A stretch of 51,049 bases of DNA. Source: Chrysochromulina tobinii. Taxonomy: Eukaryota > Haptophyta > Prymnesiales > Chrysochromulinaceae. This document shows positions 1-51,049 of the stretch, piece after piece (positions within the stretch are counted from its first letter, which is position 1; every line of letters begins with the position of its first letter). The notes beneath the pieces are model-generated. The model was given only the letters and a program-made list of their open reading frames with translations. It did no database searches and was not told where the DNA came from. A program made the translations under genes and the position numbers. The DNA lies in the NCBI GenBank assembly GCA_001275005.1, contig JWZX01003175.1, positions 1 through 51,049 of the forward strand, in the 5' to 3' direction.

Positions 1-552
1 AAGAAGAAGAAGCGGGGCAGCAAGCAAGTGCTATTTGAAGTTGGCGCGAACGAATGCGACGTTCCTGGCGTCTCCGCAGGCGATGCAGCAGCAGGCGCTG
101 CAGCAACAAGCATTCCAGAGGCAAGCAATGCGGCTCTCAGTGGGGCCCTCACAACGTCCGTCTGTACCCAGCTGCGGCAACCAAAGAAGAAGGAGCGACA
201 GAGGCAAGCCCCCGCAAGTCCGAAGGCAGAGGCGGAGGAGCAAGCTCGCGAGCAGGCGGTGCAGACAGCGGCAACGGCGCAGGCTGCAACGGCAGCAGCA
301 GCGGCGAAGGAGGCGGAGCACCCGCCTCCCAACTTCATCTGCTCGATCACGCACGACCTCATGATCGACCCGGTCTCGGCTGCAGATGGCCATACCTACG
401 AGCGGCGTGCGATCGAGGAATGGCTCGTCGGCCACTCGACCAGTCCGATGACGGGCGCCGAGCTCGAGGTCAAGATGCTCTTCCCCAACCTCGCCATCCG
501 CTGTCTCATCCACACATGGCAGGAGGACCTGCGCTCGGCGGGAGCCTCATGA
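1..552 (+). CDS. U-box domain protein, 3' part (5' end outside window)
   Basis: The reading frame is open to the left edge, so this is the C-terminal part of a longer protein; the first bases encode a lysine run. About 100 residues of alanine/glutamate/glutamine-rich low complexity lead into a C-terminal U-box of roughly 70 residues. It starts near PNFICSITHDLMIDPV and continues with DGHTYERRAIEEWL and a TSPMTG segment, the normal order of U-box core residues. U-box proteins are E3 ubiquitin ligases that bind an E2 through this fold without zinc, so a ligase role is expected from the family; the substrate is unknown. The domain is complete and ends about 10 residues before the stop. In another frame, positions 35-130 also encode a Q-rich repeat, so a splice or frame switch in the low-complexity part cannot be excluded. 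Confidence 0.75.
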   Translation, partial: KKKKRGSKQVLFEVGANECDVPGVSAGDAAAGAAATSIPEASNAALSGALTTSVCTQLRQPKKKERQRQAPASPKAEAEEQAREQAVQTAATAQAATAAAAAKEAEHPPPNFICSITHDLMIDPVSAADGHTYERRAIEEWLVGHSTSPMTGAELEVKMLFPNLAIRCLIHTWQEDLRSAGAS

Positions 553-652
553 TCGGCCAGCTGCACAACCGACTTTACTGTGCCGCACAAGCCAAGCGCT
601 GCCCTTGACCACGCTGCTGCATCAGACATGGGGGCTCCTCCTCTGGTCACTG

Positions 653-709
653 AAGACGCAGCGGACGCAGTGGGCTTACATAAGACGCAGCGGACGCAGT
701 GGGCTTACA
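653..709 (+). repeat. 29-bp tandem duplication
   Basis: Two adjacent copies of a unit starting AAGACGCAGCGGACGCAG are seen at 653-681 and 682-709. It lies just downstream of the U-box gene. No function is visible. Confidence 0.85.
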
Positions 710-811
710 GGGTCGTGTCTAAAGAGATAGCAGTGCGTGCAGGCAGCCTCGAGACTGAGACCACGGAACAGACGATGAGACGAGACTCGAGAGTGTGTTA
801 CACTTTGGAGC

Positions 812-897
812 GTGCACAGCTGCAGGACCAAGCGCGGCGTGCACAGCTGCGGCGCGGCGTGCACAGCTGCAGGACTCTTGGGAGCGTGCACAGCTGC
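812..897. repeat. four spaced copies of GTGCACAGCTGC
   Basis: Exact copies of GTGCACAGCTGC, which contains the palindromes GTGCAC and CAGCTG, start at 812, 839, 859 and 886. The spacing is 27, 20 and 27 bp. The sequence between them is only partly conserved. It could be a degenerate minisatellite or a cluster of E-box-like sites; nothing in the window decides. Confidence 0.75.
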
Positions 898-1424
898 AGG
901 GAGGAGCACGGCGCACGGCAGCACGCAGAGGTGCATGTTTGAGTCCGAGTGCACCGAGTGTAAGGGTCTTGTCGTGAGACAGTCCGTAAGTCCGAGAGCG
1001 TGCGCGCGCGCGGTGTCGACGGTACGCACCACACTAGATGACACGAAGTAAAAAGAAGTACGTACGAGTTTAACGACCCCCGCGCGCCGCGGAGCGGAAA
1101 CGGCACATCACGTCGGGGCGAGGCGCGAGGACGTGCGGGGGACGAGCGACCCGCAACGGCATGCAAGATCCAAGAAGCGTGGCGGTCTTCTCTGTGCATC
1201 ATGTGCACTTGTTACGTGGCGTGATGGGTGACACTCGAACGTAGCGTAAAAATCCTTATGCTTTCGTTTACGCCACTTGTAAATAAGTTCTAAAGTACAC
1301 GACAGTCCGCTCTCCTCGGTCTGTGTCGCTCATTGTCATCCCTCTGATACAATGTACTTACAATGTACTACAAGTGCGTCCTACACGATGCCATGCAATT
1401 CATGCATGATACTCAACAGCATGA

Positions 1425-4400
1425 TCAGGCGCCCTCGAGCGCCTCGATCGCTGTCTTCACTGCGGACACAACCTTCGACGCCTCCGCCTCGTCCCGTGGG
1501 CCATCGCGGCGCCACCGATCGTCGTCGAGGTGGCGCGCTGCATTCGCCCAAATGCGGAGCGAGTGCAGCCGATCTTTCAGGTCGGTCCGCATGCCACACT
1601 CGCGACGCCAATAGTTGATGCGCTCCTCAAAGCCCTCGGGCGCCAACGCCGCCCTTCCGGCATAGATGGCGTCGAGTCGAGACATCACGCTGCTGAACGC
1701 GAGCAGCATGTTGTCCTTGATGCCCTTGTGCGCATCGGAGCCCTTGCGCATCTCACGCACCTGCAGCGAGAGCGGCGTGGGCACGTAGCATGCCGCCGAG
1801 CTCGCGGGCTGCTCCGAGCTTGAAAGCACCGAGCCGTCGAGCGCGCCGCGGCCGGTGCCAGTGCTCCCATCGTCATCAGCCAGGCTCGTCAGCGTTGCCA
1901 GCGCGGTGGCTACCGTGAGCCTCTTCCGCACACTGCCGTGGCACAAACCCGACGCAGCAGACCGGACGACATCCTTGATCGCCACCGCCACGTGCGGCGG
2001 CCAGCCAGCCTCGGCATCGGCGAGCTTCACGGCATCGATGTCGGGGAAATCGAGCTCGAATGACTCCTCGCAATTGTCAATCATGTTGAGAGGCGATCGG
2101 CCAGTGAATGCTACAAGCAGTGTGATGCCCAGCGCCCAGCCATCGGTCGCTGACGAATACTCGCGTCCCTGGACGACCCCCGGGTCGAGATACCCGCGGG
2201 TCAGGTAGAGCGCATTCGACGCGCTCTTCATCTTCGATGCCTCGGGGTCGGCATCCATCTTGGCGAAGCCCGTGTCTGCGAGGTAGGCGTTGAGCTCGTC
2301 GTCGAGCAGAATGTTCTCCGGCTTGAAGTCGCGATGGACGACGGCGCCCTTGCCGCCAGGCACCGGCGTGTGCAGATAGAGCAGCGCGTCGGTCGCCTGC
2401 TGCAGGATGCGCAGGCGCTGGTGCCAAATCAGAGGGCTCAGCGACGCACCGAGGCCGAGGCGGCGCAGGTGCTCGGGGTCGGCCTCTTTTGGCCACAGCC
2501 GATCGGCGAAGCTGCCGCCGCGCATCAGCGGGAAGACGAGGCACGGCGCCTCGTGCTCAAGATAGTAGCCGAGCAGCGGCAGCAGGTGTGGGTGGCTGCA
2601 CTGCTGCAGCACATTCACCTCGCGCTGCAGATCGGCGAGATCGTGCACGCCCGACTTGGCGCGCTTGACGGCGACGGGCTTGTGGCGCAGCCACAGCGGC
2701 AGGCCCGCGGGCGGCAGCGACGGCAGCGCATCCGCGGTGAAGACGCGGCCGTAGCCGCCGCTGCCGATGAGCCTCTGCTCTCCAAAGCCGTCCGTCGCCG
2801 CCGTAAGCTCGGCGAGGGTGAGGGCGACGGCCGCAGGCGGCGCCGAGGGAGCCTCCGGGGCCACCGATGCTGGGTCCTCTTCTGCGGATGCTGAGCCTGC
2901 GGCAGGAGGCGACTGTGTGACCTCCAGCAGTGACAGCTTCGACAGGCTGGCTTGCATCATCTCCGACGCGTGCTTGCGACGCAGCTTCTGGCTCTCCTGC
3001 TTGCGCTTCTTGTGCAAGCGCTCGCGCATCGCCCTCGCCTCCGCCAACACACCCTCGCTCGCGCGCGCGTGGTGCTCCTCGATCGCACCAATCAGGCCCT
3101 CGTACTGCGAAGCCGCCATGGCCACACGCAGCGCCTCGTCAGCGGTGGCAGAAGGAGCGGGACCCACGACGCCCTCGTCGCCAGCTGGCACCGCCACCTC
3201 GGCGCTGCCACTCGCGGCCGCTGACGCACTCGTTAATGGCGCTCTCGCCTTGCTCGCCCCTGTCGGCTTGGCTTTGGCTTTCTTGCTCGCTTTCTTCTTC
3301 GGCGCCTGCTGCTTGTGCGCCCCCTCCGCCTCCTCCTCAGCCAGCAGAGCCGCAGCGGCAAGCTCAGCTGCCCGCTCGGCTGCCGCACGCTCCGCAATCG
3401 ACACCGGAGTGGCCGCAGCGATGGTCGCAGGTGGGTGCGTGCGTGCGAAGCGCCTGTAGCGCAGGAACGTTGCGATGGCGGTGTGGCCTTGGGCCTCTGC
3501 AACATCGAGGGCTGTGCCATTAGGCGATCGAAAGTCAGTGCGTGCGCCAGCATGCACGAGCAGCTTGACGATGTCGATCGAGCCCGCGAGACAAGCAGCG
3601 ATCAAAGGCGTGACGCCGTCGCTGGCTGCCTGGTCGACGGCGGCGTGGGCGGCGAGCAGCAGCTGCACGCAGTCGCCGTGGCCTTTGATGCAGGCGGCGT
3701 ACAGAGGCGTGGCGCCGTCGCTGGCTGCCTGGTCGACGACGGCGTGGGCGGCGAGCAGCTGCTGCACGCAGTCGCCGTGGCCTTTGATGCAGGCGGCGCT
3801 CAGAGGCGAGTTGCCGTTGCTGGCTGCCTTGTCGACGGCGGCGTGGGCGGCGAGCAGCAGATGCAAGCAGCTTCCGTGGCCTTTGATGCAGGCGGCGTAC
3901 AGAGGCGTGTCGCCGTCGCGGTCTGCCTGGTCGACGGCGGCGTGGGCGGCGAGCAGCAGCTGTACGCAGTCGCCGTCGCCTCTGTCGCAGGCGACGATCA
4001 GAGGCGTGGCGCCGTTGCGGTCTGCCTGGTCGACGATGGCGTGGGCGGCGAGCAGCAGCTGCACGCAGTCGCCGTGGCCTCTGTCGCAGGCGACGAGCAA
4101 AGGCGTGGCGCCGTCGCTGGCTGCCTGGTCGACGGCGGCGTGGGCGGCGAGCAGCAGCTGCACGCAGTCGCCGTGGCCTCCGTCGCAGGCAACGTACAGA
4201 GGCGTGGCGCCGTTGCGAGCTGCCTGGTCGACGATAGCGTGGGCGGCGAGCAGCAGCTGCACGCAGTCGCCGTGGCCTCTGTCACAGGCGGCGTACAGAG
4301 GCGTGGCGCCGTTGCGGTCTGCGTGGTCGACGATGGCGTGGGCGGCGAGCAGCAGCTGCACGCAGTCGCCGTGACCTCTGTCACAGGCGGCGTACAGAGG

Positions 4401-4904
4401 CGTGGCGCCGTTGCTGGCTGCCTGGTCGACGACGGCATGGGCGGCGAGCAGCAGCTGTACGCAGTCGCCGTCGCCTCTGTCGCAGGCGACGATCAGAGGC
4501 GTGATGCCGTTGCTGGCTGCCTGGTCGACGGCGGCGTGGGCGGCGAGCAGCAGCTGCACGCAGTCGCCGTGGCCTGTGATGCAGGCAACGTACAAAGGCG
4601 TGGCGCCGTCGCTGGCTGCCTGGTCGACGATGGCGTGGGCGGAGAGCAGCAGCTGCACGCAGTCGCCGTGGCCTTTGATGCAGGCGGCGTGCAAAGGCGT
4701 GGCGCCGTCGCTGTCTGCCTGGTCGACGGCGGCGTGGGCGGCGAGCAGCAGCCTCGTGCATTTAGGGTGACCAGTCTCACATGCAATACGCAGGCAAAGG
4801 TGGAGGTGGGCCGCTTCTTTCACGCTGTCGACGAGGCCCACAGCCTTGGCCTCGTCGCCGCGCCGGAGCGCGTCGACGATCGCGTCCAGGGTCACGATGC
4901 TCAT
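1425..4904 (-). CDS. ankyrin-repeat protein kinase with HEPN-like C-terminal segment
   Basis: A single-exon gene of about 1159 residues. The start is placed at MSIVTLDAIVDALRRGDE because repeats begin soon after; the frame is open further up but carries no domain there. Residues about 40-490 are ankyrin repeats, twelve of them nearly identical 33-residue units with consensus GATPLYAAC and GDCVQLLLAAHA. An Ala/Lys-rich linker follows. The kinase domain, about 700-1015, has the glycine loop GSGGYG, lysine in VAVKR, HRDFKPEN and DTGFA (DTG instead of DFG; the Asp is kept), then GYLDPG and a DGWALG helix. It resembles the IRAK/receptor-like kinase branch. The last 100 residues contain LRIWANAARH, which resembles the motif of DUF4145-type HEPN domains. 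Known: such kinases phosphorylate Ser/Thr. Inferred: the ankyrins select the target. No membrane segment is seen. Confidence 0.85.
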   Translation of the reverse strand: MSIVTLDAIVDALRRGDEAKAVGLVDSVKEAAHLHLCLRIACETGHPKCTRLLLAAHAAVDQADSDGATPLHAACIKGHGDCVQLLLSAHAIVDQAASDGATPLYVACITGHGDCVQLLLAAHAAVDQAASNGITPLIVACDRGDGDCVQLLLAAHAVVDQAASNGATPLYAACDRGHGDCVQLLLAAHAIVDHADRNGATPLYAACDRGHGDCVQLLLAAHAIVDQAARNGATPLYVACDGGHGDCVQLLLAAHAAVDQAASDGATPLLVACDRGHGDCVQLLLAAHAIVDQADRNGATPLIVACDRGDGDCVQLLLAAHAAVDQADRDGDTPLYAACIKGHGSCLHLLLAAHAAVDKAASNGNSPLSAACIKGHGDCVQQLLAAHAVVDQAASDGATPLYAACIKGHGDCVQLLLAAHAAVDQAASDGVTPLIAACLAGSIDIVKLLVHAGARTDFRSPNGTALDVAEAQGHTAIATFLRYRRFARTHPPATIAAATPVSIAERAAAERAAELAAAALLAEEEAEGAHKQQAPKKKASKKAKAKPTGASKARAPLTSASAAASGSAEVAVPAGDEGVVGPAPSATADEALRVAMAASQYEGLIGAIEEHHARASEGVLAEARAMRERLHKKRKQESQKLRRKHASEMMQASLSKLSLLEVTQSPPAAGSASAEEDPASVAPEAPSAPPAAVALTLAELTAATDGFGEQRLIGSGGYGRVFTADALPSLPPAGLPLWLRHKPVAVKRAKSGVHDLADLQREVNVLQQCSHPHLLPLLGYYLEHEAPCLVFPLMRGGSFADRLWPKEADPEHLRRLGLGASLSPLIWHQRLRILQQATDALLYLHTPVPGGKGAVVHRDFKPENILLDDELNAYLADTGFAKMDADPEASKMKSASNALYLTRGYLDPGVVQGREYSSATDGWALGITLLVAFTGRSPLNMIDNCEESFELDFPDIDAVKLADAEAGWPPHVAVAIKDVVRSAASGLCHGSVRKRLTVATALATLTSLADDDGSTGTGRGALDGSVLSSSEQPASSAACYVPTPLSLQVREMRKGSDAHKGIKDNMLLAFSSVMSRLDAIYAGRAALAPEGFEERINYWRRECGMRTDLKDRLHSLRIWANAARHLDDDRWRRDGPRDEAEASKVVSAVKTAIEALEGA
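3600..4760 (-). repeat. 99-bp tandem array encoding ankyrin repeats
   Basis: About twelve consecutive 99-bp units lie inside the kinase gene, each encoding one 33-residue ankyrin repeat. They differ mainly at a few codons (A/I/V before VDQA; ASD/ASN/DRN; CIKGHG/CDRGHG). Identity at DNA level is high enough that the antisense strand also stays open. This points to recent unequal crossing over or gene conversion. Flanking repeats at both ends are more divergent, as expected for array edges. Confidence 0.9.
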
Positions 4905-5227
4905 AGGCCTGAGCTCTTCGGTCGTCTCTTCGATCGCAAAGGGCCCCTCGTGTCGTGCGTCATGACTCCCCTTGCTGCCGTGCGAAGCCCGATATGGTAA
5001 TATGCATGCATGCTCGGCCGGACAGGAAAGTTTGCAGCCAACAAAATGTGTGAACGTTAACACACGCGACAGGAACTTCGTTGCGACTTTCGCGTAATCC
5101 TCACACAGAATTTGAGCCTGCCCGCTCCAGCCTCCACGCGAGCACGCCACACGATCAGAGCCACCCGACCCCACAGGAGCACCGGACGATACTGTAATTT
5201 GTAAAGTAAGCCAACGCGTCCCCACTC
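4905..5227. other. intergenic region, presumed kinase promoter
   Basis: This lies between the stop of the UvrC-UvrB gene and the start of the kinase gene, both on the minus strand. It should carry the terminator of the first and the promoter of the second. I see no clear TATA box or repeat. Confidence 0.4.
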
Positions 5228-8200
5228 TCACACCCCAAAGTCCGACGCATTGACGAGCGTCTGAGCTTCGCGCGGAGCCTCTCCGTCCGTACGGAGCCTC
5301 TCTGTGCGCACGATCCACGCGGGAGCGGCGCGTGCGGCCGGGGAGTCGAACAGCGAGGACACCGACACAATGAGCCCTCGCTTGTCGTCGTCATCCTCCT
5401 CCTCCGCTGCCTGCGCCGGCGCCGGCTCCTTCACCTCCTCCTCCTCCTTCCCGTACGCCACACGTCCGTTGCCGCCGCCGGCCTGCTGATTGCCGCTGAT
5501 TGCTGTTGATTGCTGCTTGGCTCGCAGCTTGGTCCGTTGGCGGCGCGCCTTGGCTTCCTCGAGCAGATCGAGCATCGCCCCACTCCCTTCGCCATTGGTG
5601 ACGATCGGCATCGGCTCGAGGCCGTAGCGTTCGTTGTGAGCCTGCTGCACTGCGCGCCGGCGGTCGGTCTCGTCAATGGCGCGCTTCATCGAGCCGGTCA
5701 CGCGGTCGGCAAAGAGCAGCGCCGTGCCACGTACGTGGCGCGCTGCACGCCCGATGGTCTGGATCAACGCTGTACTTGAGCGTAGGAAGCCCTCCTTGTC
5801 CGCGTCGAGCACCGCCACCAAGCTCACCTGATGAGGCGGCCCAGCTCTCAGTGCGATCTCAGAGGCGATCAGCGTCACTCAGCGTCACTCAGCCGCATTC
5901 CAAGGGTAATCAGCGTGGTAATCAGCGCCCATCAGCGCCCATTAGAGGCCATCAGAGGTCGTCAGAGGCCATCAGAGGCCATCAGCGCACCTCCGGCAAG
6001 TCAAGCCCCTCCCGTAGCAAGTTGACGCCCACGAGCACGCTCAGCTCGCCATTCCGCAGCGAGCGCAGCAGACGCACACGCTCGAGCGGTTTCGTGCCGG
6101 AGTGCATGTGCGCCGCCGCTAGCCCATGCTCGCGCAGTGTCGAGGCAAGCCGCTCCGCACTCTCGCGGGTGAGCACTGTGGCGAGCGTACGTTCGCCTAA
6201 TTTGGCACGCAGGGACGCCTCTGCGATGAGCTCGTCGAGCTGTGCCGCGCGTGGGCGGATCTGCAGAGGCGAGCAGAACTCATCAGAGGTCATCAGAGGC
6301 CATCAGAGGCCATCAGAGGCCATCATGAGGTCATCATAGGCCATCAGAGGCCATCAGAGGCCATCAGAGGCCATCAGAGGCTCATATGCGAGCGCACCTC
6401 CACCTGTGGGTCCACAATGTGCGTTGGTCGCAGCACAAGCTCTGGTAGCGACCCCATCGCCTCCTCACCCCCCCTCCTCCCCCTCCTCCCCCCCCGCCTC
6501 GCTCGCGCCGTACCGAGCGCCCCTTGCATGCGCGAGCTCGAACGCTCCTGGCGTGGCCGACACAAAGACCGCCGACGGTACGCGAGCCCAAAACTCATCG
6601 TGCGTGAGGGGGCGGTTATCGAGCGCCGAGGGCAGCCGGAAGCCATGCTCGACGAGGCAGAGCTTTCGGCGCCGATCGGCCGGGTACATGGCGCGTAGCT
6701 GCAGGGGCGCGCGACTCATCAGCAATTCGGAGATCGGGTTGGGGATGGGGGGGTGGGATGGGGGGGTGGGATGGGGGGTTGGGATGGGAGTTTGGGGTTG
6801 GGGTTGAGGTTGGGGTTGGGGTTGGGGTTGAGGTTGGGGTTGGGTCAGGTATTGGGGGGGATTGTCCATCAGCGTCACTCGAGCCGCACCTGTGGCAGCG
6901 CCACGTGTGACTCGTCCACAAGCAACAGATACTCCGGGGGGAAGTAGTCCAGCAAGGTCAGGGGGGCGGCACCGGCCGGTCGACCAGCGAGATGACGCGA
7001 GTAATTCTCGAGGCCCTGGGCCAAGCAGAGGCAACCAGAGGCTAATTAGACGCAATCTAGTTGGCCATCAGCGCCCCATCAGAGGCAATCAGAGGCAATC
7101 ATAAGTCACTCGGAGTGAGCGCCCCATCAAAAGTCACGGGCATCCCACCTTGCAGTATCCCTTGTGAACGAAATCCTCAAGGTCGGCACACACCCTCCCC
7201 TCAAGACGAGTCGCCTCGGCCAGCCGGCCATCCGCCCGGAGCGAGGCAAGACGAGCATCCAGCTCCGCCTTGACGTCGTGCAGCACACGCGCGCGCTCGC
7301 TCTCGGGCAGCACGTGGTGCGAGGCGGGGAAGAGGACGAGCTCGTCGGCGGCGCTTGAGACGGCGCTTGGGACGGCGCCGGCGCCGTCCGCCGCCGCAGT
7401 CGCTTCCGCCACGGCAAGCACCGCTGCGATTTCGTCTTCCTCGTCGATCAGAGCGCTTGTGGGGGCTTCGGAGATTGGATCTCGCATGATGGCCATTACC
7501 TGGACGGCGCCGCCCCCCGCCACCTCCGCCATCGGCGCTACCTGTGGAGACGTGTCCGCCTGCTGTGAATGGTCCGCTGTCCGTGAATGGTCCGCTGCCC
7601 GTGAATGGTCCGCTGTCCGTGAATGGTCCGCTGGCTGTGAATGGTCCGCTTGCTGGGGGAACTGCAATGCGAGCCGCACACGCACCGCCACCTCGGAGGC
7701 GACCGGATGCACACGCAGCTCATAGTCCGTGCTACCGCCACCTCCCACCGCCGCCAGGCTATACTCGCCGCGCTCGGGCTTAGCACGCGTGTCGGCCACA
7801 GGTTCATACTGCAAGCGCTGCAGCGCCGCGAGTAAGTGCGTGAGGGACGGGAGCGTGTGGCCCACACGCAGCGGAAGGGCTGCCTCCTGGTACTGGTCAG
7901 GGACTCCCAGCCCGTAGATGCAAGAGACTGAGGCGACGACCACCTGTGGGGCGATACGGGGCGTGCTCAGAGAGGCCATCAGAGAGGTCATCAGAGAGGT
8001 CGTCAGAGAGGTCATCAGATGAGAGGTCATCAGAGGAGCGGTCATCAGAGAAGGATCACGCAGAGCACTCACCACGTCAGTGCGCGAGAGCAGCGCCGCG
8101 GTGGCGGCATGACGAAGCCGGTCGATGTCTTCATTCACCGAGGCCGTCTTCTGCAAGTACACGTCAGCGGTGGGCTGATAGGACTCTGGCCTGTAGTAGT

Positions 8201-10666
8201 CATAATAGGACACGAAGTACTCGACGGCGTTGTGGGGAAAGAAGCCGCGCAGCTCCGCCCAGAGCTGAGCCGCGAGCACCTGCATGCAATGAGAGAGGCC
8301 ATCAGTGGCCGTCAGAGGCCATCCTCAGGTACGGGGCGCCGTGATGAGCACCTTGTTGGGCGCAAGGACGAGGGTCGGCCTGCCGGTGGTCGCAATGAGC
8401 TGTGCCATCGCAAAGGTCTTCCCCGTGCCCGTAGCCCCTTTGAGGACAAGACGCCGTGGACCCACCTTGGGCGCCGCGAGGGACGTAGCAAGGCGCTCGA
8501 CCACTCCCCGCTGCTCAGCAGTCGGTGGCCAGATCGAGCGGAGATCAAACGACCGATGGGCGCGAAGGTCGTCTCGCCCAACGAAGCTCTCTACCGCCTC
8601 TCGCTTCGCCTCTCGCGCCGCCTCGACGACACCCGCGTCGACCTCTTCGAAGGCCGCGAGCGTCTCCGCAGATAGGGACGGCACCGACGACTTGAGCGAC
8701 GCTGTCGGCGACGGCGTGAGCAAAGGGGCTGGCGTGGGCGGCAGCAACGGCGACAGCAACGGCGCGTCGGTGAGGCCACCCATGATGTCGTCGAGACTCG
8801 AGGGCGCCGTCGTGGGCGCCGGCTCGCGCGGCCGCCTCGTCAGTTGAATCTCATGCAGGAAGCGCAGCGCCGTGCTGAGCGTCGCCCGCAGCGCTGCCTC
8901 GTCGGCGGCCTCCTCGGTGTCCAGCTGGTGCCCGCGGATCCCGAGCCGGTGCGCCATCAACCGGCGCTGCCGCTTGGCGCTCGCCGCAATGGCACCCGCG
9001 GTCGTCGAGGCCGTCGTCCAGCGTGGGTCTGTCGGCAGCCGCAGGACCTGTGTGACCAGCAGCGGGGGGGGGGTGGTGAGTATGGAGGAGGAGGGGGAGG
9101 GGGGCGTGGGTCTGTCCGCAGCCGCAGCACCGGCGGCAGAGGGCGTGAGAGAGGAATGCGACCGGTAGAGGGCGTCGTGCCGAGCGCGCCCTGGCTCGCC
9201 TTGGCGCGTTGCAGGCCGGCCACGATGGAGGTTGCAAGGCGCCTCCCGATGCCCGGTACGCGCCGAAGCGCCTCCACATCCGCCTCACAAAGGGCGGCAT
9301 ACGTCCCGAAATGGTCAAACAGCGCCGCACGCCGCGTCGCTCCGATGCCACTCGTCCCGCCGAGGGCCGTGAGCGCCGACTCGAGCGCAGCCGCCTCTCG
9401 GAGCGCCCGGTGGCCTTCGAGCGCCGTGGCGTGCGCCTCGTCCCGCGCGCGGCGCAGCAGCAGCAGTGGCTTCGATTCGGCGCCACCGGCCGGTGAGCGC
9501 CACGGCATGCCGCTACCAATGCCGCTACCAACGGCGCTACCAACGGCGCTACCAACGGCGGACGTTGCGTCCGCACTCGCCTCGTGGTCGATTGCATGCT
9601 TCACACTCGCCTCGTGGTCGATTGCATGCTTCACACTCGCCTCGTGGTCGGCGTTCTCGGGGGTGAGCCACAGCAAGCTTGCCGACTCGACGCCATCACC
9701 GCCACCGCCCTGATTTCTGGCGGCCGCGCCAATCGTGTGGAATCCATACACGGTCTCGTTCCCCTTTGCCAGAGCGATTAAGGGCACGTGGCGAGCCTCA
9801 GTGGTCGCCAGCGCCGAGCGTGCGGCGTGGAGCTGCCCTTTGCCGCCGTCGATGAGGATGAGATGCGGCAGCGGACGGGACGTTGGCGAGCGTGACCATG
9901 CCGTGGATGCCGCCCCATCATCATCCTCAAGCTCGCCGCCCCCCGTACCCCCCACCTTCCCACACCCGACCTGCGGTGCTGGCGCGAAACGGCGCCGAAG
10001 GCCTTCGACAAGTGCCGCGCAGTCGTCGGCCGCGGGTGCCCTCTGGATCGGCCAGCGCTGGTGGCGAGCAGGCGCGGGCTCGCCGTCGACGAGCACGGCG
10101 CTCGAGACCACAGTGTACTCGCCGCCAAAGTGCGAAACGTCGAACGCCTCGAGCAGCCGCGGCGGGCCGTCGAGCCCGAGCCAAGCTTGCACCGCCTCGA
10201 GCGCCTCGACACGGCGACGCGCGGCGAGAGCACCGGCGAGCATGGCGCGCACGGCCGCACCGCTGAGGCCGAGGCGCACTGGAGCGTCCACTGCGCCGGC
10301 ACGCTCGTTGAGTGCGACGGGCAGCACCGCTCTCGTGGCCTCCGCGCTGCGGAGCCGCCGCAGACATTTGGCCGCGAGCCTCGCCGAGTCTGCTGAAAAT
10401 GGGCCGTGAACAGTGCCGTCCAGAGCGCCACCGGATGACCGGCGCGTGCGCACAATTCCATCCTCATCTACGGTCAAGTAGAGCTCCTCCGGCAGATCCG
10501 TCAATCTCGGGTTGGCAGCCTCGAGCTCGGCTTGTAAGATGAGAAGCTCAGCACTCTGCGCGTGCTGCGCATGGTGAATCTGGCGCACCGCGGACGTGGC
10601 GCGAGGAACCGAAAAACGTAGGCGCATCGCGAGGCCCGTGCTCGCAATGCAGAGCACAGCGAGCAT
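5228..10666 (-). CDS. uvrC/uvrB: UvrC (C-terminal half)-UvrB fusion, probably plastid-targeted excision-repair protein
   Basis: Eight exons (10666-9131, 9047-8352, 8279-8073, 7943-7149, 7015-6890, 6698-6398, 6260-5991, 5827-5228), about 1509 residues, all introns GT-AG and phase 0. The first ATG gives [16 protein letters not shown], a signal peptide, then a basic transit-like stretch. Exon 1 is the UvrC RNase H-like nuclease ([25 protein letters not shown]: catalytic Asp and His kept) plus two helix-hairpin-helices ([17 protein letters not shown]). Exons 2-8 are Uvr[89 protein letters not shown]. Absent: GIY-YIG and UVR motifs of UvrC, and the C-terminal UVR of UvrB. Exon 6 has one surplus base, probably in a poly-G run (6468-6495). 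In bacteria UvrB verifies damage and UvrC cuts on both sides; only the second-site nuclease is here. Two separate genes are the alternative. Confidence 0.82.
5828..5990 (-). other. intron 7 of the UvrC-UvrB gene, minisatellite-filled
   Basis: GT-AG, 163 bp, phase 0, restoring [18 protein letters not shown]. It holds TGATGGCCTC units near the donor and TGATGGGCGC and GAGTGACGCT variants further on. Donor GTGCGCT and the first exon bases GTGAGCT are similar. Confidence 0.8.
6261..6397 (-). other. intron 6 of the UvrC-UvrB gene, minisatellite-filled
   Basis: GT-AG, 137 bp. Donor GAG|GTGCGC and acceptor CTGCAG|ATCCGC restore [16 protein letters not shown], which aligns with UvrB without a gap. 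Nearly the whole intron is made of TGATGGCCTC units, about ten copies. Confidence 0.75.
6699..6889 (-). other. intron 5 of the UvrC-UvrB gene, G-rich on the template strand
   Basis: GT-AG, 191 bp, phase 0, restoring [15 protein letters not shown]. The plus strand, which is the template, carries runs of GGGTTGGG/GGTTGAGG and TGGGATGGGGGG over about 6735-6845. These could fold as G-quadruplexes. No TGATGGCC units are seen here. Confidence 0.75.
7016..7148 (-). other. intron 4 of the UvrC-UvrB gene, minisatellite-bearing
   Basis: GT-AG, 133 bp, phase 0, restoring [13 protein letters not shown], which matches UvrB. The middle has TGATTGCCTC and TGATGGGGCGC variants of the repeat. Confidence 0.75.
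7944..8072 (-). other. intron 3 of the UvrC-UvrB gene, minisatellite-filled
   Basis: GT-AG, 129 bp, phase 0, restoring TDV|VVVASVS. It is built mainly of units like TGATGACCTC, a variant of the TGATGGCCTC repeat. The donor is GTGAGTGC and the acceptor CCCCACAG. Confidence 0.75.
8280..8351 (-). other. intron 2 of the UvrC-UvrB gene
   Basis: GT-AG, 72 bp, phase 0, between APNK and VLAAQL of UvrB. Donor AAG|GTGCTC and acceptor CAG|GTGCTC match, so the repeat offset equals the intron length. It carries two or three TGATGGCCTC units. Confidence 0.75.
9048..9130 (-). other. intron 1 of the UvrC-UvrB gene, a tandem duplication
   Basis: GT-AG, 83 bp, phase 0, joining the UvrC and UvrB parts. The sequence after the donor (GTGCTGCGGCTGC, then GACAGACCCACGC) recurs, with two changes, straight after the acceptor (GTCCTGCGGCTGC...). 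The offset of this repeat is 83 bp, the same as the intron length. The middle is pyrimidine-rich. Confidence 0.7.
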
Positions 10667-10926
10667 GGTGATGGCGGGCCGCCGTCCGCGAAGATGCGCC
10701 TTCACGGGCACAAAGATTCCTGGAAGGAACTCTCGACGACGCTTGGAGACCTAGGTCAACGGCACACTTGGAGGAGAGGGGTCTCCTTGTGGAACGTTGT
10801 GAGTTTTGGGCGGGTGTCGGCGACTGTTTCGTCCTTTCACGCGGGCAGCATGTTCTCCGCTGCACTCCGTCCGCTCTTTGCTCAGGGGGCTGTGTCCGAT
10901 CGAGCACACGCGTGGCGCTCCCGCAC

Positions 10927-12774
10927 ATGAGTCGGCGGCAATCCGTTGCGGGAAGCAATCTGGGCTTCTCTCGCGAGTTGGCCAGTCTCTTTTTTGAGGC
11001 AGACGTGGAGGGCGACAGAGAGGTCACGTTTGGCGAGTTTTCGAGTCGGATAGTGCCAACCAAGATGCTCGCAACCTCTTCCAAGGAAGAAATCAGAGAG
11101 CTCTTCGACAGCATCGACACGGACAAGTCTGGTAAGATCTCCATGAACGAGCTCTTCCTGTGGACACTCAAGTACGCGCAAGAGGAAACGGGTACCGGGA
11201 TAGATTCCGTCTTCCGTCGGTACGACAAATCGGGCAGGGGCGCGTTGACCATCACTGAATTCTGCACAGCTGCCGAGGAGCTCGGCTTTGGAGCAGCTGC
11301 GCACGACGTCTTCATAGAGCTCGATCCGGATGGTTCGGGGCAGGTCAGCTACTCAGAGATGAAGATAATGCTCGGACAGCGCTTGCTTTCGCCCATCGCC
11401 AAGCGGTTCATACGAGCAATGGCGTTCGACGCGGCGCAAAGAGCGGTGGAAGTGGATACTACAGGTTGGACATTGCGCCCCGAGAGCAAAGAGTCCATCC
11501 GAGAGCAAGTGCTCGAGAAGCTCAAGAGTTGCGCTCCTGCTCGAGCGAGCGACCTTTACCGCGCCATGAGCGGCGGTACCAACTTTATCCTCGGACGACA
11601 CAACTTCCACTTGGCCATGTCGCGAATTGGGATGCCGCCGAATCAGGAGGCGCTCGAAAAGGAACTTTACGACGACATAGACGGCGACGGCAGCGGCATC
11701 ATTGGCGACAGCGAATTTGTGGCTTGGCTGGCCGGTGGCGCCAGTCGCAGAGCGCGTGCTCGGAAGCTGACACTGCGCACGGGCCTTCTCGCGAATGCTC
11801 CCAAGTGGACGGGCGAGTGGGACGCAAACCGTCTGCGCCACGCGCTGCAGCTCGCGTTGATCCGAGCGGCCATCGCGCCCATCGATCTCATCCGCGGGTA
11901 CGCAGGCGATGACGCGAGCTTCTCAAAACAAGAGTTCCTCTCGATGCTCAAGCGACTCGTCAACGACCCGGGTGATCTATGGGAGACGCTCCGCGACGTG
12001 GTGATCGAGCTCTTCAACACGATCGCGGGTAGTAATAAGTCGGTCGACGTGACGGAATTTCAGTCGTGGCTGCAGATGGGATGGATGGAGGCCAAGCGGG
12101 ACGCAACGGGCTCCACGATCGAGGGCACGGGCCCCCTGGACGAACGGGTGGTCGAGACGGCGATCGAGCATTCCGCAGCGGCCGCCCTGAAGGTGGCGTC
12201 TTCGGCAACGACGGCCGTGCAGCGCCTGCAGCGGAGCGCCGTCTCGAGCACCCGCAGTGCACCCACTCTCATCGGCAAGCGCCATGTTGAGCAGCTCAAC
12301 GCGTTGATGCAGCCATTGCTGCCTCGCACGTGGCCCGCAAAAGAGGGCGACCATTCGTTTGCAAGGCGGTGGGCCTACCGGCCCAAAGCCTGCCTCGTTG
12401 ACAAAAGGCCGGTCCCCGTTCCGGATCCGCCGTTACCGCCGTGGCGGCTCACGCGCGCACGGATTGAAGGTCGCCACTTTCTCGTGCGCGAAGAATCCGA
12501 GGGCGTGCGGCCGCTGCGACGGGGCGAAGCCGCCCGCAAGCGAGCCGTCTGCTTTTACCAGGAGCACCGGCCGGCGCCATCCTGGGCGCCATCCCCGATG
12601 CATCGCACACCTCCATCGCGGCCGCTTGGGCAGCCAGGCGTTTTCGACGCTCGGACCTCGCTCCCGTTTGCCGGCGTGTCGAGGACGGTGATGACCGTGC
12701 AGGAAGTCGTGATGAAGGACCTCGCTGACGTGCGCGTGGCTGATTTCCTCGGGAGGACAAAGAACACGCGTTAG
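10927..12774 (+). CDS. multi-EF-hand calcium-binding protein
   Basis: Single exon, 615 residues. The ATG at MSRRQSVAG is chosen because the open frame above it lacks domain content. Clear EF-hand loops are seen at about residues 61-78 (DTDKSGKISMNE), 98-112 (DKSGRGALTITE), 133-144 (DPDGSGQVSYSE) and 251-264 (DGDGSGIIGDSE). A degenerate hand lies near 25-38, and there is a further weak hand-like segment around 340-390. The C-terminal 200 residues have no domain I recognise and are rich in Arg and Pro. No membrane segment or kinase domain is seen, so it is not a CDPK; a calcium sensor or a cytoskeletal/flagellar EF-hand protein are both possible. It is divergent from the UvrC-UvrB gene with 260 bp between starts. 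Confidence 0.82.
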   Translation: MSRRQSVAGSNLGFSRELASLFFEADVEGDREVTFGEFSSRIVPTKMLATSSKEEIRELFDSIDTDKSGKISMNELFLWTLKYAQEETGTGIDSVFRRYDKSGRGALTITEFCTAAEELGFGAAAHDVFIELDPDGSGQVSYSEMKIMLGQRLLSPIAKRFIRAMAFDAAQRAVEVDTTGWTLRPESKESIREQVLEKLKSCAPARASDLYRAMSGGTNFILGRHNFHLAMSRIGMPPNQEALEKELYDDIDGDGSGIIGDSEFVAWLAGGASRRARARKLTLRTGLLANAPKWTGEWDANRLRHALQLALIRAAIAPIDLIRGYAGDDASFSKQEFLSMLKRLVNDPGDLWETLRDVVIELFNTIAGSNKSVDVTEFQSWLQMGWMEAKRDATGSTIEGTGPLDERVVETAIEHSAAAALKVASSATTAVQRLQRSAVSSTRSAPTLIGKRHVEQLNALMQPLLPRTWPAKEGDHSFARRWAYRPKACLVDKRPVPVPDPPLPPWRLTRARIEGRHFLVREESEGVRPLRRGEAARKRAVCFYQEHRPAPSWAPSPMHRTPPSRPLGQPGVFDARTSLPFAGVSRTVMTVQEVVMKDLADVRVADFLGRTKNTR

Positions 12775-13058
12775 GTAGGTTAGAGTTCGCACCGTTCCAT
12801 CAAGAGTCGCAGGCTTGCTCCCACGGTGTGTGGTGGCGGCGGCCGGAACTCGCAGGGACGCCCCTTATCAGCTCACACTCCATCCCCTATCGTCGTAAAA
12901 AAAGCCCAAAACGACGCGTCGATTAAGTCTCTTTTGGGAAAGTCTTTTGTTTCGCATCTTTTTCGCACCGGGTGCGAGGCCCGCGCAGCGTCGGGGTCTT
13001 CGTGTCGCTCGGGCTCGCTCGCAACTCTCGCTGACGCGCAGCACTCGTGGCCGACTCC

Positions 13059-16000
13059 ATGACAGATTCTGAATCCGTAATGGTGAATGAGCCTGAGCTT
13101 TCTGACTATGTTGAGCTTGCTCAGCCATCAAGGCCATCCCCGCCATCGCCATCTCCCCCATCACCGCCGCCGCCGTTGCAACCACCACCACCACCGCCGC
13201 CGCCGCCATCGCCGCCACCGCCACCGCCACTATCGCCACCCTTGCCGCCGCCATCGCCGCCGCCACCGCCGCCATCGCCCTCACCGCCGCCACCATCGCC
13301 GCTGCCTCCGCCTCGGCCTCCGATGCCCCCGACACAGCCTCCACCGCCATCGCCCCCGCCGCCCCCGCGTCCACCCCACCCGAGCAAGCCACCCAGACAC
13401 CCCTCGATGTTCGCACTCCCCAAAGTCCCGAAGCTCCCATTGGAGGACCTTCCTACTATGGCACTCGGCGGGCTTATGGCCCCGATGATGGTCGCTATGG
13501 GAATCCACCACGTGCTGGGCGCGCTGCTGCTCGTCATGACAATGCTCTGCGTCTGTTGGCGAAGAGCCGCACCTTTTGGCGGTGCCGGCGGCGGTGCCGG
13601 TGGTGCCGGCGGCAATGGCAAAGGCAAGCCCGGGTACTTGCGTCTCGAGGATCTCGATGATCTCGACGAGGATCTCGAGGAGGGGAGATTGCGCGATCCG
13701 CGTCCTCTTCCTCGTCCACCACCGCCAACTCGTGCAAACACCCTGGCGAACACCCTCCTCTCGACTCAACCCCCTAATCCCGATCCTGTGCGTGGGCGCC
13801 GTCCGTCGCACGAGCATCAGACGGCGTCGTCGCGGGCGCCCTCGGATCCCAAGCCCCCCCTCGTCGTCCAGATCCCCTCACTGTTCTCTACCGCCACCAC
13901 CTCTTCGCCCAGGGCGGGCTCAAAGCTCACCCGCGCGGCCATGGCCACGAGCGCCGCGAGCCCGTCTGCGATCGCGGCGGCTGCGACGCCACGCCCACCG
14001 CATGGCTTCGTATCGCATGCAGAGTGGGCACCGGACCTTCCATTTGTGTGCCATCCCATGCCGTCGGAGGCACCTCCCCAGGGTGCCACGCCAGGCAAAA
14101 ACAGCCTAGCCCCCCCCGTGCGTTCTAGCTCCGAAGACCCATCCCTCGCTTCATCCCTCGAGGAGGACGAGGCGGAGGTCGAGAAGGATTCTGCGCGTGC
14201 GGCGGCGGAGATCCAGGGAGGAGTGGCCGCCTACCTTACGTATCAGCGGGCGGAGAAACGTAAAACGGAGAGGGAACTGGCAGCCAAGTTCGTGGTCAAG
14301 GAAGCTGAGGCCGTAGCCGCCTGGGAGACCGCTAAGGATGCGTGGGTGGCCGTGGACGCTACTATTGCAAGAGCAGACCTGGACTCTCAAGCGTCGTGGC
14401 AGAGCCCTAGCACAGCGACTGCCATCGTCGAAGTGACCCACACCCCGCATTGCTTCGAGCCGTTCCAACACGCAGTGGCCGAGATGGTACTGGCCACCAG
14501 GACGGCGCTACTGGGCGTCGATGAGGAGGCCTTGGCTCGGGAAGAGGAGCGAAGGCAACTTGAGGCCGCCGAGGCGATGAAACTCGCGAAGCACTATGCT
14601 CTCACGATCCTGGCCCATCACCAAGAGTCTCGGGCGTGGCGCACGTGGAAGGCAGTCACCGAAGAGGCGTGGGAGAAGAAGCTCGCATGGGTTCGCTGCC
14701 GTGCCTTCTTCATCAGGACTTACCGACGAAAAGGATTCGATCAGTGGTACGACGTCGCGAGTGCCACGTGGTCTCGAGAGCTCCAGATCATCACCGAGAT
14801 CGAGACTTGCCGACAGTCGCGCGCCTTTGGGCGCTGGCGCGTGGACTACGAGGCGGATCGTATGATGAGGAAGCGCCTCGTCAAGCTCGCCCACAGGTGC
14901 AAGTACTCTGCTTGCTTTCAGGCGTTTGCCAACCCGACAGCCGATAAGTACAAGGCCTTCGAGCGCCTGCGCGACCATGCCGCTGCCAGGCGGGCGCGAC
15001 AGGCAGCGGTGGCAAAGTTCACGGCCGTCCAAGTGCCGTATCAGATGCGCCTTGCGCTTCTCCACTGGAATGAGTCAAGTGCGGCGGCGCGCACGGCGGA
15101 GGAGCGTACCCGCCGCGTCCTCGCCCGACTCAACCCGGCCTCCGCCTCGATGCTCAAGGCCCTCGAGAAGCTGCACGAACACGCCCTGTTCGTTCACAAG
15201 GTCGAGAGCGCCGCACGTGGCTTCCTGTACGGAAACGTGCGACGGGGCTTCATGACGTGGGCTGGCCTGCGCCAAGAGAAGCTCGTGCATCAGCAGCAGG
15301 TGGTCTGGCTTGCCGTGCAGCGCGGCCACCGAGTGGGGGCCCTTCAGGAGATGTTCGAGGAGATTACGCCGTCCGTCATCGAAGAGCTGATCCAAATGAA
15401 GGACGCTCAGGGGACCACGCCGCTACTCTGGGCATCCAAGCGTGGATTCGGCGATATTGTCGAGGTGCTCCTCGCGTTCAGCAGCGACTTGGAGAGCGTA
15501 GTAGGCGCGCGTGACGCTGACGGCTGCTGCCCGCTGCACCATGCTGCCCGTCGCCACCACAATGAGATTGTGGCGATGCTTCTCGATGCAGGCGCCGACG
15601 TGCACGCCAAGAATAGCGTCGACAAATCGACGGCGCTCCATTGGGCGGCACGCAAGGACAATGGCGTCGCCATCCAGATGCTCCTTGAGGCGGGCGCCGA
15701 CCGCGAGGCGCAGAACTCGTGGGGCGCGACGCCCTTGGACAATGCGCTGTTTGCTAAGTGTTGGCATGCGGTGCAGCTCCTTGCGACGGACGCCGAGACG
15801 TTACGGGCGGCCGCCGAAGAGCTTGCGATCGAGCGGATCGTGCGCCCAACGGCAGAGGAGCGACACGAAAAATTAGCGAAGCTGGCTATGAATACGATGG
15901 TGCAGCGCGAGAATCGTCGCCAGAAGCTCGAAGCTCAGCACCAGGCTCGTGAGCAGCAGCAGGCTGCTATTGACGAGGCCGCGCGAGCCGCGCGCCGCCA

Positions 16001-16805
16001 GGGGGCTGCCGATCGTGCCTTGGCACGCGCGCTGCTGCCAGCGGCTGGGCACAAGCTGTCGGTTACCAAACAGAGGACCGCTTCTCCTCGGAAGCAAGCG
16101 CCCGGTGGCAATGGCGGCGGCGGCGCCCGAGACGGCACCCCGTCGAGCCCCCCTTCCAAACGTGCGGGGGGCAAGAGTAGTGCTCTGAGTTTGCGCGCAC
16201 TCGAAAAGGAGCTCAAGAAGAAGACTGGCGAGACCGGCGCTCCCGTGCCGCCGCCGACCACGGCGATGGTCCCCAGCTGCAGCTCCGTGGCTCCCGCAGA
16301 AGAGTTGTGGCGCGGCTTCTCGCTCGCGCAGCATGAAGAGCTCAAGCGGTGTGTGGACGAGGCGCGAGCGGCTGTCGAGGAGGCGGGGCCGCATGCGATG
16401 GACTTCATCAAGAAGCGGCTCGCCGAGGCTGAGGCGTGGCTCGATGATCTCGCGGCGGTGAATGCAAGCGCAGCGGCGGGCATTGAGCTCGACGGAGACT
16501 CTGCCGCCGAGACCTCTTCGAGCTCGGCTTCAAGCCTTGTGCCGGCCGAGTTGGAGCTGCCGAACGACGCCCTCTTGTTTGAGGCGACCTGTTCGCTCTC
16601 GCCCGTGTCGGCGAGCGAGCTGACGCCGCCGCCCGCGCACCCATCCGCGAGCCCAAGCTCCGGCGAGTCGTTGTCGTCGCGTCACTCGCACCGTTCACCC
16701 AAAGGGGCAAGCGAGTCGCCGATGCAGCGGCAGGTGCGCAAGGATCGGCTCAAAGCGCGCACGTCGGCAGGCCACAAGACGCCCGGCCCGCGACGCAAGA
16801 TTTAG
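13059..16805 (+). CDS. proline-rich membrane protein with tryptophan-repeat and ankyrin domains
   Basis: Single exon, about 1248 residues, starting at the ATG of MTDSESVMVNEPE. Residues 25-120 are almost pure Pro/Ser (SPPPP-type), as in algal hydroxyproline-rich wall proteins. A hydrophobic stretch near 140-168 (HHVLGALLLVMTMLCV, followed by CWRR) should be one membrane span. After low complexity, residues about 460-740 hold spaced aromatic motifs (FDQWYDVA, FGRWRVDY, LLHWNES) that resemble Sfi1/centrin-binding repeats. Ankyrin repeats follow at about 785-915 (GTTPLLWASKRG, GCCPLHHAARR, STALHWAARKD). The tail is Ser/Ala-rich with a helical, charged segment. Inferred layout: proline-rich part outside or lumenal, repeats in the cytoplasm. 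The function is unknown; a link between surface and cytoskeleton would fit. Confidence 0.78.
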   Translation: MTDSESVMVNEPELSDYVELAQPSRPSPPSPSPPSPPPPLQPPPPPPPPPSPPPPPPLSPPLPPPSPPPPPPSPSPPPPSPLPPPRPPMPPTQPPPPSPPPPPRPPHPSKPPRHPSMFALPKVPKLPLEDLPTMALGGLMAPMMVAMGIHHVLGALLLVMTMLCVCWRRAAPFGGAGGGAGGAGGNGKGKPGYLRLEDLDDLDEDLEEGRLRDPRPLPRPPPPTRANTLANTLLSTQPPNPDPVRGRRPSHEHQTASSRAPSDPKPPLVVQIPSLFSTATTSSPRAGSKLTRAAMATSAASPSAIAAAATPRPPHGFVSHAEWAPDLPFVCHPMPSEAPPQGATPGKNSLAPPVRSSSEDPSLASSLEEDEAEVEKDSARAAAEIQGGVAAYLTYQRAEKRKTERELAAKFVVKEAEAVAAWETAKDAWVAVDATIARADLDSQASWQSPSTATAIVEVTHTPHCFEPFQHAVAEMVLATRTALLGVDEEALAREEERRQLEAAEAMKLAKHYALTILAHHQESRAWRTWKAVTEEAWEKKLAWVRCRAFFIRTYRRKGFDQWYDVASATWSRELQIITEIETCRQSRAFGRWRVDYEADRMMRKRLVKLAHRCKYSACFQAFANPTADKYKAFERLRDHAAARRARQAAVAKFTAVQVPYQMRLALLHWNESSAAARTAEERTRRVLARLNPASASMLKALEKLHEHALFVHKVESAARGFLYGNVRRGFMTWAGLRQEKLVHQQQVVWLAVQRGHRVGALQEMFEEITPSVIEELIQMKDAQGTTPLLWASKRGFGDIVEVLLAFSSDLESVVGARDADGCCPLHHAARRHHNEIVAMLLDAGADVHAKNSVDKSTALHWAARKDNGVAIQMLLEAGADREAQNSWGATPLDNALFAKCWHAVQLLATDAETLRAAAEELAIERIVRPTAEERHEKLAKLAMNTMVQRENRRQKLEAQHQAREQQQAAIDEAARAARRQGAADRALARALLPAAGHKLSVTKQRTASPRKQAPGGNGGGGARDGTPSSPPSKRAGGKSSALSLRALEKELKKKTGETGAPVPPPTTAMVPSCSSVAPAEELWRGFSLAQHEELKRCVDEARAAVEEAGPHAMDFIKKRLAEAEAWLDDLAAVNASAAAGIELDGDSAAETSSSSASSLVPAELELPNDALLFEATCSLSPVSASELTPPPAHPSASPSSGESLSSRHSHRSPKGASESPMQRQVRKDRLKARTSAGHKTPGPRRKI

Positions 16806-17226
16806 AGATGGAGTAGAGGCTGGTACTCAGACGAGTGGAAGTTCCCGTGCGATCCTGGCTTGTGTGAGATGCACCGGCGTGCACTTCGTGCCGCAAGTGC
16901 GACCACAAGGCCCCCGCCGAGCCATCTCGTCACTTCTCAGCATGTGGCGAGCTCAGTGGCGAGCACGACAGTCGGTGTATCCGACGCGATTCATTTCATC
17001 AATGGCTGTGGTCAATATCTAATTTGCAATTTGTCATCCGCATCGCGCACGGAGCGCAAAGCCGTAGTCGCGTACACATGGAGCCGTTAAAGTTTACACG
17101 ACAGGGAGGCGCTAAAGGCTAAACCTTAACCTTAAAGCCTGCGGTATCGTACCGTACGGGGGGTATCGAGTCTCGGGCAACTGTGCCATAGTGCCGAGTT
17201 CTCTACTATTTGCTTCTACTTTTCTT
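16806..17226. other. intergenic region between convergent genes
   Basis: About 420 bp between the 3' ends of the proline-rich/ankyrin gene and the glycosyltransferase-like gene. It is AT-richer near 16980-17110. No gene or strong repeat is seen. Confidence 0.5.
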
Positions 17227-18600
17227 TCAGCCGTTCTTCATAGAGCATGCCAAGTCCTGCTCGCCCAAACTGACCCGCACGCAGCGGACCTCTTGGTGGA
17301 CCACCTCGGCCGCCTCTTGGTGGACCGCATTCCGAGTCTCCGTCCTGAACCTCCGTCTACGTGATGATCGCCGTGGACCCGTCAGCGGAGTCGCCTCATC
17401 CACCCGAGACCATGATATGTTGGCTCTACGCGACCAATGGCCATACATCATTCCGGTGCCATTGGGTAGCAAGCAACGCGAGCAAGTCTCCACATTCATC
17501 AACAGCGCGCGGCCGCCCAAACAGTAGACACTCAGCCTGCGATGGAACAAGTGCTGCAAGAAGAAGGACTCCGCCGAGGGGCTCCGCCAAGCAGCAGGGT
17601 GCATCGGATGCGTGGTGCAGCGGGGACGAGAAGCTTCGCCCCTCGATAGGAGCTCGGGTGTACACTGGGCTCGTGGGGGATCGGGGTCGAGAAGCGACGA
17701 CCACATCTCCACGCGTGAGCGCTCCCAATACTGCGCGTCGCTGATCGCATACTCCCCGGCGTCGATAGATCGTTTCTTATCTCCAGCGGCTAGGCGCACA
17801 GCAGATGCAGTTCCGATAATGACAGTGTCGTCGATGGCGCCTTCGACATAAGGAGACACAAATGCAAAAATGCTCGAGTTGCGCACGAGCATCGGTTGTC
17901 CTAGGAGGCTCATCATGAATTGTCCGGTGGCCGCATCCCGGTGCCAGCTGAGTTTGGTGAGGTAAGTGTACAGGTACGCATCGGGCCGCGTCTTGACGAT
18001 GACGTCGTACTCTGGGCCCACCAAGCTCAGTGCGCGCTCCCAGAGTACGTACTGCGAGTACAGGTGGAGGTGCCACGATTCCGGGTCCGGGCCCAGAATC
18101 GACGTGTTCAGCCTCGCGTACTCGCCTAGCCAAAGCCCATTGAGAGCAAGGCCGGCCTTGTAAAACGACTTGCGAACGGCAGCTTCCGCCGCTCCGTGGC
18201 CTCCATGTTCGAGACCAAGCACGCACTCCGATTCGCGGTCGAACCAAGAGGCAAGGAAGATGCCAGCTGGCGGCGATTGCTTTAGCATCTGCTCGGTTGC
18301 CAGGTTGCGCGAGCACCGTTGCCAGTGCCGTAAGCCTCCTGCAATTGCGATTGCCACTCGAATAGGAGCGCCAGCCGGTGCTGCCTCAGCCCACGGCGCT
18401 GGTCGACAAACGTGTGTGCCTGGCCTTTTCTTGGCTGCCTTTTGCAATAGAGCAACGCACTCTGGCACGCCGTGCGCCCGTTTGCCAAAGAAGTTGCACC
18501 TCCGCCTCAACGGATGCTTTGGAAAGAAGAGCGCGCAGCACCGCCAGCCGCAAGTCGAGACATTGCATGAAACACGGCAAGCCGACTTGCATGACAGCAT
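17227..18600 (-). CDS. glycosyltransferase-like protein
   Basis: 457 residues from the ATG at 18600. The core (about residues 78-300) begins with a strand-like RVAIAIAGGLRHW, has LASWFDRE, a basic/aromatic region, and the segment YDVIVKTRPDAYLY. That RPD-type motif after a hydrophobic strand is typical of a family of algal and viral glycosyltransferase-like proteins in which the Asp is thought to help bind the nucleotide sugar. A cysteine-rich N-terminus contains CCALFF, which could be a weak signal anchor. The C-terminal 60 residues are Arg-rich and look less constrained, so the true 3' end could be earlier through splicing. Donor, acceptor and cellular site cannot be told. It is convergent with the ankyrin gene. 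Confidence 0.55.
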   Translation of the reverse strand: MLSCKSACRVSCNVSTCGWRCCALFFPKHPLRRRCNFFGKRAHGVPECVALLQKAAKKRPGTHVCRPAPWAEAAPAGAPIRVAIAIAGGLRHWQRCSRNLATEQMLKQSPPAGIFLASWFDRESECVLGLEHGGHGAAEAAVRKSFYKAGLALNGLWLGEYARLNTSILGPDPESWHLHLYSQYVLWERALSLVGPEYDVIVKTRPDAYLYTYLTKLSWHRDAATGQFMMSLLGQPMLVRNSSIFAFVSPYVEGAIDDTVIIGTASAVRLAAGDKKRSIDAGEYAISDAQYWERSRVEMWSSLLDPDPPRAQCTPELLSRGEASRPRCTTHPMHPAAWRSPSAESFFLQHLFHRRLSVYCLGGRALLMNVETCSRCLLPNGTGMMYGHWSRRANISWSRVDEATPLTGPRRSSRRRRFRTETRNAVHQEAAEVVHQEVRCVRVSLGEQDLACSMKNG

Positions 18601-19378
18601 GCCGCGAACGGCCTTTCACGCGCTGCGCCGGTACACAACTGTATGTTTGGTTACCGGTCGAACTATACCGTACGCTTTCTGTGGGAAACGCGGCGCGAGC
18701 GATGGAGAAGAGCCTTAACTATACGCGAAAGCCACATACAGCTGTACATGTACGCTAAACTGACCCAGAGCGCATGGAGTCACGCGATACACGCCCTATA
18801 CGGCTATACGTGCTTGCCTATATTAAACCCAGGCGCTGCGGCATACGCGGAGGCGTAATATGCAGCTTGCAGCCAAGCGCAACACGCCCATACGCAGGGC
18901 TATACGACGCGAAACGCCGGGGCTCTGAGGCGCCACACACTCAGTACGCCGTAGCCATCGGAGCTCATCGTCATGAAGTACCACCTTGTATGTGCTACTC
19001 CCCGCCCGGGGATAAATCGTGGTTGCACCTCTCAACCACAGCGGCAAAGGTTCAGCAGCCTCGCTTGCATCTACCCGTCGGCGCCCTCCCCACCTCACTT
19101 CTGTGCCCCCGTGCCTTGAGATGAGCGTGGTGCCCTGGCGGCCTGCTAATTGTTGGACATGCGTGGTGCAAATCTGTGCAAATATGTGCACATCTGCATC
19201 GGACATCCGAAGCCCGATGGCGTCCTCGTCCTCGCAGGCTCTTCTCGACGCCGCCTCCCAGCAGCGGTGGACGTCCGGACGGCCGAGGCGGCGCGCCGTC
19301 AGAGCATCAGCCCAATGAGCTTCGTCAGAGCACCAGCCCAATCAGCCAGAAGGCGAGCGTGGCCGAAAATGAGCTTCG
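18601..19378. other. intergenic region
   Basis: No gene is supported in these 778 bp. The middle (18640-18930) has several scattered TATACG/CTATACG words but no ordered array. The last 80 bp contain partial copies of the 3' end of the SPX-DASS gene, listed separately. It should include the promoter of the glycosyltransferase-like gene. Confidence 0.5.
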
Positions 19379-19423
19379 TCAGAGCATCAGCCCAATGAGC
19401 CAGAAGGCGAGCGTGGCCGAAAG
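19298..19423. repeat. 54-bp tandem copies of the SPX-DASS gene's 3' end
   Basis: The word GTCAGAGCATCAGCCCAAT starts at 19298 and 19378, with a variant at 19324. The 19324 and 19378 copies extend over about 45 bp and are offset by 54 bp, a multiple of three. The copy at 19378 spans the stop codon of the transporter gene, so the other copies are duplicated 3' coding ends lying downstream of the stop. Confidence 0.85.
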
Positions 19424-21562
19424 CGCGGAGACGAGCATGGATGCCGGTAAGCCGACCAGCACAAAGTCGGCCGCGTTGACGTACGCTCGCCCGTAATCAT
19501 CCTCAGCGAGCAGTGAGTTGACGTTTGGGAAGCTGGACATGGGCAACGCCATGGCGGCGGAGCACGTCAGAGTACAGCAAAAGACGATCTGGGCGGGAGC
19601 GCCCGCGTGCGCGCCAATCGACGCGATGAGCGGCATCGTCACAATCGCGGCGACCGTGTGAGAGACAAACGACGTGATGACCAGCATCGCCCCAACGAGC
19701 TCCGCGGTGAGCAGCCACACACTGGTCCCACCGAGTGACAGCTGCGCTTTGAGCAGCGAATGCGAAGCGAGGTGGAGCAGACCTGACTTGGAGACGGCGA
19801 GCCCGAGGGCATTGCCCCCTCCGATGAGGGCGAGCAAGTGCCAGTTCAGCCCGTTGAAATCGTCCTTCGTGAGGAAGCCAGAGCCAAACGAGCCGACCAC
19901 GAGCGCCAACCCAACAACCGCAGGGTCGCCAAACGTGTCGTGCAGCGGCGGGAACGAGAGCGTCGCCCAGAGCACAGTGGTCGCCATAACACAGCAGAGC
20001 ATTGACAGCTCCCGCCGGCCGAGCTTCTGCTTCTTCTCGATGGAGATGCGCGGCAGCTGGGCGCAATCAAACGGACGCAGCAGCAGCAGCAGCAGGCCGT
20101 GCACAAGGAGCAGCCCAATTTCCGCGATTGGGAGAGCCACGAGGAACCAGGTACCAAAGCCGATGGTGGCTCCCCTGTACGCGAGCGCCTGCAGCGCCAC
20201 CGCGTTCTGCGGCGACGCGATGGGCGTGAGCATGCCGCCGAGGTTGCACGAGAAAGCGAGTCCGAGCACCAGAGCCTTGGCGTAGCGCGAGCCGCCGGGC
20301 ATCTCGCGAAGGAGAGGAGTGAGCACGTTGAGCAGCAGGATGGGCGCGGTCACGTTGGAGACGCACATGGACGTCGCGAGACCGAGCTGCATGATCACCA
20401 GCATGAAGGCGAGCGGGTAGCGGCCCAGCCACTCGCTCAGCGCCGACGCAAGACGGAGCTCTAGCTGGCAGCGACTCACCACGGCCGCGGCGACGAGGCC
20501 AGCGAGCACGAGCAAGATGACTGGAGACCCGAACATGGAGGAGAGGAGCAGTTTGGCGGCGTCCGCGGCCTCCATGGCCGGCGTGGAGCCGGAATCGTCG
20601 GTGGTGTCGTGCTGCACGTCCCCGTGCTTGCCCGTGTGCTCCTCGGGCTCCGCGGGCATCACGCGACCCAGAACGACCAGTACGGGCACGAGCAAGGACG
20701 TCACAAAGTACGGCAGCGCCTCGGTGAGCCAGAGCGTGATGATGCTTAAGAGAACGCACGCGCATCGCTTCTCGAACTCGTTATTGCCATCCGGGTCCAG
20801 CAACGGCGTCAGCAGCAAGACGGCGCACGCGACCAGCACCGAGGCCACCACACCCCAAACACGCGGTGTCGAGGAGACCGGAGCTTGCGGGGCGCACTGC
20901 TTGCGACCCTCCGCCTTCATGCTGAGCACCGCCTCGGCGTTGGAGCACAGCTGCTCGAGCGCCACCATCCAGTCCTCGATCTCGCTCAGCCCGGTGTAGA
21001 AGGGCTCGGCGGACAGCCGCTTCAGAATCTGTGGTTGCCGTGGCGTGCCTCCGATCAGCTTGTCGAGCTTCTTCACAATCTTGCGGATACCCTCGTGGTT
21101 CACGAGGACGAACGAGCGCAGCCTGGCGCACGCGCAGTACGTACTTGTTACCAGCTGCTGATCGACTGCGCGCTCCGACGCGTTGTATGACTGCGTTGTG
21201 GGGCTGGCTTTGTATACGCTGAATGCATTCTGCTGCAATAGTACCTCCATGCTCTTCCTGATTTTATCATGCTGCTCTTTGACGTGTGTATTCATTCGGA
21301 CCACATCGGCGTCGAGAACCTCGTTGAAGGAGTGCTCTATCTCCGCCAGCTTCGAGGCGCTCATGGTCATCAAGGGCATCCCAGCGGAATCGTCACGCGA
21401 TGCCCTTGATGACCTCGGTGACGATTCGGCTATCGAGACGTCGTCCTCGGTCTTACTCGACGGAATCTGCTTCATGATGCGCTTCATCTTCTCGTAGCTC
21501 AAGTAGTGCTGACGCCATTCGGCGATCGCCCGGATGTCGACGACCTGGCCGAACTTGACCAT
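19379..21562 (-). CDS. SPX-domain DASS/SLC13-type phosphate transporter
   Basis: 727 residues. The start is set at MVKFGQVVDIRAI because SPX domains begin within a few residues of the initiator; the open frame further upstream has no domain. The SPX domain (about 1-190) has EWRQHYLSYEKMKRIMKQ and the helix FVLVNHEGIRKIVKKLDK. Basic SPX residues bind inositol pyrophosphates and report phosphate status. Residues about 245-727 form about 11-12 membrane helices of the divalent anion/sodium symporter fold. They include SNVTAPILLLN and SFVSHTVAAIVTMPL, the two SN/SxT-type substrate and sodium motifs. The layout is that of yeast Pho87/Pho90/Pho91 low-affinity phosphate transporters. It is divergent from the RING-BRCT gene with 244 bp between starts. 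Confidence 0.9.
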   Translation of the reverse strand: MVKFGQVVDIRAIAEWRQHYLSYEKMKRIMKQIPSSKTEDDVSIAESSPRSSRASRDDSAGMPLMTMSASKLAEIEHSFNEVLDADVVRMNTHVKEQHDKIRKSMEVLLQQNAFSVYKASPTTQSYNASERAVDQQLVTSTYCACARLRSFVLVNHEGIRKIVKKLDKLIGGTPRQPQILKRLSAEPFYTGLSEIEDWMVALEQLCSNAEAVLSMKAEGRKQCAPQAPVSSTPRVWGVVASVLVACAVLLLTPLLDPDGNNEFEKRCACVLLSIITLWLTEALPYFVTSLLVPVLVVLGRVMPAEPEEHTGKHGDVQHDTTDDSGSTPAMEAADAAKLLLSSMFGSPVILLVLAGLVAAAVVSRCQLELRLASALSEWLGRYPLAFMLVIMQLGLATSMCVSNVTAPILLLNVLTPLLREMPGGSRYAKALVLGLAFSCNLGGMLTPIASPQNAVALQALAYRGATIGFGTWFLVALPIAEIGLLLVHGLLLLLLRPFDCAQLPRISIEKKQKLGRRELSMLCCVMATTVLWATLSFPPLHDTFGDPAVVGLALVVGSFGSGFLTKDDFNGLNWHLLALIGGGNALGLAVSKSGLLHLASHSLLKAQLSLGGTSVWLLTAELVGAMLVITSFVSHTVAAIVTMPLIASIGAHAGAPAQIVFCCTLTCSAAMALPMSSFPNVNSLLAEDDYGRAYVNAADFVLVGLPASMLVSALSATLAFWLIGLML

Positions 21563-21806
21563 GGCGGCCGCCGCGAGGTACGCCGCGCCAGCGGCAGGCA
21601 GGAAGCGCCTGCAACAAGCGCCAGTATCCCAAGGCTGCGCGGGAGATAAATCGATCTCCACGTGCCTCGTCGAAATAAGCAAGCACTGCGTCAATGCAGC
21701 AGATTTCATCATACATTCTAGGGTGCGGCACACGATTCGGACGTCCCCCTCCGGGAGTTCACGCGCGCACGCTGTGAACTTTTTGCTTCCTTCCTGCTGG
21801 AGCAGA

Positions 21807-23699
21807 ATGAAAGAATCGCTAGAAGCCGCACCGGCAGCGGCGGCCACAACGCACCCTCTCGAGTCCTTCCTCACCTGCACGGTGTGCAACCAGTACTTTG
21901 ACGACCCGCACGTTCTGCCGTGCTACCATCGTTTTTGCAAGCGCTGCCTCAGCACGAGCGGGCGCTGCGCCCTCTGCCGGCAGCCCTATTATCCAAAGGA
22001 CGTCGGCCAGCGGGACACGGTGCTCAGCAGCACCGTGTCGCGCTTCTGCGAGGTGCTCGCGGCATCGCGTGTGAGTTCGAAGCTCGTCGAGCCGGTGCCA
22101 TCCAAGGCTGCGTCACCCTCTGCCGCTGCGGCCGTGCCGCCGCCAGCCCTATCCGTCGTTCCCACCCCCGTCGTTGCCGACAGAGATCACCGCGAAGTGC
22201 TCGAGGCGCGGCTGCTGTTCATCGAGAAACGCCTGCGCGTGACCGCTGCGCTCATCGGTGCGCAGCACGGCCCCGGCGGGCTCCAGGGCACATTGGGGTT
22301 TTGCAAGGTGCCCCCGTTGCCCCTCGAGGATGCGGCACGGACGGCAGCAGCAGCAGCAGCAACAGCAGCGTCAGCGTCATTTGCGCCACCAGCAGAGGAG
22401 GTACGCGCGAACGCGCCAGGCAGGCCCTCGGAAGGTGCTCGCAGCCCCAAGCAGAGCCGCCGCGAGGTAGAGGTGGAGGTGGAGGCGGAGGCGGAGGCGG
22501 AGGCGGAGGCGGAGGATGCGGCGCCTTCCGTAGCAGCAGCAGCGCATCCTCCAAAGCGGCGGTGCAGCCTGCGCGGGCACGATGTGGGTACTCCTCCGCT
22601 CGGTGAGGCCGAGGTGGCCGAGGCGGATGCGCTGTGTTGGGCGTCGTCTGCGCTGCCAGCGCTGCCTGCAATACCGGCTCGTGTGCCGTCAGCGCCGCCG
22701 CTGCCGCCGTCTGGCACGAGGCAGCAGCAGGAGGAGGAGGAGCCGCCACCGCCGCCGCCGCTGCCGCCGCCGCCGCCACTGCCGCCGCCGCTGCCAGACG
22801 CGGAGGTGGAGGGGGAGATGAAGGCGGAGGCGGAGGAGGACGAGGACGATGAGGAACCTGCTCCATCCGAGATCCGCTCGCCGTGCATCTGCACATCGGG
22901 CCTCGACGCCGAGCAGGAGCGCCATGTGGAGCGGCTCGTGCGTCAGCTTGGTGGCAGCGTGGCCAAGCAGTGGAAGCCAGCGGTGACGCATCTGGTGGCC
23001 GCCGAGAAGCAGGCAGGCTCGAATGCCGCGCGCGCTGCCCTGAGCGCTCGAGGCGGCGCGCCCGATGGACGCACACGATGCGCCGCGCGCACCCAAAAGT
23101 ATTTACGAGCCGTGCTCACGGGCCAGTGGGTCGTCCGGTTCGGCTGGGTACTCTCGACTCAACGCGCGGGCTTCTACGTTGATGAGCAACGGTTCGAGTT
23201 CGCCGGCGACATGTCGACCCAGATGGCCAATGGCATGGGTCGTGGCGCGCCACGTAACGGGCGGCTTCGCAAGCTGCAAGGCAAGCCAGCCCTCCTTGCG
23301 AACCATCAGTACGTGCTGCACGGGCCAATCCGGGAGCTCAAGGAGAAGGACTTGCACGAGCTGCTCGGCCTGATGGGCGCCAAACCGCTGGCCGAGCTGC
23401 CCAACACCCTCGAGAGCTTCCCTGCTCTCGCCGCCGCCTCCGCCTCCCGCCGCCGCTCAAACGGTCGCGCAAGCTCGGGCGGGTTGCTCGCGAGTAAGGT
23501 GCTCGTGTTCTGCGAGAGCCATCCCGATGAGCATGAGGCCGAGTTCCGGCAGCGCTGCCTCAAGCACCAGATCAGGCCGCTCAAGCCGCAGTGGGTCTTC
23601 GACACCATCTCGTACCAAGCGCCTCGACCGGACGTCGAGGCGTACGGCTTCACTGAGTCGGTGCTCGAGAGGGCGGGCCTGGTCGCCACGGACCGTTAG
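21807..23699 (+). CDS. RING-BRCT protein, BRCA1/BARD1-like
   Basis: 630 residues, starting at the ATG of MKESLEAAPAA. A C3HC4 RING finger occupies about 23-62 (CTVCNQYFDD, CYHRFCKRCL, CALCRQPY). The middle is low complexity with Glu/Ala and Pro runs encoded by GAG-GCG and CCG repeats. Two BRCT repeats follow: about 360-470 (LDAEQERHVERLVRQLGG, VTHLVA, WVVRFGWVL) and 500-630 (YVLHGPI, KVLVFCE, LKPQWVFDTIS). RING plus tandem BRCT is the layout of BRCA1 and BARD1, which form a ubiquitin ligase in homologous recombination. There are no ankyrin repeats, so it is nearer to BRCA1 by layout, though 630 residues is short. The second BRCT matches the end of the plant BRCA1/BARD1 family in style. Nuclear location is inferred. 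Confidence 0.82.
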   Translation: MKESLEAAPAAAATTHPLESFLTCTVCNQYFDDPHVLPCYHRFCKRCLSTSGRCALCRQPYYPKDVGQRDTVLSSTVSRFCEVLAASRVSSKLVEPVPSKAASPSAAAAVPPPALSVVPTPVVADRDHREVLEARLLFIEKRLRVTAALIGAQHGPGGLQGTLGFCKVPPLPLEDAARTAAAAAATAASASFAPPAEEVRANAPGRPSEGARSPKQSRREVEVEVEAEAEAEAEAEDAAPSVAAAAHPPKRRCSLRGHDVGTPPLGEAEVAEADALCWASSALPALPAIPARVPSAPPLPPSGTRQQQEEEEPPPPPPLPPPPPLPPPLPDAEVEGEMKAEAEEDEDDEEPAPSEIRSPCICTSGLDAEQERHVERLVRQLGGSVAKQWKPAVTHLVAAEKQAGSNAARAALSARGGAPDGRTRCAARTQKYLRAVLTGQWVVRFGWVLSTQRAGFYVDEQRFEFAGDMSTQMANGMGRGAPRNGRLRKLQGKPALLANHQYVLHGPIRELKEKDLHELLGLMGAKPLAELPNTLESFPALAAASASRRRSNGRASSGGLLASKVLVFCESHPDEHEAEFRQRCLKHQIRPLKPQWVFDTISYQAPRPDVEAYGFTESVLERAGLVATDR

Positions 23700-23835
23700 G
23701 GTCACTGACTGTCCCCCCCACACATTTCACAGGGTGTATTATACGGGCGAGCCGAGATGAGACCTAATGAGATTCAGAGGAAACTACCGAGAAACTACCA
23801 TTCAACACTCTGCATCCCGTTCGTCCGTCGGCATA

Positions 23836-24665
23836 ATGCTCTCTGCGTCCTTCATGCCTCGCACCGCCGCGCCGGCGTTCGCTACGTCTGCTCTGTCTCG
23901 CTCGACGCTCCGCATGGACTCGCGCGACGACCTGGCTGATCGCATCAACAAGGCGGTGAGAGCATCGCCCACACTCCTGCCGATGCTTGCCCGCTTTCTA
24001 AATCCTGAGCGCGCATCCGCGAGCGCCATCACCACTGACTCGAGCTCGCATCCCGTGCCATGCACGCGCAGGTCCCCGTGCTGTCGGACACCGTCGCAAA
24101 TCCGACCTACCTCACCACCGCCGGCAACTTTGATCCGAACGCCTTCGTGCAGTCCCTGCCAGGCATCTCCGGCCCGCTTGGCTTCTTCGACCCCGCGGGC
24201 TTTTGCGCGAGCAGCAATGGCGCCAACGGCGCGGCGACCGAAGGCAAGGTGCGCTTCTACCGCGAGGTGGAGGTGAAGCACGCCCGTGTTGCAATGCTCG
24301 CGGCCTTCGGCTTCCCCGTCGCTGAGCAATGGCATCCGCTCTTCGCCACCGACGACGCGCCGTCCTTCTCGGCCTTCCAGCAGACGCCGCTGCAGACCTT
24401 TTGGCCCGTGGTGGTCGCTGTCATCGCCGTCATCGAGATCTTCTCCATCTTCCCGGCCTTCGAGGACCCCAACATCGAGGGCTGGGCCATCAAGTCGACG
24501 CACACCGCGGGCGACTTCGGCTTCGATCCGCTCGGTCTCAAGCCCAAGGAGCCCAAGGAGCTGATGGAGATGCAGACCAAGGAGCTCAACAACGGGCGCC
24601 TCGCCATGATCGCAATTGCGGGCATGGTGGTGCAGGAGGCCGTCACCGGCCAGAAGCTCTTCTGA
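23836..24665 (+). CDS. light-harvesting chlorophyll a/c-binding protein
   Basis: Two exons, 23836-23955 and 24072-24665, 237 residues. Exon 1 gives MLSASFMPRTAAPAF, a short targeting region, and SRSTLRMDSRDDLADRINKA. Exon 2 continues with VPVLSDTVANPTYL. The three thylakoid helices are near residues 101-120 (REVEVKHARVAMLAAFGF), 149-170 (FWPVVVAVIAVIEIFSIF) and 208-230 (ELNNGRLAMIAIAGMVVQE). The E..H.R and E.NNGR patterns in helices 1 and 3 are the chlorophyll-binding ion pairs of the LHC family. GDFGFDPLGL before helix 3 is typical of chlorophyll a/c proteins of haptophytes and stramenopiles. It harvests light for the photosystems in a complex plastid. The intron is 116 bp, phase 0. Confidence 0.9.
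23956..24071 (+). other. intron of the light-harvesting gene
   Basis: GT-AG, 116 bp, phase 0: donor GCG|GTGAGAGC, acceptor CGCGCAG|GTCCCC. It has a branch-like CTAAATCCTGA near 23998. It has none of the TGATGGCC repeat. Confidence 0.75.
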
Positions 24666-24671
24666 GCGCGC

Positions 24672-24751
24672 GCCCTTGAGGAGTCTCCATAGCGCGCCCT
24701 TGAGCCTTGTGCCATGAGGTGCGCCCTTGAGGTGTCGCGTGAGCCCTTGAG
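24672..24751 (+). repeat. four spaced copies of GCCCTTGAG
   Basis: Exact GCCCTTGAG words begin at 24672, 24696, 24723 and 24743, with spacing 24, 27 and 20 bp. Three are preceded by GC or CGCG. They sit directly after the light-harvesting stop codon and about 110-190 bp before the SNF2 start. They could belong to a 3' UTR or to the SNF2 promoter. Confidence 0.8.
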
Positions 24752-24857
24752 GTTGTAGAAAAACTGTTCTGTCTTCCGATTCCCCAGATGTCGTGCGGCA
24801 CCACGGCTTGAGGATTTTGGGTTGCGAGTGCGTGCCCACGACGGCGTTCACACCTTA

Positions 24858-27683
24858 ATGGCGGAGTCAAGGCGAGTGCTGCCGAGCAACTTCTCGGCGA
24901 CGAACAAGCGCCGCTCGCCCGATAGGCCCGTGGCTGTGCCACAGACGCACCCCAGTAGCTCTGCCGGCGGCGGCAGTGCATCTTCTCAGCCAGTGCCGTC
25001 GAGACTCGCGTCGGTCGGCTCACACCCAGCCAAGGTGCCACGAAGACTGCCACCGGGCTTCGGTGCGCCTGCATCGCAAGCTGCTGCAAACGCGGCACCT
25101 TCGGCCTCGCACGCCGCTGTATCGCCAATCACCGTCACGCTTTCGCTGCTGTCGCCCACGGCGTTCGCCGTGCGCTGCTCTCGCGCGCACTCCCACGTAC
25201 AGCAGCTCCTCGACTCGGTGGCTGTGGTGGCTCTGCCGCCAGAGGAACGGCTGCGCCTCGAGGGCAGCGCCAGCCGTGACGCCGGCGTCGTCGTGGCGGC
25301 GTACTCGTTGAGCGCGTACGAGGCCGTGCTCGGCTCGCTCAGCGGCGCCCCGTCGCACTGGCGACTCACTCTGGTGCAGATACCACGCCCGATCCTCGCG
25401 GCTGCGACCCTGGCCCCCGCCACCTCGGGCCGCCAAGCGAGCGGCCGCAGCACCGTTCTGGACCGTCTCCCCGAGGGACTACGCGCTGCCCTTGCACCGC
25501 ACCAGGCCGAGGGCATCGAGTTCATCGCGCGCCGTCGCGGGCGCGCGCTGATAGCTGATGAGATGGGAGTGGGTAAGCTGATGGCCTCTGATGGCCTCTG
25601 ATGGCCTCTGTTGGCCTCTGATGGCATCTGATGGCCTCTGATGGCCTCTGATTGCTTCTAGCTGATGAGATGGGAGTGGGTAAGCGACTCCAAGCGGTCG
25701 TACCAACCCCGTCTCTGGTGGCCTCTGATGGCCTCTGATGGCCTCTGGTGGCCTGTGATGGCTTTTGATGGCCTCTGATTGCCTCTGATGGCTTCTGGTG
25801 GCCTCTGATGGCCTCCCTCATCAGGCAAGACACTCCAAGCGATCGGAGCCCTCGCTCTGTACCGTGACGAGTGGCCCGCCGTGGTCCTATGCCCGTCGGC
25901 CGCACGCTTCCAATGGCGGGACGAGCTGCTGCGCTGGCTGCCCGAGCTAGCATACGATGCGGGCGTGCGCGTGCACGTACCTCTCTCGGCAAGCGCCGCC
26001 ACCGCCGCTGACCACGACGACGACGCCGCCGACGCTCTCGACGATGCGGGCGCATCGGCACCGCCATCTCTCGCGCCCTCTGCCCTCGTGCATGTGCTCT
26101 CGTACGACCTCGCCGTGCGCTGCTCCGCGGCGCTCAGCTTGCTCGCACCGCGCGTGATCGTGTGTGACGAATCGCAGTATCTCAAGTCTCGCACGGCGCA
26201 GCGCACGCGCGTTGTGCTCCCCCTCCTAGCGCAAGCTTCGCGAGCCTTGTTGCTCTCGGGCACTCCCGCGCTCTCATCGCCGTCAGAGCTCTACACGCAG
26301 CTGCATGTCCTCGCGCCCCAGGTCTTTGGCAGTTGGACTGGCTTTGCACACCGCTTCTGCGATGCCAAGCGCACGCGCTACGGTCTGGATGTGAGTGGAG
26401 CGTCGAACCTGGCCGAGCTCCATACGGTCATGTTTGCCACCGTCGCGCTCCGAAGGACCAAGAATCAGGTGCTCGCGCACTTGCCTCCCAAGCGGAGGGA
26501 GGTGCTGCTGCTCCCGTGCAATGCGGGCGAGGGCGACGTGCGAAGGCTCGAGAAGCTCCTCAACGCGGGCGAGGGGGTGGATGGCGCTCGTCACGGCGCT
26601 CATGCTGCTGGCGGGGGTGGTGCTGGCGGGGGTGGTGGCGGCGGGGATGGTGGCGGCAGGGGCGGAGGCACCACTGGCGGCGGCGGCGGCGGCGGCGGTG
26701 GCACCGGCGAGACTCGCGCGCTGCTGCTGAGCGCGTACCAGGACACCGGCATCTCCAAGCTGCCCGCTCTCATCCAATACGTGCGCACTCTCGTGGCGTC
26801 ACGAGCCTCCCATCCCAAAGTCCTCTTATTTGGTCATCATTTGGCGGTGCTCGATGGAGTGGAGGAGGGCGCGCTGGCTTGTGTGGCACACATTCGGATT
26901 GATGGCGCGACGCCGCCTGCAGCGCGCCATGCGGCCGTGCTTCGCTTCCAGCAAAGCGCCGAGTGCCGCGTGGCCCTGATCGCCATCTCGGCCGGTGGCA
27001 CCGCCCTGACGCTCACGGCGGCCTCGCACGTTGTCTTCCTCGAATTGTACTGGACCCCAGCTGCGCTGCTGCAGGCCGAGGACCGTGTGCATCGGATCGG
27101 GCAGACGGCCGCGCGCGTGCAAGTGACCTATCTGCTCGGGGCGGGCACACTCGACGAGGCGTTGTGGGCGGCCCTCAAGCGCAAGTCGCGAGTGCTCGGT
27201 GAGACGCTCGAGGGGCGCGCGGAGGCCTGTGCTACGACCGGCGTGGCGGGAGCTCTCTCCTCCTCCTCCTCCGCCGCCGCTGCCGACTCCGCCTCCGCTA
27301 CCAGCACAGGTCTGGCGAGCGGATTGCTGCTGGCAGCCGGAGCGGTACGTCGGCTCGACGCCCTTGGCCACGTGTGTGACGGTGCGACGAGCCGCTTCTT
27401 CACAGCGCCCGCCACGGCGCCGCCTCTGCCGGCGCGTGCAGCCGCACTCAGGAAGATCGGAGCGAACGCGGGAGTGCCCATCAATTTGGTCGAGGAGGAG
27501 GAGGCGGCGGCGGCGGAGGAGGAGGGGGAGGTGGTAGCGGAGCAGCACCGGCTAGTGGAGCGGCTGCTGCTAGGTGAGATGGATGGCCTTGCGCACGTGA
27601 TGACGGCAGCCACCTCGACGGAGGGTGCGGTCGACGCATCTGAAGATGTCGACCACGACGATGCGATTGATGGAGCTGAGTAG
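24858..27683 (+). CDS. SNF2-family annealing helicase, SMARCAL1/ZRANB3-like
   Basis: Exons 24858-25572 and 25825-27683, about 857 residues; an 18-nt optional exon (25662-25679) is possible. The N-terminal 100 residues are Ser/Ala/Pro-rich. Residues about 90-190 (ITVTLSLLSPTAFAV, VVVAAYSLSAYEAVL) resemble a HARP-like module. Helicase motifs: ADEMGVGKT with GKT restored by splicing, VVLCPSAARFQWRDEL, VCDESQ (DESQ in place of DESH), LLLSGTPALSSPSE, then the second lobe with PKVLLFGHH, AISAGGTALTL and AEDRVHRIGQT. A glycine-rich insert lies near 480-510. The family rewinds DNA and remodels stalled forks; SMARCAL1 acts with RPA, whose large subunit is encoded 2.8 kb downstream. I saw no clear RPA-binding peptide. 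Confidence 0.85.
25573..25661 (+). repeat. first minisatellite intron segment of the SNF2 gene
   Basis: Between donor G|GTAAGC and acceptor TTCTAG lie about seven TGATGGCCTC units in the sense orientation. The flanking 27 bp at 25552-25578 recur exactly at 25659-25685, an offset of 107 bp, so the exon end with its donor has been duplicated. Confidence 0.85.
25680..25824 (+). repeat. second minisatellite intron segment of the SNF2 gene
   Basis: Donor G|GTAAGC and acceptor CATCAG enclose 145 bp with about ten TGATGGCCTC variants. ACTCCAAGCGGTCG at 25687 recurs as ACTCCAAGCGATCG at 25832, an offset of 145 bp that equals the segment length. The most likely mature splice joins 25572 to 25825 and skips both segments. 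Confidence 0.8.
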
Positions 27684-27978
27684 CGGACGCGGCGCGACGG
27701 TGGCGTGGATCACACGCATGTAACAGCTAACTACGCATTTGAGGAATTATAATAATAATGAAGTAGACCCGTCGCTCTCAAACAAGATACGTGACGCGCG
27801 ACGGTTACATCAGTACCATAAGCCTACGTCATTGTATCATGCGCGGCTCCAGCCACTAGACAAGACCTTCTACGTTCTAGGCGCAGCCACCTTGACCTTC
27901 CTCACTGTGAGAGTAATTCCTGAGCGCAGCCGCGGGCCTCAGTCGAGTCAAAGCCAAAGGCATCCCAAAAGCCGGCCC

Positions 27979-29343
27979 TCAGTCAAAGCCAAAGGCGTCC
28001 AAAAATTCGTCGGCCGTCGCCGTCCCACCATTCACGTCGACCTCGGACGCGTCAAACTTGTGCATGCCGCCCGCCACCTTGACGCCCTGGGCCTCGAGCG
28101 CCTGCATCTTGGCGATCCTCTCATCCTCTTCCTTCTCCTTCTGCTTGGCCTTGAGAGCGTTCTCCTCAATCTTCTTCTTCATCTCCGCCGCCTCCTGCTC
28201 CTTGAGCGCCTTGAGGTCGAATGCCGGCTCGTACGGTGCGGTAGGCAAAGCCGAGGGCATCGAAGCAGCAGAAACAATAGGCTCGTCCTCGTTGTGGTGG
28301 TCGTCGTCGTCGTCGGTGGCATCATCCACTTGAAAGCGCTCGCCCGCGTGCGCAGCGGCGGCGCGCGCGGCCGCCTCGTCCTCGGCGGCGGCTGCCGCAC
28401 CGTCCAGCCGCGCCGCCACCGCCGCCGCCATCGCAAACGCACCGAGCAGCTCAGCCTCATCGAGACCGAGAGTGCCGATGAGCACCAGTGAATGCAATGG
28501 ACCGCCAAAGTCGATCGCACGCAGCTCCTCGAGCGTGCCGGTGACCACTTGCTGGTCAGCATGGCCCACGCGCGACACGCCAATGGCGCGCGCCTCGGGC
28601 GGACACACTCCCTCCGCACGCTCTGCCTCGACGGCAAGCAGTTGCCCGATGGCCTGCCGTATGGACATGTAGCGCGGAGGCAAGTACTCGGGCTTCTTGC
28701 CCTTGGCCAGGCTGATCATCGTCGGCTCACGCACCTTGATGTCGAGGAGCGCGAGCGTGTGCAGGCCGGCCCGCCGGTTGGCAGCCACCTTGGCATAGAA
28801 CGAGTCTGGCCGCCACGTTTGCGAGAAGAAGGGGATCGAGATGGTCTCGCCAAAGCGATAGAGCTGCAGGCCACAGCAGCCGATCGCGTTCATGATCGAG
28901 GCGTTGTGCACCACGTGGGTCGTCACGCCAAGCTCACGCGCACGCGCGAGCAGGTCGCAGTGCGTGGTTGCGCCGAACGGGTCGCCGACGACCAGCATGG
29001 CGATGTCCTCGTGCCGCGCACGCTCGAGGATGGGCTCGATCTCCGACTCGACGAGCTCGCGCGGCGCCTCCTCGATCTTGATGCTCCACGCCTCCTCGAG
29101 GCGCGCGCGTGGCACGCCGAGAATGGATGTGTACGCTTCGAGATACACAGCCGAGCACTTTTGGACGGCGCGCAGGCCCTTGAGCGTAATGTCCTGAGGT
29201 GGTCAAGGCATGGAGCAGGCCGAACGAGAGGTGAGTGTGCGCTAATATTCTTCGAAGGGGCAGGGGATTTCGTGGTGCTTGCAGCCTCGGATATAGCTCA
29301 CCTCCTCATCGGCGAGGCCGAGGCCGATCAAGTGGAATGGCAT
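27979..29343 (-). CDS. DPH5: diphthine methyl ester synthase with C-terminal extension
   Basis: Two exons, 29343-29302 and 29193-27979, 418 residues. Exon 1 encodes MPFHLIGLGLADEE; exon 2 resumes DITLKGLRAVQKCSAVYLEAYTSIL, which matches the DPH5 N-terminus. The SAM-binding TP-methyltransferase fold shows VVGDPFGATTH, HNASIMNAIGCCGLQLYRFGE and FYAKVAANRRAGLHTL. The enzyme makes diphthine methyl ester on elongation factor 2, a cytosolic step conserved in eukaryotes. Usual length is about 285-300 residues; here an extra 110 residues follow LVLIGTLGLDEAE. They are Ala- and Asp/His-rich, then a charged coiled coil (AEMKKKIEENALKAKQKEK). It is divergent from the unknown gene at 29500. Confidence 0.92.
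29194..29301 (-). other. intron of DPH5
   Basis: GT-AG, 108 bp, phase 0: GAG|GTGAGC to CACCTCAG|GAC. Placement is supported by the DPH5 N-terminal match across the junction. No TGATGGCC repeat is present. Confidence 0.8.
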
Positions 29344-29499
29344 GACCGGGCCGGTCTGAATGGACGCGTCGGGCCACGTGTCGCCAATCTCAATTGCCAC
29401 CCACCTCGTTTCTTCTTTCTCGAGAGGTGATGATCTGAAATCCATCATTCTGGTTCGACTCGTCGCCCGCGTCTCACGTGATTTCACGAGATTTTTCAT

Positions 29500-30420
29500 A
29501 TGCCGCAAGGAAGCCTTCGCCTGAGTCTCTGCTTCGCCGTTGCCCATGGGTTACGAGTGGGCACTCTTCCGATGCCTCCGGAGCCGATATTGCGAAGTGT
29601 GTCGATCGGGTCAAGCAGTCTTGTTACGCAAACGCTTCCGCTAAGCAGCGTTGCCCGATGGCCAGTGTGGATCGCACCAGGTGATGCGAGCACCGTCACA
29701 TGCATAGCCGGGACCATGGCCGAGGACGAAAAAGGTGGTTGGGTGAACCCGCTCACGTTTGAACAGCTATGGCTTCCGCAGGGCTTGGCGATGCCAAAGA
29801 GCCGCGCAGCGCTGGGAGCGGTTCTCAAGAATGGTGTTCCTCGCTTTCTGTTCCCGACCACCGCGACCACGGTCGGAAGTGATGGTGGACGGCGACTATG
29901 GTACAACCGCGGAGTGAATTCCCTGCCGCTAGCGAAGACGTGGCTCACATTTGGAGACATTCCCATCAATGATCTGCGTCTGTCGGCGTACACCCAGCTC
30001 CTTCCCAAGACGTTCGGGTCCAAGGAGGCGGAGGTTGGGAGTGACGAGGCGGTGGATTTGGCCATCCGCAGGAGCGTATGGAAGCCCGTGCTTCCACTGA
30101 TCTCCGTGGCCGACGCGTTCAACACCATCTTGGAAGTCATGGCGAGTGCTCCAGATGCCCTGGGCGAGGGCTTCTGCTACCTCATCGTGCCGCTCAGTGA
30201 GGAGATTGCGCTACCCGAGGAGGCCATCCAGCCTGGGAACCGGCTTCGTCTCTTCCTCTCGGACGTTGACGCCACCGAGGGCAAGCCCCTCAATCTTGAC
30301 GACCGCGAAGGCTGGAAATGGACTCATGCCGAGTGCGATCTGTCGATGTTCGAGACCGAGTCCGGGAGGGAGAGTGACTTCATGCCGGAGGTGTACAAGC
30401 CGCTCTTCTTGAGTGAGTGA
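29500..30420 (+). CDS. conserved-looking protein of unknown function
   Basis: 306 residues from the ATG at 29500, or 234 from the ATG at 29716, which has the better context (ACCATGG). I do not recognise the family. The region after the second ATG looks like a compact soluble domain: LTFEQLWLPQGLAMPKSR, GVPRFLFPTTATTVG, WLTFGDIPINDLRLSAY, then FCYLIVPLSEEIALPEEA and RLRLFLSDVDATEGKPLN. The first 70 residues are mildly hydrophobic (LRLSLCFAVAHGLRVG) and could be a targeting signal, or could be untranslated. Codon use is like the neighbours. It is followed 75 bp later by RPA1 on the same strand. Confidence 0.65.
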   Translation: MPQGSLRLSLCFAVAHGLRVGTLPMPPEPILRSVSIGSSSLVTQTLPLSSVARWPVWIAPGDASTVTCIAGTMAEDEKGGWVNPLTFEQLWLPQGLAMPKSRAALGAVLKNGVPRFLFPTTATTVGSDGGRRLWYNRGVNSLPLAKTWLTFGDIPINDLRLSAYTQLLPKTFGSKEAEVGSDEAVDLAIRRSVWKPVLPLISVADAFNTILEVMASAPDALGEGFCYLIVPLSEEIALPEEAIQPGNRLRLFLSDVDATEGKPLNLDDREGWKWTHAECDLSMFETESGRESDFMPEVYKPLFLSE

Positions 30421-30494
30421 AGCTGAGCAGGAGCGGGCGAGCGCGGCTACGGAAGGTTTCGTCAACCAATTTGTTCTCCTCTGTTTCGTAACGG

Positions 30495-31095
30495 ATGAGC
30501 ACAGTAGACGCGAAAAACGAGATGCAGATGGCCGGACGATGGTCGCCAGAGGCCGGCCGACCAAGCATCCAGGGCGGAGGACGAGGCAGTGAATCCTCGA
30601 TACCCGGCGGGAGTACGCTTGCGGATACACCGATCCATCGCGCTCCGCGGAAAGACCTCGCCCTCACAGTGAACTGCACGCTCCGTGTGCCACGCGCAGT
30701 TTTCGGCGCGGCGGCTGAGCCATCTTGGTCGCCGTCGAAACAGGAGACAGACTACAGCCGAAATGGTTACGGCCGTTTTGACCCGGTGCTGGGCACGGCT
30801 CATAACGCACACGCATTGCCACTTGCTGCGCCTAACGACTCCTTCGCTGAGAAGCCGCGCGATTTCGAGTCACGTCATTTGTCGTGGCAGTGCAAGCCGA
30901 GCATCGAGGGTGGCATCTTTGGCAGTGGAGCATCGCAGAGTGATGCGGGCCGCCGCGGTAGTGGCGGCGGCATGAGCGACCCTTTTCTCGGCCGGCTGCA
31001 GCAGGCCGAGGAGCGCGACCAGATGCAAGCACAGCAGATCTATGCGATGCAGCAGCAGCAGCAGCAGTACGCAATGCAACAACAGCGGCAGCAGC

Positions 31096-31145
<50 letters not shown>

Positions 31146-32798
31146 GCGCCGCCGCCGCAGCAGCAGCAACAGTGGCAGCAGCACAACGCGCCGCCGCCCG
31201 CGCAGCAAGCGCCCCAATACGGGCAGGCGCAGGGAGGCATCCAGCGTGACGGTGCGGCCACGATCATGCCCATCATGGCGCTCAACCCGTACCAGAACAA
31301 GTGGACGATTCGCGGGCGGCTTATGGAGAAGGACTTCCGTAAGTACTCGAATGCCAAGGGCGAGGGCAAGCTCTTCAACCTGATGGTGGCGGACGCATCG
31401 GGTGAGATCCGCGTGACTGGCTTCACCGATGTGTACGAGCAGATCTACGACTCGCTCGTGCCGGGCGCCGTGTACCTCATCTCGGGCGGCTCGCTCAAGC
31501 CCAAGAATCCGCAGTACAACACGACGGCGCATACCTTCGAGATGACGCTCAACCGCGGCTGCACATTTGAGGTGACCGAGGAGCCGCAGGGTGCCGAAGA
31601 GATCGCGCGGCACAACTTCAAGTTGGTGCGCATCGATCAGCTCGAGCAGCTGCCGGACAATGCGCAGGCGGACGTGTGTGCGATCGTCGTCAGCTGCACC
31701 GAGCCGCAGACCTTCGTGGCGAAGACTTCGGGCAAGGAGATGACGAAGCGCGTACTCGAGCTCGCCGACCAGAGCCAGACGAAGATCGAGCTCACATGCT
31801 TCGGCGAGCCGAAGCAGCAGCTCGGCGAAGGCATGGCGATCGCGGTGCGCAACGCCAAGGTCGGCTCGTGGAACTCCAAATCGCTCACCATCTGGGGCGA
31901 CAGCCAGATCACGATGCACCCGGATATCCCGGTCGCGCATGAGCTGATGGGGTGGTGGCGAGCGCACGGCTCGTCGCAGCAGCTGCGCTCGCTCTCGGTC
32001 GCGGGCGCGAACGGCGGCGGCGGCAAGCCCGCGCGGCGCATCTACTTCAGCGACATCGAGGAGCAGGCCCTCGGTCTCAACGGCGAGCCTGACATGTTTC
32101 AGGCGCGCTGCCGCGTCACGAACATCAAGACCGACCAACGGCAACTGTGGTACATCGCGTGCCCCCACTGCAAGAAGAAGCTCACGAACGTCGACGAGAT
32201 CGGCGATCTGCAGGGGCACTGCGAAAAGTGTGATAAGACGGTCGGCGGCCAGCGCCGCTGGATCTTTCAGGCCACGTGCAACGACTCGTCCGGCTCGCGC
32301 TACGTGTCCTTTTTCGACGAGACCGCGACGATGCTCCTCCAAGGCAAGTCGGCCGACGAGATCGCCCAGCTCAAGGAGTCGAACCCAACGGCCTTCGATC
32401 GCCACTTTCTGCGCTGCTGCTTCTCGACGTACATGCTCAAGGGGCGCATCAAGAACGAGGACTACAATGGCGAGCAACGCATCAAGGTTTCGTGCACCGC
32501 GCTGCAGCCCATCGACTTTGTGGCCGAGGGGCGCCATCTGCTACATGAGATCCTGCAGCATATGGGCGTAGGCGCCGGCGCCGGCGCCGGCGCCGGCGCA
32601 GCGTACGGCGGCGCGGCCTACGGCGGCGCGCCGTACGGCGGCGCGCCGTACGGCGGCGCACCGCCGGTGATGATGGCCGGCGGCGCTCCCGCCCACCACG
32701 GCGCTCCAGCCCACCACGGCGCTCCAGCCCACCACGGCGCTCCCGCCGGCATGGTGAGCATGCCCTACGGCGACGCAGCGTACGGCGGCGCCTACTGA
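30495..32798 (+). CDS. RPA1: replication protein A large subunit
   Basis: 767 residues, single exon, ATG at 30495. The N-terminal 170 residues are unlike the protein-binding DBD-F domain of animal and yeast RPA70. A glutamine run follows at about 180-245. Then come the ssDNA-binding OB folds: DBD-A about 260-370 (NPYQNKWTIRGRL, GEGKLFNLMVAD), DBD-B about 385-500 (VCAIVVSCTEP, LTIWGDSQITMHPD) and DBD-C about 515-690. DBD-C carries a zinc ribbon, CPHCKKK and CEKC, with WIFQATCNDSSG. The C-terminal tail has AYGGAPYGGAPYGG and HHGAPAHHGAP repeats. RPA1 coats single-stranded DNA in replication and repair. The missing DBD-F means checkpoint and repair partners normally bound there must dock elsewhere, or on another RPA1 copy. 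Confidence 0.93.
31042..31143 (+). repeat. CAG repeat encoding polyglutamine in RPA1
   Basis: Runs of CAG with some CAA, CGG and ATG interruptions encode a Gln-rich segment just before DBD-A. The longest pure CAG run is roughly 15 units. The site is a likely length polymorphism. Confidence 0.9.
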
Positions 32799-33063
32799 GG
32801 AGGCTGACGAAACTGACGAAACTAAGGAGGGTGACGAGCGGGGCAGCAAAGCACGGCGGGCAGCGGCGGACTGCGACGAGATTTGGGACGCATGTACGCC
32901 ACGCCGCCCCGGGTGGCGGCGGCGGCGCAGCTCCAAGTACGGCCCGGGCGAAGCAGCCCGTGCGCCGCGTGGACGCGTGGACCTCGCTGGCAGCGGTGTG
33001 CACCTGTGGCGGGCGCGAGCGGGCAGGGACTGGGAGGCAACAAGAGCTCGAGAGACGGGGCCC

Positions 33064-34581
33064 ATGGGTGACCGTGGGCCACGCGGGCGAGCCCAGCCGG
33101 CGCGGGACGCCGGGACCGGTGCAGGCGGGGGAACTCAGGGTCAGCTCTGAGGGTCGAATTTCGTAACTGTTAAACGTATATTCACAGCCGATTCACGCGA
33201 ATTGATCGAGACGTCTGTGACACTCAGCGCCGAAAGACCAGCGCGCGCGCGCGAGCCGCCATCGCCCGAGAGCGCGTCGCCATCGATTGCGGAGCTCGAG
33301 GCGAAGGTAGCCTCGCAGGCGACTGATACGGACTCGTTGGTCGCCAAGGAGGAGGCCATCCATTTGCTCTCGGAGCACTACGCAGAGACGGCACAGGCGG
33401 ACAAGCTGGTGGCTCTCGTGGCGGCGCTGCGACCCTTCTTCGCCGTGGTGGCGAAGGCGAAGACGGCTAAGATCGTGCGCACCCTGATCGACCAGCTCGC
33501 CAAGATTCCCAACACGCTGCCGCTGCAGATGCAGCTCTGCCGCGACTCGATTGCGTGGTGCAAGGCGGAGAAGCGCTCGTTCCTCCGCCAGCGCGTGGAA
33601 GCGCGGCTGGCCGCGCTGCTGCTCGAGTCGAAGATGTACACCGACGCGCTCGCGCTGCTTGACGAGCTGGTTCGCGAGGTGAAGAAGCTCGACGACAAGC
33701 CGCTGCTCGTCGAGATCAACCTCGTCGAGAGCGCGACGCACCACGCGCTGCGCAACCTGCCCAAGGCGAAGGCGTCGCTGACGTCGGCGCGCACCGCCGC
33801 GAACGCGATCTACTGCCCGCCGCAGCTGCAGGCACAGATCGACGTGAACGCGGGCATCATACACGCCGAGGAGAAGGACTACAAGACGGCCTTTTCCTAC
33901 TTCTACGAGGCGCTCGAGAACTTCGACTCGATCAACAGCCCGCGGGGCGAGGACTGCGTCAAGTACATGCTGCTGACGAAGATCATGATGAACAACCCGG
34001 ACGAGGTGACGTCGATCATCAACGGCAAGCCGGGCATGCGCCACCAGGGCGCGGGCCTTGAGGCCATGCGCGCCATCGCGACTGCGCACCAGCAACGCTC
34101 CTTGATCGAGTTCGAGACCGCCCTCTCGACGCACGCGGCGCACTTGACGGCGGATCCGATCATCTCCAACCACCTGGCGGCGTTGTACGACATGCTGCTG
34201 CAGGAGAACATCTGCCGCATCATCGAACCCTACTCGGTTGTCGAGACTGCGCACATCGCCACCGTGATGAAGTTGCCACTCGAGAAGGTCGAGCAGAAGC
34301 TCTCGCAGATGATCCTCGACAAAAAGTTCCGCGGCATCCTCGACGCGGGCGCGGGCTGCCTCGTGGTGTACGAGGACCAGGCGGTAGACACGACGTACGA
34401 CGAGGCGCTCGAGACCCTAGGCAACATGAGCAAGGTCGTCGATGCGCTCAATGTGAAGGCCAACAGCCTGGTGGGCGGCGCCTCGAAGGCGAAGGACGAC
34501 AAGGACGACAAGAAGAAGGAAGAGAAGGGCAAGGAGGGCAAGGAGGACAAAAATCTCATCAAGAAAAAGCCTAAAAAGTGA
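33064..34581 (+). CDS. PSMD11: 26S proteasome lid subunit Rpn6/PSMD11
   Basis: The main exon (33188-34581) encodes nearly all of Rpn6 but has no ATG before about residue 115, so the start must lie upstream. A candidate first exon, 33064-33118 (MGDRGPRGRAQ...), joins through a 69-bp GT-AG intron in matching phase 1 and gives 482 residues. The match covers the helical repeats (ARLAALLLESKMYTDAL, KKLDDKPLLVEINLVES, ARTAANAIYCPPQLQA) and the PCI domain (DPIISNHLAALYDMLL, LSQMILDKKFRGILD). The end is a Lys/Asp-rich tail (KDDKDDKKKEEKGKEG) that human Rpn6 lacks. Rpn6 clamps the 19S lid to the 20S core. The first exon is an inference; the rest is firm. Confidence 0.88.
33119..33187 (+). other. candidate intron of Rpn6
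   Basis: 69 bp, GT-AG, phase 1, from ACCG|GTGCAGG to ATTCACAG|CC. It contains an in-frame TGA at 33148, so it must be removed if the upstream ATG is used. It is AT-rich before the acceptor, with a possible branch site CTGTTAAAC. Confidence 0.5.
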
Positions 34582-35585
34582 GGCGCCGTGTGGCCTGGTC
34601 GGAGTGGGGAAGTGGACGGAGCGTGGTGCCGCTAAGTGATCGCGGCGAGAAGTGAAGCTCGACAGGAGCTGCGGCCCGGCGCCGAGCAGAGGCGCGATCG
34701 TGTCGTGGCATCGCGCGCCGGGACCCGGGGCCGTTGTAAAGTCGGAGAGCCGGCCAATTGGTGCCACGACAGCTCCCCGCCTGCCTCCGGAGATCGCTGC
34801 CGCGGAGAGCGGAGATAAAAACCGTTTTTTGTATAAATGGGGACCGGACGACGCGCGCCACCGCGGGGGCCGGTCGCCGGACCGCAGCGGAGCTCGCGCT
34901 CGGCTGTCAGCAGCTCAGCACCACAGCAGAGAGCAGTGGAGAGCGGAGGACAGCGCCGCGTACAGACGAGTCGGATGTCAACACGACATACACAACACCG
35001 CGGACCGAACGACAACGGACAAGGGCCGTGCAGCTCAATTGGTGTTAATTGGCCGCTAATAGAGGTAGCTGCGAGCGGAGGGAGCTTTTAGAGCGCGGGA
35101 GGCCGGAGCTATTTCCGTTACACGTTTGCACATCGCAGGCGCAGCTGTATGCCGGAGCCGTCTCCGGAACGATCGACGCCGTTTCAGATCATAACGCTTA
35201 TCAATCGAATGGGTTACCATAAATCATAACCCGGACGGCGGCGACGCGGCATAGACGGAAGACGCCCCGCGGCCCGCGGCGACAACTAGAGAGCTAGCGG
35301 CACGCCGCACGCCGGGGTTAGGGTTTTGTACGAACAGCTCAACACGCTACGGCCGTCAGGGCAGCAGGCAGGCCGAGTCTGTGTAAGAGAGCTCGCTCAG
35401 CTTCTGAGACTCGCTCGGGCAACCGCGCCGGCGGGAGGGGAAGTGTCTCTGGCGCGTCGCGCCCGCTCGCGCGTGACCCACCGCCCCCGGCAACATCACG
35501 CGGTGGTAGACCATGACGTAGACCGTTTACGAACTTGTACCTTACTTGATGTGTGCCTGTGATATGAACCTCGACCGCGCGAGGG
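34582..35585. other. long intergenic region without a visible gene
   Basis: About 1 kb between the convergent Rpn6 and ankyrin-membrane genes. I see no protein gene. There is a TATA-like GTATAAATGG at 34830 after a T run, which could be a promoter of an unseen non-coding transcript. A single TTAGGG-like word occurs near 35319. Nothing else is supported. Confidence 0.5.
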
Positions 35586-36158
35586 CTAGAGCTCCTGATC
35601 AGCCCCGAGACTGTGGAAGAAATAAAAGTAGACCGCCGTCCCCAGTAGTAGTGCGGAAACTATCTTGGTGTTCCTCTTTATGCGGATGTATTCCTCCTCC
35701 ATCATCTTCTTCACCTTCTCCTCCAGGGCTGGCTTCTTCGTCTCGACGTACTTTATATCACTCAGCAGCTTGATCATCTCGCCGGCCACGGCATGGTGCT
35801 TATGCTTCGGATTCTTTGCGTACGCCTGCGCCAACGGCAAGACAGCCTTATGGCCTCTCTTCTCTGGAGCCGGGTCGGCCTTGAAGAGCAGAAGCAGCGC
35901 CTGCCACACACACGGCAAAGAATTCAGGTTGCAGTACGGGCCGACGCCGGGAAGCTTCAAGGGCGCGCGGTGCGGGGCTCGGCGCAAGGGCGTCTCCCTG
36001 CGCACCAACATGTCCACGTCGCCGTTCTCCACTGCCATGCTCAGTGGCGTCTCGCCAACATAGTTCACGTCCGGGCTTTGATGGCGTCTGAGAGCATTGT
36101 AAACTGTGTGGAGCCTTCCGGACCCGACATGAGAGATGAAGTCCATAGCCACGGACAT
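35586..36158 (-). CDS. small ankyrin-type protein with C-terminal membrane anchor
   Basis: Start at the ATG of MSVAMDFISHVGSG. Two exons are proposed, 36158-36006 and 35900-35586, giving 155 residues; without splicing the frame stays open and gives 190. The N-terminal half has an ankyrin pattern (DVNYVGETPLSMAVENGDVDML). With the intron removed it continues ALLLLFKADPAPEKRG and LPLAQAYAKN, a good second repeat. A charged helix (ETKKPALEEKVKKMMEEEYIRIKR) leads into a single C-terminal hydrophobic span (IVSALLLGTAVYFYFF) followed by about nine residues. This is the pattern of a tail-anchored protein with its repeats in the cytosol. Partner and organelle are unknown. Confidence 0.65.
   Translation of the reverse strand: MSVAMDFISHVGSGRLHTVYNALRRHQSPDVNYVGETPLSMAVENGDVDMLVRRETPLRRAPHRAPLKLPGVGPYCNLNSLPCVWQALLLLFKADPAPEKRGHKAVLPLAQAYAKNPKHKHHAVAGEMIKLLSDIKYVETKKPALEEKVKKMMEEEYIRIKRNTKIVSALLLGTAVYFYFFHSLGADQEL
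35901..36005 (-). other. proposed stop-free 105-bp intron
   Basis: Donor TTG|GTGCGC and acceptor TGGCAG|GCG, phase 0, 105 bp, exactly 35 codons with no stop. Removing it repairs the ankyrin pattern. Keeping it inserts a Pro/Arg-rich loop. Confidence 0.55.
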
Positions 36159-36560
36159 CGCTGCCCGACGGCCGAAAGGCTTCGCCTCGGAGACGAAAGG
36201 CTCGCTCAATTTCCAAGTTCACCACTCAAAAATGGAAACCGTCTTCGGTTTTGCTGAAATCAAAATAAAGTGAGGAGACCAATTTAAACTCAAAGTGAAA
36301 GGGACATCAAGGGAGGCATTCGTTTCAGAGTCACTCCTAGTCCTGACTACTGGATTCGCACGCGCGCACAGTCACACATGCGAATCATGATGCGAATCCC
36401 GTGTACACCTGTGACCTGATTCCGCGCGCTAAGCCGTGTTTTGGTGCACGGCCCACGGCTATAACCTACACTGAGTACACGCGCGGAGCCCCGCGCGGAG
36501 TACTACTAGCCTGCTTGGAATCGTCTGTTGATCCAAAAGTGTAAAGTCGCCTCACAAAAG
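36159..36560. other. intergenic region
   Basis: About 400 bp between the pseudouridine synthase stop and the ankyrin-membrane gene start, both on the minus strand. It should hold the promoter of the latter. No gene is seen. It is AT-richer at 36230-36300. Confidence 0.45.
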
Positions 36561-37524
36561 TCAGCGCTGCGTCAGCGCCAGCAGCCGCTCCATCTCCTCT
36601 GATGACAGTACATCTGCCTCCCCTTCATGCAGCGTGCCAAGTCCCACGGTACCGAAGCGCACCTGTGCATGCAAGATGGAGGGCTCAGCGCGAGGGTTGG
36701 GGGAGGCTGCAGGGCGAACGGGGCCCAGGTCATGTCCAGGTCCCACGGCGTATCAGCTCACGCGAAACAGGTCGTCCACGCTGTGCCCAAGGGCACCGAG
36801 CATCTTGCGGATCTGCCGGTTCTTGCCCTCCCCGCAGTACGATGCGTAGGGAGCGCGATTCGTCAGATTCGTCAGATTCGTCAGATTCGTCAGATTCGTC
36901 AGAGCGCGATGCGCGGCTGTTGTTGTCCGGCTGAGCGGTGCGCGCAAGTATGTCGACGCCACGGTCTAGCGCCTCAGCCCACCCGCCCGCTTGCAGCCTC
37001 TCGACCACACATGCCCGCGTGGCGGCTCGCGCACTGGCCCCAGATTTGGGCACGCTGATCTCAACGCCCGCCGCAAGACTCGCGAGCTCGCTGTCGGCAA
37101 GGCGGCGCCGCGTGACGACGTGGTACTCCTTATCGACAGAGCTTCCCTCCACGCCACGCCCCGGCCGCAGCAGCCGTGCACACAGCGCTGCGTCAGTTGT
37201 GAGAAGTAGAAGCCCACGGCTCGCTTTGTCCAACCGCCCGATTGGAACCACTGGCCGTCCCGCTGCTGTCAATGCGACCTGTCTCGCCAGAGTCGTATTG
37301 TGTTGCAAGATGTTCACGCCGTCCGAAGTTGGCAGCGTCGTGGACAGCACGCCAGCAGGCTTCCAGTACCGAAACACCAGGCGCGGCAGGGCACTGGCCT
37401 TCCCTTGGGCGTGTCGGCTGCGAAGGAAAGTGCGATGATTAGTCCAGCGTGCGTCATGAACCAGATGCACGCGGGAATGCACAAGGCCGCTCAAGGCCAT
37501 GAACAAAAGGCAGGATTGCTGCAT
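36561..37524 (-). CDS. RsuA/RluB-type pseudouridine synthase, one-base frame break
   Basis: Exons 37524-36762 and 36662-36561. The ATG at 37524 gives MQQSCLLFMALSGLVHSRV, a possible signal peptide. The catalytic core has RYWKPAGVLST, PIGRLDKASRGLLLLTTD (catalytic Asp in RLD) and KEYHVVTRR. Near the C-terminus the family motif EGKNRQIRKMLGALGH is present but one base out of frame: exon 1 has 763 nt, one too many. The surplus lies in a run of four C (36830-36833, plus strand). After the intron, VRFGTVGLGTLHEGE completes the domain. The enzyme isomerises a uridine in ribosomal RNA; plastid or mitochondrial rRNA is likely given the bacterial type. A SerAspGlu repeat interrupts the domain. Assembly error or decay cannot be separated. 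Confidence 0.8.
36663..36761 (-). other. intron of the pseudouridine synthase gene
   Basis: GT-AG, 99 bp, phase 0: TTTCGC|GTGAGCTG to GCACAG|GTGCGCTT, joining DDLFR to VRFGTVGLG. The exon after it begins GTG, like several others in the window. Confidence 0.75.
36857..36901 (-). repeat. 9-bp repeat encoding Ser-Asp-Glu units
   Basis: Five exact copies of GATTCGTCA (plus strand) in tandem. On the coding strand they encode an SDE repeat inside the pseudouridine synthase, just before the LRIVL strand of the core. The array is flanked on both sides by GAGCGC. Confidence 0.9.
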
Positions 37525-38024
37525 CCACGTTTCAGGAGTATGCAGAGACGTGCCGTCTCCAGGGCCGGCCGCCCCTACACCAAGGCTTTCGGGACAAAGG
37601 AGATGAGCCTCTCCTGGGCTTTCTTGTTAACAGTGAAACAGGACACAGTGAAGACCGGGAACCGAATCTAAGACACGCTCTGGGAAGCGTTAAGCGGGTA
37701 AAGGTTAGAGCAACCGGTGATCTGCGAGCCTCTCCTGGTCGGGTTGTTTCCTGTGAACGTGAGTGCCGTTTCTGGAGTGTCGTGAAGAAAGGAACAAAAC
37801 TCCCTCGCCGCGTTGCCCGTTGCCTCGCCTTGCCAGCGGCGCTGCGCTCGAGCCGTGACCTGCCGTCCAAGCTGCCGTCGTCGCTTGCCGTCGTCGCGCT
37901 CTTGTCGTCGCGCTCTTCGGTCGTCGCGTGCCGTGAGCCGCGTGAGGTCGTGACGTGGGAGGAAAATTCTAAAACTGGGCTCGCGTTTCCGCGAAAACGG
38001 GGAAGCGGTAACGGTGCTAGATCA
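37525..38024. other. intergenic region
   Basis: 500 bp between the LPA3-like stop and the pseudouridine synthase start, both on the minus strand. Short direct repeats of CGTCGTCGCG type occur near 37870-37925. No gene is supported. Confidence 0.45.
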
Positions 38025-38600
38025 CTAGGCCCGCTTACTCTTCTTCTTCTTTCCGAACCCAGACGCTGAGCGCATTGCACGTGCACTGGGATCCGCATCG
38101 CTCAGGACCCCGGCACCGTCGTCGGCACCAGCGATGGCCGCTGCGGCAGACGGTGAGCCCTCTGGTGGCCGCGCCTCCTTAAGCTCGATGGCCACCTCCT
38201 GCAGCAGCTCGGAGCGGCCCTTGAGGTCCGCCCGAAGGCAGAAGACGGCCGCGGTGATAATGCCGAGGTTGACAAGCAGGTTGCCCGAGTCGGCCATGGC
38301 GTCCTTTTGGCCGACGAGGCGCAGGACGCTTACGTAGCTGGCAATTGATGCGGCGGCGATCGTCGCCGGGTACAAGAAGAAGATGCGCGCCTGCCGGAAG
38401 GGTGCGCGTACCTCGGCCGTCATCTTCACCTTTGTGCTGTATTCGCACATCGCTGGTGGCCGATCGCACCGTTGAGCACGTTGCATGGGCATGCACACGG
38501 GCATGGCCGAGCGTGTGATCGTCGCCAGAGCAGGTGCGTGCAACGCGCCGCTGCTGGCGAGGCAGCACGCGCAAAATGTCAGTGCGAAGCTTTTCGCCAT
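38025..38600 (-). CDS. plastid protein similar to Low PSII Accumulation 3 (DUF3493)
   Basis: 191 residues from the ATG of MAKSFALTFCACCLASSG, a clear signal peptide with a small-residue cleavage site (SGALHAPA) followed by a Ser/Arg/Met-containing stretch, as in bipartite plastid targeting. The conserved part is at about 75-155: RAPFRQARIFFLYPATIAAASIASYVS, a hydrophobic pair of spans, then GIITAAVFCLRADLKGR. This matches the two-helix layout of DUF3493/LPA3 proteins, which assist photosystem II assembly in plants by delivering CP43. The C-terminus is Ala/Ser-rich and ends in a Lys-rich tail. It is divergent from the jagunal-like gene with 197 bp between starts. The assignment is from memory of the pattern; another plastid membrane family is possible. 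Confidence 0.65.
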   Translation of the reverse strand: MAKSFALTFCACCLASSGALHAPALATITRSAMPVCMPMQRAQRCDRPPAMCEYSTKVKMTAEVRAPFRQARIFFLYPATIAAASIASYVSVLRLVGQKDAMADSGNLLVNLGIITAAVFCLRADLKGRSELLQEVAIELKEARPPEGSPSAAAAIAGADDGAGVLSDADPSARAMRSASGFGKKKKSKRA

Positions 38601-38797
38601 CGAAAACTCTTTCCGCGAGATCATTCGGGTCAAGCCTTGATGAAATGCGTCACTCGTGTCTGCTCCTTGGGTTGGTGCGAGGTGGTTTGGAGCAATTAAT
38701 GACGGTTTGATCATGGAATTGTGAACGTTTCGTCATCGACCCCCGCGGAGGTGACCTTCGTCGGCGAGCTTGTGCAGTCTCGTGCTGTTCCGAGCGC

Positions 38798-39310
38798 ATG
38801 GCTTCGACGGGCGGCCCACGTGCCGCGGGCTCCGGTCGAGCCGATGAAGGCAAGTTCAGGCAGCGCGTCGACACGCACTACAAAGTCATGGCTTCTGCAA
38901 AGAATCATATTCGCCTGTCGGGCAAGGTGGGCCTCGCGAGTTCAATGGGCTTTGTGGCGATGTCGGGCGCCGCGCTCGCGCAAGAGCACATGGCAGTTGC
39001 CGCTATCTCGTTCTTCTACGCTGTCCTTGGCGCTGTAACCCACCGCGCCTGGTCTGGCGCTGCGGGCAGTGGGAACGCGGAGAAGAATGCCGCCTCATAT
39101 CAGAGTATGCTACGCGTAAATGGTCTCTCTTTGCTCACTGCCTTTTCGGCCATCGTTCTATTCGACAGCCCACCCATGAACATTCTCCTCGGCTTCGGCG
39201 GAGTCTGGGTCATCAGCATGGTGGCCTGTGCCATGGCCTACAGGGCAACCTCGTCGCTGCTCGACGCGTTCAAGCAGCAGAAGGATAAGGCTGCAAGCAA
39301 GGCGAGTTAA
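38798..39310 (+). CDS. jagunal-like ER membrane protein
   Basis: 170 residues from the ATG at 38798. The N-terminus, MASTGGPRAAGSGRADEG followed by FRQRVDTHYKVMAS, is close in order and spacing to animal JAGN1 (a GPRAAG segment, then a basic helix ending in HYQ). Four hydrophobic spans follow at about 45-65 (GLASSMGFVAMSGAALA), 68-85, 112-128 (GLSLLTAFSAIVLF) and 133-150 (LLGFGGVWVISMVACAMAY). The C-terminus is Lys-rich (KQQKDKAASKAS), as in jagunal, where it suits ER retrieval. Animal jagunal helps organise ER and secretory traffic. The hydrophobic spans themselves are weakly conserved, so the call rests on the N-terminus, length and topology. Confidence 0.6.
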   Translation: MASTGGPRAAGSGRADEGKFRQRVDTHYKVMASAKNHIRLSGKVGLASSMGFVAMSGAALAQEHMAVAAISFFYAVLGAVTHRAWSGAAGSGNAEKNAASYQSMLRVNGLSLLTAFSAIVLFDSPPMNILLGFGGVWVISMVACAMAYRATSSLLDAFKQQKDKAASKAS

Positions 39311-40452
39311 ACATGAAGAAGCGCGCGGATGCGTTGCGTGGCGCAGTATATGGAGGATGTCGGCTCCACGTGTGGGTCGCTCTGCGGCTGTGTGAGATCG
39401 GTCCTCACTAGCGCCGACCTCCGCTCGTGTAAACACACCACACTTGTACGCGGCGTTGCAATCATTTGTGAGCGGCGACCGGAGCTCCGGGGAGTTCGGC
39501 AGAAAAATTAAGAACGGTCCGACGTCCACACGAGACACGTCCTCCACAGCTCCGGCCCACTCCCAGCGCCCAGGTCCAGCGAGACGCGCTCACAGCGTGC
39601 GGGTTGTCAGTTGCGTCGTCCCGGCCGCCGGCGGACCCTGCGTTAAACCCTGCGCAGACCAGTCGACCAGAGACGAGAGAGTCCGCACGATCATGATGAA
39701 GATTGAAGTGATGAAAAAGTCTAAATACTAAAGTGAAGTCGGATTCGAAGATGCGTCGTATTCGAAATATGTGTGCGCGGGGAATGGCCGGATAAATTGA
39801 GATCGATTGCGTGGATTACTCAGATACCAACAGTCGCACACGCACATTGCACACGCACACATGCGCTTTTAAACGTTATAAAACTATAACGTTATAAAAC
39901 TATAACGATCGCCTCGCGCGCCGTCCCGGAATCGTCCGCGACATGCGACCACGATCATGCGACTCGCTCGTCAAAGCTCGTCATCGAATCCGTCTCCGCG
40001 GCGCGTGCGGTGCGACCCGCGCCGGGCGTCGGTCGGCGTTATGTACTATGAAACCAAAAAAGTTAAAAGCGTGCCGCAGAACGCGCCAGTCGCGCCACGG
40101 TGGCTCCACCTCCAGGTCGGTGAACTCGGTGTGAGTCCAGCTGTCGCCGGTCCCCGGAGACCCCACCCTCAAGCAGCGCGACCGGCGTCGGCCGTCGCGT
40201 GAACCAGGGTAACGTCGTTTCTACTGAGCGTTTCATTGGATCTTGGAGGTTGCAGGCTCTTTGGTTGGAGCATGGGTTGGAGCCCGGCGCCGACCCCACC
40301 GCGGGGCCTGGTTAGCTTATTATTGAGCACAGCAGCACCTCCACCGCACGAGTGAGTTCATGCGCACCTCGAGAGAGAAGTGAGAACCTCTCCCGCCCGA
40401 CCTCAAGCCTCGCACCGAGTGAAACGCAAGTACCAAGTTCTTGCCGGCTTTG
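39311..40452. other. long intergenic region without a visible gene
   Basis: About 1.1 kb between convergent genes. The stretch 39690-39910 is AT-rich and contains a 16-bp tandem repeat (39875-39906). Short open frames occur but none has a domain or codon bias that I trust. Confidence 0.5.
39875..39906. repeat. two adjacent copies of a 16-bp near-palindrome
   Basis: GTTATAAAACTATAAC is present twice in direct tandem. Each unit is an imperfect palindrome (GTTATA...TATAAC), so the pair can form a cruciform or serve as a paired binding site in an AT-rich island. Confidence 0.9.
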
Positions 40453-41797
40453 TTAGCGGGCTTTGGCTTTTGACCTTCGCTTGCTGCGTACCGGGCGACT
40501 CTCCTCGTAACGACGCTGCGCCTCGACCATCGCGCGCCGCGCCTCCAAATAGCGCGCGAAGGCGGCCGCCTCGTCGCCGGTGGCCACACGGCGCACGCCT
40601 CGAAGGCGCTCGACAAGCACGTCGACGGCGTCCATCCATGTTGGCGCCATCTCGAGCGCGAGCGTCGTCGAACCATTCAGTGCGGCCGGCTGCCCCATCA
40701 ACGGCTCCCTGTAGATAAGGGTCGGCGCTGCCGCGACGAGCCCTCGCTGGAGTCGTTGCAGTTCGGGCTCTGGCATCGCCAGCAATGTCTGGAGCGCCTG
40801 CCGCGCGCGCTCGGCGTACTGCTTGTGGTCACGCACGCGTGGTCGAGGCGCGCCATCCGTCCAGTCCAACAGGACGCTTGACTCGTTGTAGCTTGGCCCA
40901 ATGGTCCGGCCAGAGGGTCCGCTGTCCAGGATGGAAGAGGACGGGCACACAGCCGACCGAGAGGGCGTCCACGATGCCCGGCCGTGGCAGCGTATCGCCC
41001 GGCGGCTGAAGGCAAAAGTCCGCATCAGCGTACCGTTGGATGGCCTTCTCAGCGCCGTTGCCGCTCATCGAAATCCATACCCACTGGCACTGGTGCGCCT
41101 CGAGTGCGCGGCATGCGTTGCGGAGCGCCTTGCGCCACGCGACGAAGCCGTGAGCGTCCGCGTCGACGTGGCCCCACGAGGCGGCGGCGTACGCAATCCG
41201 CAGCGCACGCTTCCTGCCCGGACCCATCTGGTGCCGCTGCTGCGCCGCGAGCAACGGCGTGCGAGCATGACTCAAATAAGGCACCACGAGCCGGCGACAG
41301 AACCCGCGTGTGCCGCGACCAGCGGCCTCGGACTGCAGGCCGGGCACATTGCCGGTCACGCGCACGATTGGGTCGGCAAGGCCCTTTTCGCAGCTGCGCT
41401 GCGCACCCCACAGGCCCGAGCACAGGGCCGTGCCGGAGCCATCCGCATCTGGCCCGCCGATCACGACGAGTGGCCGTCCGGGGCAATGGCGCTCGCCCAG
41501 CTCAGCGAGCCGTGCGGCGATGCCCGGCCGACATGCGGCCCTTGCCTCCGCGGTCGAGTTGCGGCTGCCCATCGGCGACGCAATCACGCAGCATGTTGCA
41601 GCCGCGGCGTTGGCAAGCCGCGCCCGGTGGCGCGCAAGCCGGTAGAGGACGACGTGTGGCAGATCGTGCCAGTCGCTCATATGAAAGTGGCTCTCCGCCG
41701 GCAGCCCCGTCAGCGGACGGCCCCACGACGGCAGCATGCGTGCGAGCGTCGCTGTGTGATTGTCCTCTTCCTCCAAGAGGTAGAAGAACGACGCCAT
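40453..41797 (-). CDS. exostosin-family glycosyltransferase, one-base frame break
   Basis: The frame from ATG 41797 and the frame ending at 40453 together give one exostosin-like protein of about 448 residues. The total length is 1345 nt, one more than a multiple of three, and the break lies near 40891-40899 (plus strand). The catalytic-domain signature is FCLQPPGDTLPRPGIVDALSVGCVPVLF. After the frame change come YNESSVLLDWTDG, EPELQRLQRGLV and IYREP. Exostosin domains add sugars to cell-surface glycans in the Golgi. The N-terminus starts directly in domain-like sequence (ASFFYLLEEEDNHT) without a signal anchor, so an upstream exon may be missing. Either an assembly indel or a decayed copy would explain the break. 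Confidence 0.7.
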
Positions 41798-42602
41798 TTT
41801 CGTTCACAGGGGCTTCCTATGGTGTGTGCGAGTGTGAGGGAATTTCTCAATAACTCACTCACTCTCACTCACCATGGTATCACCGAGGACAGTATACTGG
41901 CGGCTTGGCTGGCGGAGGCGAAGTGAGAACAACGCTGACTGAATTTAACTCGGGAGAGGCTCGGTGGACGGTGGTCGGTGCCCTTGTGACCCTTGTCGAC
42001 CGCACCTCCACCTGCATACCACCTGCACGGGGTACAGTGTGAATATGTTGAGATTTTCGCAAAAAGGGACGATCGTATAGTCTCTCCTGAGGTCTCCGCA
42101 CGGTCTTTGAGCGTCTGAAATTTAATTAATGTCGTAATTCAAACGCTCTTCGACGAAGCACGCCTTTCAATCGATACCGCATAGGTTATAGGTCGAACTT
42201 CCACACCGGTCACAGAGGTGGACTGCCGCGCATGGACTATGGCATGCCATGTGCTACTCACCGTATACTCACCGAGTACAAAATGACCGTCTGCCGACCA
42301 AGAACGGGGCAACGCAATACCGCGATCGTTCACCGATTTGCGATTAGGCGCGTCCCAATTAGAACTCCACATTTCTGCAGAGATTATGGGTGATGCGTGG
42401 CAGTCTGGGCGCGCGATGACCACATGCCCACCGCTGCCGGCCCGAATCGCCTCCTCCTTCTCCTTGCCTTCTGCATCGGCTTCTCCTCGAGCACCGATGG
42501 CCATTCTGCATCAATAATCTCCGGCCTCATCTCTACTCCGCGATCTCCCGCGATCTCCCCAGCTGTGTACGAGATCCTATTCGCGAGGAGCACCACACGG
42601 AC
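41798..42602. other. intergenic region
   Basis: About 800 bp between the exostosin-like start and the stop of the SHOCT-tail gene, both on the minus strand. A short open frame at 42139-42504 (-) has no recognisable content and I do not call it. There is a TTAATTAA-type AT-rich patch near 42120. Confidence 0.45.
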
Positions 42603-43400
42603 TCACAGCGAGTCGATGATCGCAGCCCGCTTCGCCTCATACTCTGACTGCGTCACCAGCCCGGCCTCGAGCAGCTCGGTGAGCTGGACCATGCGTTCCT
42701 TGACGCTCTTGACCTTCACATCTGCCTTCGGCATGGGCTGCTGCGCACGGTCCGCCGAAGCCGTCACGGGGGGTGGCGCTTGGGCTGCCGAAGGAGCAGG
42801 AGCACTGCACGCCGGCGACCCGTCACGAGTCGCCGAACCCTCACGAGTCGCAGGTGGCACTCGGAGAGGCGGTACCACCATGTTGTCTGACGGGCCGCTG
42901 GTGCCATAGGGCCGCCTGAAGTCCTCGTTGGACATCGCGCTGAAGTCGCGGGCGAGGCCAGGCGAGCGCTTACGGCGCTCACCGTCAACCGGATAGGACT
43001 GCGCCGGATAGGACTGCATGGGCGCCGGGCCGTTACCGGACTGCGCCTTGAAGGCCTCGTACTCCTTTTCGCGACCCGGAATGGCAGACTCAGCGCCAAA
43101 CTCCACGGGCGGCATGTAGTCGGTGTAAGACTGGTAGAAGTTGCGCTGCTGGCCCTGCCAGTTCGGGGCGTCGATGCCATCAGACACGTCCACTGGCATG
43201 CACGTCGAACCTGCCTCGCTGATCACGCACTCATCAGGATTGACGGGAGAGTTGTCCGGTGCATCGAAGTTCGCCAGCGGCTGCGCGCAGCGACTGGCCG
43301 CAGCGAGGAGCGCCGGACGCGGCACGTTCACGAGGCGATGCAGGCCCGTCGATTGTAGCATCATGAGGCCAGCGGCTGACATGGCGAGGAGGTAGAGCAT
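42603..43400 (-). CDS. signal-peptide protein with C-terminal SHOCT-like motif
   Basis: 265 residues from the ATG of MLYLLAMSAAGLMMLQS, a hydrophobic signal followed by a basic stretch with VPRPALLAA, like the bipartite leaders of plastid proteins. The middle is low in hydrophobic residues, with PNWQGQQRNFYQSYTDYMPP, PMQSYPAQSYPVDGERRKR and a Pro/Ala-rich linker. The last 35 residues, VKERMVQLTELLEAGLVTQ then SEYEAKRAAIIDSL, fit the SHOCT pattern: a short helix-turn-helix with L..LL..GL.T..EYE.K. SHOCT motifs occur at the C-termini of many bacterial membrane or secreted proteins and are thought to mediate oligomerisation. The biological role here is unknown. Confidence 0.65.
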   Translation of the reverse strand: MLYLLAMSAAGLMMLQSTGLHRLVNVPRPALLAAASRCAQPLANFDAPDNSPVNPDECVISEAGSTCMPVDVSDGIDAPNWQGQQRNFYQSYTDYMPPVEFGAESAIPGREKEYEAFKAQSGNGPAPMQSYPAQSYPVDGERRKRSPGLARDFSAMSNEDFRRPYGTSGPSDNMVVPPLRVPPATREGSATRDGSPACSAPAPSAAQAPPPVTASADRAQQPMPKADVKVKSVKERMVQLTELLEAGLVTQSEYEAKRAAIIDSL

Positions 43401-43879
43401 GATGGTCGTCGGCGATGGTGAGCACTCAAGGTGGACGGTCTTGATGAATCGGCAAGGTGGCGTTCGTGGCGTTCACGGGTTAGGGACGATTCATCAAGGA
43501 TCTGTGGAAAATGGCGAATATTCCGAGACAGATTCCATTCTGCGGCCGAGGTCGTCCAATCTGAAATCACCAGTGAAATCACTCGTCGCGCAAGCTCGTG
43601 GACGTTTGTTGCCTCGAGGGTTCCAGCCCGCGAGACCTCGACCACAGGAAGACCTCGACTCATCGAGAGACGAGCGAGGCGCGGACTAGCGGACCACGGT
43701 GTCACGTGAGACAGATTTCACCACGAAAGAGAATAAGAAACCAAGTAAGAAACTTTGTGAAAAGCACAAGAACCACCCACACTAGCCATGCTCGTGAGCC
43801 CACGGGCCGGCGCTCCAGCCAGAAGCCCCAGTCGATCGCGTTCACCAGGATTCACGAACGAATCGCTCGACGTGCCGAA
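43401..43879. other. divergent promoter region
   Basis: About 480 bp between the divergent starts of the SHOCT-tail and FkbM genes. The FkbM frame stays open upstream to about 43598 without an ATG, so an upstream exon could reach into this stretch. No repeat is seen. Confidence 0.4.
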
Positions 43880-44644
43880 ATGCTAAAGGCCGGCTTCTGC
43901 GAGGGCCTCGTCGACGTCGAAGGCGCGTTGCGTAAACGGCCAGCTAGCCTCGTCATCGACGTGGGTGCGTATGACGGCGCCGACGCGGTCAAGTTCGCCA
44001 GCGCAGGGCACAAGGTGATCTCCATCGAGGCAACACCCGCCAAGAAACATGCTATTCTCAAACGGATCTCGCGCAGCTCGCACGCGGACCGAATCACCTT
44101 CTTGCTAGCCGCCGCATCGAGACGGAGTGGTAATGTGACATTCACGACGTTTGGCAAGGGCAGCATGCAAGACCAGATACGGCCGCAAGGATGGACCGCC
44201 AATTCTCACGAGGTGCAGGTGCCCGCCGTGACACTCGATAGCGTAGTGGGTCCGACGGCGCATGTGCTGTACGCCAAGATCGACGCGCAGGGCCACGACG
44301 GCGCGGTGGTCCTCGGCGCGCGCGGCTTGATAGCGACGCAGCGGCTGCAGTTCATCTCCCTCGAGGTCTCTCCTCGCCTCGCCACGAACACGAGCGAGTA
44401 CGTGGAGGCGCTTGCACTCTTGCTCGCGCATGGCTATGCGTGCATGGATTGCTCGCATGGGTGGACGCCGCACCCGACCGTGTACAGCGTGCGTCAAGCC
44501 GACTGGGCGCCGCGAAAGTCGAGCCGCACGGTCGAGGCGCGGCTGGCTGAGCTCGCGCGCAACGCGCCGTGCGACCGCATCGCCAGCGGCTGCTGGACGA
44601 ATGTGGCTTGCGGTCTCGCCAAGTCACGTTCGTCTTTCACATGA
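43880..44644 (+). CDS. FkbM-family SAM-dependent methyltransferase
   Basis: 254 residues from the only in-frame ATG (MLKAGFCEGLVDVEGAL). The methyltransferase core is complete: motif I LVIDVGAYDGADAVKFASAG, motif II HKVISIEATPAK, then ITFLLAAASRRSGNVTF, VPAVTLDSVV, and LYAKIDAQGHDGAVVLGA with the acidic residue of motif IV. ISLEVSP follows. This order is that of the FkbM family, which O-methylates sugars or polyketides. The C-terminal 60 residues are Cys-containing and less typical. The frame upstream of the ATG is open for 280 bases with basic, unstructured content, so a Golgi anchor encoded in an upstream exon is possible. Confidence 0.8.
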   Translation: MLKAGFCEGLVDVEGALRKRPASLVIDVGAYDGADAVKFASAGHKVISIEATPAKKHAILKRISRSSHADRITFLLAAASRRSGNVTFTTFGKGSMQDQIRPQGWTANSHEVQVPAVTLDSVVGPTAHVLYAKIDAQGHDGAVVLGARGLIATQRLQFISLEVSPRLATNTSEYVEALALLLAHGYACMDCSHGWTPHPTVYSVRQADWAPRKSSRTVEARLAELARNAPCDRIASGCWTNVACGLAKSRSSFT

Positions 44645-44889
44645 TTTTTGTTGAACTTTCCCTGTCTTTCTCGTCGGCGTTCACAATTCTCCGAGTGGCT
44701 GTGTACCCTGATAGTTCATATTTGGGTCTCGCCGCACTTTATCTCTTTATGGCTGTTTCTCAGCTCTCCGTCTGCATGTGTCTCATCCGAGGCCTGGCCT
44801 GTATTGTATTGTATTGTCTTCACGGCTGTGCTGCTTACGTGTTGTGTGTATTAACAGTGTATTAACATGAACCCTACCGGTAATAGGAA

Positions 44890-46668
44890 ATGTCGGGCAT
44901 CCCACCTCCCAACATCGCCATCATCGGCGGCGGGATCGGCGGCGCCTTTGCGGCCGCGTGGCTCCGCAACGCGTCGGTGCGCCACCTCGACGTCTACGAG
45001 GCAAGCGAGCGTATCGGCGGCCGCACGCTCGCCACGCAGGATCAGGATGAGACATGGGCGACTGTGGAGCTCGGCGCGACGATGGGCATCACTGAAAATC
45101 GCTATATCCTCGAGGCGGCGCGGTCGCTCGGCCTTGCCACAGAGCTGCGTTCTGAGGTGAGCTGGCGGGGCGGCGGGCGCCTTGCGATCGTGGGCGCGGG
45201 TCGAAAGCTCGCCTTCGAGGAGGGGGCTTGGAAGGCGACGACGCTCGTGCGCCTGCTCTCGCGCTACGGCGGGCGAACGCTCTACCGCCTGGGGCAACAA
45301 GGATCAGAGTCTATCCGCAACTTCAGCCGCATCTACGCCGCTCAGGATGACGGCCGAGCTTTTGCGACCGTCGATGAGTTGCTCGCAGTCGGCGGCTTGC
45401 ACGAGTGGCCGCGGCGATCCTGCGCCGAGGCCATGGCGGTGCTCTTCTCCGACGCCGCCGCTCCGGCGGCCACGGAGCTCGTGGCCGGCTTGATGCGCAA
45501 CAATTATGGGCAAGACTGGGCGCCGAGTGGCGCTCTGTGCTGCTTCACTGCCATCGCGCCTCTCGCAGCGGGCGGCTCTGCAGCTGCCATTGGACTGGTG
45601 GGAGGCTGGGAAGAACTGACGCGCGGGCTCCTACAAAGCAGCAGCCGCAGCCGCAGCCGGCGCGGTAGTGCGGGCGAAGACGATCCTGCCGCTGCCACCA
45701 TCGGTGCGACGAGACCCCAGCTCCATCTCAGCAGGCAAGTCACGTCAGTCGTCACACAAGATGACGGCCGTTTCGTCCTGAGCTTCGCTGACGGCTCGTC
45801 GGCTGCGCGCGTGTACGACCATGTGGTGCTCGCGGCGCCGTGCCCGACGCTGCCGGCGACCGCGGAGGCGCACGACGAGAGCCCCAACCTGCTACGCCGC
45901 TGCGCCCCGGTGCCCTACCAGCACGTGTACGTAACGCTCGTCTGGGGCCTGCTCGATCCTGCATATTTTGGCAAGTCCGAGCACGCCGCGAGCTTCAACG
46001 CCAAGTTCTCGGACGTGCTCGTCGCCGACGCGGCGGGCCGTTCGGTGCCGTTCTTGAGCATCGGCCGCTTCGACGAGCAGCACGCGCCCCCTGCTCACGA
46101 CAGCGCGCCCCCTGCGTTCCCTTCGGCGGCGGTGAGCGCTCACGACAGCGCGGAGTGCGCGCGCCTGTACGCCGGCGCTCACGACGGCGCGGGCGCGATC
46201 CCGCGCTGGAAACTCTTCTCGGCGCAGGAGCTGAGCCCGGCGGACCTCGCGCCGCTCATTCTGTGCCACGAGGAGAGGCTGACGGTACGGCATGCGTGGA
46301 CCTCGCCCGGCGCGTACCCGATCAGTCGGCCACGCAACCTGAGCTCATTCGTGCTGCATGAGAGTGTAAGCGGTGGCCTGTTCCTCCACCCCTCCGCCAT
46401 CGAGGCGGCCACTAGTGCCATGGAGGTGGTCGCCGTCGCCGCACGCAACGCAGCGCTCCTGTTGGTGCAGCGGCTCGCGCAGATACGCCGAGCCAATCGC
46501 CTGCGGGAAAACGCCGAGCTTCACCAGAAGTTCGTCGAGGCGAACGCCGCGAGGGCGGAGGCGGACGCCGCGCCACCAAAGTCGCAGTTCCCGCGAGGGG
46601 AGACGCCGAACGCCAAAGTTGGAAAGGGCGAGTGTGCTGCTGGCGAGCGTGTGCAGCCAGGGGAGTGA
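44890..46668 (+). CDS. PCYOX1: prenylcysteine oxidase-like FAD enzyme
   Basis: 592 residues, ATG at 44890, single exon. The Rossmann FAD-binding segment is IAIIGGGIGGAFAA, followed by DVYEASERIGGRT and an ELGAT-type flavin contact. Downstream, NFSRIYAAQDDGRAFATVDELL, MRNNYGQDW and IGLVGGWEELTRGLLQ match prenylcysteine oxidase landmarks, as does the C-terminal substrate domain (WTSPGAYP, FVLHESVSGGLFLHPS). The enzyme cleaves the thioether of farnesyl- or geranylgeranyl-cysteine released from prenylated proteins. Human PCYOX1 is 505 residues with a signal peptide; here no signal peptide is seen and there is an 80-residue, charged C-terminal extension. Two low-complexity inserts (SSSRSRSRR and a Pro/Ala/His segment) also add length. 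Confidence 0.88.
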   Translation: MSGIPPPNIAIIGGGIGGAFAAAWLRNASVRHLDVYEASERIGGRTLATQDQDETWATVELGATMGITENRYILEAARSLGLATELRSEVSWRGGGRLAIVGAGRKLAFEEGAWKATTLVRLLSRYGGRTLYRLGQQGSESIRNFSRIYAAQDDGRAFATVDELLAVGGLHEWPRRSCAEAMAVLFSDAAAPAATELVAGLMRNNYGQDWAPSGALCCFTAIAPLAAGGSAAAIGLVGGWEELTRGLLQSSSRSRSRRGSAGEDDPAAATIGATRPQLHLSRQVTSVVTQDDGRFVLSFADGSSAARVYDHVVLAAPCPTLPATAEAHDESPNLLRRCAPVPYQHVYVTLVWGLLDPAYFGKSEHAASFNAKFSDVLVADAAGRSVPFLSIGRFDEQHAPPAHDSAPPAFPSAAVSAHDSAECARLYAGAHDGAGAIPRWKLFSAQELSPADLAPLILCHEERLTVRHAWTSPGAYPISRPRNLSSFVLHESVSGGLFLHPSAIEAATSAMEVVAVAARNAALLLVQRLAQIRRANRLRENAELHQKFVEANAARAEADAAPPKSQFPRGETPNAKVGKGECAAGERVQPGE

Positions 46669-47062
46669 CGGCAGCGTGTGGCTGAGGGCATGTTGTAGGG
46701 GTAACGGGAAACACATGTGAGATGTGTTATCATCGGTATCGCGTGCGCCTTCGTGCGTCTGGCGAAACCGAAGTGCAGCAACAGCGGGTGCAGCAAAAGG
46801 AACCCTCGATAAGATATGGCTTATGGGAGAGAGCTTGTGGCCGGACGTGAATTTGAGACTGTGTGGTGAGCGCGCGCGCGCGCGCATGGGTGGGGGACCG
46901 CGACGAAACTGACTAACAAACAGACTGTGAATTTGAGCTCGGGTCGGCTGCTTTTCCGTCGTGATCGCCAGCCTGGCGTCCGAGAAGAAGCGGACGCGCC
47001 CACAAACTGGGCAGACCAGGAAAGGGCCCACGCGCGCACGTGCAAGTACTTCGATCGCTGTG
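46669..47062. promoter_or_regulatory. presumed promoter/5' UTR of NFS1
   Basis: About 390 bp between the prenylcysteine oxidase stop and the NFS1 start. It has a (CG)n run at 46870-46885 and a 23-bp element at 46892-46914 shared exactly with the promoter of the last gene in the window. Confidence 0.4.
46892..46914 (+). promoter_or_regulatory. 23-bp element upstream of NFS1, shared with the TPR gene
   Basis: The core GACCGCGACGAAACTGACT is preceded by five G. The identical 23 bp occurs at 49679-49701. Both copies are on the sense strand, 150 and 110 bp before the ATG. Both have GGTGAGCGCG just upstream and TGTGAATT 20-30 bp downstream. Confidence 0.45.
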
Positions 47063-48400
47063 ATGCAGCTGCGCAACTTGTCTCAGTTGCTTGTCGCCCG
47101 CGGCCGATTCTCGCGCGCCGCTGGCTCCTGGCGCGGCCTCATCACTTCGGCAGGGGGCGAAGTGGTCAGCATCGCTGGGCAGCATCGGCCCGGGCGGGCC
47201 ATCTACCTCGACTCGCAGGCGACGACGCCGCTCGATCCGCGTGCGCTGGATGCCATGCTGCCATATCTGACGGGCGTCTACGGCAATCCGCACTCGCGCA
47301 CGCACGCCTACGGCTGGGAGTCGGGTGACGCCGTCGAGACGGCGCGCGAGCAGGTGGCGTCGCTGATCAGTGCGGACCCCAAGGAGATCATCTTCACGTC
47401 GGGCGCGACCGAGTCGAACAATATGGCGATCAAGGGCGTGGCTCACTTTTACAAGGAGAAGAAGAACCATCTGATCACCACGGTGACCGAGCACAAGTGC
47501 GTGCTCGACTCGTGTCGCTCGCTTCAACGGGAGGGCTTCGAGGTCACCTACCTGCCGGTGGGCAAGGACGGGCTGGTGGACCTGAAGGCACTCGAGGCGG
47601 CCATTCGGCCCGAGACGGTGCTCGTCTCCGTCATGCACGTGAACAATGAGATCGGCGTCGTGCAGCCCATCGCGGAGATTGGCAAGCTGTGCCGGTCGCG
47701 CAAGGTCTTCCTCCACATCGATGCGGCCCAATCTGTGGGCAAGATCCCGGTGGACGTTGACGCGCTCCACGTCGACCTGATGTCCATCTCGGCGCACAAG
47801 CTGTACGGCCCCAAGGGCATCGGCGCGCTCTACGTGCGCCGTCGACCACGCGTGCGCCTGGAACCCGTCTTCTCCGGAGGAGGGCAGGAGCGTGGCATGC
47901 GGAGTGGCACGCTGCCGCCGCCTCTGATCGCAGGTTTCGGCGCGGCGTGCGAGATCTCGGGGCGCGAGATGGCGCGCGACCTCGCGCACGTGCAGCGGCT
48001 CTCACGCAAGCTGCACAAGGGCATTGTGGAGGCCATCCCCCATGTGGTCGTCAACGGCTCCATGGACTCTCGCTACCCCGGCAACCTGAACGTGTCGTTC
48101 GCGTACGTCGAAGGCGAGTCGCTCATCATGGCGCTCAAGGACGTCGCCGTCTCGTCAGGCTCGGCGTGCACCTCCGCCTCACTCGAACCCAGCTACGTGC
48201 TGCGCGCGCTCGGCGTCGAGGAAGACATGGCGCATACCTCGATCCGGTTCGGCATTGGTCGGTTCACCACGGACGCCGAGGTGGACTATGCGATACAGAC
48301 GTGCGTGAAGCACGTGGAGCGGCTGCGCCAGATGTCGCCGCTGTGGGAGATGGTACAGGAGGGCATTGATCTGCGCACCATCAAGTGGTCGTCCCATTGA
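47063..48400 (+). CDS. NFS1: mitochondrial cysteine desulfurase
   Basis: 445 residues, single exon, ATG at [20 protein letters not shown], an amphipathic Arg-rich mitochondrial presequence. The PLP-dependent aminotransferase class V fold follows, with [58 protein letters not shown] (His stacking on PLP), [38 protein letters not shown] (PLP lysine), and the mobile loop with catalytic Cys, [19 protein letters not shown]. It ends LRTIKWSSH, the usual eukaryotic NFS1 terminus that contacts frataxin and ISCU. It takes sulfur from cysteine for Fe-S cluster assembly. The match is full length without insertions. Confidence 0.96.
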
Positions 48401-48430
48401 CGGCGCCCAATTCCAATTTGGGGACATGCG

Positions 48431-48478
48431 ACGGTTACATTGACGGTTACATTGACGGTTACATTGACGGTTACATTG
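48431..48478 (+). repeat. four 12-bp repeats after NFS1, inside a longer direct repeat
   Basis: Four exact copies of ACGGTTACATTG. They are flanked on both sides by a similar block (GGCGCCCAATT, then TTTGGGGACATGCGAC) at about 48402-48432 and 48481-48506. They lie within 30 bp of the NFS1 stop, so they are probably in its 3' UTR. Confidence 0.9.
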
Positions 48479-48804
48479 ACGGCGCCCAATTTGGGGACAT
48501 GCGACGCACCCTGCGACGGGCGATGTGGAAGCCTGACGCACATGATGAGCCACATGCTGCCGCGTGGAGGGAAGAGAGGGGGTTTTGAGTCGCATCTTTC
48601 GGTCGGCAAGGGCCGAGGCGGGTGCCTGGCACGGAGCGAAACTGCTTGAACTGCTTGTACGAGTGTGACGGATTGGGTAGCGCGTTGTTTGTGACTTCGA
48701 GATGGTGCAAGTTTCGTCCGGTTTGGAACAGTACGCATCGGAAATTGAGGTTCGTCATCTCGCGTGCATCGACGAAATCGCGCACACATTGACCGATCTC
48801 TCGA

Positions 48805-49368
48805 ATGCTGAGTTCGGACTTCATCGTCATGGGCGTGGCGGAGATTGAGACCGGAAACCATCGATATATTTGTGACGCGCTCCTCACGTCACTCCACAAC
48901 CCGCGCCGTTCGCTTGTCGAGTCGGTGACCCTCACGTCGAACAACATGCGTCAGACGGACTTCATCCTCGTGGGCCCCACGAGAGACGTGCTGCCCCTTG
49001 CTGAGGACCCCGCCTGCCAGGCGGCATGGGTGCACAATCACCGCCGTACCCTTGCTCACGCCGCCGACTGCCACACGCTTCAGCTGCGGGTCGAGTGCCC
49101 CACCAACCTCGAGGCCAAAGTCGACCTCCCTGGCGGTGTATACGACTGCAGCTACTCGAGCAATGGAGACTCGACCCCCTCTCCTTGCACACCTTCGCGC
49201 GCTGGTGACTTCTTCATCGCCGGCAAGAGGGTCGATACTCCTTGCCCTGGCCGCCGCAAGCTGAATGTTCAGCCGTCGCCATCGATCTTGCAGGAGGTGA
49301 AGCTTCAATTGCGTGAGCGCAACGAGCGCACCTCAAACGATTCAGTCATGAGCCCGGTCATCTCATGA
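48805..49368 (+). CDS. possible small protein of unknown function
   Basis: 187 residues if the first ATG (MLSSDFIVMGVAEIE) is used. I do not recognise a family. Content: ETGNHRYICDALLTSL, a hydrophobic TDFILVGPTRDVLPLAED, several Cys (CQAAW, DCHTLQLRVECP, YDCSYSS, PCPGRRK) and a basic helical end (LQEVKLQLRERNER). Another short open frame, 48702-48850, begins with a good ATG (MVQVSSGLEQYASE) and could be a first exon or a frame-broken start. The antisense strand is also open over much of this stretch, so coding status is uncertain. The four Cys-containing clusters are the best sign that the plus frame is real. Confidence 0.35.
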   Translation: MLSSDFIVMGVAEIETGNHRYICDALLTSLHNPRRSLVESVTLTSNNMRQTDFILVGPTRDVLPLAEDPACQAAWVHNHRRTLAHAADCHTLQLRVECPTNLEAKVDLPGGVYDCSYSSNGDSTPSPCTPSRAGDFFIAGKRVDTPCPGRRKLNVQPSPSILQEVKLQLRERNERTSNDSVMSPVIS

Positions 49369-49811
49369 CGTGGGGAGAAGAAGATCCAAGATCATCACAC
49401 CCGGGCGGTACCCCTGAACCCGGAGTGCCGCCATGGGTGCGCTGCCGCTTCGGGTACCTGTGCAGGGTACTTGTGGACGCCTCGAGGACGCCCCACTGCG
49501 CGCACTGAGCCGCAGCGTACCTTCCCCGGCCGTGCCGTCCTCAGCGATGGTGCACACACCTGATGTACAGCACTTTCAAGGTAGTACTAGAGTATGCAAG
49601 GTCGTAAGTAAGGCGCTGCTCGAGTGTACGATATTGAGCGGTGGAGCCGTCCTTTGAGACGATCGTGCGGTGAGCGCGGGGGGACCGCGACGAAACTGAC
49701 TGACTGACGGAGGGGGATGTGAATTGGCCTGTTTTTTCGGTGTGTCGGCGACTTTCGTGAACGAACCCCTAAAAAGGACAGCTCGATCATCCTTGCAAAC
49801 GGCTCTGGTCA
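49369..49811. promoter_or_regulatory. presumed promoter of the TPR/coiled-coil gene
   Basis: About 440 bp with no gene seen. It holds the second copy of the 23-bp element (49679-49701) followed by TGTGAATTGG and a T run (TGTTTTTTCGGTG). It should contain the transcription start of the gene at 49812. Confidence 0.4.
49679..49701 (+). promoter_or_regulatory. 23-bp element upstream of the TPR gene
   Basis: Exact second copy of the NFS1 upstream element, 110 bp before the ATG. The flanks are partly similar (GGTGAGCGCG before, TGTGAATT after), but the rest has diverged. This suggests selection on the element rather than a recent duplication. Confidence 0.45.
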
Positions 49812-51049
49812 ATGCCTCCAACTTCGAGTTCCTCAGCCACCAACCTTTCCGCACGCGCGATGGACCCCAAGAGGTCCAAGCTTGCGACGCTCAAGAATCT
49901 GCCCGCCGCGGCCAACGCCTTTGCTGCTGGAGCGGTCGCCAAGGCGTCCGGCCAGAACGGCCTCTTCGTGCCCGACGGCCAGACGACTGCGCCGGCGAGC
50001 TCCGCAGGCAGCAGCCGTGCGTCGACAGCGATGGAGCCGGTGCCGCCGCCGCCGCGTGCACCGCCGCCCGCGGCGCGTGGTGCCGAGCTCGCACGGCTGC
50101 TGAGCGCCATCGGCACAGACCTACACGCTCCAGCCGCCGACGTCGCGCTGGCATTCTTGAGGCGCGCCCTCGCCTCGGCGCCCAAGGGCGGCGCGCTCGA
50201 GGCGGAGGTGATGGGCAACGTGTGCGTGGCGCTCAATTCGCTTGGTCGGCACTCAGAGGCGCTGCAGATGGCCGAGAACGCGTGCGAGGTGCTCCGCGCG
50301 GGTGGCGGCGGCCGCACGGCGCAGACCCAACTCGCGGCGATGCTGCACAACAAATCATGCTGCCACGAGTTCCTCGGCAATCGGACGGCGGCACTGGAGA
50401 CGGCAGAGGCGGGGCTGAAGCTCGCCACGAAGCTCGGGCTTCCCGACGACGACGCGCTCCTGCAGCGGCTCACCCAGTCCAAGGCCGATCTAGTGAAAGC
50501 TCTCACCGACCCGTCCCTTGCCAAGAAGGCGGCCGTCGTGGCCGACGATGGAGGCGGCAAGGGCAAAAGCCGCGTGGCAATGCTCGCGTCGGACACGCTG
50601 GCGCTGCGCTGCTCGCTGCCGCTGCTCGAGGGGCTGCTGACTGCCAAGGCCGAGGCCGAGGCCGCGCGCGACGAGGCGCGCACCGCTGCGAACGACGCGC
50701 GAGCGAAGGCGGAGGAGGAGGCGGAGAAGGCCAGAAGGCAGGTGGCCGAGGTGGAGGCGGCGATGCGCAAGGCGGCGGAGGAGGCGCAGCTCCGGCTGTC
50801 CGTCGAGCAGGCGGGCGCCGTCGCGCTGCAGCAGAAGCTCAACGCCGCGGCCAACGCGGAGAAGGACGCCGAGCTCGCGACGGCGGCGAGGGCTCGGGAG
50901 GCGGCGCTAGAGGAACTCAGGCAGCAGCTAAACGAGTCGCGCACCGCGTGCGCGTCCACGGAGGAGCAGCGGCGCGCGGCGGCCGAGGCGGCCGCGGCGG
51001 CCAAGGCGGCGCTCGAGACGGCGCGACGCGAGGCGGCCGAGGCGGCGGC
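49812..51049 (+). CDS. TPR and coiled-coil protein, 5' part (3' end outside window)
   Basis: An open frame from ATG 49812 (MPPTSSSSATNLSARAMDP) continues to the right edge with no stop, about 412 residues so far. After a Ser/Pro/Ala-rich N-terminus (VPPPPRAPPPAARG), residues about 95-230 hold helix pairs of tetratricopeptide type (AEVMGNVCVALNSLGRHSEAL, AAMLHNKSCCHEFLGNRTAAL then ETAEAGLKLA). From about residue 275 to the edge it is a highly charged Ala/Glu/Arg coiled coil (EARTAANDARAKAEEEAEKA). TPRs bind peptide partners; the long coiled coil suggests a dimeric scaffold, for example kinesin-light-chain-like, but no kinesin-binding heptad signature is seen. The last bases are strongly GCG/GAG biased. 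The second ATG (MDPKRSK, 49860) is a possible alternative start. Confidence 0.75.
   Translation, partial: MPPTSSSSATNLSARAMDPKRSKLATLKNLPAAANAFAAGAVAKASGQNGLFVPDGQTTAPASSAGSSRASTAMEPVPPPPRAPPPAARGAELARLLSAIGTDLHAPAADVALAFLRRALASAPKGGALEAEVMGNVCVALNSLGRHSEALQMAENACEVLRAGGGGRTAQTQLAAMLHNKSCCHEFLGNRTAALETAEAGLKLATKLGLPDDDALLQRLTQSKADLVKALTDPSLAKKAAVVADDGGGKGKSRVAMLASDTLALRCSLPLLEGLLTAKAEAEAARDEARTAANDARAKAEEEAEKARRQVAEVEAAMRKAAEEAQLRLSVEQAGAVALQQKLNAAANAEKDAELATAARAREAALEELRQQLNESRTACASTEEQRRAAAEAAAAAKAALETARREAAEAA

Follow-up and report, generated by a model that had tools for sequence, protein, structure and literature searches.

In a 51,049-nucleotide contig of the haptophyte Chrysochromulina tobinii (JWZX01003175.1), referred to here as the window, the 5′-incision half of UvrC and a UvrB helicase are encoded as one fused gene product, a conclusion that is established from reading frames and protein alignments and confirmed in related sequences. 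The fusion suggests a stripped-down DNA repair enzyme whose source may be the ancestor of the chloroplast. The reading that we favor, and consider probable, is that of a nuclear-encoded protein with the order targeting-like N terminus, RNase H and helix–hairpin–helix (HhH) domains, linker, and UvrB without domain 4, which would act as a UvrA-independent repair nuclease that makes the 5′ nick only.

Translation and inspection of the reading frames on the minus strand, from 10666 to 5228, gave eight exons of 1536, 696, 207, 795, 126, 301, 270, and 600 nucleotides separated by GT–AG introns, the splicing of which is inferred. The frames of the predicted exons place all junctions in phase 0, and only exon 6 has a length that is not a multiple of three, as had been stated in the preliminary description of this locus. 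Exon 1 (9131..10666), open from the ATG at 10666, encodes 512 residues comprising an N-terminal extension, the UvrC RNase H (5′ incision) endonuclease domain (9752..10186), and an HhH DNA-binding domain (9209..9355, residues 438–486 of the exon). Predicted intron 1 (9048..9130, 83 nucleotides, GT–AG) separates it from exon 2 (8352..9047), in which a conserved linker (LRLPTDPRW...) is followed by UvrB from about 8564, including the Walker A motif GATGTGKT at 8438–8415. The β-hairpin region of UvrB lies in exon 3 (8073..8279), with FVSYYDYY at 8216–8193, and exon 4 (7149..7943) holds the end of domain 1a, a degenerate domain 2 with low-complexity inserts, and the start of domain 1b. The DESHV, SATPG, and LLREGLD motif regions are found in exon 5 (6890..7015), exon 6 (6398..6698), and exon 7 (5991..6260), respectively, and exon 8 (5228..5827) contains the GRAAR helicase motif, the UvrB signature PF12344 (5716–5600), and a C terminus without the UVR domain 4 that closes with a TGA ending at 5228. 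All of these features are on the minus strand. The 3′ end of exon 6 was set at 6398 by homology, the related proteins P0074 and P0170 reading DPTIEIRPRG and DPRVEVRPRG at a point where the window fits only as DPQVE/IRPR (slash, exon junction). The introns at 8072–7944, 7148–7016, 6397–6261, and 5990–5828 contain many short repeats around TGATGGCCTC, several with a 10-bp period; this sequence occurs 9 times on the plus strand and 11 times on the minus strand of the window. Two tandem repeats lie within coding sequence, one with an 18-bp unit at 7650–7554, in the region for UvrB domain 2, and one with a 30-bp unit at 9650–9574, in the UvrC half.

Pfam searches of exon 1 returned the UvrC RNase H domain (PF08459, 1.9e-26), which was also located by the search of the organism's own genome, and HHH_5 (PF14520, 1.7e-10). 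In a PDB alignment, the FDVSH, IDGGKGQ, and RDEAH motifs of the window line up with UvrC 2nrt; we take these motifs to correspond to Asp399, Asp466, and His538 of the E. coli enzyme. RDEAH is replaced by RDAAH in the related proteins P0011 and P0170, with the histidine retained. The UvrC nuclease/HhH half named in the preliminary description is therefore upheld by both domain matches and aligned catalytic motifs. The remainder of UvrC is missing: exon 1 matches a profile of 146 UvrC homologues only at positions 373–609 of 626, the GIY-YIG 3′ endonuclease is absent from exon 1 by Pfam as well as by the extent of this match, and the UVR motif of UvrC falls outside the matched part, with no PF02151 in exon 1 or P0170. 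When the N-terminal region was compared with the UvrC segment that follows GIY-YIG (HGPF versus FGPY), a profile score of 20.1 was obtained, with five shuffled sequences scoring 10.6–15.9, which is suggestive only of a leftover of that segment.

The UvrB part retains the Walker A motif, the helicase motifs, and PF12344 (ResIII, 9.1e-06 in exon 2; PF12344, 5.7e-17 in exon 8), together with the FVSYYDYY of the damage-sensing β-hairpin. Conservation was counted over a reference set of 183 columns with conservation of 95% or more among 214 bacterial UvrB sequences. Outside domains 2 and 4, 147 of 167 such columns are identical in all three of the window, P0074, and P0170. Domain 1a contributes 23 of 29, 11 of 14 (the hairpin), and 11 of 11 to this total, and the helicase parts that follow contribute 48 of 53 and 54 of 60. 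Within the UvrA-binding domain 2, half of the 10 conserved columns are kept in all three sequences, and in the UvrC-binding domain 4 (UVR), none of 6. The corresponding counts for P0172, which is not fused, are 25/29, 13/14, 11/11, 50/53, and 55/60, with 5/10 in domain 2 and 5/6 in domain 4. Domain 2 carries a stretch of arginines (R182, R193, and R211 in the numbering of P0173) that presumably contacts UvrA; R193 is lost from the window, P0074, and P0170, R182 is retained in P0074 and P0170, and R211 is retained in the window. Pfam, with a maximum E of 10, found neither UvrB_inter (PF17757) nor UVR (PF02151) in P0170 or in exons 4 and 8 of the window and found both in the bacterial UvrB proteins P0171 and P0173. 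The column count is the better guide to domain loss, because P0172 keeps its domain 4 columns without a PF02151 match. The diverged domain 2 may still fold. The preliminary description had spoken of a full UvrB, which does not hold, domain 4 being gone and domain 2 degenerate.

To place the fusion among other sequences, a protein search with exon 1 gave 73 proteins, a second search gave 98, and the best 120 of 8000 were taken from a third. The same domain order, in one uninterrupted frame over the window's exon 1/2 junction, is found in at least three divergent database proteins, P0011, P0074, and P0170, which are identical to the window at 389 of 742, 647 of 1127, and 735 of 1344 aligned residues, respectively (52–57%). 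All domains of the fusion are present in P0170 (1455 aa, 11 members), in which UvrC_RNaseH, HhH, and the UvrB domains share one uninterrupted frame; the same domains are joined in one frame in P0074 (1214 aa), the start of which is clipped within the RNase H domain. In P0011 (818 aa, 9 members, on a 68.7-kb contig), which has none of introns 1–3, the frame passes out of the UvrC half and reaches beyond the hairpin of UvrB. A much closer sequence, P0001 (96% identical to the window, 18 member sequences), continues in a single frame from exon 1 through intron 1 up to where exon 2 ends, and all 10 of the close homologues P0001–P0010 have the same N-terminal start residues as exon 1. All four aligned sequences retain the linker past the junction, with VKP/LYLPEDPKW in P0011, VNP/LVLPEDPRL in P0074, and VAP/LRLPTDPVW in P0170. 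In an AlphaFold model of P0011 (mean pLDDT 60.3), the RNase H and HhH domains are the best-predicted regions, and in structure comparison the predicted chain resembles both UvrC C-terminal half and UvrB structures. PF12344 and PF08459 each have one match in the whole assembly, both at the fusion locus. A bacterial fused locus was considered and rejected: among the best 80 of 90 loci, the only one matched from P0074 residue 1, in a Desulfobacteraceae metagenome-assembled genome (MAG), is an ordinary adjacent uvrB and uvrC, in that order, which is opposite to that of the fusion, and in two open frames. No viral relative of P0074 was found in a scan of viral_contigs with six peptide patterns, a weak scan because the patterns came mostly from variable parts.

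These relatives bear directly on whether two neighboring genes, one for the UvrC half and one for a UvrB starting at an ATG in exon 2, were merged by the gene model. Exon 2 does contain in-frame ATGs at 8957 and 8783, ahead of UvrB, so that the earlier statement that no plausible start lies between the parts has to be withdrawn, and intron 1 is a predicted one. If unspliced, 9 of 9 of the sequences P0002–P0010 fall out of frame with UvrB at the junction and terminate as proteins of 569–589 aa that comprise the UvrC half, which fits an intron at this position and would equally fit a UvrC half that ends alone. Against this, neither a stop nor an intron separates the halves in P0011, P0074, and P0170, and in P0001 the halves share one frame even with intron 1 unspliced. 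The conserved linker and the single-frame relatives make two separate genes or a chimeric contig very unlikely, and we regard the merging of two genes as extremely improbable. The preliminary proposal of a UvrC–UvrB fusion in one polypeptide thus stands, as far as sequence can establish it, and the contig chimera that it had named as a possible refutation is very unlikely. Whether the gene is intact in this alga is a separate matter. As assembled, exon 6 meets a TGA after 77 codons (6467–6465) in a G-rich tract, beyond which UvrB continues in another frame, and the break is either an assembly error or a real frameshift. Micro-introns were sought by eye in this exon; the single GTGAGG...CAG candidate gives the wrong frame, and no frame-restoring GT–AG micro-intron was seen. 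With the frame broken as assembled, the window copy may not be intact. Were the frameshift real, the locus would be a decaying pseudogene of a formerly functional fusion, a reading supported by the position of the stop ahead of the last helicase motifs. We consider it distinctly unlikely: assemblies are error-prone in G-rich, low-complexity sequence such as that holding the break, and exons 7 and 8 downstream have open frames with their LLREGLD and GRAAR motifs preserved.

Intron 1 itself is flanked by a 27-nucleotide direct repeat, identical at 25 of 27 positions, with one copy at the donor (9130–9104) and the other just past the acceptor (9047–9021). Because of this repeat and the absence of the intron from the three other lineages represented by P0011, P0074, and P0170, it appears to have been gained through local duplication.

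The contig is a nuclear contig of a plastid-bearing eukaryote, because predicted spliceosomal introns and a light-harvesting (LHC, PF00504) gene at 24153–24638 occur on it together; an algal nuclear genome had been proposed from the outset. Counting this gene, the assembly has 58 LHC matches. When the LHC gene was compared with solved sequences, the first seven of the best 60 of 658 were LHCI chains of the single entry 9vfj. Most of those ranked after them were antenna proteins of the fucoxanthin Chl a/c type and the like, and some had chlorophyll a-b names, from which we infer a red-lineage plastid in the host. By eye, the N terminus of the window protein has a short hydrophobic run, and the N termini of P0170 and P0172 resemble mitochondrial presequences just as much. 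The plastid, which the preliminary description had named as the probable site from a signal-peptide start, is a candidate location on this evidence. From open-frame reading, the downstream neighbor (1425–5390, minus strand) has ankyrin repeats and a C-terminal part that resembles a kinase, and the upstream neighbor (10672–12774, plus strand), arranged head to head, is an EF-hand-like protein.

Phylogenetic trees were constructed for both parts of the protein. The UvrB tree contained 55 rows and used 51 of 108 extracted loci, with P0011 left out; 18 near-duplicate loci and 2 loci of less than 550 aa had been excluded from a preliminary version. In this tree the fusions cluster with P0172 (100/99), and together they join eight cyanobacterial-phylum rows to make a group of 12 rows (100/96). 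When P0172 was removed, the fusions and the same number of cyanobacterial-phylum rows were recovered with support of 100/100. An alternative in which the 22 cyanobacterial-phylum rows group together without the fusions was not rejected by the AU test (p = 0.209), and long branches and odd composition were flagged in the UvrB trees. The cyanobacterial-phylum rows come from genomes assigned to the same phylum as a Gastranaerophilales MAG, and the eight rows were read as oxygenic cyanobacteria because they stand apart from the Gastranaerophilales rows. For the UvrC half, placement had support of 56/31, and grouping with nine cyanobacterial rows was not rejected (AU p = 0.381). The origin of each half had been left to phylogeny in the preliminary description, and the trees suggest a place for the UvrB part and leave the UvrC half unplaced. 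The best supported, not proven, view from these sequences is that the UvrB of the fusion would have cyanobacterial ancestry, presumably through the ancestor of the plastid; the half from UvrC may be of different origin. P0172 could represent a state that preceded the fusion.

The partners of a bacterial excision pathway were looked for in the organism's own assembly, a 53.15-Mb draft of 2253 contigs that was searched exon by exon, so that split genes can be missed. UvrA_DNA-bind had no match in this draft at E ≤ 0.1, and the uvrA model gave 10 matches (10 of 29 candidates scored), the best of 32.6 bits against a cut-off of 729.8, which are probably other ABC ATPases. The uvrC model gave three matches, all at the fusion locus and at model positions 362–573, with the N-terminal half of UvrC not found in the assembly, and the TRCF domain of Mfd had no match in the draft. 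As a positive control, gyrA was recovered; it scored 884 bits, and another stretch lay close by. RecA scored 42 and 25 bits only, and no bacterial-type RecA was found in the assembly; the draft or the lineage may lack some bacterial-type genes. Five GIY-YIG matches, four of them over the cut-off, occur elsewhere in the assembly, of which three frames (L003, L005, and L007) are SLX1-like by eye and two (L004 and L006) are of other kinds.

In bacteria, passages of PMC7835731 assign the 3′ cut to the N-terminal GIY-YIG domain of UvrC and the 5′ cut to its C-terminal domain and describe UvrB domain 4 as autoinhibitory, the ATPase being restrained until UvrA and single-stranded DNA relieve it. According to the relevant parts of two other reports, 3′ incision requires the UvrB-interacting domain of UvrC (PMC9426483), and UvrA is bound by UvrB domain 2 (PMC3025350). 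Excerpts of a study of UvrBC state that the complex can locate lesions in a UvrA-free manner by means of the UvrB hairpin, that UvrC expression raised the UV survival of a uvrA-deleted strain, that damaged duplex was incised by UvrBC only if already 3′-incised or bubbled, and that there was no evidence of damage excision by UvrBC alone (PMC5814901). As the parts and contacts for 3′ incision and the autoinhibitory domain are gone from the fusion, the UvrA-binding domain is eroded, and UvrA was not found in the draft, a UvrA-free mechanism limited to the 5′ nick appears most likely. The UvrB part would bind and verify the lesion through the β-hairpin, free of autoinhibition by domain 4, and the tethered RNase H domain would then nick on the 5′ side only. 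Action on pre-opened or pre-nicked DNA would be expected because bacterial UvrBC cuts only at a bubble or an existing 3′ nick, and other enzymes would then take out the damaged patch. The plastid would be the most likely site of this activity. Damage verification and one incision, as first proposed for this protein, agree with its domain content. More tentatively, the fusion may be a single-polypeptide, plastid-ancestor-derived excision nuclease, UvrA-independent and limited to the 5′ nick, that constitutes a minimal one-protein branch of nucleotide excision repair (NER) in a eukaryotic organelle.

Two other functions have to be weighed against a UvrA-independent repair nuclease. The fusion could supply UvrB and the 5′ nuclease to a full UvrABC-like pathway whose UvrA and GIY-YIG partner were missed, as a fragmented draft, exon-by-exon searches, the weak RecA matches, and the GIY-YIG matches elsewhere would allow. 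This we hold to be unlikely, since gyrA was easily found, UvrA_DNA-bind was not, the uvrA and uvrC models gave only weak matches or the fusion locus, the GIY-YIG frames look by eye SLX1-like or of other kinds, and the UVR domain and half of the conserved domain 2 columns are gone. A role outside bulky-lesion repair, as a structure-specific nuclease-helicase in organelle replication, transcription, or recombination, is a serious rival, albeit a doubtful one. It would be in keeping with the failure to find UvrA and GIY-YIG partners in the draft and with the cutting of bubbles and pre-nicked DNA by UvrBC in the portion of PMC5814901 concerned; conservation of the damage-verifying β-hairpin speaks against it.

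Both parts of the protein are clear relatives of UvrB and UvrC, and it is the architecture and the reduced domain set that, judged by sequence, are apparently new. The UvrB part shares helicase motifs, β-hairpin, and PF12344 with bacterial UvrB (P0074 reaching up to 594.7 bits against solved UvrB) but differs in standing behind a nuclease, in lacking domain 4, in having low-complexity inserts in a degenerate domain 2, and in being encoded by a nuclear gene with introns. Likewise, the UvrC part has the RNase H 5′ endonuclease, the HhH, and the catalytic motifs of the C-terminal half of bacterial UvrC (2nrt, 3c65, and 8b0q in the PDB), whereas the GIY-YIG nuclease, the Cys-rich region, and UVR are missing and it is covalently joined to UvrB. 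The UvrC homologue Cho is also a partial UvrC, but according to Table 1 of PMC1564403 it retains the GIY-YIG side, which is the opposite half. P0172 (1157 aa, with an organelle-like N terminus) resembles the fusions in its domain 2 and has a UvrB that is sister to theirs, with long branches meeting, but has no UvrC part and keeps most domain 4 columns. A plant plastid nucleoid protein combines plastid location with a uvrB/uvrC (UVR) motif; it is a motif protein only, neither a UvrB helicase nor a UvrC nuclease being described for it in the corresponding passage of PMC4624840. In the relevant part of a 2006 survey of GIY-YIG proteins, UvrC members comprised 8 archaeal and 310 bacterial sequences and none from eukaryotes (PMC1564403), and a 2020 review, in the section concerned, considered NER to be seemingly absent from plant organelles, with no UvrA, UvrB, or UvrC in flowering plants (PMC6981420). 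The preliminary description knew of no account of a UvrC–UvrB fusion, and none was found in open-licence PMC full text among the matches listed.

A conserved algal fusion of apparent cyanobacterial ancestry would show that the NER of the endosymbiont partly survives in another form. UvrA-free repair activity of UvrBC has been reported in E. coli and in vitro, in the passages of PMC5814901 that deal with it, and the algal fusion would be a natural test of whether UvrB and one nuclease can act in repair without UvrA.
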